Shown here one piece after another: positions 1-64,000 of a stretch of DNA of 64,000 nt. The stretch comes from Phormidium sp. FACHB-1136. Lineage in GTDB: Bacteria > Cyanobacteriota > Cyanobacteriia > Phormidesmidales > Phormidesmidaceae. The notes beneath the pieces were generated by a model. It made no database searches and was not told where the DNA came from. It saw only the letters and a list, made by a program, of their open reading frames with translations. The stretch lies in NCBI RefSeq assembly GCF_014697375.1, contig NZ_JACJRS010000020.1, positions 1-64,000 on the forward strand, in the 5' to 3' direction. The position numbers were made by a program, and so were the translations under genes. Every line of letters starts with the position of its first letter. The stretch's first letter is position 1.

Positions 1-2
1 CT

Positions 3-119
3 GACTTGAACAAAATTGAGAAGTTTTGGGCACGGATCAAGCACTACGTGCGAAAGACCTTGCACCAGTTTGACACCTTGTGGGATGCCCTCGACAATGC
101 CTTCCGCGTATTGTCCTAA
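3..119 (+). CDS. IS630-family transposase, C-terminal fragment (5' end outside window)
   Basis: The first 38 complete codons read in frame to a TAA at 117-119. They begin DLNKIEKFWARIKHY, the signature end of IS630/Tc1-type DDE transposases. In that family the Glu of the N-x-IE-x-x-W motif is the third catalytic acidic residue. The upstream two-thirds of the gene lies outside the window, so it cannot be told whether the element is intact. No clear terminal inverted repeat is visible just after the stop; a dispersed palindromic repeat begins about 35 bases on. Confidence 0.8.
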   Translation, partial: DLNKIEKFWARIKHYVRKTLHQFDTLWDALDNAFRVLS

Positions 120-445
120 CCTGCCTGCGGGCTGCTATATCAGCCGACCTTGCCAGGGATTGATCCCCCCTAGCCCCTTTGAAAAGGGGGGAACTAGAAT
201 CAACGTCCCCGTACGTAGCAGCCCCATGGGAGCGGGACTGGGGGAGAGGGCTGATCTTGAACCAGCTCTGAAAATCATCCGAGAAATAGCGGCGGGGATC
301 AAAGGACAGCCAGTAGACTTAACGATAGATGCCTAAACGCTGGCTTCAAAGGTTGCCTTAAAACGCTGGCCTACCATGGCTACCTTTGTTATTGATCCTA
401 TCATTGCCCCCATGGAAAGCCCCAGGGCTTTCGCGGTCGCCGCCT
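120..445. other. Non-coding interval with dispersed repeat
   Basis: About 325 bases between the transposase tail and the next gene. It holds the palindromic repeat at 156-210 and, near 228-254, a fragment of the GGGAGAGGGGCTGGGGGAGAGG type seen more fully near 21.9, 37.1, 53.1-53.4 and 63.5 kb. Open frames across it are short and have repeat-derived composition. I see no convincing gene. Confidence 0.5.
156..210 (+). repeat. Dispersed G/C-run palindromic repeat, copy 1
   Basis: Runs of C (165-177) and G (186-191) form a hairpin with stem CCCCTT/AAGGGG, flanked by CTAG and followed by AACTAGAATCAACGTCCCC. The reverse complement closely matches 53227-53284 (GGGGACTTTGATTCCAGTT, then the same hairpin and GATCC), so this is a second copy of the same element in opposite orientation. 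Repeats of this kind are common between genes in filamentous cyanobacteria. Confidence 0.75.
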
Positions 446-970
446 ATGCAAGAACGTCCCCCCTATCCGCCTCACCCCCTGGCCTCCCTCAGCCAGACGG
501 AAATCGAGCGCGTGGAGGAGGTGATGCGACTGCTGGAGAATTTGATTCAGCGAGAGGAAGCCACCGCCCAATCTATCCTCGACTGCCTCTACGATGTGGG
601 TTCGATGCGGCTGATTGATCAGCGGGTGCCCATTGCCATATTGCGCTGGCCCCTGAAGGGGATTGCCCGCCTCAGTAAACCGATTTTTCGGGTGTTTGCC
701 CTGCGCTGGTTTCGCCGCAACTGCCCCTGGCTCATTACCCGCTGGCTGTTTAACCTGCTGCGGTTTGATGGCCCGCCGCTGATTGAGGGGGATGCCCCGG
801 ATGAGGTAATCGATGTTGCCCCTATTCCTGTGGCCTTGCCCCCCCGCATCGAAGCACCGCTGCTAGAACGACAGGCGGCGGAAATTAACGCCCTGCGGGG
901 CCGAGTGGGCTGGCTGACCACGGTGGTTGTCGTGCTATTGATTCTGGGGGGGATGAACTGGCTGGGCTAG
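446..970 (+). CDS. Hypothetical protein with C-terminal membrane anchor
   Basis: A 174-residue protein if it begins at the ATG at 446 (MQERPPYP); the frame is open further upstream but with unlikely composition. The middle is Arg/Trp-rich and amphipathic (around residues 60-105, e.g. RWFRRN, ITRWLFNLLRF). A single hydrophobic helix lies at about 153-172 (TTVVVVLLILGG), giving a tail-anchored topology with most of the chain on one side of the membrane. I do not recognise the family. Convergent with the exbD-like gene downstream, so it is probably transcribed alone. Coding status is supported by length and codon pattern; function unknown. Confidence 0.6.
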   Translation: MQERPPYPPHPLASLSQTEIERVEEVMRLLENLIQREEATAQSILDCLYDVGSMRLIDQRVPIAILRWPLKGIARLSKPIFRVFALRWFRRNCPWLITRWLFNLLRFDGPPLIEGDAPDEVIDVAPIPVALPPRIEAPLLERQAAEINALRGRVGWLTTVVVVLLILGGMNWLG

Positions 971-1043
971 GCTAACCCGTTCACCTCTGATATCCCAATT
1001 CCCCAATGCGCTAATACTCCGGCGAGGGCAGGCGAGGTAACCG

Positions 1044-1706
1044 CTAATCGGAGATCGGGCCATCGGAGGGTAAATTCGATGGGGGCGGGGAAGACAAGCG
1101 TCCCTCGGAGGGGTTGAAGGGCAGACTGGGGCTAGGTAGACCGTCCAAATTGTCCAAACCCTCGGAGGGGCCAAAGTCAGGGATGTCTAGGCTGGGCGTG
1201 CTATCGAGGGGAGATTCTTGGGGTGGTAGTCCCGGAAATGGGTTCGTGGTGGCATTGGGATCACTGAGGTCAATATCCCTGGGCAACGTGGCCAGGGCCA
1301 CCCGATCTCCCCCCACGGAACGCAGCACATCCAGTACCGTCACCACATCTTCGTAGCGAGCATCGCGGGAGGCGTAGAGCACCATCAATCCGCCCGGATT
1401 CACCTGGTTGAACTGCACCAGTACGTCGTAGAGCAGATCGATGCTGACGGGCTGCTGGTCGAGATACACCTGGCCCAGGTTATCCACGCTGACGTAGAGG
1501 CGATCACTGATGCCGCCTTGGCCTACCTGACCTGGTAGGGGCTGTCCCGTTTGGGCCGAGGGCAGATCTAGGTCAATGGCTTGCTGACGGGTGAGCCCCA
1601 CCGCCGCCAGGATAAAAAAGGTCAGGATGCAGAAGATCACATCGATGAGCGGGATGATCTCTAGTCGCACATCCTCCTTCGGGGTATCGAGCAGATCGAC
1701 CTTCAT
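1044..1706 (-). CDS. exbD: ExbD/TolR-family proton-channel subunit with Pro/Ser-rich tail
   Basis: 220 residues. The N-terminus has the ExbD layout: a short cytoplasmic segment, then one membrane helix (about residues 17-38) with the conserved Asp in PLIDVIF, then a periplasmic domain ending near residue 140 ([14 protein letters not shown]). ExbD works with ExbB to couple proton flow to TonB-type energised outer-membrane transport or to envelope upkeep. Residues about 140-220 are an unusual Pro/Ser/Asp-rich, low-complexity extension not normal for the family. The start overlaps the exbB stop by 4 bases, implying coupled translation. No TonB or receptor gene is nearby, so the substrate cannot be told. 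Confidence 0.85.
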
Positions 1707-2428
1707 AGGGTGGGGATCTCCGTGGGGGTAGTGGGTTCAGCCCCCGCATCGGTCGCGGGAGATTGGGGGACATCCGCTATTGGCCCTAGGCTGTGTACCT
1801 TGCCCTGGGCCCAGCTTTGGCGGTAGAGCAGTTCTAGCTCACTGCCCGCCTGTCGAAACATCTTGGCTTGGCCAAAAATAAAGCCCTGGAACAACCGATA
1901 AAAGGCGAGGCTAATGATGGCAATAATAAGACCAGCGGCAGTACTAATCAGCGCCTCACTAATGCCTAGGGAGGTGCCAGCGGTGGCATCGCCGCTGCCC
2001 AGGTCGCTAATTTGGATGGATCCTAGGGAGTTGATCAGGCCCAGCACCGTGCCCAGTAGCCCCAGCAGCGGTGAAAGAGCAATCACGGCCTCAAGGATTT
2101 TGTCGCCCTTGCCCATGGTCGCCAGTTCCTCGTTGGCAGCGGTTTCTAGGGCCAGCCGAAACACCTCTGGGTCAGGGGATTGCAGATTGAGGGCGGAGGA
2201 CAAAAACCGCCCCATGGGCAAAGGGCTCGATCGTTTGGCAATGTCGGCGGCGGCCAACCAATCCCGTTGCGCCGCTTCGATGACCCGTCCCGAAACCTCT
2301 CGCTCACGGGTTAGGATCCGGGACCAAAACCAGATCCGCTCTAGAATCGTGCCCACCGCCAGAATCGACAGCAGCAGCAGCGGCCACATGGCAATGCCGC
2401 CCCGTTCAAATAACTCCGGTATACTCAC
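1703..2428 (-). CDS. exbB: MotA/TolQ/ExbB proton-channel family protein
   Basis: 241 residues with the ExbB pattern: an N-terminal helix (about residues 14-32, [18 protein letters not shown]), a cytoplasmic loop, then two helices (about 118-138, [15 protein letters not shown], and 160-185, [15 protein letters not shown]). The G-L-L-G-T-V-x-G-(M/L)-I motif of the MotA_ExbB family is present. It forms the proton-conducting oligomer with the ExbD product of the next gene, with which it overlaps by 4 bases. The tail is Ala/Pro/Thr-rich. Upstream, 97 bases separate it from lpxB on the same strand, so it may share or follow the lpx transcript. Confidence 0.88.
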
Positions 2429-2525
2429 ACAGTTCTCCTCTCACCACGGTGTCCATGGCCTTCTCACCCGGTTGGCGAGAAAGCATACCAATTGTAGTGA
2501 AGATGGGGGCGTTTCAACAGAACCT

Positions 2526-3761
2526 CTATTCCCGCGACCCTACCCCAGGCGATCCAACCATGGAGAGTTGATCCAAAATCAGCCCAGCCGCCCGCCGACA
2601 GGCTCCAGGGTGGCCTAGGGTGTGGCGCAGGGTGGCATAGCCCGCCAGCATAGTTTGGCGGCTGGTGGGGTTTTGTAGTAAATCGAGGGCCGCCGTTGCT
2701 AGGGCTTCTGGGGTGGCTTCCCACTGCAAAAACTCCGGCACAATACGTTGGTTCACCGCTAGATTTACGGGCGACACGTAGGGCAACCTAAAGTTGAGCC
2801 CATAGTAGGCAATGCGAGCGCTGATGGGGTTGATGCGGTAGGCCACCACCTGGGGTACGTTCATCAGGGCCACTTCCAGGTTGGCGGTGCCGGATTTGGT
2901 CAGGGCCACATCGGCGGCGGCGATGGCGTCGGTGGGCTGGTAATCGGCGGTTGGGATGACCAGACGCCCCCGCAGCCCCGCCTGGGTGAAGGCATGATCA
3001 AAGCGGGGTTGCAGTTCCGCCGCCGAAACAGGGATTAAAAACAGGGCATCGGGGAGTTGCTGCTGAAGGATCTGGGCCGCCTGGATCAGCGTGGGCAGCA
3101 AATACTTCACCTCCTGGCGACGGGAGGCGGGCAGTAGGGTGATCACGGTTTGGTCAGCGGTTAGCCCTAGCCGTTGGCGGGCCTCCCGTTGATCGGGCGG
3201 GGTCGGGTAGCGATCCACCAGGGGATGCCCCACCCAGGTCACCTTAGCCCCAAAATGCTGATAGTACTCGGCCTCGGCCTGAAAAATCGCCAGCATCTGG
3301 TCGCTGTAGCTCACCAGTTTGTGGGTGTCTTTTTCGGAAAAAGCCCACACCCACTGCTGGGGCGCGATGTAATAGGTAATCGGCACCCGGGGCAGGTAAT
3401 CCTGCAAAAAACGCCCCATTTCCATATTTGGCCCCATATAGTCCAGCAATACCACCGCATCGGGGGGGTGGGCTAGGATCGCTTGTTTTGCCTGTCGTTG
3501 TAGCCGCAGGGTGGGCAGGAGGTAGGGTAGGGCTTCAAAGATGCCGATGGATCCAATACCTGTGGTATCCCCCACGAGGGCCACCCCGGCTCGTTCCATG
3601 CGTGGCCCCCCCAGACCCGTGATCGCCAGGGCGATGCCCCGTTCTGCCGCCTCCAGGTGCAGGGCTTCAGCGAGGATGGCCCCCTGCAAATCGCCGGAGA
3701 CCTCCCCGGTGCTGATGAAAATTTGCCGGGGGGAGCCTGCCGCTATGGTCGGATCACCCAT
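2526..3761 (-). CDS. lpxB: Lipid-A-disaccharide synthase LpxB
   Basis: 411 residues. Joins UDP-2,3-diacyl-GlcN and lipid X to make the lipid A disaccharide at the inner membrane. Seen: the N-terminal ISTGEVSGDLQG motif (about residues 16-27), LLDYMGPNMEMG (about 106-117), the PQQWVWAF segment, and the C-terminal sugar-nucleotide site KSGTANLEVAL, all typical of GT19. Slightly longer than the roughly 380 residues of E. coli, mainly at the termini. It starts 2 bases after the lpxA stop, so the two are almost certainly co-translated. It is the last gene of the envelope operon. Confidence 0.95.
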   Translation of the reverse strand: MGDPTIAAGSPRQIFISTGEVSGDLQGAILAEALHLEAAERGIALAITGLGGPRMERAGVALVGDTTGIGSIGIFEALPYLLPTLRLQRQAKQAILAHPPDAVVLLDYMGPNMEMGRFLQDYLPRVPITYYIAPQQWVWAFSEKDTHKLVSYSDQMLAIFQAEAEYYQHFGAKVTWVGHPLVDRYPTPPDQREARQRLGLTADQTVITLLPASRRQEVKYLLPTLIQAAQILQQQLPDALFLIPVSAAELQPRFDHAFTQAGLRGRLVIPTADYQPTDAIAAADVALTKSGTANLEVALMNVPQVVAYRINPISARIAYYGLNFRLPYVSPVNLAVNQRIVPEFLQWEATPEALATAALDLLQNPTSRQTMLAGYATLRHTLGHPGACRRAAGLILDQLSMVGSPGVGSRE

Positions 3762-3763
3762 AC

Positions 3764-4627
3764 CTAGTCTGCCTCGATAGATCGACTGGGGCGTTTGCGG
3801 CTGGGGGTTGGCCCCCGGCGGTTGGGCTGCTGGGAGGAATCGCGCAGGAATTGCCTAAAGTGGCCCACAAGCACGTTCTCTTCCCAGGGCTCTAACTGGC
3901 TCAGTGCCTCGGCCATGGAGTGACTGGAACGGTAGACCATCCGGTAAGCCTGTTTCAGTTGGCGGTAGTCCTGGCCATGGTTTTGGTCGGCCAGTCCGGC
4001 CCGCTGCAAGCCCACCTGGTTCAGCCCTCGCACTAGGGCCGGGTTCCCGTTCACCATGGTAAACGGGGGCACATCGCGGTCAATGCGGCTGAGCCCGCCA
4101 ATGTAGGCATAGCGGCCAATGTGAACAAACTGATGGATGCCCACCAAGCCACTAATTCGCGCCCAGGACTCGATATAAACATGCCCCGCCAGGGCGACGG
4201 AATTGGCAATCACCACCTGGTCTTCCACGATGCAGTTGTGGGCCACATGGGAATAGGCCATCAGCAGATTGTGGTGTCCTAAACGGGTGACCGCATCCGC
4301 TGTGGTGGGGCGGTTGATGGTGACGCATTCGCGGATCAGGTTGTGGTCGCCAATTTCCACCGAGGTGATCTCCCCGGCATACTTCAAATCCTGGGGTTCT
4401 AGGCCAATAGCGGCTCCAGGGAAAATGCGGTTGTGCGCCCCTAGGGTGGTGTGGCCATCAATCACCACATGGGCTCCAATCTCGGAGCCGGGGCCAATGG
4501 TGACCTGCTCGCCAATCACCGCGTAGGGGCCGACCTTGACACTGGGATGAAGGCTGGCCCCGCTGTGAATCACGGCGGTTGGGTGAATCAGAGTAGTAGT
4601 CAACGACTTGCCTCCAGAAGCCAGCAC
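3764..4627 (-). CDS. lpxA: UDP-N-acetylglucosamine acyltransferase LpxA
   Basis: 287 residues. Catalyses the first step of lipid A synthesis, transfer of an acyl chain from acyl-ACP to UDP-GlcNAc. A left-handed beta-helix of hexapeptide repeats runs from about residue 14 to 200 (IHPTAVI, VKVGPYAVIG, VTIGPGSEIG). The AYSHVAHNC segment includes His-130, likely the counterpart of catalytic His-125 in E. coli. The C-terminal helical domain ends in an unusual Arg/Ser/Pro-rich tail. The start is uncertain: a TTG at residue 9 is also possible. Lies 44 bases after fabZ and 2 bases before lpxB. Confidence 0.93.
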   Translation of the reverse strand: MLASGGKSLTTTLIHPTAVIHSGASLHPSVKVGPYAVIGEQVTIGPGSEIGAHVVIDGHTTLGAHNRIFPGAAIGLEPQDLKYAGEITSVEIGDHNLIRECVTINRPTTADAVTRLGHHNLLMAYSHVAHNCIVEDQVVIANSVALAGHVYIESWARISGLVGIHQFVHIGRYAYIGGLSRIDRDVPPFTMVNGNPALVRGLNQVGLQRAGLADQNHGQDYRQLKQAYRMVYRSSHSMAEALSQLEPWEENVLVGHFRQFLRDSSQQPNRRGPTPSRKRPSRSIEAD

Positions 4628-4671
4628 TTGAGATACAACGGTACGGTCATCGATGCTCTGTCCGGGTTACG

Positions 4672-5187
4672 CTAGCGATCCACTACAGAAAACATCAGTT
4701 CCCCCTCACAGGCCAGTTGGCCGTCTACCTCGGCCCGCCCCCGCATTTTGCCAAACCGCATTCGCTTAATCGCCAACAGTTCCACGGTCATAATCAACTG
4801 ATCCCCAGGCACCACCGGGCGACGAAATCGCACCTTGTCAATCCCGGCAAACACGCACAGCCCTTCTACCCCTTCAATTTGGCTCAACACCACGCCGCCC
4901 ACCTGGGCCATCGCCTCCACAATCAGCACTCCCGGCATCAGGGGATGTCCAGGGAAATGTCCCTGGAAGTGGGGCTCGTTGAAGGTGACGTTTTTAATCC
5001 CCGTGGCCTGTTTCCCCGGCACATAGTCGATAATCCGATCCACCAGGGCAAAGGGGTAGCGGTGGGGCAGCAGGGCGTGGATTTCCTCGGCGGCATAGGT
5101 GGTTTTCACCCCAGCGGCATTCTGTGCCTCGGTCTTGGGGGCTGGGGAGGGGGACGGTAGGGGACTAGGGGAAGTGGCTTCAATCAC
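4672..5187 (-). CDS. fabZ: 3-hydroxyacyl-ACP dehydratase FabZ
   Basis: 171 residues. Dehydrates beta-hydroxyacyl-ACP in type II fatty acid synthesis and competes with LpxA for hydroxyacyl-ACP, which explains its place between lpxC and lpxA. The hot-dog fold motifs are clear: [14 protein letters not shown] near residues 39-52 and [13 protein letters not shown] with catalytic His-77, followed by Glu-91 in VEAMAQ. The first 25 or so residues are a Ser/Pro-rich extension absent from most FabZ proteins, so the true start may be internal. Confidence 0.94.
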
Positions 5188-5301
5188 GGTGATGTCGATA
5201 CGCTCCTATCAGCAAAGGGGCCGTCTCTAGGCCACAGTCAATGGTGCCCAAGCGACGTTGGGGGTGGTGTCAAACAGGCCCACAGCCTTTTAATTCTGTC
5301 A

Positions 5302-6246
5302 CTATACCGCCCCTAGGGGACATTCCAGGGCTGAACTCTGGATTGCCTTGGCGAGGGCGACATGGAGGCGATGGCTGGCTTTGTACGCGACCACATGGGC
5401 CTGGGGCAAGCGGCCTAGCAGTCCCAAATCCCCCACTAAATCCAGCAGTTTGTGGCGCACGGGTTCTTGCTCAAACCGTAGGGGCGGATTTACCCAACCC
5501 TCGTGGCTGCACACCAAGGCGTTCTCTAAACTGCCACCTTGAATTAACCCCTGACGCTGGAGCGCCTCGATTTGGTGGGCTAGGCCAAAGGTACGGGCCG
5601 GGGCAATAGCCTCGGCAAATCCCTCTGGGGCCAGGGGATCGGCGGTGGGTTGCCAGCTAAACCACTGGTGACCAATCGCGGCGACCTCAAAATCAATGCC
5701 ATAGGTGAGACGGGGGGCGGCGGCGGGAAAGGCCGCTATCCAAGCATCGCCCTGCTGAAGGGTGATGGGTTGGGCCAGGGTCAAGGGGGCGATAGGTTCC
5801 CCCTGAATCGCCAGACCCGCCTCCCGAATCGCCTCCACCCAGCCCAGGGCCGATCCATCCAGCAGGGGCACCTCTGGGCCGTCTAGGTCAATGTAGAGGT
5901 GATCTACCCCCAGCCCCACCAGGGCCGCTAGCAGATGCTCCACCGTGCGCACGGTGGCCTCCCCCCGCCGCAGTTCCGTGGACAGTAGGGTTTGATCCAC
6001 CGCCGCCAACTGGGCCGGAATGTGGGGCTGACCGGGGAGATCTTGGCGGATGAAAACTCGCCCGGTTTGGGCTGGGGCTGGGCGCAGGGTAACGGTGGTG
6101 ACCACACCGGAATGGAGACCGACCCCTCGCCGCTGCACCGCTGCGGCGAGGGTGGCCGTTACGGGGCTGAGAGCATTCTGGTGAGCGGTTAATCCGGCTT
6201 GGTCTGGGGTAACGCCCAGAGCCGCAAGGGGGTTAGTGCTGACCAT
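5302..6246 (-). CDS. lpxC: UDP-3-O-acyl-N-acetylglucosamine deacetylase LpxC
   Basis: 314 residues. Zinc metalloamidase making the committed step of lipid A synthesis. Zinc ligands are visible: His-104 in TVEHLLAAL, and His-265 and Asp-269 in HKLLDLVGD. His-292 in KASHRLH is the expected general acid. The paired LpxC domains (GVGLHSG near residue 41 and SWQP/FARTFG-type segments later) are in order. Its start codon shares one base with the stop of the upstream Omp85 gene, showing tight operon packing. A 114-base gap separates it from fabZ. Confidence 0.95.
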
Positions 6247-8642
6247 TAGAACCGCTCCCCAATGCCAAAGTGGATGCGGCCTTCGCCACTGTCGCTAAAG
6301 CCGTAGTCAATGCGCAGGGGGCCAAGGGGGGTTTGCACCCTTGCCCCTAAGCCATAGCCAAAGCCGCTACCTGGCTTGCCCCGCGATGGCCCCGGTGCTC
6401 CGATGATGGCGTTACCACTGCCCAGATCAGACCCGGCATCGAAGAACAGCGCCCCGCCCAGGAAAGAGAACAGGGGGAACCGATACTCCGCCGTGAATTG
6501 GGCATAGCTGCGCCCCCCGCCCACGTCTCCTTCTTCATAGCCTCGGATGGAGTTGGTACCACCCAAGGCAAAGGCTTCGTAGGGAGGGGCATCACCGAGG
6601 ATGGTACCCAATTGAAAATTAAAGGCCAGCGCCTGAGGCCCGTCATTGAAGCGGATCCAACTGACTGGAATATATTGGCTATAGCTGCCTTGGAGGCGAT
6701 TCATAAAAATGCTGCCCCTGCCCAGGGGCACAGACTGCTCGCTGTTTAGGCGCAAAATGTTGCCCCTGGTGGGGTTAAAGGGATCGTTGCGTCGGTCTAG
6801 GGTCGCGCTCACCGGGAATGTCCACAGAAAATCTGTGCCAGTACCGCTGAGGGTGAGGGGGTTGCCCGCTGCGTCCACGGTATTAATCGTCCCATCGGCA
6901 TCACGAGCAGAGACGACCTGAGCGCGGGTACCCACGGCCACCGTCCAGCCAGCCTCTAGGGGGCGGCTAAAGGTCACCCCGGTTCCCAATCGTCGAATCC
7001 GTACCCGATCACCATTGGGTAGGTCAATGGGGGTGGGGCCACCATCAAAGTTGAGGTTGATGGCCCGTCGGGCAAAGGCGTTGGCGGTGTAGGAGGTACG
7101 GTAGGGGTCGCCCGCAATCCAGGGATCGGTGAAGGACACATCGAACAGCAAATCCCGTGTACTCACCTGGGCTTCGGCGCTGAGCTTTTGGTTGTTACCG
7201 CCAAAGTTATCCTGGCGGTAGCTGACGGTGCCGAAAATATCCCCTGTGAAGTTGAAGCCTAGGCCCGCCGCCACCGATCCAGTGCTGCGTTCGGTCACGT
7301 TGACGATCAGTTTCACCTGGCGGGGGTTGTCATCCCCTGGTTCTAGACCGGGCGTCACGTCCTCAAAAATTTGTAGTCCAAACACCCGCTGAAAGTCGCG
7401 CTCAATCTGGGCTTGATTAAACACATCCCCCGGCTGGGTCTGAAACTCGCGGGTAATGATGTAGGCATGGGTGCGGCCCTGTAGGGGGTTGCCCTCCTCG
7501 TCCACCGACTCACCCTCATCATTGAAGAACCGGACTTCAATGGACTCCACCACGCCCTCGGCCACCTCCAGGGTGACCACGCCATCGTCGGAAACACGGG
7601 GGGCCGCCACGACCTGAGCCAGCACATAGCCGTTGTTTTGGTACCACTGATTCAGTTCCAGAATGCCGTCCTGAAAGGTCAGGAGGTTGATGATCTCACC
7701 CTTTTGATCGGCAAAAATCTCATCTACCACAGTTTGCGGCAGAACGTCGTTGCCCGTGACCTGCACATCGCTGAGGACGGGGTTGGGCTGGGCCAAAAAG
7801 GTGACGCGCACGCCCAGGTCGGTGTCTTCGGGGCGGGCATCCACATCCGCAAAAAATCCGGTCGCAAAAATACTGTTAATGTCCTGCTGAAGCTGGGTAC
7901 GGGTGGTGGTTCGTCCGGCACGGGTTTCGATGACGCTGTAGACCAAATTCACCAAGTCCGGCGTTAGGTCTCCCTCAGGAGCCTCCACCAGCACCTCGGC
8001 CACCAACACCCTCGGTTCTTCGGGTTCAGCGGCGGCGGGGGGCGTTTCGGGTTCAGTTACCTCTGCCTCTGGGGCGTCCGTATCTTGACCCTCTACGGGT
8101 TCAGGGGTAGGCGGCGGTGAACCCTGGGGCTGGCTGCGCCGCTCCACAGCTCCATCTAAAATCCGCTGAGTTTCCTCTGGGCTAATCTCACGGGGGCCAG
8201 ATTGGCTCAGGGCCGTACCGTCAGAGTCGGAGGACTCAGCCAGGTCAGAGGGCTCAGCCATCGGGGATCCCCCCTGCAAGCTGGGGCTTTGGCTGAGATC
8301 GAGGGTGGGCTGGGGATAGTCAGTGGCCACATCCACCGGGGTGTTGGGGCGGAACGCTTCCACCATCGCCTGCACATCCTCCGTCACCGTGTTAACGGGC
8401 ACCGGGGGAGTCGTCTCCGGTAGCCCCACAGGCAACGGGGTATCCGTGGCCGGAACCACGGCTTGGGGGGCCGGGGGCCGGAGGGTCTCGGCGGATAGGG
8501 CCGCTGGGGGCAAGATCTCCACCGCCTCAGCTTCCACCGCAGGGGACTCCGCTAGACCAGGATTGGCCTGGGCCGACGAAGCCAACAGCCCCACTAGCCC
8601 GGACGCGGTCAGCAACGCTAAAAACCTAGGAGATACCTGCAT
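6246..8642 (-). CDS. bamA: Omp85/BamA-family outer-membrane assembly protein
   Basis: 798 residues from the ATG at 8642, chosen because it begins a good signal peptide ([18 protein letters not shown], cleaved near AQA-NP). A long Pro/Glu/Ala-rich linker (about 30-205) precedes POTRA repeats (from about 212, [13 protein letters not shown]; then VTGNDVLPQ and VEVRFFND-type starts) and a 16-strand-type barrel. The barrel has the lid motif SIRGYEEGD and a terminal Phe (IHFGIGERF). Inserts beta-barrel proteins into the outer membrane. First gene of the operon with lpxC-fabZ-lpxA-lpxB, so barrel insertion and lipid A synthesis are co-expressed. An in-frame ATG at 8669 is an alternative start. Confidence 0.9.
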
Positions 8643-8770
8643 CCAATCACACCTACTAACAACATCCACACATCACACACGCCGATTCCTTGCCGAATCG
8701 AGACAGCAATACCTTGGCCCTTGGACACCTCAGCCCAATGGTCGGACAAATTCTACCGCATTGATGGATT

Positions 8771-9502
8771 TCAATGTTGACTGGCCTGTGCCATTACTCG
8801 CTCTAGCACACGCTGGTAGGCTTGTTCCACCTGCCCTAGATCCTGGCGAAAGCGATCCTTATCCATCACCCGCTGGGTTTCGTCCTGGGTGGATTGATCC
8901 CACAGGCGGCAGGTATCGGGGCTGATTTCATCCCCCAGCAGAATACGCTGATCGGCATCGAGGCCAAATTCCAGCTTGAAATCCACCAGAGTAATGGCGC
9001 AACTGGCAAAGAACGCGGTCAGAATTTGGTTAATGTGTTCGGCTTGACGACGCAGGGTTTCAATCTGTTCCTCGGTAGCCAGGGCCATCAGCCGCATTCG
9101 GTCGGGGGTGAGCAGGGGGTCGCCGAGGTCGTCGTTTTTATAGTAGAACTCCACCAGGGGCGGGTTGATCACTTGGCCCAGGGGCAACCCTGTCTGGCGG
9201 CAGAGGCTCCCGGCAGCGATATTTCGCACCACTACCTCCAGGGGAATAATAGTCAGCGCCTTCACCCGCATTTCCCGGTCGCTGGTGGTCTCTAGCCAGT
9301 GGGTCGGCACCCCCGCCGCTTCTAGCTGCTGAAAAAGGTAGGTGGAAATGGCGCAGTTAATCTTGCCCTTATCGGCAATTTGCCCCCGTTTTTGGGCGTT
9401 GAAGGCAGTGGCGTCGTCTTTAAAGTAGGTCAGCAACACCGCCGAATCGTCGGTGGTGTAGATAATTTTGGCTTTGCCTTCGTAGAGTTTTTCGCCAGCC
9501 AT
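8771..9502 (-). CDS. purC: Phosphoribosylaminoimidazole-succinocarboxamide synthase (SAICAR synthetase)
   Basis: 243 residues starting at MAGEKLYEGKAK; the frame extends upstream but with non-family sequence, and the family begins here. ATP-dependent ligation of aspartate to CAIR in purine synthesis. Seen: LYEGKAKIIY (N-terminal nucleotide loop), FKDDATAFNAQKRG, the NIAAGS signature with preceding EVVVRN, DFKLEFG, and GDEISPDTCRLWD. Length matches bacterial PurC. Its stop is 128 bases from the Omp85 start; the two may be separate transcription units. Confidence 0.96.
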   Translation of the reverse strand: MAGEKLYEGKAKIIYTTDDSAVLLTYFKDDATAFNAQKRGQIADKGKINCAISTYLFQQLEAAGVPTHWLETTSDREMRVKALTIIPLEVVVRNIAAGSLCRQTGLPLGQVINPPLVEFYYKNDDLGDPLLTPDRMRLMALATEEQIETLRRQAEHINQILTAFFASCAITLVDFKLEFGLDADQRILLGDEISPDTCRLWDQSTQDETQRVMDKDRFRQDLGQVEQAYQRVLERVMAQASQH

Positions 9503-9564
9503 GGTGCAAGGGGCATAAAGGGGCGTTCCTATCTTACAAGATGCGGTTCGCCCCCCTGGAACCG

Positions 9565-10266
9565 TTAAACAAAGTGGTAAGGCGGTAGGGGGGCGCTGAG
9601 GTGAATCTGCCAGTGGGGGGCTTGGGCCTGCCACTGGGTCAGGGCTTGGGCTAAGGCGTCCTGCTGCGACCGGGACAGGAGCAGATACACCTTGGTTTCG
9701 GGGTTGCCATCATCCACGACCGAGTTGCCGTAGGCGGCGGCGATGGCCTGGATCAGCCCTTGCCGTTCCTCCTGCTGCTGTTGTTGGGCCTCGGTGAGCG
9801 CCTGGAGACTTTGCTTCTTGGCCAAAAAATAGTCTCGCCCCTTCAGTCCCTCCGGCAGCGGCGGCGGGCTGAGATCGGTGGGTATGAGCTTAATCTGGTA
9901 TTCGGCTCGGTCGGCGAGGTCGGCAAACTTGGCTTGGTAGGTGGCTTGTTCCTGGCTTAGGTAGGCTTCCAGATATTCGAGGGCGGGAAATTGGGTGCCA
10001 AACCGCAGCGGCAGTAGGGGGGCTTGCTGAAACAGGTGGCACAGCACCCGGTCGTGGCTCAGCACCGCCGTTAGCAGTCGCGGATGATCGGCCTGGATCA
10101 CCTCTAGGTCAATATCGGTTTCCACAAAGGCCGCCAGATCGCCCACCGACACTAGGGATATTTGGCCCTCAATGCCGGGAGGAAGATCCAGCGGTTGATC
10201 CGGGCTCAGGCAGAGGCCATAGACATAGAGAGGGGATCTGGGGCTGGGGGAGGACGGCTTGGCCAT
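9565..10266 (-). CDS. GvpL/GvpF-family gas vesicle protein, isolated copy
   Basis: 233 residues. The family pattern is clear: an N-terminal LYVYGL strand, internal DLAAFVE, the H-x3-L-x2-V motif around SHDRVLCHLF, then PLRFGTQF and a helical second half rich in Gln, ending with a ferredoxin-like strand and LPPYHF. GvpF/GvpL are minor gas-vesicle proteins thought to act in assembly. No gvpA, gvpN, gvpK or gvpJ lies in the window, so this may be a remnant, a separate locus or a repurposed paralog. The gap to terB-like is 25 bases, suggesting co-transcription downstream of it. Confidence 0.85.
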   Translation of the reverse strand: MAKPSSPSPRSPLYVYGLCLSPDQPLDLPPGIEGQISLVSVGDLAAFVETDIDLEVIQADHPRLLTAVLSHDRVLCHLFQQAPLLPLRFGTQFPALEYLEAYLSQEQATYQAKFADLADRAEYQIKLIPTDLSPPPLPEGLKGRDYFLAKKQSLQALTEAQQQQQEERQGLIQAIAAAYGNSVVDDGNPETKVYLLLSRSQQDALAQALTQWQAQAPHWQIHLSAPLPPYHFV

Positions 10267-10291
10267 GGGGTTTCGGGAGATACAACCGGAC

Positions 10292-10744
10292 TTAGCCTCG
10301 GTTTTTGATAGTCATCACCTGCACAATTTGCAGGGCCGTATCGCCGGGAATTTCGAGAATGCGGTAGAGATCGTCCAGAAACGCCTGCTCCTGGGGGGTC
10401 ACGGTGCGATCCGACAGCACCAAATCCGTGGCGATGGCAAAGGCGGTTTCTCGCAAATCTGAGGGTAGAGCCACCTTGGCCTGATCCACCAAGGCCGCTG
10501 GCCCCTGCTCCTTCAGGCGCATCAACAAACTGTCAAACAGACGATGCAGCATGTCCTCTGGGTAGCCCTGAAAGAGGTGCATCCGCGACAGCATCATGGT
10601 CATGTCTTGGCCCTCCTGGTCGGCTAGGTAGCCATCGGCAGCAATGGCCACCAGGGCAATGCTGGCAATGGCTTCAGCCGCACCCATCAGTTGAGGACTG
10701 TCCGTTTCGCCGTCGGATGTAAACACTTTATCAAATAGCCCCAT
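10292..10744 (-). CDS. TerB-like (tellurite-resistance/DUF533 type) protein
   Basis: 150 residues, all helical. Two repeats carry the acidic TerB pattern: AIAADGYLADQEGQDM (about residues 33-48) and VLSDRTVTPQEQAFLDDL (about 109-126), each able to bind a metal. Small TerB proteins of this kind are widespread in cyanobacteria; a direct role in tellurite resistance is not shown. No other ter genes are near. Located between mutL (270 bases upstream) and the GvpF-like gene, all on the minus strand. Confidence 0.75.
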   Translation of the reverse strand: MGLFDKVFTSDGETDSPQLMGAAEAIASIALVAIAADGYLADQEGQDMTMMLSRMHLFQGYPEDMLHRLFDSLLMRLKEQGPAALVDQAKVALPSDLRETAFAIATDLVLSDRTVTPQEQAFLDDLYRILEIPGDTALQIVQVMTIKNRG

Positions 10745-11014
10745 GATGGCCTCGCTAGTCGTCCGTAGTTCAATCTTGCCTCAGATTGTGGGCTTCGTAA
10801 CCAAGACTTGCGGAGTTGTTACAGCCCAGCCACCTGGGTGTGATCGATCTCACTGCCCGCCGTGACAAGGCTCCTGGGCATTTCCACCGCTTGTATAGAT
10901 ACTAAGGAAGACTCAACATTAACCGAGTCATCTACAGGGAACACACAACGAATCGGCAAGCCCTCCGGGGAATGTCGATTTTTTTTGCCTAGTTTTTTAT
11001 CTAGATCGCCCGGT

Positions 11015-12889
11015 TTAGCCCAACCCATGGCTTTTGCCAATCACCCAGTGGCGGCGGAAAAAGCGGGCCAAGCTGGTTTCGGTAAGGGTGAGGCAGATCG
11101 GGCGTCCGTGGGGGCAGGTGCGAGGGTGGCGAGTGCGCTGCCAGTCGTTTAGGAGCGTCTGCATCTCTGGCAGACTGAGGGGGGTGCCGTTGCGTAGGGC
11201 GGTGCGACAGGCTACGGCCACCAGGGCCGCATCAAAATTTTGTCCCCGGCTCAGTTCCATCAACGCCTCAGCTAGATCGGGCCGATCCTTGAGGGGGGCG
11301 GGGGCTTGGCGAATGGCCCAGCGCTGGGGGCCAAAGGGGTCCACAGTGATGCCAATCCGCTGAAGTTGTTCCCGTTGCTCTTCGCCCAAACCCTCCAACA
11401 CCACGGGGTGATCCAGCGACACCACCGACCATCGATCCTGAAGCCGCTCGTACAGCACCCGCTCATGGGCAATGTGCTGCTCAATCACACAGAGGCCATC
11501 CCCCTGTTCCGCTACGATGTAGCGCCCTTGTACCTGGGCCACCGCCGTCAGGCCCATTCCCAGCGGCCTCGCCTCCGGTAGGGGATCGGATAGATTCACC
11601 CCCGGATAGACACCCGACTCGATCCTAGGCGCTGGATCCCCTGCCGTCCTGGTCTCTGTTGCAATGTCTAACCCAGGCCTTGCCCCCGCCGTGACCCCAT
11701 AGCCCCCTCCGGCCTCGGCGGCTTTGACCAACTGGATCACCCGTGGGTTGCCCTCGGTGATAGGGCTGTGGCCTAACAAAGCCCGGATACAGGCTTGCCC
11801 CTGGGCAATCCAGTCCTCTAAATGGTGAAGATACAGGGTGGATTTATCGGGGCTGCGATGCCAGTCGATGGCCTGGGGCGGTAGGGACAGGTGCAGAAAA
11901 CAAAGGGGAAACCGATGGCGAGGCAGGGTGTGTCGAAAGGCGTGGATGAGGCCCTGCTCTAAATCGGGCAGGGTAATGACACGACCATTGACCGCCACCT
12001 TCACCCAGTCGGGACGAGCCCGGTGGCAGCGGTCGGGCAGGCCAATCACAGCATAGATACTAAATGACGATTCGGGGGATGGTTCGGGGGATGGTTCGGG
12101 CGACGGTTCGGGCGACGGTTCGGGCGATAGATTGGATGAAATGCCTAGATGGATCGATGGATGGAGCGATGGAGGGGAAACAGTGAATACCCCAGACGTG
12201 GTAAGTTCCCGTAAATCTTCCTCCGCCACCCCATGCAATCGTTGTGGAATAATCGCCTTGGCGGTTGACCCAGGGGCGATGGTAAACCAGGAGCGGTCGT
12301 TGGTTTGGGCGGTCCAGGTAATCCCTGGATGGCAGAGGGCGAGATCCTGAATCACCCCCTGCACGGCCCGGAGTTGGCGGCTGGGAGCGGGCAACCCCTG
12401 GCGGCGGGAAGGCCACCGGGCAAACAAATCCGCCACGGTGGCAATGGTGCCCGGTGCCATGGCTATGGGCTGAGAAGACAGGGGGGCTCCGGTGCGGGCA
12501 TAGGTCACCGCCCACCCCTGATCGGCGAAGGCTGGACGGCTGCATAGGGTGAGAACGCCCACCTGGGTCAAGCTGTAGAGTGCCTGCCCCCGAAAGCCCA
12601 AACTCTTCACCTGCCAAAGATCCTGGGGATGGTGAATCTTGCTGGTGCTGTGGGCCATCGCCGCCCAGGGGAGAGAATGTTCCCCAATGCCCCGGCCATT
12701 GTCCACCACCTGCACCCGCCCCAGATCCGGCCAAAGCTGCACCGTAATTCGGTTCGCCTGGGCATCGATAGCGTTTTCCACCAGTTCGCGCACTACCGCC
12801 GCCAGGGAATCCACCACCTGCCCCGCCGCCATCTGGGCCACCATGGCCTCCGGCAGGGGACGAATGGCCTCTGGCTCGTGACCTGCCAT
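11015..12889 (-). CDS. mutL: DNA mismatch repair protein MutL
   Basis: 624 residues from the ATG at 12889 (MAGHEPEAIRPLP). The N-terminal GHKL ATPase has RELVENAIDA (catalytic Glu near residue 35), DNGRGI, TSKI and GFRGQALYSL. The last and MAAGQV carry Gln where most MutL have Glu. A linker holds a PEPS tandem repeat (about 254-275). The C-terminal domain keeps the endonuclease metal motif as EQHIAHERVLYE plus ACRTALRNG and CPHGRP, so it should be a nicking MutL, as usual outside the MutH-containing bacteria. MutS is not in the window. Confidence 0.93.
   Translation of the reverse strand: MAGHEPEAIRPLPEAMVAQMAAGQVVDSLAAVVRELVENAIDAQANRITVQLWPDLGRVQVVDNGRGIGEHSLPWAAMAHSTSKIHHPQDLWQVKSLGFRGQALYSLTQVGVLTLCSRPAFADQGWAVTYARTGAPLSSQPIAMAPGTIATVADLFARWPSRRQGLPAPSRQLRAVQGVIQDLALCHPGITWTAQTNDRSWFTIAPGSTAKAIIPQRLHGVAEEDLRELTTSGVFTVSPPSLHPSIHLGISSNLSPEPSPEPSPEPSPEPSPESSFSIYAVIGLPDRCHRARPDWVKVAVNGRVITLPDLEQGLIHAFRHTLPRHRFPLCFLHLSLPPQAIDWHRSPDKSTLYLHHLEDWIAQGQACIRALLGHSPITEGNPRVIQLVKAAEAGGGYGVTAGARPGLDIATETRTAGDPAPRIESGVYPGVNLSDPLPEARPLGMGLTAVAQVQGRYIVAEQGDGLCVIEQHIAHERVLYERLQDRWSVVSLDHPVVLEGLGEEQREQLQRIGITVDPFGPQRWAIRQAPAPLKDRPDLAEALMELSRGQNFDAALVAVACRTALRNGTPLSLPEMQTLLNDWQRTRHPRTCPHGRPICLTLTETSLARFFRRHWVIGKSHGLG
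12064..12126 (-). repeat. 12-bp tandem repeat coding for (PEPS)n in MutL linker
   Basis: Five near-identical 12-base units (plus strand GGTTCGGGNGAT/C) lie in frame within mutL, coding for repeated Pro-Glu-Pro-Ser. They sit in the flexible linker between the ATPase and endonuclease domains. A 12-base period keeps the frame, so copy number could vary between strains without breaking the gene. Confidence 0.85.
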
Positions 12890-13178
12890 TGGGTTAGCGC
12901 TAGAACTCAACCAATCCGCGATAATGGCTGCCTCACCATGAACATAACTGGGCAGGGGTACCCTAGGCCAAAGCCAAGTCCCAGCCTGTATTCACCATTA
13001 TGACCCCATACCCTCAGTAGGCTGAACCTAGGGAAATAGATCGCGTCAAACGTGAAAATTCTCAATCCATCCGCACAGCCAAATCCGCATCATGTCCAGC
13101 TTTGTTAACAAAAGTTTGCAGAGAGTGGTGAGGCTTGTTACATTGCAAGGGACAGATGTTCTCCACCTCCTCAACACC

Positions 13179-13553
13179 ATGAACTTGTTTAGCTGGTTCC
13201 CCAAGCCCTCTCCCCTGCGGCCCGAGTCCCGTGTTTACGACCTGAAGGAACGCCTCGACTGGGGCGAACCCGCCCTCTCCATTGTGGATATCCGCAACCG
13301 AGCCGACTTCAGCGCTAGCCACATCACAGGGGCCATTTCCATCCCCGCCCACCAGCTCCTCGAAACCGCCCACCGCTGCTTCGAGATCGACCGCGATCTC
13401 TATATCTACGGCATCACTGACGAGGAAGCGAGCGTCGCTGCGGAACAACTGCGGACGGCTGGGTATACATCGGTATCGGTTCTGCGGGGTGGCGTTTCGG
13501 CCTGGAAAGCCGCCGGATTCCCCGTCGAAGCGATTCCTCAGATGGTCGCTTAA
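13179..13553 (+). CDS. Rhodanese-like domain protein lacking the catalytic cysteine
   Basis: 124 residues from the ATG at 13179 (MNLFSWFPKPSPL); an ATG at 13092 would add 29 residues of less likely sequence. A single rhodanese fold: IVDIRNRADFSASHITGAISIP (substrate-entry region), then a short active-site loop, then GYTSVSVLRGGVSAWKAAGFP. The loop reads YIYGITDEEA where active enzymes have C-x4-R, so the sulfur-accepting Cys is missing and sulfurtransferase activity is not expected. Similar Cys-less versions occur in cyanobacteria; a binding role is inferred. Followed by a clear terminator. Confidence 0.85.
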   Translation: MNLFSWFPKPSPLRPESRVYDLKERLDWGEPALSIVDIRNRADFSASHITGAISIPAHQLLETAHRCFEIDRDLYIYGITDEEASVAAEQLRTAGYTSVSVLRGGVSAWKAAGFPVEAIPQMVA

Positions 13554-13590
13554 GTCCGCCAATCACCTCAATCCTCAAGACTCCTAAGGG

Positions 13591-13622
13591 GTGCATTCGC
13601 TCAGCAATGCACTCTTTTTTTA
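13591..13622 (+). terminator. Rho-independent terminator after the rhodanese gene
   Basis: Perfect 7-bp stem GTGCATT (13591-13597) / AATGCAC (13606-13612) with an 8-base loop, followed by a run of T with one interrupting C. It lies 38 bases after the rhodanese stop and before the convergent ferredoxin gene. The stem resembles the GGTGCATTCGC...GCAATACACC repeat near 24180, so the terminator may have been built from a dispersed repeat. Confidence 0.85.
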
Positions 13623-13675
13623 GGTATGCCAACCTCCGAAAGCCGCAGTATACTCGCCGCCATCGATGGGGCTGG

Positions 13676-13915
13676 CTACCAAGTTGGGTCAACATAGAGG
13701 TTAATCACCACCGGATTGACCCCTGGGGGCACTGCCGAAATACAGGCACAGATGGGATCAGTGGATCCCTCTAGTTCCACTTCGCAGGCGTGGCACGATC
13801 CCATCAGGCAACCCGTGGGGATGGTGATTCCGGCCCGATGGGCCACCTGCAACAGGGGTTCACCTACCTCGGCGGTGATTGTGATGTCGTCGGGCAAAAA
13901 CTGCACTGTCACCAT
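13676..13915 (-). CDS. Small 2Fe-2S ferredoxin-like protein
   Basis: 79 residues. The plant-type iron-sulfur loop is present as TGCLMGSCHAC (Cys-36, Cys-41, Cys-44), with Cys-56 or Cys-58 as the fourth ligand (PICACIS). The chain is shorter than photosynthetic PetF (about 97 residues) and the loop spacing and SCHACEVE match the subgroup seen in id-type or auxiliary ferredoxins, so it is likely an electron carrier for a specific partner rather than the main photosynthetic one. Next gene upstream on the same strand is the DUF2470 protein, 72 bases away. Confidence 0.85.
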   Translation of the reverse strand: MVTVQFLPDDITITAEVGEPLLQVAHRAGITIPTGCLMGSCHACEVELEGSTDPICACISAVPPGVNPVVINLYVDPTW

Positions 13916-13987
13916 AATCCTGTCAGGTCACCAATCCTGTACTGCCACCAATCCTTGTACCGTCTACCAATCTTGTACCGTCACAGC

Positions 13988-14269
13988 CTAGGCCGAGGCT
14001 GACCGAGCCTTGAGCATGGCCACCAGGGTGTGGTGGGCGTCTTCGGCCCCAGCTAGGGTATGGTCGAAGGCCACGCGCACCGATTGGGGCTGATTGTCTA
14101 CCGTGGCTGTGAGATCCATGCCTTCGGGGTCAATGGCATTGAGGATGGCGGCGGTGGCACTGGGCAAGTTGCCGTAGGTGGTGGCGTAGAACAACACGGC
14201 TTCCGCATGGTCTTTGTTCATATGCTTGCAAATACGGTCGCTCACGGCGGCGGTAATGGGCTCGGCCAT
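13988..14269 (-). CDS. DUF2470 protein (HugZ-type heme-associated domain alone)
   Basis: 93 residues consisting of a single DUF2470 domain: ICKHMNKDHAEAVLFYA near the N-terminus, then DPEGMDLTA and VRVAFDHTLAGAEDAHHTLVAML. This domain is the C-terminal part of HugZ-type heme-utilisation proteins, where it helps bind heme; cyanobacteria often carry it alone. Upstream of and on the same strand as the small ferredoxin, with a shared redox/iron theme, though the 72-base spacing does not prove an operon. Confidence 0.85.
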   Translation of the reverse strand: MAEPITAAVSDRICKHMNKDHAEAVLFYATTYGNLPSATAAILNAIDPEGMDLTATVDNQPQSVRVAFDHTLAGAEDAHHTLVAMLKARSASA

Positions 14270-14325
14270 AGGAAATCTCGTAAACTACATCAACACAGGA
14301 TAATGTAGCGCACCCCCTTCCCGCG

Positions 14326-14751
14326 ATGACACCCAACCCTTCCCCCCAGGCCCAGCACCCCTGGCCCACAGGATACTTGTTCCAAAGCCCTGGAGCCCAC
14401 TTGACCTACCGGGTGGTTGGCCCCTGCTGTCGGTTGTTTGACCGCGAGCAGTTGCCCTGGCCCTGCTGCCGGATTCAGTGGCGAGGTAAGGAACCCAGTT
14501 GGCGGCGTGTCGGCAAGCGCCTGGTGCCCGATCTCGCCACCCGCAAATCTCCCTCCTACTGTGTGGAAATTGTCGGTCAGGGCTACCATACTCAGCCCTT
14601 CGTAACCACCCTCTACACCGCTCAGTTCGATGCCGCCACCCGCAACTGGTGGTACACCAAAACCGCCCATCTCACCCATGGGGAAGATCGGGTTACAGGC
14701 AATCCCCCCCGTCAGGCTGAAGCGGTGGGCCTATCCCATCCCTCGTCCTGA
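14326..14751 (+). CDS. Hypothetical protein
   Basis: 141 residues starting with MTPNPSPQAQHPWPTGYLF. Compact and rich in aromatic residues and Cys (e.g. GPCCRLF, WPCCRIQW, RNWWYTKTAHLTH). No signal peptide or membrane segment. I do not recognise a named family. It is divergent from the DUF2470 gene (56 bases between starts). Its last 21 bases overlap the 3' end of the amidohydrolase gene on the other strand. Coding is favoured by its length and codon pattern against a long antisense frame. Confidence 0.6.
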   Translation: MTPNPSPQAQHPWPTGYLFQSPGAHLTYRVVGPCCRLFDREQLPWPCCRIQWRGKEPSWRRVGKRLVPDLATRKSPSYCVEIVGQGYHTQPFVTTLYTAQFDAATRNWWYTKTAHLTHGEDRVTGNPPRQAEAVGLSHPSS

Positions 14752-16116
14752 TAGAACCTCGTCGAGTTCGGCATAGTCGGGCAGGGTGCGGTCAATAGCA
14801 ACTCCATGGCGCAGTACCACGCGGTCGCTCTGGGGGCGAGAGAGTAATTCATTCAGGCTACGGGCCTTGAACAGCACTAAATCCGCTGCTTGACCGACTC
14901 CAATTTGCCCGCCCTGGGGCAGGCCAAGGATACGGGCGGGGGTGGTGGTGACGGCCTGGGGCCAGGTGCCAAAGGGGGCGTCTAATTGGCCTAGACGTAC
15001 GCCCTGGTTAAACACCTCCAGCATGTCGTGGTCGCCGTAGGCAAAGAAGGGATCGCGGCAGTTGTCGCTGGCGAGGGCAACGGGCACCCCGGCCTGGGCC
15101 AGTTCCGGCAGCAGGGTTACGCCTCGGTAGCGGGGCATTCGTCCGGCCTGACGATCCTGCAAATAGGCGTTGCACAGGGGCAAGCTGATGACCGCCATGT
15201 CGGCCTGCTTCACGAGGGCTAGGGTTTGTGCTACCTGGTCTTCGGGTTGCACCGAGAGGCTACAGGCATGGCCACAGGTTACCTGGCCGCTAAAGTTGTG
15301 GCGCAGTTTAGCCTCGGCCATCCAGCGCAGCCCTTTGGCCTCTGGGTCAAGGCTTTCGTCTACGTGGACATCCAAATCTAGCCCCCGTTCCTGGGCCAGA
15401 CGAAAGGCGGCATCAATCCGCTCTCTCAGCCGAGGTTGGGGATACAGAACGCCCCCCAGTAGGCCACCATACTGGGCAACCCGATCCGCCAATTCTGCCG
15501 CTATCGGGGTCTCGTAGACCTCCATCCCAACTAGGGCTACGGCTTGCAGGGTCAGGCGTCCGGCCCATTGGCGACGTAGGTCATCCAACACCGCCCAGCT
15601 TAGCTCGCCCTGGGGGCCAAGGCTGTCTAGGTGGGTGCGAAGGGCTTGGGTGCCGTGGGCGTAGCTACAGCGCAGGGCAAAGTCCATCCGTTGCTGCAAC
15701 TCCGCCGCCGACCAGCGAGGATAGTCCTGCCGCACTGCCGTGATCGCTGCGCCAAAGGTGCCGTCGGGGTTGGCCTGTCGGGGCCAAATGTGGGCCTTGT
15801 CGAGGTGGGTATGGCTGTCTACAAAGCAAGGCCACACGAGCCCCTGGCGCAAATCCCAGGTGAGGGCTTCCTCCGGCACGGGCTGGCTGGCTGGGATAAT
15901 CGCCCCAATCTGCCCCTGGCGCACCTCCAGATGGGCGGCGACGAGTTCCTCCCGCCAGGGGGGAACAGCGAGGGAGGGGATCGGTATTTTCCAGGAGACC
16001 GATCTATCCAAACAGCAGAGAGGAATACGGATATGGGTTAGCCAGTAGCGATCTGGGGTCGATAGACCATCGGCAGGCGGGCTACCCGTAGGAAGAAAAT
16101 CAGGCAATCGGGTCAT
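14731..16116 (-). CDS. Cytosine deaminase-like amidohydrolase
   Basis: 461 residues from the ATG at 16116 (MTRLPDFLPTG). The metal-dependent amidohydrolase set is complete: VDSHTHLDKAH (first His pair), LDVHVDESLD (His plus catalytic-region Glu), GHACSLS (His) and ASDNCRDPFF (Asp). HTHLDK and SDN-x-RDPF are characteristic of CodA-type cytosine deaminases. These convert cytosine to uracil, but related enzymes act on other N-heterocycles, so the substrate is uncertain. It stands alone, and its 3' end overlaps the convergent hypothetical gene by 21 bases. Confidence 0.85.
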   Translation of the reverse strand: MTRLPDFLPTGSPPADGLSTPDRYWLTHIRIPLCCLDRSVSWKIPIPSLAVPPWREELVAAHLEVRQGQIGAIIPASQPVPEEALTWDLRQGLVWPCFVDSHTHLDKAHIWPRQANPDGTFGAAITAVRQDYPRWSAAELQQRMDFALRCSYAHGTQALRTHLDSLGPQGELSWAVLDDLRRQWAGRLTLQAVALVGMEVYETPIAAELADRVAQYGGLLGGVLYPQPRLRERIDAAFRLAQERGLDLDVHVDESLDPEAKGLRWMAEAKLRHNFSGQVTCGHACSLSVQPEDQVAQTLALVKQADMAVISLPLCNAYLQDRQAGRMPRYRGVTLLPELAQAGVPVALASDNCRDPFFAYGDHDMLEVFNQGVRLGQLDAPFGTWPQAVTTTPARILGLPQGGQIGVGQAADLVLFKARSLNELLSRPQSDRVVLRHGVAIDRTLPDYAELDEVLSGRGMG

Positions 16117-16370
16117 GAATCGGCCCAGGGGAGAGGGGTGTGGCCGATGAGACGACCACAGCAATCACTGTAGCGTGATCGATATCACACCGACTCGTGA
16201 GCAGGGTTACGTCTAGGGCACGATGGGATCACCAAGGGGAGGCCAACCGGTCACCTCACCCCCCTTGACATAGGAGTAATTTAAACATAAGGACATAATG
16301 TTTTCCGTTCCCATTTTGGGAATGTTAATAGAATAGGGTGTTTCTACTCTTAGTCTGCGAGGTAAACCCC

Positions 16371-16457
16371 ATGGTTAGCAACACAACCTTTCACATTTTC
16401 TGGCAATCCGGCGTTTCCGTCTTTGGATTCCTACTGCTGGTTATCCTGCTCGCCTAG
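16371..16457 (+). CDS. 28-residue single-helix membrane peptide
   Basis: ATG at 16371 to TAG at 16455-16457 gives 28 residues: a short polar start (MVSNTTFHIFWQSG) then one hydrophobic helix (VSVFGFLLLVILLA). GAGGT-type Shine-Dalgarno pairing is suggested by GCGAGGTAA about 8 bases upstream. This is the size of small cyanobacterial photosystem, b6f or NDH subunits, but it does not match PetN, PetG, PetL, PsaM or PsbM sequences as I remember them. Lies in a 468-base gap between the amidohydrolase and mdh. Identity unknown. Confidence 0.55.
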   Translation: MVSNTTFHIFWQSGVSVFGFLLLVILLA

Positions 16458-16584
16458 GTTATCCCCTGGGATAGCGATTGGCTGAGATACGTCCGTTCCT
16501 CCTAACGGCAACCCAATTAACGGCAACAAGGCTGATTCCAGAACACCGCCCCCCTTTGTCATACCCAAGGTTTCAGCTCACCAC

Positions 16585-17559
16585 CTAGGTCAATAGCAAC
16601 GCTAGAGCTTGGTTCAAGCTCTGTTTCACCGATGCCGCCGAGCGCATTAACGCGTCCTGTTCCGCTGGTGTTAAGGCGGCGAGTTCGATAATCCGCTCTA
16701 CCCCGCCCTTACCCAACTGGCAGGGCACACCTAAATACACATCCTCTAGGCCATACTGCCCCGTCAAATAGGCCGCCGTGGGAAGAATGCGGGACTGACC
16801 CAACACAATGGATTCAACCATGGCGCAGGTAGCGGCGGCTGGAGCATAGTAAGCTCCCCCCTGTTTGAGCAGGGACACGATCTCGGCTCCACCGTGGCGG
16901 GTGCGGTCAATGGCAGCTTGGATGCGGTCAGGGGGCAACAGTTCCGTGACCGGAATACCGCTCACCGTGGAGTAGCTGGGTAAGGGCACCATCAGATCGC
17001 CGTGGCTACCCAACACCATCGCCGCCACATCCCCAGCCGGAACCCCCAGTTCCGCCGCCAAAAAGGTTTGAAACCGAGCGGAATCTAGCACCCCCGCCAT
17101 GCCCATCACCCGCTGGGGCGGCAGACCACTCACCTTCCAAGCCAAATAGGTCATCACATCCAAGGGATTGGTGACCATAATTAGACTGGCGTGGGGAGAA
17201 TAGACGAGGGATTGGCGCACCACCTCTGCCACGATGTTGCCGTTAGTGGTCAGCAAATCCTCACGGCTCATGCCGGGGCGGCGGGGTAGCCCAGCGGTAA
17301 TGACCAGCAGGTCGGAGTTGGCGGTGTCGGCATAGTCGTTGGTGCCTCGAATGGTGTGGCCATAGCGCCCGTGGCTACGGGCCTGGTTGAGGTCGAGGGC
17401 CAGCCCTTGGGGTCGGTCGGCAATCACATCAAACAACACCACATTGGCCAGGTCGCGCTGGGCGATGCATTGGGCCAAGGCGCTACCCACATGGCCAGCC
17501 CCAACGATGGTGACTTGGCTTTCATTACAGTAGGCAAGGGAGGGAAGAGAGGTCGCCAC
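16585..17559 (-). CDS. mdh: Malate dehydrogenase (LDH-like family)
   Basis: 324 residues. The NAD-binding motif GAGHVG sits at about residues 20-25 after a short leader. The substrate loop ITAGLPRRPGMSR has the Arg expected for malate/oxaloacetate. NPLDVMTY, the catalytic GSHGDLMVP and the C-terminal GKGGVERI are all present, so the LDH-like MDH group fits well. Catalyses malate/oxaloacetate interconversion in the partial TCA cycle. Monocistronic by context; 435 bases without genes lie upstream. Confidence 0.93.
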   Translation of the reverse strand: MATSLPSLAYCNESQVTIVGAGHVGSALAQCIAQRDLANVVLFDVIADRPQGLALDLNQARSHGRYGHTIRGTNDYADTANSDLLVITAGLPRRPGMSREDLLTTNGNIVAEVVRQSLVYSPHASLIMVTNPLDVMTYLAWKVSGLPPQRVMGMAGVLDSARFQTFLAAELGVPAGDVAAMVLGSHGDLMVPLPSYSTVSGIPVTELLPPDRIQAAIDRTRHGGAEIVSLLKQGGAYYAPAAATCAMVESIVLGQSRILPTAAYLTGQYGLEDVYLGVPCQLGKGGVERIIELAALTPAEQDALMRSAASVKQSLNQALALLLT

Positions 17560-17994
17560 GAGAGATGCCCATTAGGACTATGCCTCTATTGTCTTTACGG
17601 CCATAGGGAACTGTCTCGTAGTTGTTGATATTCTTAATCTTCTTAGGTTTCCCTTGATCCCTGTCGTTTTCAGGCGCTAAGCCATCCAGTCAAAGTCTAA
17701 GTCATTGAAAACTAAAGATTAACTTAAGCATTGTCAGACGTCGCAATCTCAGTAATTTTTCGCAGATGATTTTGCCGATCACATAGTGAGCCATCTCACG
17801 CTAAATTTCCCTTGCGCTCTCTGCGGTTTGTCTTGATTAAGTCGTGTTGTTCAAGCCTCCCAAGTCTTGCTACCCTGATTGCCTGACACATCTCTAGAGT
17901 AGGTTGGGTGCAGCAAAGCGGAACCCAACACTTGCCGAGGACTTCAGGCTGATATAGTTAACCCGTACACCTATGCTAAGTTGGTAGCGAGTAC
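17560..17994. other. Gene-free interval with palindromic repeat
   Basis: 435 bases, noticeably more A+T-rich than the flanks. The mdh promoter should lie in its left end. The only distinct structure is the repeat at 17898-17930. No open frame is convincing. Confidence 0.5.
17898..17930. repeat. GGTTGGGTGCAGCAAAGCGGAACCCAAC-type cyanobacterial repeat
   Basis: Hairpin with stem TTGGGT (17904-17909) and ACCCAA (17923-17928). It matches from memory the short repeat often scattered between genes in filamentous cyanobacteria (TAGGTTGGGT...AACCCAAC). Only one copy was noticed in this window. Confidence 0.65.
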
Positions 17995-18570
17995 ATGGAA
18001 GCAGTCCCAACACTGTATCAAGGTCGGCAATACAGATCACGCCTTGAAGCTCGCTGGGCGGCAATGTTTGACCTGCTTCAATGGCGCGTTGAGTATGAGC
18101 CTATTGATTTTGAAGGCTGGATTCCAGACTTTGTTATTAGCGAGGCTAAAGAGGTTTTTGTTGAAGTCAAGCCTGTTTCCACTTTCCCTGCACAAGCAGC
18201 GGAGAAGATTAGAAAGTCAGGCTGTTGCCAAGAAGTACTTATCGTCGGATATAGCGTTCCCATTGAAGATCAGTACCTCGGTTGGCTTCGACATGCAGGA
18301 GAAGAGGAGGATACATGGGAGTGGGGAGAGGCGGCATTGGGAGTTTGGAAAGGCACTGAAAGTGCTTCCAGAAGAGGTCGAATCAATATAGGCAATCAAG
18401 AAAACTTGATCGGATTCTGTCATGCCACAGGGAGTTTCCACGATAGGATTACAGGCTTCTATGATGGTGGATCGTACGGCTCAGGGCATGATACTGATGT
18501 ATTGGCGACAATCAGAAGCTACTGGCAAGAGGCTGGAAATTTAGTTCAGTGGCGTCGTCCACATCGGTAG
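17995..18570 (+). CDS. PD-(D/E)XK nuclease-like protein
   Basis: 191 residues. The opening YQGRQYRSRLEARWAAMFD followed by EYEP and GWIPDFVI matches a small nuclease-like family with a restriction-endonuclease fold. The active-site pattern is visible: Glu in RLEAR, Pro-Asp-45, then Glu-57-x-Lys-59 in EVFVEVKP. The C-terminal half (from about 95) is less familiar and may bind the substrate. An overlapping frame from 17981 is open but has no sensible protein. The gene is more A+T-rich than its neighbours, which hints at transfer. It ends 44 bases from the convergent HerA-like gene. Confidence 0.75.
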   Translation: MEAVPTLYQGRQYRSRLEARWAAMFDLLQWRVEYEPIDFEGWIPDFVISEAKEVFVEVKPVSTFPAQAAEKIRKSGCCQEVLIVGYSVPIEDQYLGWLRHAGEEEDTWEWGEAALGVWKGTESASRRGRINIGNQENLIGFCHATGSFHDRITGFYDGGSYGSGHDTDVLATIRSYWQEAGNLVQWRRPHR

Positions 18571-18614
18571 AATAGTCTGCCAAAGAGGCATAGAGGCTTC
18601 CTCCACCTCCCATC

Positions 18615-20303
18615 TTACTCAATGCTAATTCCGCCAAAGGTTTCGGCGGCTTTGCCCGGTTTGGCCAGGGGCGCTTTTTCCATTTGGCGGGCCTGTTTGC
18701 GGTGAGCTTGAAAATAGCCTAGCCATGCTGCCGGGGCATCCATGGTTTCGCCGCCGTGCTTGGTTTTGCGCTGGCGAACCTGGCAAAGGACGGGGGTGTT
18801 CACACAAGCCCCTGACACAATCACCTGGCCCTTGGTGAGGGCGGGCAGTTCTTGCAGTAGGTCGCGTCCAGCGGCCTCTACGCCGTACTTCAGGCTTTCC
18901 TGGTCTACAGGGTTGACAATCCGCATCAGAAACTGGCTCATGCACTGGGAGAGCACGTCAGAATCGAGCTTGCCGGGACGCTGGGTAATCAGGCCCACAC
19001 CCATGCCAAATTTGCGTCCTTCGCTGAGGATGGTTCGCAGAATTTGCTTGCAGCGGGAGGGTTCGTGACCAGGGGCAAAACGGTGGGCCTCTTCAATCAA
19101 AATAAAGACGGGATAGGGTAGATAGTTTTCGTCGTCGGGGGCGATTTTGTCCTTGGCGGTGTTCATGCGGGCCTGGTAGCTTTGGCGCAGCACCGCCGCA
19201 CAGATCACCTGCTGTTCTTCCTGGCTAATTTCGTTCATTTGCAGCACGGTCACTTGGCCGGGGGCAAACAAATCCTTCGGGGCAAGGTGCTGCATTCGAT
19301 GGAAGTAATCCGACCGTTCTAGCTTGCCCAATTTCCACTCTAGAGCGGGAGCAGAGGAACCCGTTTTTTCGTTGCCCTCGTCGTCGGTGCTGCGGTCAGA
19401 TTCGTAGCAGGCGGCGATCAAATCCTGTACATCCCAGCGGTGGTCGCCCAGCTTGTGCTTGCCCAGCAGACTAAAGGCTTTGTTGAGGATGGCCTGCTGA
19501 CGGTCGCTCATGTCGGGCAGCAGGGTCAAAATATCGTAGTAATCCAGGGAGGACATACGAATGCGGATGTCGTCGGGGGTGAGGATTTTCACTGCTGGGC
19601 TGTAGCCGTCGTCCGCCGCAAAGGCCGGGTGGCCGCGCATATCCGTCAGGGTGCCGTACTCGCCGTGGGGGTCAAAAATGAGCACCGCCGCCCGGTTGTA
19701 GGGACTCATCAGTTCTTCGATCAACACCCCCGCCGTGTAGGATTTGCCGGAACCCGTCCCCGCCAAGATGGCCATGTGGGTGCTCACTAGTTCCTTCACA
19801 TCCAGGGCCACGGGCACCCGTCCACCGGGCCGCAGCAGCAGCGAACCAATGTGGGCAGAACCCGCCGCCTGGGGCTGCTTTTTGTTGATGATCTGCTGCA
19901 AACTGGCGTCGTCCGCCAGGTACACCTTTGCGCCCGGATCGGGGGCCATGCGGGGGTTAATGAAGCCCAGGGCCGGATGGAAATAGCCCACCACATCCAC
20001 GGTCACCTCATAGACTTCCGGGTTGGGATGGGCAAACCCCACCAGGGCGGCGATAGCCTCCGGGTTGATGTCCGGGTCGGCAAACAGACGGTCGGGCAGG
20101 TGATCAATCAGCGTTAGGGCCGAAATTTTGCCCAAAATCTCCGCCTGGGGCACATCCACCACATCCACCCGATAGTAGACAAACTCGCCAATCTTCACCT
20201 GGCGATGGTCGGCGGTGATGAATAGGTATTGGTTGCCCGTCTCCCCTGGCCCTTTCACCGTGCCAATTACCGGAAGCTCTGGGGATTTGGGTTTGGGTGC
20301 CAT
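18615..20303 (-). CDS. HerA-like (DUF87) hexameric ATPase
   Basis: 562 residues from the ATG at 20303 (MAPKPKSPELPVIG); a longer start at 20342 is possible. An N-terminal HAS-barrel-like domain (about 1-150) is followed by the P-loop ILAGTGSGKSYT, DPHGEYG, the Walker B PVFILIEEAHRFAP, and the arginine-finger region LITQRPGKLD. FtsK/HerA-superfamily ATPases move along DNA and usually work with a nuclease. The nearest nuclease candidate is the convergent gene at 17995-18570, so they are not in one operon. Could act in repair or in an uncharacterised defence module. Confidence 0.85.
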   Translation of the reverse strand: MAPKPKSPELPVIGTVKGPGETGNQYLFITADHRQVKIGEFVYYRVDVVDVPQAEILGKISALTLIDHLPDRLFADPDINPEAIAALVGFAHPNPEVYEVTVDVVGYFHPALGFINPRMAPDPGAKVYLADDASLQQIINKKQPQAAGSAHIGSLLLRPGGRVPVALDVKELVSTHMAILAGTGSGKSYTAGVLIEELMSPYNRAAVLIFDPHGEYGTLTDMRGHPAFAADDGYSPAVKILTPDDIRIRMSSLDYYDILTLLPDMSDRQQAILNKAFSLLGKHKLGDHRWDVQDLIAACYESDRSTDDEGNEKTGSSAPALEWKLGKLERSDYFHRMQHLAPKDLFAPGQVTVLQMNEISQEEQQVICAAVLRQSYQARMNTAKDKIAPDDENYLPYPVFILIEEAHRFAPGHEPSRCKQILRTILSEGRKFGMGVGLITQRPGKLDSDVLSQCMSQFLMRIVNPVDQESLKYGVEAAGRDLLQELPALTKGQVIVSGACVNTPVLCQVRQRKTKHGGETMDAPAAWLGYFQAHRKQARQMEKAPLAKPGKAAETFGGISIE

Positions 20304-20578
20304 CGAAACGTCCTGCTCCAAGCGTGTCGTCCCAGCCGCCATCGCCGCAAACGCCCACGATCCACGGCTGAAGCTCTTGCCAAAAGTCTAGCACCCTTCT
20401 TCTAGATCACTAGTATGGGTACCTAAACACCCAAGACCTGTCATCCAATAAGCTCAAGCCCTTGTTTTGCTATCACCATCCCCATAGAACAAGGGACTTG
20501 GGCTCAGCCCCTTGGCCTGGGCAGCTAGAGTGTTGAGAAATCGTTCATTTCATCCAATTAACCCATTCATGACACGCC

Positions 20579-21850
20579 CTAATCCTCGTCCTCAAAAATG
20601 CCTCGGAAAAATTCCAGCGTGTCTTTAAGCGCGGCAATAAAGGCGTCGATTTCGGCCTTGGTGTTGTAGAAATAGAGGCTGGCGCGGGCGGTGGAATCGA
20701 CCCCCAGCAAACGGTGCAAGGGCTGGGTGCAGTGGTGGCCAGAGCGAATGGCGATACCCGACTGATCCAGCAGCGTCGCTAAATCCTGAGCGTGGACTCC
20801 GTCAATGGTGAACGTCGCCAATGCCGCACGACCGCTGCCGTCAGCCTTGGGATTGGGGCCATAGAGCTTGATTTCGGGGATAGCCTGGATTTGTTTGTAG
20901 AGGTAGGCCGTCAGTTCGTGCTCATAGGCGGCGATTTTGTCCATCCCGACGGAGGCTAAATAATCCACGGCAGCACCGAGGGCGATGGCTTCGGCAATGG
21001 CTGGGGTGCCTGCTTCAAACTTGTGGGGCAGGTCGGCGTAGGTGGAGTGGTCGAAGTACACATCGGCAATCATTTCGCCACCGCCCAGGAAGGGGGGCAT
21101 CTCCTGAAGCAGGGCTAGCTTGCCGTACAAAAAGCCGATGCCTGTGGGGCCGCACATTTTATGGCCAGAGGCCACGAACCAGTCGCAGTCCATCGCCTGC
21201 ATATTCAGGGGCAGGTGGGGCGCACTCTGGCAGCCGTCGATCAGCACCTTGGCTCCGTGGCGGTGGGCCAGGGCGATGATCTCCTCCACCGGGTTAATGC
21301 AGCCCAGGGCGTTGGAAACGTGATTCACCGCCACTAGGCGAGTCTTGTCGCCCACCAGGGAACGGTACTGTTCCAGGTCAAAGGCGTGATCCTCGGCTAG
21401 GCCCACAAACTTCAGAACGGCCCCCGTCCGTTGGGCCACAAACTGCCAGGGCACCAGGTTGCTGTGGTGCTCCATCACCGAGAGGATGATTTCGTCCCCC
21501 GGCTTCAGGGCGCTCATCCCCCAAGAGTAGGCGACGAGGTTAATCGCCTCGCTGGCGTTGCGGGTAAAGACAATCTCATCGCGGCTGGCGGCGTTGACAA
21601 AGGCCGCAACCTTATCCCGTGCCCCCTCGTAGGCATCCGTCGCCCGCGCACTGAGGGCGTGAATCCCCCGGTGAACGTTGGCGTTATCGAGCTGGTAGTA
21701 GTGGTTCAGCGCCTCCAGCACCGCCCTCGGCTTTTGGGAGGTGGCCGCATTGTCGAGATACACCAGCGGGTGATCGTTCACCTCCTGATGCAGAATCGGG
21801 AAGTCGGCACGAACCTTAGCAGCCAGGGAAAGTTCTTGGGCGACGGTCAT
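20579..21850 (-). CDS. sufS: Cysteine desulfurase SufS
   Basis: 423 residues from [14 protein letters not shown]; the upstream open frame is derived from a repeat and is rejected. PLP enzyme taking sulfur from cysteine for Fe-S assembly. Seen: [21 protein letters not shown], the PLP Lys in ASGHKMCGP, and the persulfide Cys in RSGHHCTQP, the SufS (class II) arrangement. Last gene of ftrC-sufB-sufC-sufD-sufS. The 120-base gap to sufD contains a palindromic repeat (21891-21926), so expression may be partly uncoupled. Confidence 0.96.
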
Positions 21851-21886
21851 GGGAGGGCGGGGGGTAATGGGTGGGTGGGCTATCCG

Positions 21887-21926
21887 ACTTCCCTCTCCCC
21901 ATGGGAGAGGGGTTGGGGGTGAGGGC
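21887..21926. repeat. CCCTCTCCC/GGGAGAGGG palindromic repeat between sufD and sufS
   Basis: Stem CCCTCTCCC (21891-21899) and GGGAGAGGG (21903-21911) with a 3-base loop, followed by GTTGGGGGTGAGGGC. The same modules recur at 37054-37148, 53088-53362 and 63542-63596, so this is a member of a dispersed family, here inside an operon. Confidence 0.8.
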
Positions 21927-21970
21927 CGATAGGCTGGGGGTGTAGCTCGCTTCCCGTAAGGGTGGGCCAT

Positions 21971-23317
21971 CTACGTCCATTGGGTAATCCGCTGGGCCAG
22001 GTTGGCTCGCAGTGATTCTAACGGGATCCGGTCTAGGATTTCCATGGCGAAGGCATAGATCAGCAACCGCTGGGCCTGGTTGGCACTAATACCGCGACTT
22101 TGCAGATAGAAAATCTCGTCGGCCTGAAGCTGGCTGACGGTGGCTCCGTGGGCGCATTTCACGTCGTCGGCCACAATTTCGAGCTGGGGTTTGGTGTCTA
22201 CCCTAGCTTTGTCCGACAGCAGCAGATTACGGTTGAGCTGGCTGGCGTTGGTTTGCTGGGCCTTTTGGGCCACCACCACTCGACCGTTAAAGACGCTGTG
22301 GGCCTTGCCGTCCACGATAGCCTTGTGCTGCTGCTCTACAGTGCCGCGGGGATAGCTGAGGGCTACCAAGCTGTGGGTGTCGGCGTGCTGGGTGTCGGTG
22401 ATAGCCCCCAGGCCGTAGAGCTTGGTGGTGGTTTGCTCCCCGGTTTGGTAGGTTTCCCAGTTGTGGCGGGCCAGCTTGGCCCCAAAGTCTGCCGCTGTGC
22501 CGATGTACTGGCTGTCGCGGGCCTGGGTAACAACCGTTTTGCCGATGTGGTAGGTGCCTGCGCCCTCCCGCTGAATGCGGCTGTGGGTGAGTTGGGCGTT
22601 GGCATCTAGCCAGATTTCGGTAACGGCATTGGTGAGGTTGAGGTTGTCCCCATCTCCCCAAAAGTCTTCTACGAGGGTCAGCGCACTGCCCGTTTCGGCA
22701 ACGACCAAGCAACGGGGTTGAGCCAAGGTGTCTTGGCCTTGGTGGACGTAGAGAATCTGCACCGGGGTATCGACCACCACGTTGCGGGGCAGATAAATCA
22801 ACACCGCATCCTGAAAGCCTACGGTGTTGAGGGCCGTAAACACCTCGTGGCCTCCGCTGGCTTGGCCGAGTCGGTTTTGCACCTTGGCCATCAGGTCAAA
22901 ATTTTGCCCCAATTGGCGCAGGCTACCAACCGTTGCAGCCTCCGGCAGTTGCTCCAGTTGAGATAGTTCGGCGTTGAAAATGCCGTTGACCACAACAATT
23001 TGTGCCCCCGTGGTTTCGGGTAGGCGCAGAGGATTGATAGCTGTTTCTGTGACGGTCGAGGATTCCGCTGCGGCAAAGTTCACCGACAGCAGAGCCGACA
23101 GATCCGTAAAGCGCCAATCTTCCTGACGGGTAGAGGGGAAGGTTTCTTCCTTCAGCAGGGCTTCGGCGCGGGTGCGGAGATCGGCCAGGGCGAGGTCGGC
23201 GGGGACGGCAGCTTTAGCGGTGGCGATCAGCGCCTTGAGGTAGGCATATCGCTGTTCGGTCAGGCTGGTCGAGGTAGGGATACTCAGAGTTGCGTTGAGA
23301 TCAGAAGAATTTGACAT
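21971..23317 (-). CDS. sufD: Fe-S cluster assembly protein SufD
   Basis: 448 residues from MSNSSDLN at 23317; its ATG shares one base with the sufC stop. Part of the SufBCD scaffold that builds clusters at the expense of ATP. The N-terminal helical part has TRQEDWRFTDLS; the beta-helix core ends with the family block VDTKPQLEIVADDVKCAHGATV and LQSRGIS, containing the conserved Cys-x-His used at the SufB-SufD interface. Length fits cyanobacterial SufD. Confidence 0.96.
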   Translation of the reverse strand: MSNSSDLNATLSIPTSTSLTEQRYAYLKALIATAKAAVPADLALADLRTRAEALLKEETFPSTRQEDWRFTDLSALLSVNFAAAESSTVTETAINPLRLPETTGAQIVVVNGIFNAELSQLEQLPEAATVGSLRQLGQNFDLMAKVQNRLGQASGGHEVFTALNTVGFQDAVLIYLPRNVVVDTPVQILYVHQGQDTLAQPRCLVVAETGSALTLVEDFWGDGDNLNLTNAVTEIWLDANAQLTHSRIQREGAGTYHIGKTVVTQARDSQYIGTAADFGAKLARHNWETYQTGEQTTTKLYGLGAITDTQHADTHSLVALSYPRGTVEQQHKAIVDGKAHSVFNGRVVVAQKAQQTNASQLNRNLLLSDKARVDTKPQLEIVADDVKCAHGATVSQLQADEIFYLQSRGISANQAQRLLIYAFAMEILDRIPLESLRANLAQRITQWT

Positions 23318-24105
23318 TACGCCACAGCCTCCGCACGATGTTCGGCCAAAATCCACTCATAGCCGCGAGATTCCAGTTCTAGGGCCAGTTCTTTGCTGCC
23401 CGTAGTGATGATGCGGCCCTCGGCCATCACATGGACGTAGTCGGGCACGATGTAGTCGAGCAGCCGCTGGTAGTGGGTGATCAGCACCACGGCATTGTCG
23501 GGGGTGGTGAGTTGGTTCACGCCGTTGGCTACGATTTTTAGGGCGTCGATGTCTAGGCCAGAATCGGTTTCGTCCAAAATCGCCAGGGCGGGTTCTAGTA
23601 GCGCCATTTGCAGGATTTCGTTACGCTTTTTTTCGCCGCCAGAGAAGCCTTCGTTGACGCTGCGATCCAGGAAAGAAGCGTCCATCTTCACCACCGACAG
23701 CCGCTCGTCCAGCAGATCGTCGAAGTCGAATACATCGATTTCCTCTTCGCCCCTAGCTTTGCGGTGGGCATTGTAGGCGACCCGCAAAAAGTCGCGGTTG
23801 CTGACACCGGGAATTTCTAGGGGATACTGAAAGGCCAAAAACACCCCAGCGGTGGCCCGTTCGTGGGGTTCTAGTTCTAGGATATTTTCGCCCTTGAAAC
23901 TTACTTCCCCAGCGGTGACTTCGTAGTCGGGATGGCCCGCCAACACCTTAGAAAAGGTGCTTTTGCCGGAACCGTTGAGGCCCATGATGGCATGGATTTC
24001 TCCGGCCCGTACCTCCAGGTTGAGTCCCTTGAGAATTTCGGTGCCGTCCACATTGGCATAGAGGTTTTTGACGGAAAGAATGATCTCGCTGTTTTCGTTA
24101 ATCAT
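23317..24105 (-). CDS. sufC: Fe-S cluster assembly ATPase SufC
   Basis: 262 residues from [16 protein letters not shown]; the open frame upstream runs through a repeat and is not coding. ABC-type ATPase driving SufB-SufD conformational change. Walker [11 protein letters not shown]-loop FLAFQYP, signature FSGGEKKR (the SufC variant), Walker [13 protein letters not shown] and the H-loop ITHYQRLL are all present. Overlaps sufD by one base. A 157-base gap to sufB contains a MITE-like element. Confidence 0.97.
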
Positions 24106-24173
24106 GGTGTTGGGGTGATTGGGCAATATCCGGTAGGCTTCAGGGCAAAAAATAATCGGCAATATCGTTGATT

Positions 24174-24259
24174 CGTAGGGTGCATTCGCGAAGCAATACA
24201 CCATCCCCGGTGTTTTCTCGACAGGGCCAAGGGGGATGGTGGGCAGTGCCCACCCTACG
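24174..24259. repeat. 86-bp MITE-like element with CGTAGGGTG terminal inverted repeats
   Basis: Perfect 9-base inverted ends, CGTAGGGTG (24174-24182) and CACCCTACG (24251-24259). The left inner part has GTGCATTCGCGAAGCAATACAC, able to fold; the right end folds as GGTGGGCAGTGCCCACC. It sits between sufB and sufC, 3 bases after the sufB stop. Its ends resemble those of the element inserted at 30949-31104 (CCGTAGGGG/CCCCTACGG). Confidence 0.75.
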
Positions 24260-24262
24260 GGT

Positions 24263-25699
24263 TTACCCGACGCTGTTTTCGAGTTTGAGAGCCAGCAGCT
24301 TATCGGCTTCGGCGGCGAATTCCATCGGCAGTTTGTTGAACACATCGCGACAGAAACCGCTGATGATCATCGACACCGCATCTTCGGGAGAAATGCCCCG
24401 CTGGGCGAAGTAGAAGAGCTGATCTTCCCCAATTTTGGAGGTAGAGGCTTCGTGCTCAACCTGGGCGGTGCTGTTTTGCACCTGGATGTAGGGGAAGGTG
24501 TTGGCGCTGGAGGTGTCGCCGATCAGCATGGAGTCGCACTGGGAATAGTTGCGGGATCCTTCGGCCTTGGGGCCAATTTTCACTAGGCCGCGATAGCTAT
24601 TTTTCGACTTGGCGGCGGAAATACCCTTAGAAACGATGGTGCTCTTGGTGTTTTTGCCTACATGCACCATCTTGGTTCCGGTATCGGCCTGTTGCAGGTT
24701 GTTGGTGAGGGCCACGGAGTAGAACTCGCCTACAGAGCCTTCGCCCACCAGCACGCAACTGGGGTATTTCCAGGTGATGGCGGAACCGGTTTCTACTTGA
24801 GTCCAGGAAATTTTGGAGTTTTTCCCGGCGCAGAGGCCGCGCTTGGTGACGAAGTTGTAGATGCCGCCCTTGCCGTTTTCGTCTCCGGCGTACCAGTTTT
24901 GCACCGTCGAATAGTTGATGGTGGCGTTGTCGAGGGCGACCAGTTCCACGATGGCGGCATGGAGCTGGTTGCTGTCGTACATGGGGGCGGTGCAGCCCTC
25001 CAGGTAGGTGACGGAACTGCCAGATTCCGCCACGATCAGCGTGCGCTCGAACTGGCCAGAGTCGCCGTTGTTGATGCGGAAGTAGGTGGACAAATCCATC
25101 GGGCAGACGGTGTCTTTGGGAATGTAGACAAAAGAGCCGTCGCTAAACACCGCCGAATTTAGGGCCGCGAAGTAGTTGTCGCCGATGGGCACCACGCTAC
25201 CGAGGTACTTTTCTACCAGTTCCGGGTGTTCCTGAATGGCTTCGGAGATAGAGCAGAAAATTACCCCCACCTCGGCCAGCTTTTCTTTAAAGGTGGTGGC
25301 CACAGAAACGCTGTCAAAAATGGCATCCACCGCCACGTTGGCCAAGCGCTTTTGTTCCGACAGAGGAATCCCCAGCTTCTCAAAGGTGTCCAGCAGGGTG
25401 GGATCGACCTCATCCAGGCTGCCCTTCTTTTCTTTAACCTTGGGAGCCGAGTAATAAATGATGTTCTGGTAGTCGATGGGCGGATAGCTGACGTTGGGCC
25501 ACACGGGTTCCTGCATCGTCAGCCATTTGCGGTAGGCCTTGAGGCGAAACTCCAGCATGAATTCCGGCTCGTTTTTCTTGGCCGAAATCAGCCGCACCAC
25601 GTCCTCACTGAGGCCACGGGGGATAACATCGGCCTCGATGTCGGTGGTGAACCCGTACTTATAGGGCTGGCTAACGAGGGACTGAACAGAAGCACTCAT
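24263..25699 (-). CDS. sufB: Fe-S cluster assembly protein SufB
   Basis: 478 residues from [17 protein letters not shown]; the further-upstream frame overlaps ftrC and is rejected. Scaffold protein of SufBCD. Recognised by [20 protein letters not shown], the [11 protein letters not shown] block, [26 protein letters not shown]-type core (motif at about residues 290-315), and [21 protein letters not shown], which carries the conserved Glu and neighbouring residues needed for assembly. Lies 59 bases downstream of ftrC. Confidence 0.97.
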
Positions 25700-25758
25700 A
25701 GACTCGACTCTCTGGACGGCGGCTCGGTCAACGGAGATTGGGCTGGCTGAGATTGGGC

Positions 25759-26121
25759 TTACTGATATTTGCTGGTTTCGGCGCGGATGGTCTCCACGGA
25801 AATCTCCTGCTGATCGCCAGCAAAGGGGTTGTCGGGGGTGAGGAAGAGCATACAGTGACACTCCTTGCGCTCCTGCATGGGCACACAGGGGCAGTTCCAG
25901 TAGATGGACTTCACCTCGGCCTCTTTGTCTTCGTAGTGGCGACAGGGACACAGGGGGGAACCCAGGTCATCCTTGTGCTTGGCCAAACCCTCCAGCACCA
26001 CCGCCGTCACGCCGGGATCCGCACAGAAGTAGGTGCCCGTGCGCTTGGCGTAGCTTTGGGCAAAGCTTCGCATCATTTCGAGGTTTTTGTCGGAGGCTTG
26101 GGTGGGAGGGGTGACAGTCAT
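25759..26121 (-). CDS. ftrC: Ferredoxin-thioredoxin reductase catalytic chain
   Basis: 120 residues. A 4Fe-4S enzyme that passes electrons from ferredoxin to thioredoxin, thereby light-regulating metabolism. All seven Cys of the family are seen: Cys-33, then CPC (58, 60), CPC (77, 79) and CHC (88, 90), with the active-site disulfide and cluster ligands among them. First gene of the minus-strand suf cluster, directly facing the SufR operators; this makes FTR supply likely to follow Fe-S cluster demand. The variable subunit gene ftrV is not in the window. Confidence 0.96.
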
Positions 26122-26171
26122 CGCAGAACAAAGATATGGCTACACAGCCCAATCATTCTATACAATTAAAG

Positions 26172-26185
26172 CAACATTTAGGTTG
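26172..26185. promoter_or_regulatory. SufR operator, ftrC-proximal
   Basis: Exact CAAC-N6-GTTG inverted repeat (CAAC, ATTTAG, GTTG), the site known to be bound by cyanobacterial SufR. It lies about 50 bases upstream of ftrC, just upstream of a TATAGAAT sequence on the minus strand that could serve as the -10 of the suf operon, a placement consistent with repression. Confidence 0.8.
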
Positions 26186-26211
26186 TCTAACTCAATCTTA
26201 GATTAGTTTAG

Positions 26212-26225
26212 CAACACGACTGTTG
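26212..26225. promoter_or_regulatory. SufR operator, sufR-proximal
   Basis: Second exact CAAC-N6-GTTG repeat (CAAC, ACGACT, GTTG). Its centre is 40 bases from the first site, close to four helical turns, so two SufR dimers could bind the same face. It lies about 35 bases upstream of the sufR start, consistent with autoregulation. Confidence 0.8.
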
Positions 26226-26259
26226 TCAAAGTATGTAGTCCTTCATGTTGGCCGATGCC

Positions 26260-26949
26260 ATGACCTTTGTGCAGCAACCCTCCTCCACCAAGGACGACAT
26301 CCTGGTCTACCTGCTGAAGCAGGGCGAGGCCACCGCTCAAGCCTTGGCGGAACATTTTGAGGTGAGCGCCCAGGCCATTCGTCGCCACCTCAAGGATTTG
26401 GAGGCCGAAGCCTTGATTGAACACCGGGCCGTCCACGAGGGCATGGGCCGACCCAATCACCTCTATCGCCTCAGTGGCAAGGGTCGGGATCGTTTTCCGG
26501 CTCAGTACGACGAATTCGCCATTTCCCTGCTAGATACCCTGGCGGAAACCGTGGGCAAAGACCAGGTAGGTAGCATCCTCCGCAAGCAATGGGAGCGCAA
26601 GGCTCTGGAATACCGGGATCAGGTGGGCACAGGCACCGTGGCGGAACGGGTGGCCAAATTGGTTGACCTGCGACAGGCCGAAGGCTATATGGCCGAATGG
26701 CACGAGGTCGATCCCACGGAAATGCAGCCCCATATTGCCGTGGATCATCCCGGCCCCTGCTACATCATCACCGAATATAACTGTGCCATTTCCCACATCG
26801 CCGCTTCTTTCCCAAGCGTTTGCGGTCACGAATTGGAAATGTTTCAGTTGGCTCTCTCCGACTGCTCCGTGCAGCGCACCCACTGGCTGGTTCAGGGCGA
26901 ACATCGCTGCGGTTATTTGATTGCCCAACGAGCCGCCACTCCAGCCTAG
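26260..26949 (+). CDS. sufR: Transcriptional repressor SufR
   Basis: 229 residues from MTFVQQPSSTKDD; an ATG 15 bases earlier is less typical of the family. DeoR-like winged helix (about 10-65, ATAQALAEHFEVSAQAIRRHL), then a cluster-binding half with conserved Cys in EYNCAIS, SVCGHELEMF, LSDCSVQRTHW and EHRCGY. SufR holds a 4Fe-4S cluster and represses suf when clusters are plentiful. Divergent from ftrC-sufBCDS, with both operators in the shared 138-base spacer; convergent with trpA. Confidence 0.96.
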   Translation: MTFVQQPSSTKDDILVYLLKQGEATAQALAEHFEVSAQAIRRHLKDLEAEALIEHRAVHEGMGRPNHLYRLSGKGRDRFPAQYDEFAISLLDTLAETVGKDQVGSILRKQWERKALEYRDQVGTGTVAERVAKLVDLRQAEGYMAEWHEVDPTEMQPHIAVDHPGPCYIITEYNCAISHIAASFPSVCGHELEMFQLALSDCSVQRTHWLVQGEHRCGYLIAQRAATPA

Positions 26950-26977
26950 AAGCCTCTGGCGAGGGGCTGGCGAGGGG

Positions 26978-27772
26978 CTACTGAATGGCGGCTTTGAGGG
27001 TGCGGCAAAATTCAGCCACGTCCTGAAGAGCGGATTGGGAATCCTCAACGGCTAAACGCTTCACGAAGGCGCTACCCACAATCACCCCATCGGCCCCCCA
27101 CTGGTGCAGTTGGGTGGCTTGATCTGGGCCAGACACCCCAAAGCCCACGCCGATGGCTTTGTTGGTGGTTTGCTTAAGGCTGTCGATCAGATCCTTCACC
27201 CGTCCCTGAATCTCCTGCCGCATCCCAGTCACCCCAGTAACGCTGACCAGGTACACAAACCCCTGGGCTTGGGCCGCAATGGCCTGGATGCGTTCTAGGG
27301 GAGAGGTGGGGGCCACCAGCAGGGTGACATCAATCTGGGCGGCGGCGGCGGCTTGCAGCAGCGCCTCCACTTCTTCTAAGGGCAGATCGGGCACCACCAG
27401 ACCCGCTACCCCAGCGGCGGCGATATCCGCCATGAAGGTATCAAGGCCGCGATTGAGGATTGGGTTGTAGTAGGTGAACAAAATAATCGGAGACTTGAGG
27501 CCGGGGCTAACGGTTTTGACCAGATCCAACACCTGATCCAGGGTGACGCCCTTGGCCAGGGCACGGGTAGCCGCCGCCTGAATCACCGGGCCATCGGCGA
27601 GGGGGTCGGAGTAGGGTACCCCCAGTTCGATTAAATCGGCTCCGTTGTCGTCCAGCACCTTCAGCGCCGCCGCCGTGGTCTCTAGGTCAGGGTCTCCCGC
27701 TGTAATAAAGGGAATGAGGGCACATTCACCCCGCGCTTTGAGCGCCTGGAAATGATCTGCAACGTGAGCCAT
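26978..27772 (-). CDS. trpA: Tryptophan synthase alpha chain
   Basis: 264 residues from [16 protein letters not shown]; longer upstream frame is rejected by length and composition. Cleaves indole-3-glycerol phosphate to indole for TrpB. Catalytic Glu and Asp are in [26 protein letters not shown] near residue 20, the flexible loop region VPDLPLEE, and [12 protein letters not shown] are as expected. The trpB gene is not adjacent, as is common in cyanobacteria. Downstream of ndhL and DUF3007 on the same strand (104-base gap). Confidence 0.96.
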
Positions 27773-27876
27773 AGAGCGGGCCGATAGACATCCAATAGAG
27801 CACTCTAAACCAAGACGGGCACCGCGTCTATGCCCGCCTGAGTGGGGATTGGAGGGATGAAACGGGAGGCTTGGCC

Positions 27877-28179
27877 CTAGGCCGACTCGTCCTCTAGCTT
27901 GGCCTGGAGGGCGGCGAGTTCCTCGGGGCTCAATTCCTCTAGGCGCTTTTCTAGGACAGCGGTTTCGTAGTCGTCCATCTGCTGATTCAGCGTCATATTG
28001 CGGGTGACGACTCGAAATAGGTAGGTCACCAACCAGCCCACCAGGCCACCCACCATCACGGCTTGGCTCCAAATGCCCGCCGACAATCCATCTAGCCCCA
28101 CCAGCCGGAAGGCCAGAAAAATCCCTCCCCCAGCCAGGAACACCCCTAACCCGATGCCAAATACATCAATCCGTCGCAT
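27877..28179 (-). CDS. DUF3007 small membrane protein
   Basis: 100 residues: [14 protein letters not shown] start, two membrane helices (about 7-27 and 38-57), then a charged helical tail ([22 protein letters not shown]). This matches DUF3007, a family found in cyanobacteria and plastids. It lies 4 bases after ndhL and ahead of trpA, an order conserved in many cyanobacteria, which hints at a link to the NDH-1 complex; function unproven. Confidence 0.88.
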
Positions 28180-28183
28180 GGGT

Positions 28184-28426
28184 TTAGCTCAGCTTGCGGG
28201 CCTGGGGGCGGAAGTTCAAAAACGGGCTGAACAGCAACATACCTGGGAAGAAGACAAACATCAGGCCGTAGAGTAGGGTGCGTTCGACGGAACCCGCTCG
28301 GTGCCAGTTCGCCTTCAAGTAAAACAAAATCGCCAGGGGCATCACCACTAAATACACCCCAGCCAGCCCACCGTAGAGCGCTAGGGTAATCAGGAGATCA
28401 GTGGACAGGGTTAGATCGGCAAGCAT
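28184..28426 (-). CDS. ndhL: NAD(P)H-quinone oxidoreductase subunit L
   Basis: 80 residues from MLADLTLSTDLL; an ATG at 28456 would add 10. NdhL is a small thylakoid membrane subunit of NDH-1, needed for cyclic electron flow and carbon uptake. Two hydrophobic helices (about 10-32 and 45-65), the FYLKANWHRAGSVERTL loop and the ending FLNFRPQARKL are characteristic. First gene of ndhL-DUF3007-trpA. The trnL gene follows on the opposite strand. Confidence 0.93.
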   Translation of the reverse strand: MLADLTLSTDLLITLALYGGLAGVYLVVMPLAILFYLKANWHRAGSVERTLLYGLMFVFFPGMLLFSPFLNFRPQARKLS

Positions 28427-28662
28427 GGTATCCAGGCAATCAGCGGCTAGGGTCACAAAGCAAGGTCAGGCCAGATGGGCATGGTCTCCCCATCACCACC
28501 CGCCTCTCCGCCATTGTAAAGGGAGGACGCCGTTCCTCGGTAAGAACTTCCCTGGAATCTGTGCCCCCCGGCAAAGATCCTGCCTATGGTTGCAATTGGG
28601 GCCAGTTGGTGATGGAATAAGACACGACATCGCCATGGGCTTTGGCCTAGGCAAGATGTTAT

Positions 28663-29035
28663 GGGGGCGTGGCGGAATGGTAGACGCTACGGACTTAGAA
28701 AACTGAGCCTTAGCGAAGAAATTTGCTAAGTGGAAGCTCTCAAACTCAGGGAAACCTAACTTTGGGGTTTTAGGCTGTTCTCGGACAGAGCTAGAGCCTT
28801 GGACATGGCAATCCTGAGCCAAGCCAGCCCGAACCGCTGTTGAATCACCGGAACAGGCTGGAAGGTGCAGAGGCCCGACGGGAGCTACCCTAACGTGCAG
28901 TCGAGGGTAAAGGGAGGGTCCAATTCTCAACGTTCGCCCCTGGGTTATCCCAAGGGCTGGCGGTCGCGAAAGCGGCGGGAGGATGAAAATCCGTTGACCA
29001 TTGCGGTCGTGAGGGTTCGAGTCCCTCCGCCCCCA
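28663..29035 (+). tRNA. trnL-UAA: tRNA-Leu(UAA), interrupted by a group I intron
   Basis: 5' exon 28663-28696, 3' exon 28986-29035. Acceptor stem GGGGGCG (28663-28669) pairs with CGCCCCC (29028-29034) before discriminator A. Anticodon stem ACGGA/TCCGT encloses loop CTTAAAA with anticodon TAA, split after T34. T arm GAGGG-TTCGAGT-CCCTC is perfect. A long variable arm (class II tRNA) is present (TTGACCATTGCGGTC). The CCA end is not encoded. The D loop reads GGAATGGTAG, one T shorter than the common cyanobacterial GGAATTGGTAG; function should not be affected. Confidence 0.95.
28697..28985 (+). other. Group I intron in trnL(UAA)
   Basis: 289 bases, inserted between anticodon positions U34 and A35 and ending in the expected terminal G. 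Conserved core elements match those of the cyanobacterial/plastid subgroup IC3 intron: the P/Q region (GCTCTCAAACTCAGGGAAACC), R region (CAATCCTGAGCCAAGCC), and S region (GGTGCAGAGG, then GACGGGAGCTACCC). No homing endonuclease frame is present. It should self-splice by a guanosine-initiated reaction. Confidence 0.95.
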
Positions 29036-29094
29036 TCCTACCGAAGTCATGTTTTCATAGGAACGACGGGTGCTGGGCGTATGAAGAACCTGGC

Positions 29095-29628
29095 CTAGTC
29101 GAGGTCGGCTTTTTTGACCAGGTGAGCCTCCAGGAACCACAGCCGCATGTCAATGGTGCGAGAGATTTCGGTGTAGAGATCGGCGGTGTCGGCGTCGCCC
29201 AGATTGTCGGTGGTGGCGATGGCTTCGCGGACATGCTGGCCATAGTGAGCAAAGCGTTCGGCGAGGGCGGCGACGTGCTCCGGGCCATCCACCGCATCAA
29301 GGGGATACTCCGGCAGCAGGGACTCGGCGGCGGCGATGCGAGCGGTACCCAAGGCGGTTCCCCCCAGGGCAGTGACCCGTTCGGCCACCATATCGACATA
29401 GCCTTCCAATTCCCCAGCGATTTCATCGAAAAGCTCATGGAGTTGCAAAAAGTTCATGCCCTTCACGTTCCAGTGGGCTTGCTTGGCCTGGGTTTTGAGA
29501 TCTAGGGTGGCCGCTAGGGTTTGGTTCAGCACCGCCACCACCTGAGCACGGAGATTGGCGGGCATATCGATGCGGGTGGGATAGAACCGATGAGCGGCGT
29601 CCGTTTTGCGGGTTGCAGTGGCAATCAT
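29095..29628 (-). CDS. dps: Dps-family DNA-binding ferritin
   Basis: 177 residues from the ATG at 29628, which has a strong GAAGGAAAG ribosome site; an upstream in-frame start is less likely. Dodecameric ferritin that oxidises Fe(II) with peroxide. The ferroxidase ligands are in KQAHWNVKG and HELFDEIAGELEGYVD, with AERVTALGG following. The C-terminus is a short Lys/Asp tail (VKKADLD). A good promoter is seen upstream at 29732-29760. Convergent with trnL. Confidence 0.94.
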   Translation of the reverse strand: MIATATRKTDAAHRFYPTRIDMPANLRAQVVAVLNQTLAATLDLKTQAKQAHWNVKGMNFLQLHELFDEIAGELEGYVDMVAERVTALGGTALGTARIAAAESLLPEYPLDAVDGPEHVAALAERFAHYGQHVREAIATTDNLGDADTADLYTEISRTIDMRLWFLEAHLVKKADLD

Positions 29629-29731
29629 GGGCTTTCCTTCATTCAATACTTCAATCGCGATCCGGCGAGTCCAGGCCGTCACGGCTTTCTTCCCGGACAG
29701 CGGTGGATACGTTGATGCGAATCACCCCTAA

Positions 29732-29760
29732 ATCATACTCGTTATGACTACGACTTGCAA
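29732..29760 (-). promoter_or_regulatory. Predicted sigma70-type promoter of dps
   Basis: On the minus strand, TTGCAA (29755-29760) and TATGAT (29732-29737) are separated by exactly 17 bases, a good match to -35/-10 consensus. The -35 lies within a perfect 10-base palindrome ACTTGCAAGT (29753-29762), and a TCATA-N5-TATGA inverted repeat covers the -10 (29733-29747). Either could be a regulator site for iron or oxidative-stress control. Confidence 0.55.
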
Positions 29761-29762
29761 GT

Positions 29763-30131
29763 TGTCTAGAAAAAGACTGTCCCTAGGAGATAGGCCGCTA
29801 GGAGGAGCCGCACAGGCCCCGTGGGAGTTAGTTCCCTATGGCCTCATGCCGAATCCGAGTTAGATAATTCCGATTCCCAGCCAGACCACACGAGCGAGGA
29901 AGTCTCGCCCGCTGATGCCGGAGACCAACAAAGCGGATTGAGGCGGATTGAGGCGGATTGAGTAAGTGAGTGCTTCCAGTCTAGGAGAGATAGGCTGGTC
30001 GAGCCTGTATCCTAGGGCGGATAAGTCTTACAGCCCCCAGGTAGCCCGGATGCAGCCCGGTGAGCACTGCCCCACCATCAACCCAGAATCCTAGGTTACG
30101 ATGGGCACAGCCATTCTCCTCCAACGGCCTG
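29763..30131. other. Gene-free interval between dps promoter and NLR-like gene
   Basis: Contains three perfect 10-base direct repeats GCGGATTGAG at 29933-29962, and otherwise nothing I recognise. The NB-ARC gene could alternatively begin with a GTG at 30060, which would shorten this gap. Confidence 0.5.
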
Positions 30132-32945
30132 ATGTCTTCCCAACGGCGGATTCTTTTTCAAACCCTGGGTGCGCTCCCAGCCCCACAGTTTGAGCAGTTG
30201 CGATTTACCCTCAACCCGTCACCGGGGATTGTGCCCGAAGGCGCAGCGGCCCAGGGCAACCGAGTGGCGGCTCTGCTGAGCTGGGTCGAAGGATCGACAG
30301 GCTGCGGGTTAGATCGTCTGTATGAGGAACTGGAGCAACTTTTTCCGGGAGTGCTGAAGGCTGGGGAAGAGGCCGCGCCTGGAAAACCAGAAGACGAACC
30401 CGCGTGGCTGGTGCCCTATGACCGCAATCCCTACTTCACCGGGCGGGAGGCGGTACTGACGACGCTGCACCAGCAATTGCATGAGGGGCGGACGGCGGCG
30501 ATTTCCCAAACCCAGGCGATTAGCGGGCTGGGCGGCATTGGCAAAACCCAAACGGCGGTGGAATATGCCTACCGCTATCGCGACGACTATCGCCATGTGT
30601 TCTGGATTCGGGCGGATACGGAACTGGAACTGACCAACAGCTACGTGGCCATTGCCCAGGCGCTAAACCTGCCCCTGAAGGATGCCGAAAACCAGGACGA
30701 AACCGTGCGGTATGTACGGCTTTGGCTGAGCCGAGAAGCGGGCTGGCTGCTGATTTTTGACAACGCCGACCACCCCGAACGGGTGCAGCCGTTTCTCCCC
30801 CGCGAGATTACGGGCCACATCCTAGTTACCTCTAGGGCGCAAGACTTCCAAGACCTGGGCATCGTGCAACCAGTGGCAATGGAAACGCTCAACCCAGAAG
30901 AGGCCATAACATTCCTCCTAACCCGCACCGCACGCACCCCCGCCGCCGCCGTAGGGGCGCACCCACGTGTGCGCCCAACCCAGGACATCAAACCCACCAC
31001 CAATCTCCCCAACGAATTGGGCCAATCCGACAGGATCGATACAATCGATGGGCCAAACCCAACCGTTACGGGGTCAGGGCAATCACGGGGGATTGCCCCT
31101 ACGGAATATGCCGCCGCCACCGAACTCACTGCCGAACTGGGCTATCTGCCCCTGGCCCTAGAGCAAGCCGCCGCCTACATCGTCACCAACCGAGTCTCCT
31201 TTGGCGACTACCTCACCAGCTACCGCAAACAGCGGCTAAAACGCCTCGAAAAAGCCAAACCCAAGCTGGGCCAATACCCCGAATCCATCGCCACCACCTG
31301 GGCCTTGAACCTCAAGGAAGTGCAAAACGAAGCCCCCGCTGCTGCGGCCCTGCTGAACTACTGCGCCTTTCTCCATGCCGATGCTATTCCCTTTAACCTG
31401 TTCACCCAGGGGGCCACAGAACTCGGCGAACCCCTAGCCACCGCCCTAGCCGATGCCGCCGATGACCCGCTGGAACTCTACGACCTACTGAACCCGCTGT
31501 GCAGCTATTCGTTAATTCGGGTGAAGCCAGAGAGTCAGAGCTTGAGCCTGCATCGCCTGGTGCAGGAGGTGATGCAGGCAGAACTGGGGGATGCCGGGTG
31601 CCAAAGCTGGGTGGAGCCGCTGTTTAGGGCGATAGTAAAGCTACTTCCAGAAAAGAGCAAAGGCATTGAATATCAAGACTGGCCCGCCCTAGCCCCACTG
31701 GTAAACCATGTACAAGACCTATCTACCTACTGCCAGCAGCGCGCTATTGCCTCTACGGAAGCTGCTGATGTGTTTCACGACATGGGTATGTATTTACTCG
31801 AAAGGGGAGAGTATGCCCTGGCTGACCCGCTCTTGCAGAAAGCGCTAGACCTGCGGCGCAATCTTCTAGGGGACGAACACGAAGACATCGCCGACAGCTT
31901 AAACAGCGCTGCCAGAAGCCACGAACTGCAAGGCCGCTACAGTGAGGCTGAACCCCTCTATCAGCAAGCCCTAGCAATGTATCAACGACTATTTGGTGAC
32001 GAGCATCCCGATGTCGCCACTAGCCTCAATAATCTGGCCGTTCTCTACCAAAAACAAGGCCGTTATGGGGAGGCCGAACCACTCTTCCAAGACGCCCTAG
32101 CGATGCGAAAACGGCTCTTGGGCGACGAGCATCCTGATGTCGCCGGGAGCCTCAATAATCTGGCTGGGCTCTGCGACCATCAAGGGCGTTATGGGGAGGC
32201 CAAACCCCTCTTCCAAGAAGCTCTGACGATGTGGAAACGACTATTTGGTGACGAGCATCCCGATGTCGCCACTAGCCTCAATAATCTGGCGATGCTCCAT
32301 TGCAATCAAGGGGCTTACGATGAGGCCGAACCTCTCTTGCAGTCGGCCCTGGCAACACGCAAGCGGCTCTTAGGTGACGAGCATCCCGATGTCGCCGCCA
32401 GCCTCAATAATCTGGCTGGGCTCTACGGCCATCAAGGGCGCTATGGGGAGGCCAAACCCCTCTTCCAAGATGCCCTGGCGATGTGGAAACGGCTCTTAGG
32501 TGACGAGCATCTCGATGTCGCCACCAGCCTCAATAATCTGGCCTTGCTCCATTACAATCAAGGGTCTTACGATGAGGCCGAACCTCTCTTGCAGTCGTCC
32601 CTGGCAACACGCAAGCGGCTCTTGGGGGACGAGCATCCCGCTGTCGCCATTAGCCTCAATAATCTGGCTAACCTTTATCGAGATCAGGGGCGTTATGGCG
32701 AAGCCGAGCCATATTTGAGTGAGGCCTTACGGATTTGGCGGCAATCACTCGGTGAAGATCATCCCAATGTTGGCCGAGTTACTGAAAACCTAGGCATTCT
32801 CTACGCCGCCCAAGGCCGCACCGAGGAAGCGCGTACCCTTTACCAGCAAGCCCTGGCCATCCTCGAACCCAAGCTAGGGGCCGACCACCCCTGGACAGTG
32901 CGCTGCCGCGAGAATTTGGCCAAGTTAGACGAGGACAAAGGGTAG
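30132..32945 (+). CDS. NB-ARC/TPR NLR-like STAND protein with effector-associated N-domain
   Basis: 937 residues from ATG 30132 (MSSQRRILF); a GTG at 30060 adds 24. Residues about 1-75 form a small helical domain of the effector-associated type (RRILFQTLGALPAPQFEQL). The NB-ARC domain follows: P-loop GLGGIGKTQTAVEYAYRY, WLLIFDNAD, HILVTSR, GYLPLALEQAA and winged-helix segments ending LHRLVQEVM. About eight 42-residue kinesin-light-chain-type TPRs (about 580-935) carry GDEHPDVA-SLNNLA. Such proteins switch on ATP binding when the TPR sensor meets a ligand; many are in defence or signalling. Residues encoded by 30942-31109 are a foreign in-frame insertion. The extreme 3' end is duplicated downstream. 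Confidence 0.88.
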   Translation: MSSQRRILFQTLGALPAPQFEQLRFTLNPSPGIVPEGAAAQGNRVAALLSWVEGSTGCGLDRLYEELEQLFPGVLKAGEEAAPGKPEDEPAWLVPYDRNPYFTGREAVLTTLHQQLHEGRTAAISQTQAISGLGGIGKTQTAVEYAYRYRDDYRHVFWIRADTELELTNSYVAIAQALNLPLKDAENQDETVRYVRLWLSREAGWLLIFDNADHPERVQPFLPREITGHILVTSRAQDFQDLGIVQPVAMETLNPEEAITFLLTRTARTPAAAVGAHPRVRPTQDIKPTTNLPNELGQSDRIDTIDGPNPTVTGSGQSRGIAPTEYAAATELTAELGYLPLALEQAAAYIVTNRVSFGDYLTSYRKQRLKRLEKAKPKLGQYPESIATTWALNLKEVQNEAPAAAALLNYCAFLHADAIPFNLFTQGATELGEPLATALADAADDPLELYDLLNPLCSYSLIRVKPESQSLSLHRLVQEVMQAELGDAGCQSWVEPLFRAIVKLLPEKSKGIEYQDWPALAPLVNHVQDLSTYCQQRAIASTEAADVFHDMGMYLLERGEYALADPLLQKALDLRRNLLGDEHEDIADSLNSAARSHELQGRYSEAEPLYQQALAMYQRLFGDEHPDVATSLNNLAVLYQKQGRYGEAEPLFQDALAMRKRLLGDEHPDVAGSLNNLAGLCDHQGRYGEAKPLFQEALTMWKRLFGDEHPDVATSLNNLAMLHCNQGAYDEAEPLLQSALATRKRLLGDEHPDVAASLNNLAGLYGHQGRYGEAKPLFQDALAMWKRLLGDEHLDVATSLNNLALLHYNQGSYDEAEPLLQSSLATRKRLLGDEHPAVAISLNNLANLYRDQGRYGEAEPYLSEALRIWRQSLGEDHPNVGRVTENLGILYAAQGRTEEARTLYQQALAILEPKLGADHPWTVRCRENLAKLDEDKG
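30949..31104 (+). mobile_element. MITE-like element inserted in frame within the NB-ARC gene
   Basis: 156 bases bounded by perfect 9-base inverted repeats CCGTAGGGG and CCCCTACGG. Internal hairpins GGGCGCAC/GTGCGCCC (30955-30976) and GGGCAATC/GATTGCCC (31077-31098) are of the type usually found between cyanobacterial genes. The in-frame triplets GCCGCCGCC occur on both sides (30942-30950, 31110-31118). Removing one copy and the element (168 bases, 56 codons) restores the usual AAATELTAELGYLPLAL sequence. The reading frame stays open throughout. Confidence 0.75.
31930..32820 (+). repeat. TPR coding repeats with 126-bp unit and 252-bp higher-order period
   Basis: Each TPR is 42 codons. Two alternating types, GRYGEA-PLFQ-AL-MWKRL and G-YDEAEPLLQS-LATRKRL, form 252-base pairs. 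The pair beginning near 32201 is repeated from 32453 with few changes, including many silent positions, which means recent duplication rather than only protein-level conservation. Unequal crossing-over could easily change the number. Confidence 0.8.
32849..32924 (+). repeat. 76-bp direct repeat, upstream copy (3' end of NLR gene)
   Basis: Identical base for base to 33905-33980, offset 1056. This copy codes for the last TPR helix before the stop at 32943-32945. The two copies bracket the toxin-antitoxin and xisI genes. Confidence 0.95.
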
Positions 32946-33027
32946 CGGGATAATGAGAAAGTAAGACCCCTCGCGTATATCATCGGCAACTCATTGATTT
33001 CTAATGTAATAAAAGGGAGAGCAAGCC

Positions 33028-33255
33028 ATGTCAACACTATTGGAATACGCCTTTAAAGAAGCTCAGAAACTACCTGATGATCTCCAAGATGAGTTGGCTC
33101 AGCAACTTCTTAATGACATTGAGAATGAGCTGCAATGGCAAGCAACCCTAGCCAACAACGAAATTGATATAGGTGGTTTTGAAGCGATGGCCAAAGCCGC
33201 CTTGGCCGCAGATGAGGCAGGCGAAACCGAGGACGGGGGCTTTGGCGAAGCGTAA
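33028..33255 (+). CDS. Putative antitoxin of a RelE/ParE-type module
   Basis: 75 residues, acidic and helical: LEYAFKEAQKLPDDLQDELAQQLLNDIENEL, then a Glu/Asp/Gly-rich tail (ADEAGETEDGGFGEA). The segment resembles the helical antitoxins that accompany RelE/HigB toxins; no DNA-binding fold is obvious. Its stop overlaps the toxin ATG by one base (TAATG), the classic toxin-antitoxin arrangement. Sequence is more A+T-rich than the surrounding NLR gene. Confidence 0.75.
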   Translation: MSTLLEYAFKEAQKLPDDLQDELAQQLLNDIENELQWQATLANNEIDIGGFEAMAKAALAADEAGETEDGGFGEA

Positions 33256-33533
33256 TGAAATCTTCCAGAACTCAGGACTTTCGTAAGCTCTTTGCCAAAC
33301 TGCCCAACCGAGTCCAGGAAACCGCCAAGAAAAACTACCAGCTTTGGCAAGAAGATCCCTCCCATCCTAGCCTGGAGTTTAAGAAAGTTAACGCCAAACT
33401 CAACATTTGGTCAGTCAGAGTTGGCATCGGTTGGCGCGCCTTGGGAACCATGAAAGCACAAGAAGACAAAATCATTTGGTTTTGGATTGGCTCCCATGCG
33501 GAATATGATCGCATTCTCAACAAAAAATCGTGA
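33255..33533 (+). CDS. RelE/ParE-superfamily toxin
   Basis: 92 residues. The C-terminal strand pattern WSVRVGIGWRALG followed by IIWFWIGSHAEYDRIL is typical of RelE-like ribonuclease toxins (the HAEYD ending is common in this group). Basic N-terminus (FRKLFAKLPNRVQETAKKNYQLW). Translationally coupled to the antitoxin. Would cleave ribosome-bound mRNA when free, if active. The xisI gene follows after 17 bases. Confidence 0.82.
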   Translation: MKSSRTQDFRKLFAKLPNRVQETAKKNYQLWQEDPSHPSLEFKKVNAKLNIWSVRVGIGWRALGTMKAQEDKIIWFWIGSHAEYDRILNKKS

Positions 33534-33550
33534 TGGCCGCCGAATACGCT

Positions 33551-33886
33551 ATGGATAAGTTAGAACACTATCGAGAAATTTTGCACAAGCTGTTGAAAGG
33601 CTTTGCTAAACTTAGTGACCTTGACGGCACCGTAGAAACCCAAATCATTGCGGATACCGTCAGAGATCATTATCAACTCGTACAGGTTGGTTGGCAAAAC
33701 GACTGGCGAATCTATGGTTGCATCCTGCATCTAGATATCAAAGACGGTAAAATCTGGCTTCAGCACAACGGCACAGAAGACGACATTCCGGCCCAATTAG
33801 TCAATATGGGCGTACCCAAAACGGATATCGTCGTGGGGTTTCATTCGCCCTTCAAACGCCAGTTTACTGAGTATGCTGTGCGTTAA
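33551..33886 (+). CDS. xisI: XisI-family protein (fdxN excision controlling factor-like)
   Basis: 111 residues from MDKLEHYREILHKLL. Strongly matches XisI: DTVRDHYQLVQVGWQNDWRIYGCILHLDIKDGKIW, QHNGTEDDIPAQLVNMGVPKTDIVVGFH (key positions about 35-100). In Anabaena XisI acts with XisF and XisH in excision of the fdxN element. The usual partner xisH is not adjacent, and no element with xisF is seen. Such xisHI genes are scattered with mobile DNA in filamentous cyanobacteria. Confidence 0.88.
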   Translation: MDKLEHYREILHKLLKGFAKLSDLDGTVETQIIADTVRDHYQLVQVGWQNDWRIYGCILHLDIKDGKIWLQHNGTEDDIPAQLVNMGVPKTDIVVGFHSPFKRQFTEYAVR

Positions 33887-33895
33887 CCCTCTGCG

Positions 33896-34007
33896 CTATC
33901 AGCCAGCCCTGGCCATCCTCGAACCCAAGCTAGGGGCCGACCACCCCTGGACAGTGCGCTGCCGCGAGAATTTGGCCAAGATCGAAGACCCCCTCGCCTC
34001 GGCATGA
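33896..34007 (+). pseudogene. Remnant of the 3' end of the NLR/TPR gene
   Basis: Positions 33905-33980 are identical to 32849-32924. Translated in the same frame it reads on past the duplication to KIEDPLASA and a TGA at 34005-34007. This looks like the original gene terminus, displaced when the toxin-antitoxin/xisI DNA arrived, or the tail of a second, deleted TPR gene. It has no start of its own. The upstream edge, near 33896 (CTATCAGCC), retains partial TPR similarity. Confidence 0.85.
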
Positions 34008-34066
34008 AGATCGTTCTAGACATGAACTTGTTTGACTCGAAAGTTGAAAGTCGAATTACTTTTCCT

Positions 34067-35287
34067 ATGGTTTCTGCTCCTCGTTCGGCCTACGTTCACA
34101 TTCCCTTTTGTCGGCGGCGCTGTTTTTATTGCGACTTCCCCATTTCGGTGTTGGGCAACCAGCGGCGGGGGGAAACCTCCCTGTCCGTCGAGGGCTATGT
34201 GGAGGTGTTGTGTAGGGAAATTCAGGCCACGCCGAAGTTAGGGGCTTCCCTGGAAACCGTATTCTTTGGCGGCGGCACCCCTTCGTTGTTGTCGGTGGCG
34301 CAGGTGGAACGGATTTTGGCGGTGTTGGATCAGCGGTTTGGAATTGATCCGGGGGCGGAAATTTCCATGGAGATGGATCCGGGCACCTTTGATTTGGAAC
34401 ACCTGAAGGGCTACCTGGGGGCGGGGGTGAACCGGATCAGCCTGGGGGTGCAGGCGTTGGAGGATGACATCCTGGAAAGCTGTGGCCGCTACCATCGGGT
34501 GGCGGATGTGTATCAAAGCGTGGACTGGCTGCATCGGGTCGATATGCCCAACTGGAGCCTGGATTTGATCTCGGGCCTACCCCATTTGACGATGGAAATC
34601 TGGGAGTCGGGACTAAAAAAGGCGGTTGACTTAGGGCCGCATCACTTATCGGTGTATGACCTGACGGTGGAACCCCAGACGGTGTTTGCCCAGCGCTATC
34701 AGCCCGGAGATGTGCCGTTGCCGACGGATCAGCAGACCACGGCCATGTATTGCACCGCCCAGCGTTATTTGACCGATCAGGGTTACGAGCATTACGAGGT
34801 CTCCAACTACGCCCAACCGGGGCACCGTTGCCGCCACAACCTCACCTACTGGCGCAACCAGCCCTACTATGGTTTTGGCCTGGGGGCGACCAGCTACACC
34901 CAACACCAGCGGGTCAGTCGGCCCCGGACGCTGGCGACCTATGGGCCATGGGTGCAGGATTTCCAAGCGGGGGGGGGCATTTACGACGAGGCCCCCACGC
35001 CGCCCACCGAGCAGTTTTTGGATCGGCTGATGGTGGGGCTGCGGCTGGCGGAGGGCATCGGTGGTGATGAGGTGCGTTCCCTCTGCGATGCGGCCACCTG
35101 GGCCACCCTCTACACCGCCCTAAAGCCCCACATTCGAGAGGGCTGGGTGCGGCTGGATGGGGACGGTGGGGACGGCATTACCTGGGACAATCTGCGGCGG
35201 ATTCGGCTCAGTGATCCCGAAGGTTTTCTGTTCTCCAATGTGGTGCTGGTGGACTGTTTTCGGCAGTTAGATCCCTCGGTGGCCTAG
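34067..35287 (+). CDS. hemW: HemW-type radical SAM protein (coproporphyrinogen III oxidase-like)
   Basis: 406 residues from MVSAPRSAYVHIPFC; an earlier ATG at 34004 lies inside the remnant of the upstream gene. Radical SAM Cys motif C-R-R-R-C-F-Y-C with following DF (CxxxCxxC without the fourth Cys of HemN), then FFGGGTPS, EMDPGTF and GVNRISLGVQ. The HemN C-terminal domain has LRLAEGIGGDEV. HemW binds heme and acts as a heme chaperone rather than a decarboxylase, so the older name is doubtful. Confidence 0.92.
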   Translation: MVSAPRSAYVHIPFCRRRCFYCDFPISVLGNQRRGETSLSVEGYVEVLCREIQATPKLGASLETVFFGGGTPSLLSVAQVERILAVLDQRFGIDPGAEISMEMDPGTFDLEHLKGYLGAGVNRISLGVQALEDDILESCGRYHRVADVYQSVDWLHRVDMPNWSLDLISGLPHLTMEIWESGLKKAVDLGPHHLSVYDLTVEPQTVFAQRYQPGDVPLPTDQQTTAMYCTAQRYLTDQGYEHYEVSNYAQPGHRCRHNLTYWRNQPYYGFGLGATSYTQHQRVSRPRTLATYGPWVQDFQAGGGIYDEAPTPPTEQFLDRLMVGLRLAEGIGGDEVRSLCDAATWATLYTALKPHIREGWVRLDGDGGDGITWDNLRRIRLSDPEGFLFSNVVLVDCFRQLDPSVA

Positions 35288-35426
35288 GGCCGCGTCCAGC
35301 CTGGGGGCTTGGTGGAAAAGGGTTCTGTGGCGATGGACCTTGGTCATTGCATCGTGTTCGGCACAGTCTTCCTTAATTACGCCTTTGCAGTAAAGTAGAT
35401 TCCTGTGACATTTTTATGGCCGACCC

Positions 35427-37007
35427 ATGCCCAAGGTTCTCGTTTCCGATCCCATTGATCAGGTAGGTATTGACATTCTGTCCCAGGTGGCGCAGGTGGA
35501 TGTAAACACCAGCCTCTCCCCGGAGGAATTGGTCAACGTCATTGGCGAGTATGACGCGCTGATGATTCGTTCTGGTACCAAGGTCACCAAGGCGGTGATC
35601 GAGGCGGCTAACAACCTCAAGATCATCGGTCGGGCTGGGGTTGGGGTGGATAATGTGGACGTGCCCGAAGCCACCCGTCGCGGCATTGTGGTGGTCAACT
35701 CGCCGGAGGGCAACACCATCGCCGCCGCCGAACATGCCCTGGCGATGATGATGTCCCTGTCTCGCTATGTGCCCAGCGCCGATGCTTCGGTGAAGTCGGG
35801 GGAATGGAAACGTAAGGATTTCACTGGGGTGGAGGTCTACAAAAAGACCCTGGGTGTGGTGGGCTTGGGCAAAATCGGCTCCCACGTCGCCACCGTCGCC
35901 CGCGCCATGGGCATGAAACTGCTGGCCTACGATCCGTTTATTTCCGCTGACCGGGCTGAACAGTTGGGCTGTCGTCTGGTAGATCTGGATTTCCTCTTCC
36001 GCGAGGCCGACTACATCACCCTGCACATTCCCAAAACCCCCGAAACCGCCAACCTAATCAACGCCGAAACCCTGGCCACCATGAAGCCCACGGCGCGGAT
36101 CATCAACTGCGCCCGTGGCGGCATCATCAACGAAGCCGACCTGGCCCAAGCCCTGCGGGATGGCGTCATTGGCGGTGCGGCCCTGGATGTGTACGCCTCG
36201 GAACCCTTGGGGGAATCGGAACTGCGGGATTTGGGTAAAAACGTCATCCTCACCCCCCACCTCGGAGCCTCCACCGAGGAAGCCCAGGTGAACGTGGCCA
36301 TCGACGTGGCGGAGCAGATCCGCGATGTGCTGCTGGGCTTGCCCGCCCGCTCGGCGGTGAACATCCCCGGTCTGCGGCCTGAGGTGCTGGAGAAGCTTGG
36401 CCCCTACCTGCAATTGGCGGAAACCCTAGGCAACCTGGTCAGCCAACTGGCCGGGGGGCGCGTCGAAGAGTTGACCGTCAGCATTCAGGGCGACATTGCC
36501 AGCGGCGACAGCAAACCCATTGTGATTGCCGCCCTCAAGGGGCTGCTGTCCAATGCCCTGCAAGAGCGGGTCAACTACGTCAATGCCAGCATCGAAGCCA
36601 AGGAGCGGGGCATTCACGTCATCGAAACCCGCGACGAGGACAGCCGCGACTATGCCGGAGCCCTGAACCTGAAGGCCAAGGGTAGCCTGGGTGAGCATTC
36701 CGCCACCGGGGTATTGCTGGGCGGCAGCGAAATCCGCGTCACCGACATCGATGACTTCCCCATCAACGTGCCCCCCACCCAGCACATGCTGTTTACCCTG
36801 CACCGCGATATGCCAGGGATTATTGGCAAAATTGGCTCCCTATTGGGCAGCTTCAACGTCAACATCGCCAGTATGCAGGTGGGCCGCAAAATCGTGCGCG
36901 GCGATGCGGTGATGGTACTGAGTCTGGATGATCCCCTGCCCGAAGGCATTCTGGAGGAAATCATCAAGGTAGACGGCATCCGCGACGCCTACACCGTCAA
37001 CCTCTAG
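35427..37007 (+). CDS. serA: D-3-phosphoglycerate dehydrogenase
   Basis: 526 residues. First step of serine synthesis from 3-phosphoglycerate. Seen in order: substrate domain ([21 protein letters not shown]), NAD fold [12 protein letters not shown] (about 146-157), catalytic Arg in [10 protein letters not shown], Glu in the YASEPL region and His in LTPHLGAST. The ASB domain follows, and a C-terminal ACT domain starts near residue 452 ([18 protein letters not shown]). This is the long type of plants and cyanobacteria, possibly serine-sensitive. Confidence 0.96.
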
Positions 37008-37053
37008 GCGGTGTCCTGTTCCCTAGGGGCAATTAGATCGCAAAGTCCCCGTA

Positions 37054-37148
37054 GCCCTCACCCTAAATCCCCCTCCCCAAGGGAGAGGGACTTTGAAGAC
37101 CGTTTCCGGCTCCCCTCTCCTCGTGGGAGAGGGGCTGGGGGTGAGGGC
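37054..37148. repeat. 95-bp repeat with GCCCTCACCC terminal inverted repeats
   Basis: Ends GCCCTCACCC (37054-37063) and GGGTGAGGGC (37139-37148) are perfect 10-base inverted repeats. Between them are CCCTCCCC/GGGAGAGGG pieces and the hairpin CCCCTCTCC/GGGAGAGGGG. This is the most complete member of the family in the window and looks like a non-autonomous element. Confidence 0.8.
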
Positions 37149-37207
37149 CGCTAGGGCTTTTTGCTATATGATTCGGGGTGAAACAACCTAGGCAAAGTAC
37201 GGTGATC

Positions 37208-38104
37208 ATGGCGTTGGGCAATAGCTGGTGGGAAGTTCAGGTTCTGTGTGATCCGGCCATGGAGGATGATATCTTCTGGCGGTTTGATAGCTTTGGTAGC
37301 CAAGGCACCTCGACCCAGCGGCGAGGGTCGGCCAGTTTTGTCCAAGCCTACTTTGCCCAGCATCGGCTAGAACTGCTGGATTTGTCGGCGTTGGCCCTAT
37401 TGGTGAAACAAGACGCCCTCTGTAGCGATTTGGCGGTGCCCAGAGTCACCTGGAATCTCATCGACGAAGAAGACTGGTCGAAAAGCTGGAAAGACCACTG
37501 GCGACCGGAACCGATTGGGGATCGTTTTTTGATTACCCCGGCCTGGTTGGAACCCCCCGACGACAACCAGCGGATTGTGCTGCGACTAGATCCCGGTGTA
37601 GCCTTTGGCACGGGAGCGCACCCCACTACCCAGCTTTGCCTGGAATCCCTGGAAATGCGCCTCACCTACGATTCCCCTAACGTTACCCTTGCCGACATCG
37701 GCTGCGGATCGGGCATTTTGTCCATTGGGGCGTTGCTGCTGGGGGCCAAGAAGGTCTATGCGGCAGATGTGGATGATCTTGCCGTCCGTTCTTCCGTGGA
37801 AAATCGTGAACTCAATCACCTGAGCGCTGAGGATATGCCCGTACTCCACGGTAGCTTAGAGGATCTGGTGAACGCCGTTGACGCCCCGGTGGATGGCGTG
37901 GTGTGCAACATCCTGGCCGAGGTGATAATGGACTTAATCCCCAACCTGCACACCCTGGTCACCCCCGAGGGATGGGGGATCCTCAGCGGCATTTTGCTAG
38001 AGCAGTCTAAACTGGTGGCCGATACCCTCGAACAGCACGGCTGGGTGGTGGCGACCCTCTGGCGTCGCCAGGAGTGGTGCTGCCTCAATGTGCGACGGTC
38101 GTAA
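37208..38104 (+). CDS. prmA: Ribosomal protein L11 methyltransferase
   Basis: 298 residues from [12 protein letters not shown]; a GTG at 37178 is possible. SAM-dependent methylation of L11. The family motif [17 protein letters not shown] precedes motif [21 protein letters not shown]; then [11 protein letters not shown] and CNILAEVI, the NIL-type catalytic segment, and GGILLEQ-like [12 protein letters not shown]. The N-terminal recognition domain (about 1-100) is cyanobacterial in form ([15 protein letters not shown]). Confidence 0.94.
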
Positions 38105-38146
38105 TTCCTGATGTCCTGATTGCAGGTTAACAGTTTCCCAACCACC

Positions 38147-38353
38147 ATGTCTGACCTGAGCTTTTTGATTAAGGTAGTGGCCCTGTCGGCAGGGCTAGGT
38201 ATCGTGATTAAATACCTGCTGCCGCGCCTGTCCTGGAGTGGGTTGGAACCGTCCCTGGGGTTAGCTCTGGGGCTGTTGTTTGCGCCCTCGGCGCTGATGG
38301 CAGTGCTGCTGTGGGCTTGGGCCATGGCTCAAAAAACCAAGGCTGGGGCTTAG
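38147..38353 (+). CDS. Small two-helix membrane protein
   Basis: 68 residues from MSDLSFLIKVVALSAG. Two hydrophobic helices (about 6-22 and 33-58) joined by a short loop (LLPRLSWSGLEPS), ending in MAQKTKAGA. Family not recognised. It starts 43 bases after prmA and ends 4 bases before the DUF39 gene, so the three are likely one transcript. Confidence 0.7.
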   Translation: MSDLSFLIKVVALSAGLGIVIKYLLPRLSWSGLEPSLGLALGLLFAPSALMAVLLWAWAMAQKTKAGA

Positions 38354-38357
38354 TCCC

Positions 38358-39542
38358 ATGCGTACCATCGACAGCATTAACGAAAAAATTCGGGCCGGAC
38401 AAGTGGTGGTCTATACCGCCGAGGACTTTAAAGCCCTGGCCCAGGAACAGGGGATTACCGCCGCTGCCAAGGCCGTGGATGTGGTAGTGACGGGCACCTT
38501 CGAGCCGATGGAGTCTGCCGGGGCGATGATCAACCTGGGCCATACCGACCCGCCGATCAAGCTGCTGGAGTGCTACCTGGATGGGGTGCCCGCCTACGCC
38601 GGATTTGGGGCGGTGGATCTCTACTTGGGGGCCAGCCAGCCCGTGGCGGTGAGTCGATTGGCGGAGGGGATGGAGTCGGAGGAAGCACGGGAGCATGGCG
38701 GTGGCCATGTGATTGCCGACCTAGTGGCGGGGCGCACGGTACACCTCCAGGCCACGGGCCACGCCACAGACTGCTACCCCAGGGCTTCCCTCGAAACCAC
38801 CATCACCCGCGACACCGTTAACCAGTTTTACCTGTTTAACCCCCGTGGCCTGTACCAAAATTTTATTGTGGGGGTGAACGGCGGTGACCGTCCCCTTTCC
38901 ACCTACCTCGGCCCCTTGCAACCCCGCCTCGGCAATGCGGTCTACGCCAACCCTGGGGCCATTTCCCCCCTGCTAAACGATCCCGATTTAGCCACCCTGG
39001 GCATTGGCACCCGGATTTTCCTCGGCGGCGGCGTCGGCTATATCGCCTGGGAGGGCACCCAACATTTTCCCTTGCAGCGACGGTTGCCCAACCACACCCC
39101 TATCGGCCCTGCGGCGACGGTGGCCCTGGTGGGCGATGCCAAACCCATGGATGCCCGCTGGGTACGGGGCTGCTATTTCAAGGGCTATGGGCCGTCGTTG
39201 ATGATTGGCGTTGGCGTGCCTATACCCATCCTGAACGAACAGGTCGCGGCCCACTGTGCCGTACAGGATAAAGACATCGTGGCCCCGGTGATGGATTTTT
39301 CCATTCCCCGTCGGGTGCGGCCCACCTTTGGCCTAGTGAGCTATGCCCAGCTTAAATCGGGCACCATCACCATTGAGGGGCAACCCGTGCGCACCGCTCC
39401 CCTGGCCAGCGTTTACCTAGCTCGCCAAGTGCAGCAGGAACTCAAACAATGGATTGAAACCGGAGCCTTTGAACTCTCGATCCCAGTAGCGGCTTTGCCG
39501 ATGGATCGAGCTTTCTTGCCCCAGGACGCCCTCGGTAGTTAG
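38358..39542 (+). CDS. DUF39 homocysteine-biosynthesis family protein
   Basis: 394 residues. Recognised by the DUF39/HcyBio block: INEKIRAGQVVVYTAEDF, VDVVVTGTFEPMESAGAMINLGHTDPPIK, AGFGAVDLYLGASQP, GHATDCYPR and RIFLGGGVGYIAWEGTQH. In archaea and some bacteria DUF39 proteins take part in reducing aspartate semialdehyde plus sulfide to homocysteine. In methanogens a ferredoxin-domain partner is usual, but none is adjacent here. Contains conserved Cys near residue 139 (DCYPR). Role in this organism inferred only from family. Confidence 0.85.
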   Translation: MRTIDSINEKIRAGQVVVYTAEDFKALAQEQGITAAAKAVDVVVTGTFEPMESAGAMINLGHTDPPIKLLECYLDGVPAYAGFGAVDLYLGASQPVAVSRLAEGMESEEAREHGGGHVIADLVAGRTVHLQATGHATDCYPRASLETTITRDTVNQFYLFNPRGLYQNFIVGVNGGDRPLSTYLGPLQPRLGNAVYANPGAISPLLNDPDLATLGIGTRIFLGGGVGYIAWEGTQHFPLQRRLPNHTPIGPAATVALVGDAKPMDARWVRGCYFKGYGPSLMIGVGVPIPILNEQVAAHCAVQDKDIVAPVMDFSIPRRVRPTFGLVSYAQLKSGTITIEGQPVRTAPLASVYLARQVQQELKQWIETGAFELSIPVAALPMDRAFLPQDALGS

Positions 39543-39567
39543 GCGAAAATTCGCCCCCCATGCCCCA

Positions 39568-40620
39568 CTACGCTGGAGCATCCCCCCCATCTGGGATCAC
39601 CTTCCGGGGGCGGGGGCTGCCGTGGGTGCCCGTCGGTTTACGGGGGGGCGCAGAGGAACGGGGGCCACCGGGACGCTTGCCTCCAGGTTTCCGTCCGACG
39701 CTGCCCTTAGGACGCTTCTTGGGTGGCACAATACCCACCACAGAGGCCGCTGCCACCGCCAGGGTTTTGGCGTCGCGCTTGACTTGGAAGTCCCAAAAAT
39801 AGCCCACGGTTCGGCCCGAAATCTGCCCTTTCAAGGTGAGTTTGAAGGATTTGGCTCCCCCCGGCGTCTGCTTAATGCCCTGGAGAATTTTGACCGTAAT
39901 GAGTTCTTCCTCTGGCTCACACTTCACCACCTCACCCCGAACGGAGAAATAATGGTCATCCACTATGGGCTCTGCCGCAGCGAGATCCGGCAGGGGGGAA
40001 GCCTCGGAGGTTGCCGGGATGTCATCGGTGATCTGGGCCTCACCCTTGGGGGATTCCCCCGGTAAGCCTAGGGTTTCGGGCTCCCATACACCGACAATTT
40101 GAAAATGTAGATCCTGATCTTCGTTGGTTTCTACTTCGCGTCGGGTGCGTGGATACACCACCCACAGGTGCGGTACGGCCAAATCAAGGTGCTTTTTCAC
40201 CAAACTGGTAACCCGCCCCAACAGCACCGAATCCACCGTAAAACCATCGTCGGTGACCAGATTACCCCGGTTTAACTGATCGGCCTCGGCGGGGGTATAG
40301 GTGCCGCGAACCAGCCCGATAGCGCGATACTGCATGGGCTCGCTGGGGGGGGCAATGGGCAAATGGCGGTAGGCCGCAGGATCAAAGGCGGGCTCGACGG
40401 GCGCAGCGGGCGCTGAGGGGCGAGACGCCACAACCGCTGGGGTAGCGGCGGCGGCAGGGGGAACCGTTGGTTTGGGCGGGGTAGGCCGCACCGGGCGGGG
40501 GGGAGGGGCCACTAGGGCAGGGCGTTCCGCTGAGGGTTGTGATTTCTCTGCGGCATCCTTGGGGGGCACCGCCTCATTGCCCTGGGCTTCGGGCCAGGAA
40601 TTCTTGTCTACAGCACTCAT
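39568..40620 (-). CDS. Hypothetical protein with disordered Pro/Ala-rich and basic ends
   Basis: 350 residues in three parts: a Pro/Ala-rich N-terminus (1-85), an ordered core (about 90-300: YRAIGLVRGTYTPAEADQLNRGNL, then HLWVVYPRTRR and YFSVRGEVVK), and a Lys/Arg/Gly/Pro-rich tail (RPKGSVGRKPGGKRPG). The core resembles a conserved cyanobacterial protein of unknown function; the basic tail suggests nucleic-acid or membrane binding. Convergent with the DUF39 gene, monocistronic. Confidence 0.75.
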   Translation of the reverse strand: MSAVDKNSWPEAQGNEAVPPKDAAEKSQPSAERPALVAPPPRPVRPTPPKPTVPPAAAATPAVVASRPSAPAAPVEPAFDPAAYRHLPIAPPSEPMQYRAIGLVRGTYTPAEADQLNRGNLVTDDGFTVDSVLLGRVTSLVKKHLDLAVPHLWVVYPRTRREVETNEDQDLHFQIVGVWEPETLGLPGESPKGEAQITDDIPATSEASPLPDLAAAEPIVDDHYFSVRGEVVKCEPEEELITVKILQGIKQTPGGAKSFKLTLKGQISGRTVGYFWDFQVKRDAKTLAVAAASVVGIVPPKKRPKGSVGRKPGGKRPGGPRSSAPPRKPTGTHGSPRPRKVIPDGGDAPA

Positions 40621-40975
40621 AACGCCACCGACCTCCTCTCAACGTCAACCAGCCGCTATCCATTGCCGGATTAGCGTAGTAAGCCTAGCGTAACATTCAC
40701 TTTGCGACCTAGGATGCCTCTGTTTTCACGCCTATCTGCCCATAATCCGTATCCTTTATGAATTCCTGATCGGCCATTTTGGTGATTTTCTGAGGACGAC
40801 GATCTAGACCGTGATCTAGCGTTGGCGGGGTTGACTGTCCGACAGCTCTTTAGAAAGACCTCCTACAGGTCTCCCGGCGGCGTCCCCGCTTCGGCCCCCA
40901 AATCGGCCTAAAAAGAACCACCGGAAGCGCTAGAATTAACGGGCTCATCTAGACCAGAACGTGGGGGGTAGACCT
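40621..40975. other. Divergent intergenic interval
   Basis: 355 bases between divergent genes, where promoters for both are expected. The only clear structure is a perfect hairpin AGACCT-CCTAC-AGGTCT at 40856-40872. I see no gene. Confidence 0.5.
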
Positions 40976-41863
40976 GTGACTGTAAAACGGAATCGCTGGC
41001 TGGTGGGCACAGTGCTCATTCTGGCATTAGCCGCCTTCTTGTCGCTCTCGTTTCTACCCTTTTTGAGCGGCACCGCTAACCGTCGAGCCACGGGCAACAA
41101 CGACGCTCCTGCCACTGATCCTAACGCCATGCAGGCCGAACTGGAGGCCCAGGCGCGGGGATATGAACTGGTGCTAGAGCGCGAACCCGACAACCAAACC
41201 GCCCTGCGCGGGTTGATCGACACCCAAGTGCAGTTGGGCAATGTTGAGGCCGTGGTGGCCCCCCTCGAAAAGCTGGTGACGCTCAACCCCACGGTGACGG
41301 AATATCAGGTGTTGTTGGCCCAAACAAAGCAACAAACGGGCGATCTGGAAGGGGCCGCTCAAATCTATCGTACGGTGTTAGATCAGCAGCCCACCGATAC
41401 GAACGCCCTCCAGGGGTTGACGGCTCTGCTTGTGCAGCAAGGCCGTCCTCAGGCGGCGGCGGGGCTCTTGCAAGATGCCCTGAAAACCGCTGACCGCATC
41501 CAGAACGAAGGTGCAGCCCCTGGCCTAGATCCCACCTCGATCAAGCTATTGCTGGCCCAGGTGTACCTGGCGGACAACCGCCCCGACCAAGCCCTGGCCC
41601 AGTATGATGAGGCCATAGCCGCCACCCCAGAGGACTTCCGCCCGGTGCTGGCCAAGGCACTCGTCTTGCAGGAACAGGGCGACCGAGATGCCGCTAAGGC
41701 GCTCTTTGACCAAGCCGCCGCCATGGCCCCCGACCAGTTCAAAGACCAAATTCAGCAAATGGCCAGCCAAGGCGATCCTTCTCTGCCCCTCGACCCTGTA
41801 CCACCGGAGGGCGATGCCCCCTTGGACATCACCCCTGATACTGGAACACCCGCTGCTCCCTAA
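40976..41863 (+). CDS. Membrane-anchored TPR protein
   Basis: 295 residues from the GTG at 40976, which follows a GGGGGGTA purine run; another GTG lies 15 bases upstream. One N-terminal helix (about 8-28, LVGTVLILALAAFLSLSFLPFL) anchors a periplasmic or lumenal TPR domain with four or five 34-residue repeats (e.g. YELVLEREPDNQTALRGLIDTQVQLG, residues about 60-260 overall). It ends in a Pro-rich tail. Similar proteins assist assembly of complexes at the thylakoid or cell membrane; the partner is unknown. Confidence 0.82.
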   Translation: MTVKRNRWLVGTVLILALAAFLSLSFLPFLSGTANRRATGNNDAPATDPNAMQAELEAQARGYELVLEREPDNQTALRGLIDTQVQLGNVEAVVAPLEKLVTLNPTVTEYQVLLAQTKQQTGDLEGAAQIYRTVLDQQPTDTNALQGLTALLVQQGRPQAAAGLLQDALKTADRIQNEGAAPGLDPTSIKLLLAQVYLADNRPDQALAQYDEAIAATPEDFRPVLAKALVLQEQGDRDAAKALFDQAAAMAPDQFKDQIQQMASQGDPSLPLDPVPPEGDAPLDITPDTGTPAAP

Positions 41864-42052
41864 CGATGCGGATCGTGAATCACCCTGGGGCCGAGGACAG
41901 CGTTGCCCCAGCGTCCCAGGAGATTCATGCGGCTGAATGGGGCTAACTAGCTTGATCCGAGTTGAATGGATCGGAACATATAGCGGTTCTCGCTTCAGTG
42001 AGGGACAAGCTGGTTTAGCTTTAGATCCCCCAGTTTATGGCTGTAGAAGATT

Positions 42053-42080
42053 CACCGTCCCCCTTATTAGGGGGACGGTG
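42053..42080. repeat. Perfect 11-bp inverted repeat hairpin
   Basis: CACCGTCCCCC (42053-42063) and GGGGGACGGTG (42070-42080) with loop TTATTA. It lies between the convergent TPR gene and the small membrane protein and could stop both transcripts, but no T-run follows on either strand. The flanking GATCCCCCA and GGGATCTT also pair roughly, so this may be a dispersed repeat. Confidence 0.65.
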
Positions 42081-42133
42081 GGATCTTAGCGGTGTACTTC
42101 ATTCGAGTGAAACCCGCTGTCAGTGATCTCAAT

Positions 42134-42448
42134 TTAGCTAAGGGCTTGGGCTGGGGCTTGGCCACGATCAAGGGTTCCCGTCGATTGGGCCACCGCTTGC
42201 GGGGAAGCCACGGGTTCAAACTCAATGTGGTTCAGCAGCGTGGTGACGAAGGCAAACAGCAGGAACGGCAGGGATAGCACCAAAATTAAGCCCACCGCTG
42301 CCAAGGCCACCACGGGTTGCCGCGCCCCCATCAAGGCGAGGGACGAGGCCAAGCTAATTAGCAAAATGACCAGCCAAGCAATCACCTGACCGTAGATGTC
42401 GCCAAAGGTGAGGGTGCAAGAAAAGCGGTATCGGGTTCCGGTGTCCAT
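42134..42448 (-). CDS. Small two-helix membrane protein
   Basis: 104 residues from MDTGTRYRFSCTLTFGD. Two membrane helices (about 20-40, IAWLVILLISLASSLALMG, and 47-72, VALAAVGLILVLSLPFLLFAFVTTLL). A polar tail ends QAPAQALS. The N-terminal motif with YRFSCTLTFGDIYGQV is distinctive, but I cannot assign a family. Divergent from the pseudouridine synthase gene. Confidence 0.7.
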   Translation of the reverse strand: MDTGTRYRFSCTLTFGDIYGQVIAWLVILLISLASSLALMGARQPVVALAAVGLILVLSLPFLLFAFVTTLLNHIEFEPVASPQAVAQSTGTLDRGQAPAQALS

Positions 42449-42647
42449 AGGGGTATCCTGCGTTGATACGATAGATTTCAGCATATCGGGACAGTCTAGA
42501 AGCCTGGGGATTCTCAATATTTCCACAACAGTTGCAATAAAAAGTTGCAATCCTACGGTTCTTAGCAGCCCCTATCCTGCAACTCTGTTTGTCATCCATC
42601 CTGTTAGTAATTGACCCTGACCCAGCACCCTGGGGAGGAGTGTGGTG

Positions 42648-43232
42648 ATGACCTATCAATATTTGCTGTTTTATAAGCCCTACAACGTGTTGAGCCAATT
42701 TAGCGCCTCCGAGGACGCGACTTCGGCCCTCACCCTGAAGGCGTTTATTCCCGTCCCTGAGGTCTACCCCGTGGGACGACTGGATCGCGACAGTGAAGGG
42801 TTAATGCTGCTCACCGATGATGGTCGCCTTCAGCATCGCCTCAGCGATCCTCGCTATGGCCATCCCCGTACCTATTGGGTGCAGGTGGAAGGAGATCCGA
42901 CCGCCGCCGCCCTCGCCCAGTTGCGGCAAGGGGTGGTGATCCGGGGGTATCGCACCCGCCCCTGCGAAGCTAATCGCCTGCCCACGGAGCCTCCGTTGCC
43001 CCCGCGTGATCCGCCCATTCGCTATCGCCAGTCTATTCCTACCACCTGGATTGCCATGACCCTGCGGGAGGGCAAAAATCGCCAAGTGCGCCGGATGACC
43101 GCTGCCGTGGGCTATCCCACCCTGCGGTTGGTGCGCTGGGCCATCGGCGATCTCACCCTGGGATCCTTACGGCCCGGTGAATGGCGATCCATCTCCCCCG
43201 ATGAACAGCGATGGCTGCGAACCATGGTTTAG
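42648..43232 (+). CDS. RsuA/RluE-family pseudouridine synthase
   Basis: 194 residues from ATG 42648, positioned 7 bases after GGGGAGGAG. The catalytic Asp is in VGRLDRDSEGLMLLTDDG. The C-terminal RluE/RsuA features REGKNRQVRRMTAAVGYPTLRLVR are present. It lacks the N-terminal S4 domain, as RluE does, so 23S rRNA (U2457-type) modification is likely, but RluB/F relationships cannot be ruled out by eye. Confidence 0.88.
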   Translation: MTYQYLLFYKPYNVLSQFSASEDATSALTLKAFIPVPEVYPVGRLDRDSEGLMLLTDDGRLQHRLSDPRYGHPRTYWVQVEGDPTAAALAQLRQGVVIRGYRTRPCEANRLPTEPPLPPRDPPIRYRQSIPTTWIAMTLREGKNRQVRRMTAAVGYPTLRLVRWAIGDLTLGSLRPGEWRSISPDEQRWLRTMV

Positions 43233-43373
43233 GTAGAACGAAGTATCCGACCTGAGTATCCGACCTTTCAATTCATCCCTAGCCCGATGTCCCATGGCAT
43301 ACTGGACGTAGTGGCGGCATCAGATTTGATCCACAGATTCGCACCATAGCCTAGGTTGGATTGGCGTTCAGCG

Positions 43374-45239
43374 ATGCTAACTTGCCCTTTTTGCCAGTTT
43401 CAGAATCCCGATGAGCGAGGGGGGTGTGATCAGTGTGGTCAGCCATTGCAACGCTGGTACAGCTTGTCCTGGCCCGGTCACGAAATTCTGCCAGAGCCTC
43501 AACAGCGACATCTAGCCCCCCATTTGGATGCCGAGAAGCGCTACCAACGCCTAGGGCAACCCCTGTATCGACAAACCGCCGCTGGAGAGGCTGTGATCAC
43601 CCAAGTGGTGCTCGACTGCAACCCCGAACAGGTTTCCCCCCTCCGAGACCTCCAAGATCTGTGGATGGATCAGCCCGGTTTAGATCCGGCAACGGTTCCG
43701 GCCCTGGCGGAGTTGCCGGATCAGGCGCTGCCCTACCTTGCCCTTCAGGCCGACTATTTCCCAGCGGTGCCAGAACTACACGACGTGGTGCGCACCGATG
43801 GCCAAACCATCTTAGTCCTCGAAGATCGCAGTACCTGGCCCCGTCTCGATGCCCTATGGGCCAGCAAAACCGCCGATCCCTTGCAACAGACCCAGTGGCT
43901 TTTTGAAATTACCCTACTGTGGCAAGCCCTCGCCCCGTGGCAAGGACAAATCACCCTGCTCAATCCCGACTGCCTGATCTTGAGCCCTAACCATCTTCTG
44001 TGTCTCAACCACATTGATATCTCGGCGACTACCCCCAATCTGCCTGCCCTAGGCCAAACCTGGCAACGGATGTTGCTCACCGAAGCCCTGCCACCTGCGT
44101 TGGCCATTCAACAGCTTATTCATGCCCTAGCCAACGGTCATCTGACCCCCCTAGAACGGCTTCAGGAAGCCCTAGCCGAGTTAGCCGGACAATACCGTTC
44201 TGGCCCCATTTCGGCCTCAGTTCCCCTGGAATCGCCCGCCACGGAAGGCCAGGAAACAGAATATCAGGAAACAGAAGGCCAGGAAGCCGACCTTAGCCCC
44301 AGCGACGAAGACCTGCTACGGTTGGCCATGGCCCATCGGGACGACGACGAGGGTGATGAAGGGGCTGACGAGGGCGGCGGCATGGACTTGCCTACCATGG
44401 TGCTCCCCATGAAGTTGTTGTCCTTGGAGGAGGCGGGCCAAAGCCATGTGGGCCAACAGCGCAACCACAACGAGGACTGGTTTTTCTGTCAAACCCAGTG
44501 GCTAAAGCACAATGGCCCCCAAGGCCCCCACCTCCAGGCGGCGGGGATCTATATCCTCTGTGATGGCATGGGGGGACACGCCTCCGGGGAAGTGGCCAGT
44601 CAACTCGCGGTGAAAACCCTTCAGGATTACTTCGGGCCGCTTAGCCGTGAGGATGCCCTCGATGAAGCCACCATTGCCGCCGGGGTTGCCCAGGCCAACC
44701 AGGCCATTTTTGACGCCAACCAAGTGAAGGCCACCTCAGGGCTGGGGCGAATGGGCACCACCCTAGTGATGGCCTTGGTGCAAGACCTGCGGGTGGCCTT
44801 GGTGCATGTGGGAGATAGCCGAATCTACAGCTACGGCAAGCGCCAGGGCTTGCAGCAACTCACCATAGACCACGAGGTGGGGCAGCGGGAAATTAACCGT
44901 GGGGTTGAACCCGCCATTGCCTATGCCCGTCCCGATGCCTACCAACTGACCCAAGCCCTTGGCCCCCGCGACCAAGACTACCTGAGACCGGGCATTAGCT
45001 ACCTAGAGATTGCCGAAGATACCCTCCTGATCCTGTGTTCCGACGGCCTCAGTGACAATGACCTGCTAGAACGCCACGAAGCGAGCCACATTGCCCCCCT
45101 GCTCAGCTCGCGGGCCAACCTCGACCAAGGGGTCGCCGATCTGATTCAATTGGCCAATGAGAAAAATGGCCACGACAATATCACCCTTATTCTGGTGCGC
45201 TTCAAGCTGCGGCCCGACCTCAACCAACTGGTGATGTAA
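43374..45239 (+). CDS. Zinc-ribbon / kinase-like / PP2C protein phosphatase
   Basis: 621 residues from MLTCPFCQFQNP. Domain order: a zinc ribbon (residues 4-24, CPFC and CDQC); a middle region (about 50-290) whose pattern ILVLEDR, LLWQALAPWQG and LLNPDCLILSPNHLLCLNHID suggests a decayed protein-kinase fold; an acidic linker (GDEGADEGGG); and a PPM/PP2C domain (about 360-610). The phosphatase metal residues are visible: RNHNEDWF, DGMGGHASGE, HVGDSRIYS, CSDGLSDN, GHDNITLI. Probably a soluble Ser/Thr phosphatase with a regulatory pseudokinase; the pseudokinase call is inference. Confidence 0.88.
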   Translation: MLTCPFCQFQNPDERGGCDQCGQPLQRWYSLSWPGHEILPEPQQRHLAPHLDAEKRYQRLGQPLYRQTAAGEAVITQVVLDCNPEQVSPLRDLQDLWMDQPGLDPATVPALAELPDQALPYLALQADYFPAVPELHDVVRTDGQTILVLEDRSTWPRLDALWASKTADPLQQTQWLFEITLLWQALAPWQGQITLLNPDCLILSPNHLLCLNHIDISATTPNLPALGQTWQRMLLTEALPPALAIQQLIHALANGHLTPLERLQEALAELAGQYRSGPISASVPLESPATEGQETEYQETEGQEADLSPSDEDLLRLAMAHRDDDEGDEGADEGGGMDLPTMVLPMKLLSLEEAGQSHVGQQRNHNEDWFFCQTQWLKHNGPQGPHLQAAGIYILCDGMGGHASGEVASQLAVKTLQDYFGPLSREDALDEATIAAGVAQANQAIFDANQVKATSGLGRMGTTLVMALVQDLRVALVHVGDSRIYSYGKRQGLQQLTIDHEVGQREINRGVEPAIAYARPDAYQLTQALGPRDQDYLRPGISYLEIAEDTLLILCSDGLSDNDLLERHEASHIAPLLSSRANLDQGVADLIQLANEKNGHDNITLILVRFKLRPDLNQLVM

Positions 45240-45421
45240 CCCCAGGATCGCCCAGATTCGCTTCAATCGGGCGCACGGAGACGCCCCGATGCCCTGGGCG
45301 ATGGTGACGCGACGTTGATCATGGGGCGTTCATCCCGCAGTCGTCAGACAAGATGTAGCTCCAAATACATTTTATTGCCCCTCGGATCGGTAGCGTCTAG
45401 GAAAACGTTTGAGTTTCTGCC

Positions 45422-46237
45422 ATGGTCGATGTCAGTCCGGTGTCTGCCTATACCCCAACGGATCCCGCCCTTGATTTTCGCGATATTCGGCTTACCTACT
45501 ACGGCCAAGGCGCACCGCTCACGGTGATCGACCAGGTTGCGTTTCAGGTGGCCCAGGGGGAATTTGTCTCCCTCGTGGGGCCATCGGGCTGTGGCAAAAC
45601 CACGCTGCTGCGGATGGTATCGGGCCTCAGCCCCGCCCAAGAAGGGGCGGTTTACTTCCATGGCCAACCCATCACTGGCCCGCTCAAAAATATTGGCATC
45701 GCCTTCCAAAACCCAGTGCTGCTGCCCTGGCGCAACACCCTCAACAATGTGCTGCTGCCCCTAGAGGTCGTCCAGCCCCACAAGCGCAAGTTTCGCCAAA
45801 ACCGCGACCAATACACCAAATCCGCCGAAACCCTGCTGGATACCGTGGGCCTGAAGTCCTTTCAGCACCACTACCCCTGGCAACTCTCTGGGGGAATGCG
45901 CCAGCGGGCCTCCCTGTGCCGCGCATTGATTCACCAACCAGAGATTTTGTTGCTCGACGAACCCTTCGCCGCCCTCGATGCCTTCACCCGTGAGGAAATG
46001 TGGGGTCTATTGCAAGACCTCTGGCAGAAAACCGGATGTACTGCCCTGCTCGTCACCCACGACCTCCGGGAAGCCCTGTTCCTTTCCGATACCATCTACG
46101 TGCTCGGCGCTCGCCCTAGCACCATCGTCCACCGGGTATCGGTGAACCTGCCCCGCCCCCGCACCCTCGACCTCTGCTTCACCGACGACTTCCACGACAT
46201 GTATACCGAACTGCGCCATCACATCCAGCGAGGATAG
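45422..46237 (+). CDS. ABC transporter ATP-binding protein, nitrate/sulfonate/taurine type
   Basis: 271 residues. Walker A GPSGCGKTT, Q-loop AFQNPVLLPW, signature QLSGGMRQRASLCRAL, Walker B ILLLDEPFAALD, and THDLREALFLSD, the SsuB/TauB/NrtD subgroup pattern. These ATPases drive import of nitrate, sulfonates, taurine or thiamine precursors. No permease or binding-protein gene is adjacent: upstream is the phosphatase and downstream is convergent argB. Substrate therefore cannot be assigned. Confidence 0.88.
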   Translation: MVDVSPVSAYTPTDPALDFRDIRLTYYGQGAPLTVIDQVAFQVAQGEFVSLVGPSGCGKTTLLRMVSGLSPAQEGAVYFHGQPITGPLKNIGIAFQNPVLLPWRNTLNNVLLPLEVVQPHKRKFRQNRDQYTKSAETLLDTVGLKSFQHHYPWQLSGGMRQRASLCRALIHQPEILLLDEPFAALDAFTREEMWGLLQDLWQKTGCTALLVTHDLREALFLSDTIYVLGARPSTIVHRVSVNLPRPRTLDLCFTDDFHDMYTELRHHIQRG

Positions 46238-46373
46238 GGCCGCCCTCCCATCCTCTCTCTGACAATTAAGCCCTTCTCCTCCATTAAGGCCACCGCTACC
46301 CTAGCGGTGGCCATTCAGCGCCAGATCCGTCTCCAGGCTCGGATCCGGACAGTCCTGGCGGTGCGTTAGGCCA

Positions 46374-47276
46374 TTAGCCCCGAAACTCGGAGGCCACAAT
46401 CATGGAGCCGATGCCGAGGTCGGTGAAAATTTCTAGCAGCAAAGCATGGGGAATGCGGCCATCGAGGATGTGGGCGGCCCCGACGCCCTGGGCCAGGGAA
46501 CGGACGCAGCAGTTCACCTTGGGAATCATGCCCCCCGCCACAATGCCCACCTCAATCAGCTCCCGTGCCTTTTGGATATCCAGCTTGGGTAGCAGGGTGC
46601 TGGGGTCGGTGTAGTCCTCCAAAATGCCCTTGGTATCGGTGAGCAGGATGAGCTTTTCGGCCCCCAGGGCGGCGGCAATTTCTCCGGCCACGGTGTCGGC
46701 ATTGATGTTGTAGGCTTGGCCGTTGTCGTCCCTGGCCACGCTGGAGACAATGGGAATATAGCCCGCCTCCACCAGGGTCTTGATCACGCGAGAATCCACG
46801 CCGCTGACCTCGCCGACAAAGCCCACGCCTTCAGCCCCCTGGGGACGGGCGGTGATCAGGTTGCCATCTACGCCGCACAGGCCCACGGCTTTGCCCCCGG
46901 CCTGGTTAATGAGGCCCACCAGTTCTTTGTTGACACGGCCCACCAGCACCATTTCCACCACGTCCATGGTGGGGGCATCGGTGACGCGCAGACCATCTTT
47001 AAACTGGGGCTCGATGTTCAGTTTACCCAACCAGGTGTTGATTTCTGGCCCACCGCCATGCACCACCACCGGACGCAGACCCACGCAGGCCATGAACACA
47101 ATGTCGCGGATCACGTCGGCCTTGAGGCTACTGTCTTTCATCGCCGCACCGCCATACTTGACGACCACCGTGCGGCCCCGAAACTGCTGAATGTAGGGCA
47201 GGGCTTCGCTGAGAATCTGTACTCGCGTGGCCTCGGCGGCATGGATACTATCGGCGGCAGAAGAAGACTGAACCAT
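46374..47276 (-). CDS. argB: Acetylglutamate kinase
   Basis: 300 residues from [13 protein letters not shown]; a TTG-started extension is rejected. Second step of arginine synthesis and, in cyanobacteria, the target of PII activation. Seen: [67 protein letters not shown] (spanning about 200-230) and [12 protein letters not shown]. The N-terminal helix ([17 protein letters not shown]) typical of arginine-sensitive, hexameric enzymes is present. 40 bases downstream of aroK. Confidence 0.96.
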
Positions 47277-47316
47277 AGGGCTAGGGCAATGGGAATAATT
47301 GGCTCCCGCTAGTGTA

Positions 47317-47880
47317 TCAATTGAGCTGGGCCGAGGGCGCATCCGTCCGCAGTCTTTCGTCAACAAGGCTTAAAATTTGGGCGACGATGGCCTCCACGCT
47401 GTCCTCCGCCCCCACGGGCACCCGCACATCCGCCTGGGCATAGAGGGGTTGGCGCTGTTCCACCAAATCCGCTAGGGTTTGCCGCCAGTCGGGCCGTTGC
47501 AAGAGGGGACGTCCCGTTTCCCCGGCAAGGCGCTGCTCTAGCACCCCCAGGGGCACCTCCAGCCACACCACAATGCCGTGGTGCAGATAGCTCCAGTTGC
47601 GCCGCTGGGTGACGATGCCGCCCCCGGTGGCAATGACCAACCGCCGATAGGCCGCCAGTTGTGCTAACACCTCGGTTTCCTGCTGCCGAAACGCATCCTC
47701 TCCCGCCTCAGCAAATATCTCAGAAATCGTCTGCCCCGCCGCCGTTTCCAGCACCGCATCGGTATCAAAAAACTGATACCCCAAGGCCTGGGCCAGGGCG
47801 GTTCCGGTGCTGCTTTTGCCCGCCCCCATCATGCCAATCAGATAGAGGTTGGTGCCTTGAAGTCGTTCGGTAAGGGTCAT
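47317..47880 (-). CDS. aroK: Shikimate kinase
   Basis: 187 residues. Phosphorylates shikimate in aromatic amino-acid synthesis. P-loop [11 protein letters not shown] (about 16-26), FFDTDAVLE, the shikimate-binding [16 protein letters not shown] and the lid [13 protein letters not shown] with Arg. Likely operon aroK-argB (40-base gap). Confidence 0.95.
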
Positions 47881-47910
47881 GGGGGATCAATAAAATGGGA
47901 TCTAGGGTTG

Positions 47911-47935
47911 GGGCACACAGCGGTGCGCCCGTACG
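47911..47935 (-). repeat. GGGCGCAC-hairpin repeat fragment
   Basis: On the minus strand CCGTACGGGCGCACCGCTGTGTGCCCC folds as GGGCGCAC/GTGTGCCC. The hairpin matches the left hairpin of the MITE-like element at 30949-31104. It lies immediately after the truncated PIN gene, so it may mark the break. Confidence 0.6.
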
Positions 47936-47944
47936 GTAGACATA

Positions 47945-48160
47945 TCATCCATCAACCAAGGCCTGACTATCCACCGATTGAACGACAATCCATTCGGTCT
48001 CCGCCAACCAGGATGTATCCACGCCGAAAGCCTGTAGGGCGCAGAGTTCGGTGTAGATGCTTTCGGGGATTACGACGCGGCCATACAGTGCTTGCAGCAG
48101 GGGGAGTTGCTCAATTCTCAGTGGGCTGCTGATAGGGGATGTGTCGCTGACAATGATCAT
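47945..48160 (-). pseudogene. Truncated DUF3368/PIN-like toxin
   Basis: 71 residues: MIIVSDTSPISSPLRIEQLPLL then VVIPESIYTELC, the start of a DUF3368 PIN-like toxin with the first Asp of the active site (VSDTSP). Family members run to about 150-160 residues; here the frame stops after LVDG, so the other catalytic acidic residues are missing. A hairpin repeat follows at once. The ATG overlaps the stop of an antitoxin remnant by 4 bases (ATGA). Confidence 0.75.
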
Positions 48161-48219
48161 CGCCAGTTGTTAGCACGCAGGCTTTCGATATCCGACCGAT
48201 AATCCGCTAGATCGTATGC
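48157..48219 (-). pseudogene. Antitoxin remnant ahead of the PIN fragment
   Basis: Twenty codons without a start, ending YDLADYRSDIESLRANNW-R and a TGA sharing bases with the PIN ATG. A TAG closes the frame upstream. The position, the ATGA overlap and the helical composition suggest the C-terminal tail of the cognate antitoxin. Confidence 0.45.
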
Positions 48220-48404
48220 CTATGCCCAACGAATTCCCATGAGCCAATGATGTATAGTTCATAACGCCGAGGCTAGCGCCAATGCAAAGCAATGCACCAA
48301 CGCCATACACAGAGAAATTCGCGATGGGTAATCGGCACATTGCGGTCAAGGGATTGATCCAAAATTAGCCAAAACGATTTAAGCCGCGAAGGCACCCTAC
48401 GGCT

Positions 48405-48950
48405 ATGGCGCGATCCAAACGTAGCTTCAAGACCGGATTTTGTTACCACGTTACGGTGCGGTGCAATAACCGTGAGTTTCGGTTAATTCGGGATGAGTGC
48501 CGTGAGATTTTGCTGTATGCCCTAGAGCGCTGCAAGGCGAAATACGGCTTCAAGCTCTATGGGTTGTGCATTATGAGCAACCATGTGCATTATTTGCTGG
48601 AGCCAAAACAGCCCGACGATTTGCCGAAGATTATGCATTGGCTGAACTGGTACACAGCCATGTGCTTTAACCGCATGTCGTTGGAACTTTGTGCGGAAGC
48701 CTATCGGAAGTTTTGCAAGCGCTATAAACCCAAACCTAAGCCAGAGCGGCGCAACACCTGGGGCAGCAAGAAGCTGGCGGCGATTCGGCAAAAGATGAAG
48801 GCCAAGAAAAAGACCCCTGGCCAAAAAAGCCTGTGGGATGAATGGCAAGCGCCCATGGATGCGGTGCAAAATGTGGCTAAGAAATTTGTATTAGCGAACT
48901 GTTTGAACCCAGATGTGGTAAGTGCCCGATTTGAGGCCAATACGACCTGA
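48405..48950 (+). CDS. REP-associated (IS200-like) transposase, probably internally deleted
   Basis: 181 residues. The N-terminal half is a clear Y1/RAYT fold: GFCYHVTVRCNNREFRL and LYGLCIMSNHVHYLLEP, with the His-x-His metal site. After MHWLNWYTAMCFNRM the family normally continues with a GHFWE/RYY-type segment and the catalytic Tyr; here it jumps to a basic tail (KFCKRYKPKPKPERRN, TWGSKKL, VAKKFVLANC) of the kind found at the very end of longer relatives. A middle block of roughly a hundred residues therefore seems missing, and with it the nucleophile. From memory, not alignment. Confidence 0.72.
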   Translation: MARSKRSFKTGFCYHVTVRCNNREFRLIRDECREILLYALERCKAKYGFKLYGLCIMSNHVHYLLEPKQPDDLPKIMHWLNWYTAMCFNRMSLELCAEAYRKFCKRYKPKPKPERRNTWGSKKLAAIRQKMKAKKKTPGQKSLWDEWQAPMDAVQNVAKKFVLANCLNPDVVSARFEANTT

Positions 48951-49046
48951 CCCTTGGTGCCAGGTAAGCGATCCCCGAAACACCTAATTTTCCGTGCAGA
49001 GGGGGTCGGTAATCATTCTTTTGGATCGGGCTGAAGCGCTTATCTG

Positions 49047-51329
49047 CTACAGTTTACAAGTCTCCGCGCGAGAGAAGAGAAGCACCCACAACGCACGCCA
49101 CCCCCACACCCCACGCCACGACGGAAATTCCGCTGTGGGGGAAAAAGAAGGGTTGGCTTGTAGGTCTTTGTAGCTCAGATAGCTTCCGTCCTTGCGCCAG
49201 CCGACGCGATCTGCAAATTTTAGCCAAGTGTCTTCATGATACTTGCCATCAAGCGGGTTGCCTGTCTCTACATAAATTTTCTTTTGCACGCTAAAGCCAA
49301 ACTTACCGTTGCTGTATTTCACCCAAAGCTGATCTAAAATTCGCAGGTCTTCGCAGGGAAATTCTTCTAGGTCTTTGGGGTCAAACCATTGACCTTCTTC
49401 CTTGCCCACGGCTGGGTTGGTAATCATTAGGCGATAGGTTTCCTCATCAGCCTCGCGCCATTGTCCAGCCTTTAGCAGTTCCTCTAGCTTGGCATAGGTC
49501 GAGTTTTGGGTAACGGTTTCCAGATCCTCCAGCAGCGCTTTGAGGTCGGGGTCTACTTTTTCAGGGCGGGGATATTCCTGTAGGCAAAGCTTGGCGAGTT
49601 GGGCAGCTTCGCTATCTAGCTCACAGGCTTTGCGGATGATGTCGTTCAGGTCATCAGGATCGAGTTGGGCGGTGTAGAGCAGCACGGTTTCTCGCCAGAG
49701 GGCGGTGTTCCAGTTTTGTAGAACTAGGTTTTGGGCAATGGTGGTGTTTTGGAGTTGGGCTAGTTCTCTAGCGGCAAAAAAGCCTTGAAAGCTGGCGTGG
49801 GGAAATTCGTATTCCTTGGGTTCGCGCTCCACCAGCAGTTCGCTCACGTCCACAATTTGCTTTAGCCAATCGGCGGGGTCTGCCTGGGCCTTTTGGAGGA
49901 TGGGGTGGGGTTGCAGCAGCGTTAGTAGGGCATGGTGATCGATGACGAGGCGTTCTTCATTGGGGTCTGCGGTTTGGGATGGGGTGCTGAGCATGTGTAG
50001 GGCGATGGCTTGCAATAGGGCCATGTTTTTGTCGTAGTCCAGCCACATTGTGATCAGTCGGGCCGCTGGGCGGGTATCGAGTTGCAGGCTGCAAATGCGC
50101 TGATATAGCCCTAGGCGTTGGCTGGGCAGGGCTTTGGTGGGGGCATAGCGGTGCAGCGTTACCAATAGGTTCAGCAGCAGCGGGTTTTTGGCCATTTGCC
50201 CTAGGTCTTCGGGACGGGCTTGGATTTGGGCAATCAGGTTGTCGGCATACTCGGTGGCGGCTTCCCTGGCATGGCGGCGGGTAGAGCGATAGCAGCGCTC
50301 TTGGCAGAGGTACCACCGCCGAATAAAGTCGGCCTGTTGGTCGGCATTGAAGTCGTTGATGTAGATGGGGAGGGAGGGGCGTTTGGCGGTGTAGTTTTCG
50401 TAGCCCTTGGGCCGCGAGGTGAGCAGAAAAATAGACTGGTCGTAGTCTTCCATTTGGGTGGTAATCCATTGGCTCACCTGGGGGCGCTTGGCCATGGGGA
50501 TTTCATCAAACCCATCCAGCATCACCAGGGCTTGGCCACGGTTCAGCAGGTTTTCGGCCCAGCGGTCGGGCACCTGGGGCGGGTGATTTTTCCACAGGGT
50601 CGGGATGTGGTGTTCGGTCATCAGTTGCGCCAAGCCGGGGGGCTGAGATTGGCTGAGTTCGTCCACCCATTCCCGCAGACGCAGCAGTACAGGCACCAAC
50701 TTTGGGGCACCGTGAAGGCGCTTTCCTTGGCCATAGAGAAGCGTAATATGGCGCAGCAGAGTGGTTTTGCCCTTGCCGCCCTTGGCCAAAATGCACATCT
50801 GCCGAAACTGGCGATTTTTCCGAGATTTGGCTAGCAGTTTCCAAATATCCAGATTTTCAGACCGCAAACTGGGATCTAGCTGGCGAAGGGGCGCTTGATC
50901 TAATGCGCCTATTGCTCCGCTTAAATCTAGGGGCACAAAGACCTTTTCCAAAAGTGGAATGGCTGTGTTCTCTGGGTTAAAGCCTTCAATGGTGGATTCT
51001 TCACACTGACGGGCCTGCCGCCGTAGATAAACGCTGGTAAAGTCGGTTCGCAAGGTTTGGGGCAAGCGTTTCGCCGCCGCAATGGCGTGATCTAGCCCTT
51101 GGTCAATTTCTGGCGCTAGCTTGTTGCCCACCTTGATCGCCATCCACACCGCCGCCGCCCCTCCAAAGCACAGCGCAGCCTCGTTCCACTGCCCAGTGCG
51201 GATGTTGTTAATCCCCACAGCACTCAATCCTCCTGGCACCCCCAGGGTGATCAACTTTTGGTCGAGCAGTTCAAAGACCTTCTCTAGGGTGGTGGGTGTA
51301 GGGTTGGGCGGTGTTCCGGTCATGGCCAT
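49047..51329 (-). CDS. NACHT STAND NTPase with C-terminal GUN4 domain
   Basis: 760 residues from MAMTGTPPNPTP; a TTG at 51419 would add 30. A hydrophobic helix (about 53-70, ALCFGGAAAVWMAIKVG) suggests membrane attachment. The NACHT core follows: P-loop ILAKGGKGKTTLLRHI (about 178-193; Ala replaces the first Gly), Walker B ALVMLDGFDEIP, sensor FLLTSRPKGYE, then a helical region with YEFPHASFQGFFAARELA. The last 140 or so residues are a GUN4 domain: LEELLKAGQWREADEETYRLM, WVKYSNGKFGFSVQKKI and ending LLFSRAETCKL. GUN4 binds tetrapyrroles, so porphyrin sensing is possible. Could be signalling or defence. Confidence 0.88.
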   Translation of the reverse strand: MAMTGTPPNPTPTTLEKVFELLDQKLITLGVPGGLSAVGINNIRTGQWNEAALCFGGAAAVWMAIKVGNKLAPEIDQGLDHAIAAAKRLPQTLRTDFTSVYLRRQARQCEESTIEGFNPENTAIPLLEKVFVPLDLSGAIGALDQAPLRQLDPSLRSENLDIWKLLAKSRKNRQFRQMCILAKGGKGKTTLLRHITLLYGQGKRLHGAPKLVPVLLRLREWVDELSQSQPPGLAQLMTEHHIPTLWKNHPPQVPDRWAENLLNRGQALVMLDGFDEIPMAKRPQVSQWITTQMEDYDQSIFLLTSRPKGYENYTAKRPSLPIYINDFNADQQADFIRRWYLCQERCYRSTRRHAREAATEYADNLIAQIQARPEDLGQMAKNPLLLNLLVTLHRYAPTKALPSQRLGLYQRICSLQLDTRPAARLITMWLDYDKNMALLQAIALHMLSTPSQTADPNEERLVIDHHALLTLLQPHPILQKAQADPADWLKQIVDVSELLVEREPKEYEFPHASFQGFFAARELAQLQNTTIAQNLVLQNWNTALWRETVLLYTAQLDPDDLNDIIRKACELDSEAAQLAKLCLQEYPRPEKVDPDLKALLEDLETVTQNSTYAKLEELLKAGQWREADEETYRLMITNPAVGKEEGQWFDPKDLEEFPCEDLRILDQLWVKYSNGKFGFSVQKKIYVETGNPLDGKYHEDTWLKFADRVGWRKDGSYLSYKDLQANPSFSPTAEFPSWRGVWGWRALWVLLFSRAETCKL

Positions 51330-51366
51330 CGTTCCGGCTACATTTTCCCTATGGTATGCCCACTCT

Positions 51367-51665
51367 TTAGTTTTGCCCCTGTTCTGAATCCCAATCCAAC
51401 ACCTGCTGATATTCCTCAAGCTGCGCCAAGGCCAGGGCTAATGCTCGTCGGTGGTCGTCGGTGGGGTCGAGTTGGTAGCGGACTTGCGCCGCAAGGCATC
51501 GTATTTGGCATCGATCTCGGCTAAGGTCTCGTTCACGCGCTTCAGCCTCGCGTTTTCTTGCCTCAGCCAAGCGGTTTGTTTCTCGTTCGCAAAGCGTGTC
51601 GTTAGACAATTTCGACGGTTCCACTCAACGCCGAAATTAGCCAATGTAGCCACGAGGGCCGCCAC
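51367..51665 (-). pseudogene. Frameshifted small coiled-coil gene upstream of NACHT-GUN4
   Basis: Two overlapping frames look like halves of one protein. Frame A (GTG 51665): VAALVATLANFGVEW, then a coiled coil QTAWLRQENARLKRVNETLAEIDAKYDALRRK, after which it degenerates. Frame B supplies the natural continuation VRYQLDPTDDHRRALALALAQLEEYQQVLDW to a stop at 51367. The switch point is near 51485, around GCAAGTCCGCTACC. Either a frameshift mutation, a sequencing error or programmed shifting. It lies 37 bases upstream of the NACHT start, so it may be part of that module. Confidence 0.5.
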
Positions 51666-51744
51666 GGTGAATCGGTTGCTCCAGAGGCGGGGTTGGGCGA
51701 TGAAGCCGAGGAGGGGGAAATCTTGGACATCGTAGAACCTCTCC

Positions 51745-52986
51745 CTAGGGTACTTCTGCCACCACCACAGGCGACTGGCTCAGCATCTCCAGCGCCGCCT
51801 GGTATTGGGGGTCGGCCTCGGTGGCGATAGTGTCGCGGTTGAGGGGCACACCTTTGACGAGGCGGTCGGGGGTAATGCCGAGGCGGTTGATGTCGTGGTG
51901 GTCTGGGGTTTCGTACTTGGCCACCGTTACCGCAAGGCCCGCCCCATCGGGTAGGTCAAACAGGGACTGAATCAACCCCTTGCCGAAGGTAGTGCTGCCC
52001 ACCAGTTTGGCGCGGCCATTGTCCTGCAAGGCTCCGGCCAAAATTTCGCTGGCGCTGGCGGTGCCTTCGTTCACCAGGACGACCAAGGGCGCATCGGTGA
52101 GGGCATGGCCAAAGGCTTCAAAGCTGTCCAAAATGCCCTGGCGGTTGACGGTGTAGACAATGGTACCCTCCGGTAGCCACAGCCGCGCAATTTCAATCCC
52201 GGCCTGAAGCAGCCCACCGGGGTTGTTGCGGAGATCCAAAATGAAACCCTCGGCTCCTTGGTCAGCGAGATCCCGAATCGCTCCGGCCACGCTTTCTGCT
52301 GCATTGCCGTTAAACTGGCTCAGCCGCATATAGCCCACGAGTTGACCGCCAGGAGTCACGTCCATCTGGGCATAGACGGGGTTGAGGGTAATCACATCGC
52401 GGGTCAGCATCACTTGGCGGGAGGTGGTTTCCTGGTCGCTTCTAACCTCTAGCATCACCGTGGTGCCGCGCAGCCCCCGCATTTTGGCCGCCGCCTCATC
52501 CAGGGACAGATCCGTCGTGGCGGTACCGTCGATGGACAGGATCAAATCCTTCGGCTGTAGCCCCACCTGTTCGGCGGGGGAGCCTTCGATGGGGGCAATC
52601 ACCCGCAGCCAGCCCGGATCGTCATCTTTGGTAATCTGAAGCCCTACCCCGGTTAATTCTCCAGCGGTGTTGGTTTGCAGGCTGTGGTACTGATCCGGCG
52701 GCAGCAGGCGGGTGTAGGGGTCATCCAGGTTGGCCAGCATCTCGCGGATGGCATCGTAGGCGTCCTCGTGGGTGGCAAAATTGCGCTTCAGCGCCCGCTG
52801 ACGAATAAACCACCAGTTTTGGTGATTAAAGGTCTCATCCACGTAGGCACGGTTGACAATGCGCCAAACTTCCGCCACCAAATCCTGATCCGAGGTCAGG
52901 GCGAAGGCGGGCCTTGCGCCCACAGCCCCAAACACCAGCCCAGCAATACATAGTCCCAACACCAACAGCCGTAGCAGTGATCTCAT
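51745..52986 (-). CDS. ctpA: Carboxyl-terminal processing protease CtpA-type
   Basis: 413 residues. Sec signal peptide (MRSLLRLLVLGLCIAGLVFGAVG, broken at AFA), then N-terminal helices, a PDZ domain (about 110-190, LTGVGLQITKDDD to TTVMLEVRS) and an S41 peptidase. Catalytic Ser in VNEGTASASEIL and Lys in STTFGKGLIQ. CtpA cuts the C-terminal extension of the D1 protein of photosystem II in the lumen; related CtpB/C have other substrates, so the exact paralog is likely but not certain. Divergent from petB, an arrangement seen in other cyanobacteria. Confidence 0.9.
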   Translation of the reverse strand: MRSLLRLLVLGLCIAGLVFGAVGARPAFALTSDQDLVAEVWRIVNRAYVDETFNHQNWWFIRQRALKRNFATHEDAYDAIREMLANLDDPYTRLLPPDQYHSLQTNTAGELTGVGLQITKDDDPGWLRVIAPIEGSPAEQVGLQPKDLILSIDGTATTDLSLDEAAAKMRGLRGTTVMLEVRSDQETTSRQVMLTRDVITLNPVYAQMDVTPGGQLVGYMRLSQFNGNAAESVAGAIRDLADQGAEGFILDLRNNPGGLLQAGIEIARLWLPEGTIVYTVNRQGILDSFEAFGHALTDAPLVVLVNEGTASASEILAGALQDNGRAKLVGSTTFGKGLIQSLFDLPDGAGLAVTVAKYETPDHHDINRLGITPDRLVKGVPLNRDTIATEADPQYQAALEMLSQSPVVVAEVP

Positions 52987-53713
52987 AGTCCTCGCAAACC
53001 ACGAACAGAATTGTCACAGGGTCGTCTTAATTCGATCTGAATTTGATCCGAACTTCTATAGAGAAGGCTTCCCTCTACCTGAGCTTGGCCCTAACCCCCA
53101 ACCCCTCTCCCAGGAAGGAGAGGGGAGCCGGAAGGAAGTCAACGTTCCTTATTTCAATATGGGCTACTGCTTATCCACACCTTGTTTTCCTACCGTAAGT
53201 CCTTGGAGATCCCCCTAAATCCCCCTTACAACGGGGGACTTTGATTCCAGTTCCCCCCTTAGCAAGGGGGGCTAGGGGGGATCCAACCCAGGCATCAAGC
53301 AGCACAGAGGCGTGTGTATAAGGAGTAGCCCAACAGGGGAGAGGGATTGAGGGTTGAGGGCCACCAGGAACTTTCTCTCTATATATTGACCGAGTGACCG
53401 GGAGACACCCCAGGTTGGTTGTACCTTACCTTAGGCGCTTCCTATTGTTCATATTGACCGATTCCACGGCAACCCGCCTAGAGCCTTTGGATTAAGCCTC
53501 TGAGAGAGAATGTAACAAAATGTTAAAAAAGTGAAGCCGATTTCTCATCCAGAACTGGGCAAAAGTGCCAATTTAAGCCGTTTGGGGGCGATCCTTGGGG
53601 TATCGTCACCGGAAAAACCCGGTGAAACAACCAGGGTCAGGGTCGTTCTGCCGTTACGGCTATGTTACATTTTTCATTGATGGCAATTATTGATATATAG
53701 AGTTTCCCGCTTC
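52987..53713. other. 727-bp divergent spacer, ctpA / petB, with nested repeats
   Basis: The repeat block covers 53088-53362. Beyond it, 53363-53713 is A+T-richer and must hold the petB promoter and leader (including ATGTAACAAAATGTTAAAAAAGTG-type sequence near 53510 and ATGTTACATTTTTCATTG near 53661). No gene is seen. I could not fix -35/-10 elements with confidence. Confidence 0.6.
53088..53362. repeat. Nested composite of two dispersed repeat families
   Basis: Outer ends GGCCCTAACCC (53088-53098) and GGGTTGAGGGCC (53351-53362) are nearly inverted copies. Inside the left end is the CCCTCTCCC/GGAGAGGG module; the middle (53209-53284) is a complete copy of the GATCCCCCTAAATCCCCCTT/AAGGGGGGCTAGGGGGGATC element also found at 156-210. 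One repeat therefore seems to have landed inside another. Confidence 0.7.
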
Positions 53714-54382
53714 ATGTTTACCAAGCAAGTTACCGACTCTAAGGCCTATCAGTGGTTCAATGAGCGGCTGGAAATTCAGGCCCTAGCCGACGACATCTCC
53801 AGCAAGTACGTGCCTCCCCACGTCAACATCTTCTACTGTCTAGGCGGCATTACCCTCACCTGCTTCCTCATCCAGTTCGCCACTGGGTTCGCCATGACGT
53901 TTTACTACAAACCCACGGTAACGGAAGCGTTTAACTCGGTTCAGTACCTGATGACCGACGTCAACTTCGGTTGGCTGATTCGCTCCATCCACCGCTGGTC
54001 TGCCAGCATGATGGTGCTGATGATGATCCTCCACGTCTTCCGCGTGTACCTCACGGGCGGCTTCAAAAAGCCCCGCGAACTCACCTGGGTAACGGGCGTG
54101 ATCCTCGCCGTGATCACCGTGACCTTCGGTGTAACGGGCTACTCCCTGCCTTGGGATCAAGTGGGATACTGGGCCGTGAAAATCGTGTCCGGCGTTCCTG
54201 GCGCTATCCCCGTGGTGGGCGGCACCGTTGTCGAACTGATGCGTGGCGGCGAAGCGGTTGGCCAAGCGACCCTCACCCGTTTCTACAGCCTGCACACCTT
54301 CGTTCTGCCCTGGGCCATTGCCGTGTTCATGCTGATGCACTTCCTGATGATTCGTAAGCAAGGCATCTCCGGGCCTTTGTAA
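53714..54382 (+). CDS. petB: Cytochrome b6
   Basis: 222 residues from [15 protein letters not shown]; an ATA-preceded frame upstream from 53690 is rejected because the family starts here. Heme-binding core of the cytochrome b6f complex. Four membrane helices, two His pairs for hemes ([23 protein letters not shown] and [23 protein letters not shown] regions), Cys-43 for heme c-n in NIFYCLGG, and [16 protein letters not shown] at the quinone site. Length is normal. petD follows after 169 bases. Confidence 0.98.
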
Positions 54383-54551
54383 ACAAGGTCTAACGAATTT
54401 TGGGAATCGGGATGGGACACCCTATGATCGGTCAACTCATCCAATTCTATTTAGGTTAGGGGAAACTCCCTGCCGTGTTTGCTGGGGCATGGCCTCGTCG
54501 AATTTGTTGAGGCATGGCCTCACCTACTTTGTTTAAGAGGAGAACATTTGA

Positions 54552-55034
54552 ATGGCAACCCTTAAGAAGCCGGATCTCAACGATCCTAAGCTCAGAGAAA
54601 TGCTCAAGCAGGGCATGGGCCACAACTACTACGGCGAACCTGCTTGGCCCAACGACCTGCTTTATATCTTCCCCGTGGTAATCCTAGGCTCCATCGCCTG
54701 CTGCGTGGCCCTGGCCGTGCTGGATCCCGCCCTGGTGGGTGAACCCGCCGATCCCTTCGCCACTCCCCTGGAAATTCTGCCGGAGTGGTACCTGTACCCC
54801 ACCTTCCAAATTCTGCGGATTGTGCCCAACAAGCTGCTGGGTATCGGCGCGATGACCGCCATTCCCCTGGGGCTGATGCTGGTGCCCTTTATCGAGAGCA
54901 TCAACAAGTTCCAAAACCCCTTCCGCCGCCCTGTGGCCACCACCCTGTTCCTGTTTGGCACTCTGGTGACCCTATGGCTGGGCATTGGGGCCACCTTCCC
55001 CATCCAAGAATCCCTGACCCTGGGCCTGTTCTAG
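54552..55034 (+). CDS. petD: Cytochrome b6f complex subunit IV
   Basis: 160 residues. Provides the second half of the split cytochrome b and the lumenal PEWY loop at the Qo site ([15 protein letters not shown], about 76-90). Three membrane helices; [28 protein letters not shown] start. A strong AAGAGGAGAA ribosome site lies 8 bases upstream. The petB-petD spacer contains two direct copies of GGCATGGCCTC (54486, 54511). Co-transcribed with petB. Confidence 0.98.
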
Positions 55035-55093
55035 GTCTTGGAACCATCGTCTCAGTCGATAGCCGATCTTCATAGAACTTTGACATACTTGAG

Positions 55094-55131
55094 ACTTGCG
55101 TAGAACTATTTAGTTTTGCGCAAGTTTTTTT
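55094..55131 (+). terminator. Probable terminator of petB-petD
   Basis: ACTTGCG (55094-55100) and CGCAAGT (55119-55125) form a 7-bp stem with an 18-base loop, followed at once by a 7-T run. It begins 59 bases after the petD stop. Confidence 0.65.
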
Positions 55132-55262
55132 ATGGATGCGTGTTTTTTCGGTAAACTTATCGTAGAGAGTATAGAAAACTACAAACTTAAAGTCACAAAC
55201 TTTAAGCACTGGGTGCAAAAGCTTTTGGCTTGCTAATGGCATGGCGTTAGGGCAGGTAGAAG

Positions 55263-55709
55263 ATGGTCAAGACGGTACGGAAAGAACGGCTTAAGGTCAC
55301 CAGCCAACTCGACTTGGTCTTTCAGGTGCAACGTTGGTTTAATGAGGTTTGTCGTTCTCTAGAGGATGACTTAGGCTGGGTCGTCAACTATCGAGACCGA
55401 CTCGGTTTGGCCTTGACTGAAGGCTTTACCAATGCCGTGCGCCATGCCCATGCCCACCTGCCCCCGGACACCGCCATCAACATTGATTTTGATCTGGCCA
55501 ATGACTGTGTGGAAATTCGGATTTGGGATCAGGGCAATCCCTTCAACCCTGACCTTTTACCTGAACCCCAGCCAGGGGAACTGCTGGATAATGGGGGCTA
55601 TGGTTGGTTTCTGCTGCGTCGCCTTGCCGACCGGGTCACTTACCAGCGCTTGCAGGATGGTCGCAACTGCCTCTCCATTGTGAAGTACGGCGCTTGTTCA
55701 ACCTGTTAA
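55263..55709 (+). CDS. RsbW-like anti-sigma regulatory factor (HATPase_c_2)
   Basis: 148 residues. GHKL ATPase fold of the serine-kinase anti-sigma type: N box LTEGFTNAVRHAH (catalytic-region Glu and Asn, about residues 56-68), G1 IWDQGNPF, and G2 NGGYGWFLLRRLAD. Such proteins bind sigma factors and phosphorylate anti-anti-sigma (STAS) partners; no STAS gene is next to it. It ends 26 bases before the chosen start of the glycosyltransferase. Confidence 0.88.
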   Translation: MVKTVRKERLKVTSQLDLVFQVQRWFNEVCRSLEDDLGWVVNYRDRLGLALTEGFTNAVRHAHAHLPPDTAINIDFDLANDCVEIRIWDQGNPFNPDLLPEPQPGELLDNGGYGWFLLRRLADRVTYQRLQDGRNCLSIVKYGACSTC

Positions 55710-55735
55710 CCTTGCTCTGGTTGTCGATCTTTCCT

Positions 55736-56878
55736 GTGACCCCCTTGGCATCTCAGCGCAACATTTTTATTTTCCTGGAAGTTTTTTCCTGCGAGGGCGG
55801 CATTCAGTCCTACGTAAGGGATCTACTAACAGCCTATGGGAGTTGGCCTCAGGCTCCTGGGGCCAGCGTTTTCCTGCTGCGCGATGGCCCCCAGGACCTC
55901 CCCGATAACAGGCTTGGTTCCCTACGGTTTCACCCGCTTGCCAGTCCTTGGGCCGTCGTAGGTCGGTTGCGGTTATTCATAGCTCTGGTGCTAACCCTGC
56001 TATGCCATCGATCCCAGCGGGTGATCTGTGGCCATGTGTTGCTGTTGCCCTTAGTCGCTCCTCTCTGTCGCTTGTGGCGGATCCCCTACATTGTCATTAC
56101 CTACGGCAAAGAGGTTTGGTATCCTCAGCCGCCAAGGGTGCAGCGGGCTCTGCGGCAAGCGGATCAAATCTGGGCGATTAGCCGCTATAGCCGGGATCAA
56201 GCCTGTGCAGCCAATCAGCTTGATCCCAAACGGGTGTGGATGGTGCCCTGTGTTGTGGATGGCGATACCTTTTGCCCCGGCTCCGCTGATCCGGCCCTGG
56301 TGGCGGCCTATGGGTTAGAGCATGGCCCTGTGTTAATGACTGTGGCTCGTCTGTGGTCGGGGGACATTTATAAAGGGGTAGACGTGACCATTCGGGCGCT
56401 GCCCATCATTGCCCAGGCGTTCCCCACCGTGAAGTATTTGGTGATTGGTCGGGGGGACGATCAGCCTCGCCTCGCCGCCTTGGCCCAGGCGTTGGGGGTG
56501 GCGGATCGGGTGGTGTTTGCTGGGTTTGTGCCTACGGAAAAATTGGTAGATCACTACCGTCTTGCCGATGCCTACGTAATGCCTTCCCAGGAGGGGTTTG
56601 GCATTGTGTACCTAGAGGCGATGGCCTGTGGGATGCCCGTGCTGTCTGGTGATCAGGACGGCTCGGCGGATCCCTTGCAGGATGGGCGTTTGGGCTGGCG
56701 AGTTCCCCACCGGGATGCGGATGCGGTGGCAGCGGCCTGCATTGAGATGCTAACGGGCCAAGATCCCCGCTGCCGAGGTGATTGGCTGCGGACGGAAGCC
56801 CTAGCCCAGTTTAGCGCCTCAGTCCTGGCTAAGCGGATGGCAGAGGCGCTCTCTCAGCCCCCTAATCGTCTTGCCTAG
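55736..56878 (+). CDS. GT4-family glycosyltransferase
   Basis: 380 residues if it begins at GTG 55736 (VTPLASQRNIFIFLEVFSCEGGIQSY); the start is uncertain, and the frame is open back to 55604 within the previous gene. Glycine-rich donor-side turn SCEGGIQSYVRDLL, then MTVARLWSGDIYKGVD, RVVFAGFVPTEKL and the EGFGIVYLEAMACGMPVL motif with the E-x7-E donor-binding pattern. Retaining GT-B enzyme, probably transferring a sugar to a lipid or polysaccharide. Partner anti-sigma gene hints at regulated envelope or EPS synthesis, which is inference. Confidence 0.88.
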   Translation: MTPLASQRNIFIFLEVFSCEGGIQSYVRDLLTAYGSWPQAPGASVFLLRDGPQDLPDNRLGSLRFHPLASPWAVVGRLRLFIALVLTLLCHRSQRVICGHVLLLPLVAPLCRLWRIPYIVITYGKEVWYPQPPRVQRALRQADQIWAISRYSRDQACAANQLDPKRVWMVPCVVDGDTFCPGSADPALVAAYGLEHGPVLMTVARLWSGDIYKGVDVTIRALPIIAQAFPTVKYLVIGRGDDQPRLAALAQALGVADRVVFAGFVPTEKLVDHYRLADAYVMPSQEGFGIVYLEAMACGMPVLSGDQDGSADPLQDGRLGWRVPHRDADAVAAACIEMLTGQDPRCRGDWLRTEALAQFSASVLAKRMAEALSQPPNRLA

Positions 56879-57034
56879 GCCCAGCGCTACAATAGATTCA
56901 CTCGATTGACGGTCTTGCTCGCCTACCGGGCCACGATCAGGTGGGTGCCGCTGGGAGGCAACCGTTTCGCCTAGGGGAATACCGTGGGGAAATACCATGG
57001 GTCTATCGGGGGTTTGTTATGGAGAGATGGTGTC

Positions 57035-57469
57035 GTGAACCAACCCGGATTTCGCCAAATCCAGTTCAATCTGTCGGGGCTGGGCTGTTGGCTCACGCTG
57101 TTTGGCGTGATTTGGCTGCTGGGGGCGGTGGGGCTGGGGTGGCTGATTAAGTCCCTGGCCGTAATTGTGGTGTTGATTCTCCTGATCCCCGTCTTTGCCT
57201 TTGTGGGGCTACGGTTTTGGCTGAAGCGTAACCTGGTTCAGGCCAATTGCCCCGTCTGCACCGCACCCCTGACGGGATTGAACAAGGCCGCCACCCAATG
57301 CCCCAACTGCGGCACCGTGCTAACCACCACCCGCGATGGATTTCAGCGCCAGACCGAAGCAGGCACCATTGACATCACGGCGGTGGACGTAGTGGATATC
57401 ACCGCAGATACCATCACCCTAGACCTCCCGCCCACCCTGCCGGGAGGGGAAGATGACCCTAGGGGCTAA
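57035..57469 (+). CDS. Membrane protein with C-terminal zinc ribbon
   Basis: 144 residues from GTG 57035 (a purine-rich GGAGAGATGG lies upstream); ATG 56984 is possible. Two close membrane helices (about 17-35 and 40-60, ending FVGLRFWLKRNLV), then a zinc ribbon NCPVC...QCPNC (about 73-93) and an acidic Asp/Thr-rich tail. Recognised only as a cyanobacterial conserved protein. Overlaps the convergent exported-protein gene by 4 bases. Confidence 0.75.
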   Translation: MNQPGFRQIQFNLSGLGCWLTLFGVIWLLGAVGLGWLIKSLAVIVVLILLIPVFAFVGLRFWLKRNLVQANCPVCTAPLTGLNKAATQCPNCGTVLTTTRDGFQRQTEAGTIDITAVDVVDITADTITLDLPPTLPGGEDDPRG

Positions 57470-57882
57470 TCTTGGCTAATGGTGAGTTGGTAGGTGGTGG
57501 CCACGGGGTTGGTGTTGCCAACGTAAAAATTGTAGCGCCCGCGATTGAGCAGCCCCGGCGCGTTGACCGTGCCCGCCGAACCATTCGTGGTGTGGCACTC
57601 CCTAAAGCCGTTGGGGCCTTCAATGAAGAGGGTGATCCCAGCACTACCACTCACGTTGACATTAACGGCAACGAAGTCTTCCCGCACATCTAGCACCTGG
57701 GTGGCCTGGGTGGAGAGGAACCCACAGGCGGAGGACTGGCTAGGTGTGACCGATCCCTGGGCTTGAACCGGTTGGGTTAAGGGGGTTGGAACCACGGACT
57801 GAGCCACTGCGGCCCCGCTGGCGGCGGCCATGGTGAGGGCGACGACCGACATGGCCAGGGTTTGACGAACCGTTTTCATCAC
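57466..57882 (-). CDS. Exported protein of unknown function
   Basis: 138 residues with a clear Sec signal (TVRQTLAMSVVALTMAAASG, likely cut after AVAQ). The mature part is a Thr/Ser-rich beta-type domain (FVAVNVNVSGSAGITLFIEG, YNFYVGNTNPVATTYQLTIS) resembling bacterial pre-peptidase C-terminal or lectin-like folds. Two Cys (SACGFLS, FRECHTT) could form a disulfide. Function unknown. Confidence 0.75.
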   Translation of the reverse strand: MMKTVRQTLAMSVVALTMAAASGAAVAQSVVPTPLTQPVQAQGSVTPSQSSACGFLSTQATQVLDVREDFVAVNVNVSGSAGITLFIEGPNGFRECHTTNGSAGTVNAPGLLNRGRYNFYVGNTNPVATTYQLTISQD

Positions 57883-58182
57883 GCTACGGCCTCCTTGGCC
57901 CAGAATCTAATGCATCGCTCCGGTGAGTCACCTCAGACTGAGTGGCTTTGGGGCTAGCCTGGTGGCTTATCTCTATGGTAGGTAGCCCCGATGAGGATGG
58001 CCAGTGGGCTATGCCAGTTTTCGGAGTGCCTCGTCTTGTTCTTTCAGGGCCACTTGCTGTTGGCCTAGGCGATCTTCATGTAGATGTGTCAAAGAGATGT
58101 GTCAAAGGGATGCGCTAAAGTTCTGTGCTCAGAATCGCTATGGGGTGCTAAAACAGAAGGCACTATCACCCAATCGTGGACT

Positions 58183-60441
58183 ATGGCGCAGACTTCCCAT
58201 CCCCAATCCATGGCAACTCCCGTCTCGGCGGATCGGGTGACGGGGGTGCTGTCCAATCGTCATAGCTTGGCTCTGCGGCGGCTGCTGGCCTGGGGGTTGG
58301 AGGTGGGTTTACTGGTGGGATCGGCAGCGGTGCCTTGGGTCTTGGGAGAGGTCGTTCGCCAACGGATCGAGGCCGATTTGGTGCCGCTGAATCCAGTGTC
58401 TCAGGGGGTACAGGAGGGGCTGGCCCGCACCCTGGGACGGCCTCGACCAAGCCTGATCCAGGCGGTTCCCGTAACCACCAACTTGCTCTGGTTTAGCGGG
58501 GTGCTACTGCCCCTCGCGCTGACTGGCGTACATCTGCATCAGGTGGCCAAAATCGGCAGAAGCTGGCCCAAGGCTTGGCTAGGGCTGCAAGTGGTGACGC
58601 TGGAAAACGGGATGCCCGGTTATCGGGTAGCACTGCTGCGGGAGGTCGTGGGGCGAATGGGTTGTCCCCTAGGAGCGGCGTATCTGGTGTGGCTAGGCAG
58701 TGGCACCCTGCTCACCGCAACGACCGGGGGTGGCATGGTGCTGGCCTGCGCTCTGGCCCTGGGGGCCACGGGGTTTACCAACCAGTCTCGACGCGCCTGC
58801 CACGACTACCTGGCGGGGACTAAGGTGCTGTTGCTGCGGGGGGGGCAGTTACCTGTCAAGCATCCCGTTCACCATGCCGAAGCCAAAACTGCCACGGTGG
58901 ATCTATCTCCCGATGGCACCGTGGCTCCCCTGGGGGCACAAACGGCCCTAGTCCGGCCCACGGTGGCCACAGCGGCCCATCGGTTGTTTCCCTTTGCCCA
59001 GGCCCAACTGCTCACCATGACCCAGGAAGAGGGAGGGCTGCGAGCGATTGTGCTGTCCCCGCTGGAGGAAGCCCAGCCTCGGCGGTGGTGGCGTGGCTTG
59101 TCCTGGGGCTGGACACTGGGGATGGCGGGGGTTGTCCTGACGTTGGCCCTAGGCTATGGTCTGCGGCGGCAAACCCTGGTTGGCCCTATGTCTGTTGTGA
59201 TGCCCAGGGCTAACGACGATCTCTTCTTGGCCTTGGTGGAAAACCTGAGCCTGAGGGCCAATACCTTCCAGGATCAACAGGCCGCTGCCTTGGCCCTGGC
59301 CAGCAGCCAAGATCCCAGGGCCATTACGCTCCTGGTCGATCTCTTGGCCCAGACGGGGAATCCGGCTTTGATGGACACGATTCAGCAGGCCCTCGTCACC
59401 CTAGGGCCACCCGCCCTGCCCCACCTCCAGCGCCTCAACCTTACCCTGGCCAACGACATTGTGGCCCTGGCCCCCGACCAGCGCTTGATTGCCCAACTGC
59501 GCCAGCGTACGGTGAAGCGCACCCTGGCCAAAATTCTCGTTCTCCACAGTGGCCAGTTCCAGGGGGCCGACCTCAGCGGCACCAACTTGGCCCATGTGCC
59601 GGAGGGGCCAGATACCTTCACCCTGGTGCTAGAGCAACAGCACCTAGCTGGAATTCGCTGGACGGAGGCGGTATTGTCTGGGGCGCGGTTACGCAAAGCG
59701 ATCCTCTTCGACCCAGGGCCAGATGGTCGTAACGACACCTTTGACGACTGGATTTCCGACTTCAGCCGATCCGACCTGACCGAGGCCAGCTTGGTGGCAG
59801 CCCAACTGCGCCACACCCTGTTTCGCAATGCTAGCCTGCTGCGAGCCAACCTCAGCAACGCCCAGGCCCAGTATGCCGATTTCGCAGGGGCTAATGCCAG
59901 CAGCGCTCTCTTCATCGCCGCCGCCGCAGACCAGGCCCACTTCCAGGGCACCAGTTTGGCCGGAGCCGATTTCACCGAGGCCCAACTCACCCAGGCCAAT
60001 TTCACCGCAGCCCGCCTGAGAGAGGCGATTCTGGCTGGGGCCAATCTCACCCAAGCCACCTTGGCCCGCGCTGACTTGAACGCCGCCGACCTGCGGGATG
60101 CCAACCTCAGTGAGGCCAACCTAACGGAGGCGGATCTCAGCCACAGCCGCTTGACCCAGACCAATCTGCAAAACGCCAACTTGCAAAACGCCAACTTGCA
60201 AAATGCCAACCTGCAAGATACCGTGCTGACCGGAGCAAATTTGACCGGGGCTAACTTTGCTGGAGCCGTTTTCTTTACGACGGCTGCACCCCCGGTGGAC
60301 GGATTTATTGCCACCCTAGCCGATCCCGAAGCGGGGAGTGCCCTGGCGGCGGTTGATTTTTCCAAGGCGCAGAACCTCGATGCCGACCAGTTGGGGTATA
60401 TCTGCCAGCAGGGGGGCATTCACCCTGTCTGTGGGCGCTAG
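58183..60441 (+). CDS. RDD-type membrane protein fused to pentapeptide repeats
   Basis: 752 residues from MAQTSHPQSMATPV; an ATG at 58084 would add 33. N-terminal half: RDD-like membrane domain with helices (LALRRLLAWGLEVGLLVGSA, about 30-50; later LLWFSGVLLPLALTG and a helix near 310-330, WTLGMAGVVLTLALG). Then a short helical repeat region (NPALMDTIQQALVTLGPPALPHL). The C-terminal part is a right-handed quadrilateral helix of A(D/N)LXX pentapeptides (about 480-700), including four tandem LQNAN units. Likely a membrane-bound scaffold; partner unknown. The antisense open frame is a composition artefact. Confidence 0.85.
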   Translation: MAQTSHPQSMATPVSADRVTGVLSNRHSLALRRLLAWGLEVGLLVGSAAVPWVLGEVVRQRIEADLVPLNPVSQGVQEGLARTLGRPRPSLIQAVPVTTNLLWFSGVLLPLALTGVHLHQVAKIGRSWPKAWLGLQVVTLENGMPGYRVALLREVVGRMGCPLGAAYLVWLGSGTLLTATTGGGMVLACALALGATGFTNQSRRACHDYLAGTKVLLLRGGQLPVKHPVHHAEAKTATVDLSPDGTVAPLGAQTALVRPTVATAAHRLFPFAQAQLLTMTQEEGGLRAIVLSPLEEAQPRRWWRGLSWGWTLGMAGVVLTLALGYGLRRQTLVGPMSVVMPRANDDLFLALVENLSLRANTFQDQQAAALALASSQDPRAITLLVDLLAQTGNPALMDTIQQALVTLGPPALPHLQRLNLTLANDIVALAPDQRLIAQLRQRTVKRTLAKILVLHSGQFQGADLSGTNLAHVPEGPDTFTLVLEQQHLAGIRWTEAVLSGARLRKAILFDPGPDGRNDTFDDWISDFSRSDLTEASLVAAQLRHTLFRNASLLRANLSNAQAQYADFAGANASSALFIAAAADQAHFQGTSLAGADFTEAQLTQANFTAARLREAILAGANLTQATLARADLNAADLRDANLSEANLTEADLSHSRLTQTNLQNANLQNANLQNANLQDTVLTGANLTGANFAGAVFFTTAAPPVDGFIATLADPEAGSALAAVDFSKAQNLDADQLGYICQQGGIHPVCGR

Positions 60442-60551
60442 CGTTGAACCAGCAGGGGCGATGGAGGGAAGGAAACTTCGTCGGTAGGGGAGTTTCGGAA
60501 ATAGAATACAGACAGGGTGTAGTCAACTGCCATTGCAGACCTATGTGACCT

Positions 60552-61676
60552 ATGCAGCCTGAGCCCCCTCTCGTCATGCATTCTTCTCCCTCCGACTCCG
60601 TGCCCCCAAGCCATGGTTGGGGTGATCGCTTCAATCTAGATCCGGCTGCCCTCGGTAGCGATAGTTCCCTCAACCCGGTAGAGCCCCTCGACCTGGTTGA
60701 TATGGCCCCTATGGGGCAGCCCGCCGATGAGGGGATCCCCTCCCCCCCAAGGATTTCGCCCTATACCGCCCATCGCTGGGCCTGCACCCGAGTGATGACG
60801 GGGCACCATAGCTGGGTGCGCACCGTGGCCATTAGCGCCGATGGAAATTGGATGGTGAGCGGCGGCGGCGACAAAACGGTGCGGGTCTGGCATTTAGCAA
60901 CGGGCACCCTGTTATATACCTTGAGCGGCCATCGAGCCTGGGTGCGGGCGGTGTCCATCCATCCCGATGGCCAAAGCTTTGCCACCGTCAGCAACGATAG
61001 CGCCATTTCCCTATGGCGTCTACACGATGGAGAACATCTGGGCCAATACCAAGGCCATGGGTGTTGGGTGCGGGCTATTGCCTTTGGACACCAGGGGCGG
61101 TATCTCTTCAGCGGTGGCCAAGATAGTCACATTTGTGTGTGGCGAATGGCGGATCAAGCCCTGACCCAGACCCACCGTTTTGCAGACCACACCCATTGGG
61201 TGCGCACCCTAGCCGTTAGCCCCGACGGCACCACCCTGGTCAGTGGTAGCCAAGACCACACGGTGCGCCTCTACCGTTTGCGGGGTAAGGGGCGTAACCA
61301 CGTTCTGCGAGGGCACCAAAGCGAGGTGCTTTCGGTGGCGGTGAGCCCCAACAATTGGCTATTGGCCAGTGCCGGGGCAGACTGCACCGTGCGGTTCTGG
61401 AAACTCAACAGTGGCCGCCAAATTACCGCCTTTCGAGCCCACAGCGCCCCAATCAACAGTCTGGCCTTTAATGAGGATGGACGGTTCTTGGCCACCGCCA
61501 GCAACGACGGCACGGTACGGCTGTGGCACATCGGCCAGGGTAAGCTGATCGCGATTCTCAAGGGCCATGAGGGGCGGGTGTGGTCGGTGTGCTCGGTGCC
61601 CAGATCCAATGGCATCCCCAGATGGGTGAGCGCTGGCTGGGACGGCACCCTGCGCCTATGGGAATACCAAACCTAG
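60552..61676 (+). CDS. WD40-repeat protein
   Basis: 374 residues. After a Pro-rich leader of about 75 residues there are seven WD40 blades, each with the GH...V-sD-g--l-SGS-D-TVR-W pattern (e.g. GHHSWVRTVAISADGNWMVSGGGDKTVRVW, near 83-112, then blades to the end GWDGTLRLWEY). A complete propeller for protein binding. No enzymatic domain. It follows the RDD-pentapeptide gene by 110 bases on the same strand and may be co-expressed. Confidence 0.9.
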   Translation: MQPEPPLVMHSSPSDSVPPSHGWGDRFNLDPAALGSDSSLNPVEPLDLVDMAPMGQPADEGIPSPPRISPYTAHRWACTRVMTGHHSWVRTVAISADGNWMVSGGGDKTVRVWHLATGTLLYTLSGHRAWVRAVSIHPDGQSFATVSNDSAISLWRLHDGEHLGQYQGHGCWVRAIAFGHQGRYLFSGGQDSHICVWRMADQALTQTHRFADHTHWVRTLAVSPDGTTLVSGSQDHTVRLYRLRGKGRNHVLRGHQSEVLSVAVSPNNWLLASAGADCTVRFWKLNSGRQITAFRAHSAPINSLAFNEDGRFLATASNDGTVRLWHIGQGKLIAILKGHEGRVWSVCSVPRSNGIPRWVSAGWDGTLRLWEYQT

Positions 61677-61884
61677 GCAGGTGGAGCCAAGGCGATGTTG
61701 CTTTGCGGAACGTTGTGGCTCCCTTAAAGTTGGGTCACTACGGTTGGGTTCCTACCGTTGGGTCATGACGGTGATACTCAATCCGGCTTGGTTGTCCCCG
61801 GTATCAGCGGTCGAGGAGACCTCGCCCCTAAGGTTTGCTGGGCTGGGAACCGGGGTTATCTAATTCGGATTTGGTATTAGACCA

Positions 61885-62796
61885 CTACAGCGCCACCCGG
61901 AAAATCCAGGGGTCGTAGGCGGGATCACGGCCTTCGGTGATGGCGGTAAGCTTGTCGCGCAGGAGGGTGGTGATGGGACGATGGGTGGGGGTGGTGTAGG
62001 TTTCCACCTGACGCACCGGGGTAATTTTAGCCGCCGTGCCGCTGAGGAAGACTTCGTCGGCAATGAACAGTTCCGTCTTGTCCACCGGGCGCTCTACTAC
62101 CTCAATGCCCAGATCGCGAGCCAGGGTGAGAATGCTGTCGCGGGTGATGCCCTCTAGAATGTCCTGCTCAAAACCGGGGGTGATGAGCCTGCCGTTGCGG
62201 ACAATAAACACGTTCATGCCAGAGGCTTCGCTCACCTTGCCCTGGGAATTCATCAAAATGGCTTCGTCAAAGCCCGATTCTACAGCCTCGGTTTTGGCCA
62301 GGGAGGAAGTGATATAAGCGCCGCTGATTTTGCCGCGCAGGGGCAGACTGCGGTCTTCCTGGCGATACCAAGAGCTAATGCGGCAGGAGACCCCCTCCGG
62401 CGAGAGATAATCCCCCAGTTCCAAGCCATAGACAAAGAAATTTTTCTCCACCTGGTGCAGCCGGGGAGAAATGCCCAGGTCGGAGGTGTAGACAAAGGGC
62501 CGCATGTAGAACGACACCTGGGGCTGGTTCTTCTTTACAAAGTCGATCAACACCGATTGAATGGTTTCGGCGGGGAGATCGTAGTTGAGTAACCGGGCAC
62601 TGGTGCTGAGGCGCTGGCTGTGGCGATCCAGCCGAAACAGCAAAACCTGTCCTGGATGCTGGGGATCGGGAATGCCCCGCAATCCGCCAAAGGCTCCGGT
62701 GCCGTAGTGCAGGGCGTGGGTGGCGATGGAGATCTTCGCGTCGTTAAAATCCCGAAATTGGCCTTCAAAATAGGCAATGGGCAGAAAGTTGTGCAT
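61885..62796 (-). CDS. ilvE: Branched-chain amino-acid aminotransferase
   Basis: 303 residues. PLP fold-type IV enzyme for the last step of Val, Leu and Ile synthesis. Conserved HALHYGTGAFGGLRG, FRLDRHSQRL, PLP Lys in KISGAYITSSLAKTEA, EASGMNVFIVRNG and ITRDSILTLARDLGIEV, SGTAAKITPV. Length matches the bacterial enzyme. Next genes on the same strand are the YeeE-type transporters upstream (213 bases). Confidence 0.95.
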   Translation of the reverse strand: MHNFLPIAYFEGQFRDFNDAKISIATHALHYGTGAFGGLRGIPDPQHPGQVLLFRLDRHSQRLSTSARLLNYDLPAETIQSVLIDFVKKNQPQVSFYMRPFVYTSDLGISPRLHQVEKNFFVYGLELGDYLSPEGVSCRISSWYRQEDRSLPLRGKISGAYITSSLAKTEAVESGFDEAILMNSQGKVSEASGMNVFIVRNGRLITPGFEQDILEGITRDSILTLARDLGIEVVERPVDKTELFIADEVFLSGTAAKITPVRQVETYTTPTHRPITTLLRDKLTAITEGRDPAYDPWIFRVAL

Positions 62797-63009
62797 AACT
62801 ACGGCTGGACTGGAAGGTTGCGTGATAGGGAAGTCTTTATCAGGATAGTGCCAATCCCTAAGCTTACCCCAACAAGTTCAGCCTTCTTTGAACTTTGGCA
62901 ACCGCAGTGTTCCTCATCCAGGATCCACCGGATTGAGATGGCCATGCCCCAGCGACAAATGTACCAGCCGCAAACGTCCTGCCGGAGCCTGTTTTCTACG
63001 GTCTAGCCC

Positions 63010-63471
63010 TTAACTGGCAGGACTTTCCGGCGTTGGAGTCGTCTGGGGTGGGGTGCGATCACTCAGGCTCTTATAGGCCAGAGAGCCTGCAAGCATCGCC
63101 ACGATGAACAGCACCGGGTTGAGGGAACCCAGCACCAGGGCCGTAATAGCGGGGCCAGGGCAATAGCCACCAATCCCCCAGCCAATGCCGAACAGCACCG
63201 CCCCAATCACCAGGGGTTTATCAATGTCTTGGCGGGTGGGCACATAGAACTTGCCGCCAAAAATGGGATGGGGCCGCTTGAGAATAAACCGGAAGGTCAC
63301 CAGGGTCACCGCTACGGCTCCCCCCATCACAAAGGCGAGGGTCGGATCCCACGATCCAAAGAGATCGAGGAAACCAATCACCTTTTCGGGGTCAATCATT
63401 TGGGAATAGCCCAGGCCCAAGCCAAAGAGCAAACCAGAGATGAGGGTGATCATGTGCTGCTGAAGTTTCAT
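63010..63471 (-). CDS. YeeE/YedE-family (DUF6691-type) sulfur-transport protein
   Basis: 153 residues with four hydrophobic helices. Motifs typical of the half-size YeeE/YedE group: GLLFGLGLGYSQMIDPEKVIGFLDLFGSWDP and GIGWGIGGYCPGPAI with the conserved Cys. This group moves thiosulfate-like or reduced sulfur species. Runs in tandem with the second half upstream (124 bases away). Tail is Pro/Thr-rich. Confidence 0.88.
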   Translation of the reverse strand: MKLQQHMITLISGLLFGLGLGYSQMIDPEKVIGFLDLFGSWDPTLAFVMGGAVAVTLVTFRFILKRPHPIFGGKFYVPTRQDIDKPLVIGAVLFGIGWGIGGYCPGPAITALVLGSLNPVLFIVAMLAGSLAYKSLSDRTPPQTTPTPESPAS

Positions 63472-63541
63472 GGATTGTGCCTTGTGAACGACTGATTTCT
63501 GTTGATTGGCTGAAACACAAACATTCTCGGTTGTCGGGATC

Positions 63542-63596
63542 TAGCCCTCACCCTAAATCCCTCACCTACATTGGGAGAGGGGCTGGGGGAGAGGAC
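63542..63596. repeat. CCCTCACCCTAAATCC-type dispersed repeat
   Basis: AGCCCTCACCCTAAATCCCT followed by GGGAGAGGGGCTGGGGGAGAGG: the same modules as in 37054-37148, with the right terminal repeat degenerate. It lies between the two YeeE-type genes. Confidence 0.75.
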
Positions 63597-64000
63597 TATC
63601 CCAAAACATGGCGAGTGACAAACACTGTCACAAAGCCCGCCACCATAAAGCTAATCACCGCCACCAACGACCGCACCGACAGCCGCCCCAACCCACAAAC
63701 GCCGTGACCACTGGTGCAGCCATTACCCATGCGGGTGCCAAAGCCCACCAAAAAGCCCGCAATTATCATGGTGATGGGCGTGAACCCGTAGGTTGGGGTG
63801 GGTTTGGGAGCCAGAACATATTCGTAGACCGCCCCACCGCCCAGCATCCCCGCGAGGAAAATCCAGCGCCAGCTTTCCGCACTGGCAAAGGTCATCACGC
63901 CGTTTACCATGCCGCTGATGCCCGCAATGCGCCCATTAAAGGCCAGCAGTACCGTGGCACTGAGGCCAATCAACCCGCCACCTAACAGGCCATACCACCA
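63596..64000 (-). CDS. YeeE/YedE-family transporter subunit, 5' end outside window
   Basis: The frame is open to the window edge, giving at least 134 residues, and continues beyond. Seen: LIGLSATVLLAFNGRIAGISG, GFLVGFGTRMGNGCTSGHGVCGLGRLSVRSLVAV, the GNGCTSGHG signature with conserved Cys. The partner of the previous gene; the two half-size proteins together correspond to a full YeeE. A start inside the window is unlikely because a helix is only partly included. Confidence 0.88.
   Translation of the reverse strand, partial: WWYGLLGGGLIGLSATVLLAFNGRIAGISGMVNGVMTFASAESWRWIFLAGMLGGGAVYEYVLAPKPTPTYGFTPITMIIAGFLVGFGTRMGNGCTSGHGVCGLGRLSVRSLVAVISFMVAGFVTVFVTRHVLG

Follow-up and report, generated by a model that had tools for sequence, protein, structure and literature searches.

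Several described systems resemble, in one part or another, the locus reported here. The diversity-generating retroelements (DGRs): these diversify NACHT/STAND-type and ternary conflict sensors (PMC10907252) and are known from cyanobacteria (PMC7517822). The TnpA_REP-lanthipeptide association: as indicated by the title of the work describing it, this couples a transposase to prochlorosins in marine picocyanobacteria (Laurenceau et al., bioRxiv 10.1101/2020.03.09.984088, cited in PMC10783134). The cyanobactin precursors: these have hypervariable cores (PMC4663559). The GUN4 fusions: GUN4 domains have been found joined to kinases, caspases, trypsin and TIR domains and put to use in conflict systems (PMC7159879, PMC8195603).

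We analyzed a window of 64,000 nucleotides from Phormidium sp. FACHB-1136, which holds a gene for a NACHT-GUN4 protein. Like the DGR-diversified sensors, it codes for an immune-like effector of a multicellular bacterium with hypervariation targeted to the C-terminus; unlike them, it is linked to a DNA transposase, varies in length and frame, has no template repeat that we could find and bears a GUN4 tail in place of a C-type lectin/FGS fold. As in the TnpA_REP-lanthipeptide system, which recurs in marine genomes we surveyed (L200, L206), an HUH-Y1 transposase lies beside a gene whose 3' end is hypervariable. Here, however, going by the title of that work, the main partners are GUN4-tailed NLR/TIR/caspase effectors of filamentous cyanobacteria, along with cyanobactins, and there is a dedicated conserved 3' DNA element. 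The cyanobactin precursors likewise have a hypervariable segment between conserved flanks, and some carry the same convergent transposase (L187, L189-L191), but they are small RiPP precursors whose conserved 3' part is coding. The NACHT switch is common to bacterial NACHT/NLR-like proteins, from which the protein reported here differs in having a C-terminal GUN4 domain with a variable tip. Among open-licence papers we found none that connects GUN4 effectors with TnpA_REP or with hypervariable tails, and no report of an association of these transposases (RAYTs) with NLR-like effectors.

The NACHT-GUN4 protein and its replaced ligand loop

The gene lies on the reverse strand at 49047-51329 and codes for 760 aa from the ATG at 51329, which is likely the start in preference to the TTG at 51419. 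Pfam profile searches confirmed the NACHT-GUN4 fusion proposed in the initial annotation, with scores above the curated cut-offs for both NACHT (PF05729, 51 bits against 26.7; aa 206-369 of the 790-aa frame) and GUN4 (PF05419, 117 bits against 29.2; aa 638-775 of the same frame). The NACHT domain (50313-50804, reverse strand) has invariant Walker A (GGxGKTTLL) and Walker B (LVMxDGFDE) motifs, and a Foldseek search with the AlphaFold model recovered NLRC4, NOD2 and NLRP3 as best matches. Together, the domain match, the Walker motifs and the NLR folds mark the predicted protein as a NACHT STAND NTPase. In the model the NACHT core is good, the GUN4 domain moderate and the last 44 residues have a pLDDT below 50. 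The best N-terminal hydropathy window, at 1.33, lends slight support to the membrane association suggested earlier. Relatives were found in 57/57 cyanobacterial genomes searched, in many of which the match is to the GUN4 or NTPase part alone.

The GUN4 domain maps by PF05419 to 49095-49508 on the reverse strand, and its conserved part stops at the EFP codons (49122-49130). An independent whole-genome search recovered it at the same coordinates (G000:C113:49095-49508) with 121 bits, as one of eight GUN4 domains in this genome, and solved GUN4 structures also match the C-terminal domain. The PADLOC model PD-T4-6 matches the protein of frame 49047-51419 with 118 bits in the GUN4 region; as the match runs through GUN4 only, the model may also pick up GUN4 proteins outside PD-T4-6.

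GUN4 is a cofactor of the Mg-chelatase. The window protein shares its fold, as the 117-bit match indicates, but is fused to an NTPase and has the LxNxLR ligand loop replaced. Canonical versions, such as that at locus L001 of the same genome, continue as ...SAPDGHLPLSNQLRG... with the LxNxLR bilin motif; in the window protein and its relatives all residues past the P of the (H/E)(L/F)P motif are swapped for an unconserved tail. Since LxNxLR directly follows (H/E)(L/F)P in canonical GUN4, the variable tail occupies the site of the ligand loop. LxNxLR serves as the published criterion for bilin binding, and published GUN4 paralogs also lack it (PMC10156173); in the window protein the motif, which marks GUN4 orthologues by its place after GHLP, is missing.

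A hypervariable tract, a conserved 3' element and a convergent transposase

Downstream of the gene are a hypervariable 3' end and a convergent transposase, both of which the initial annotation missed. Past the (H/E)(L/F)P motif the order is hypervariable tract, conserved element and convergent RAYT. In the window, a G/T-rich tract of 42 nt (49080-49121, reverse strand) codes for the variable C-terminal tail; it adjoins the conserved element (CTCTTCTCTCGC...GAGACTTGTAAACTGTAGC...; 48951-49079, reverse strand), which reaches the stop codon of a forward-strand gene for a Y1/HUH transposase of the TnpA_REP/RAYT type (48405-48950, 181 aa; PF01797 Y1_Tnp, 54.6 bits, against 67.7 bits in its relatives). 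This RAYT has lost 76 aa in frame, including the region of the catalytic Tyr (YIHANP), and is by its sequence catalytically dead. Many RAYT copies are broken, that of the window included, and the HUH and YIHANP Tyr motifs (as defined in PMC6006769) are intact in 70/76 copies.

Across loci the tracts range from about 14 to 150 nt (median 46 nt), have no conserved sequence and are 76% G+T, compared with 51% for the GUN4 sequence before them, some not being G-rich (L176, L195). The element, of ~130-165 bp, has the form CTCTTCTCTCGCnnnGAGACTTGTRAACTGTAGC..., includes a small TCTC/GAGA hairpin with a nearly invariant stem and ends in TTACCTGGCACC at the RAYT stop. It supplies the last codons and the stop in any of three frames (...FSRAETCKL, ...SLASRLVNCSR or ...LLSHRDL), all of which are in use. 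An in-frame stop is present in 0/61 scored tracts in the used frame and in 23/61 in each of the other frames, with 26.5 expected by shuffling; this count leaves out loci without a long open frame, and in four loci outside the 61 (L139, L147, L164, L169) either a stop interrupts the tract or GUN4 is truncated.

The core pattern of the element has 52 matches in 57 genomes (reversed-pattern control, 0), and all but one of those that could be judged lie at the 3' end of a GUN4 gene; the single clear exception is a copy lacking an upstream GUN4 (L245, G015:C290). At one locus (L002/L247, G000:C46) the variable end of GUN4 is a long hydrophobic, TM-like extension followed by the same 3' element. In the window's own genome an element search yielded three copies, each beside a GUN4 gene, and hence not the dispersed REP palindromes that go with TnpA_REP. 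No conserved DNA that could be the left end of a transposon was found upstream of the RAYT; conservation is confined to its 3' side, and an IS200/IS605 transposon with two conserved ends is accordingly rejected. The 3' region has no Rfam match above chance, and no RAYT was found in viral contigs and phages.

The arrangement is widespread. A tblastn search across the collected loci put the RAYT in this position at roughly half of the NACHT-GUN4 loci, including loci whose NACHT proteins share just ~40% identity. The reverse search of 32 related genomes found every RAYT copy, one short fragment aside, convergent to a GUN4-tailed gene wherever the contig allowed a decision. The subfamily is present in 75/388 genomes of the class, a count that takes in more distant marine copies. 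Among 63 RAYT copies with at least 57% identity and 400 nt of room on the contig, 55 face a convergent GUN4 tail (most at 40-385 bp), as scored with a GUN4 profile built from the window's own domain; five face RiPP precursors and three neither partner, two of these being fragments. One genome was sampled per species, including many MAGs whose contigs break close to this repeat, and the counts are descriptive because locus pairs are not independent. Named plasmids of Cylindrospermopsis curvispora and Nostoc edaphicum carry this arrangement as well. The complete RAYT-linked GUN4 effectors (n=28) include 9 NACHT, 4 TIR, 4 caspase, 3 trypsin and 2 kinase proteins, and AAA domains also occur among these genes.

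Away from GUN4, the partner of the subfamily usually is again a gene with a hypervariable end, here cyanobactin precursors (DUF5840/DUF5837; PF19158, PF19155) and a Nif11 precursor. A cyanobactin pair (L187/L190) is 91% identical in the body, 66% in the tail and 95% in the 3' flank. Distant marine RAYTs (44-47% identity) are convergent to two prochlorosin-like Nif11 precursors, five RDVRVHD proteins with variable tails and two proteins of another variable-tail family, and in these last two families near-identical genes diverge in their final residues; same-genome paralogs of the RDVRVHD group (L201/L202) differ mainly in the tail (51% identity, body 95%). The members of that group (L201-L205), of ~320-380 aa, end in RDVRVHD followed by unrelated tails, and each is convergent to a distant RAYT. 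At L207 two RAYT-gene units adjoin: their genes share ...SLFSQGGKM and then continue as QGGGTYAGGDS and ECDPRAGDQCS, with 3' flanks 95-98% identical.

Between conserved flanks the tract turns over. Three related loci (L154/L160/L178) have nucleotide identities of 87-89% in GUN4, 25-54% in the tract and 75-82% in the element. Identity of the element tracks that of the RAYT (partial r 0.52) over that of GUN4 (0.15), while RAYT and GUN4 identities correlate moderately (r 0.38-0.44); at L160/L161 RAYTs that are 92% identical lie beside GUN4 domains only 36% identical. Taken together, these observations suggest that the RAYT and the element are the moving unit. The moderate correlation disfavors movement of GUN4 and RAYT as one unit.

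A candidate mechanism and competing explanations

The best explanation, to which we give an even chance on the sequence evidence, is an NLR-like effector with a C-terminal variable region that is rewritten at the tract/element boundary, the RAYT being the likely driver. The effector would combine a helical, weakly hydrophobic N-terminal part, a NACHT switch and a GUN4-fold tail; the GUN4 fold would act as a scaffold, with the short peptide past (H/E)(L/F)P repeatedly rewritten. The rewriting site would lie between the gene body and the 3' element, which travels with the convergent RAYT, an HUH-Y1 single-strand nuclease. Most likely, the RAYT binds the single-stranded form of the element and cleaves where tract and element meet, upon which repair or re-joining may add untemplated or captured, mostly G/T-rich sequence, creating a new in-frame tail. 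Tails with open frames would be retained, and by analogy with the DGR-diversified sensors they probably change what the NACHT, TIR or caspase effector senses, possibly in defense. With its adjacent RAYT dead, the window locus has probably ceased to change, barring the action of another enzyme in trans. Counting against this explanation are that dead copy, the genomes that retain tract and element with no detectable RAYT of the subfamily, the four loci with an interrupted tract or a shortened GUN4, the lack of a conserved left end and the low confidence of the modelled tail. More tentatively, and with somewhat less than even confidence, we propose a retroelement-free system in which a domesticated HUH-Y1 transposase and its 3' element would continually randomize the C-terminal tip of NLR/TIR/caspase effectors and RiPP precursors without a template, giving a pool of variable sensors.

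The strongest rival is selfish insertion: a RAYT unit would enter the 3' ends of GUN4 and RiPP genes, leaving the tract as unselected junction filler. The movement of RAYTs among different GUN4 genes within a lineage, as at L160/L161, fits this reading, as do the many broken copies and the persistence of tract and element where no RAYT of the subfamily is detectable (G007, G010, G011, G015-G017). We nevertheless hold it to be unlikely, though a serious contender: tracts are open in frame far beyond the expectation from composition, almost no copies of the element occur elsewhere, and the hosts are precisely those kinds of gene whose C-termini are hypervariable, among them RiPP cores with an established function (PMC4663559). 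Another reading keeps the ligand of GUN4 at the center: its tail would bind porphyrin or bilin and gate the effector by photosynthetic state. GUN4 has also been proposed as a tetrapyrrole sensor in conflict systems (PMC7159879), the homology is clear, GUN4 is fused to many effectors, and an N-to-G exchange in the LxNxLR of Chlamydomonas GUN4 abolished the binding of bilin but kept that of porphyrin (PMC10156173). Yet the loop with the equivalents of the ligand-binding Asn and Arg is absent and an unconserved tail stands in its stead; hence, of the tetrapyrrole-binding sensor suggested by the initial annotation the GUN4 homology stands, while sensing by the window protein appears doubtful and a switch of this kind quite improbable.

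Two further mechanisms would place the source of variation elsewhere. Slippage in a G-rich tract could put the 3' end into another reading frame, as in a contingency locus, which would suit the G-rich tracts and the use of all three downstream frames; since the tracts are complex and unrelated rather than repeat-number variants, and two of them are not G-rich, we regard this as very improbable. Template-driven diversification of the DGR type, prompted by the related effector classes that are DGR targets in multicellular bacteria (PMC10907252), is already largely refuted and hardly credible: no second copy of the window's tract core (30 nt, at most 3 mismatches) exists in the genome, and tracts vary both in sequence and in length.

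Returning to rewriting at the tract/element boundary, the tie of a variable tail to a transposase suggests a second route, besides DGRs, for scrambling the sensing ends of immune-like proteins. If the RAYT drives the variation, this would be a second, template-free form of targeted protein diversification in bacteria, common to immune-like effectors and RiPPs. It would also account for the recurrence of GUN4 tails on so many effector types and allow the diversification of cyanobactin and prochlorosin cores to be put to a direct test using a single enzyme and a single DNA element.

The upstream companion

Upstream of the NACHT-GUN4 gene, at 51370-51740 on the reverse strand, lies a member of a multi-copy family of two-TM coiled-coil proteins that is truncated at its 5' end and broken in frame, its pieces spread over three frames. 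The frameshift suspected earlier is real: two frames match parts of one protein that is intact elsewhere in the genome and genus, frame 51438-51665 with the sequence upstream of it giving the N-terminal part and frame 51367-51624 the C-terminal part. The window copy lacks the first ~32 residues and has its coiled-coil part out of frame; because it begins at FYDVQDF, the first TM segment is absent. Intact copies, of 150-180 aa, start with MGLFTRPVWLNFLSLLPATTLAVLTLAIAFLRFYDVQDF..., occur in tandem in the same genome and are found across the genus. Hence, of the two fates initially considered for this gene, decay is borne out by its sequence, which is that of a degrading member of a dispersed family. 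A role as conserved partner is rejected: among the NACHT-GUN4 loci examined, only one other (in G014) has companion copies upstream, and the family is otherwise dispersed, multi-copy and tandem-prone.

At that other locus (L059) two intact tandem copies lie directly upstream of the NACHT-GUN4 gene, which is itself broken near its N-terminus by an IS630-like transposase. In the coiled-coil region of the companion (51370-51740; L059, L060, L061) a second frame is also open (SALSGTVEIEKQTAWLKQ...KYDALRRKSATNSTP), and members of the family switch between the two coiled-coil frames.
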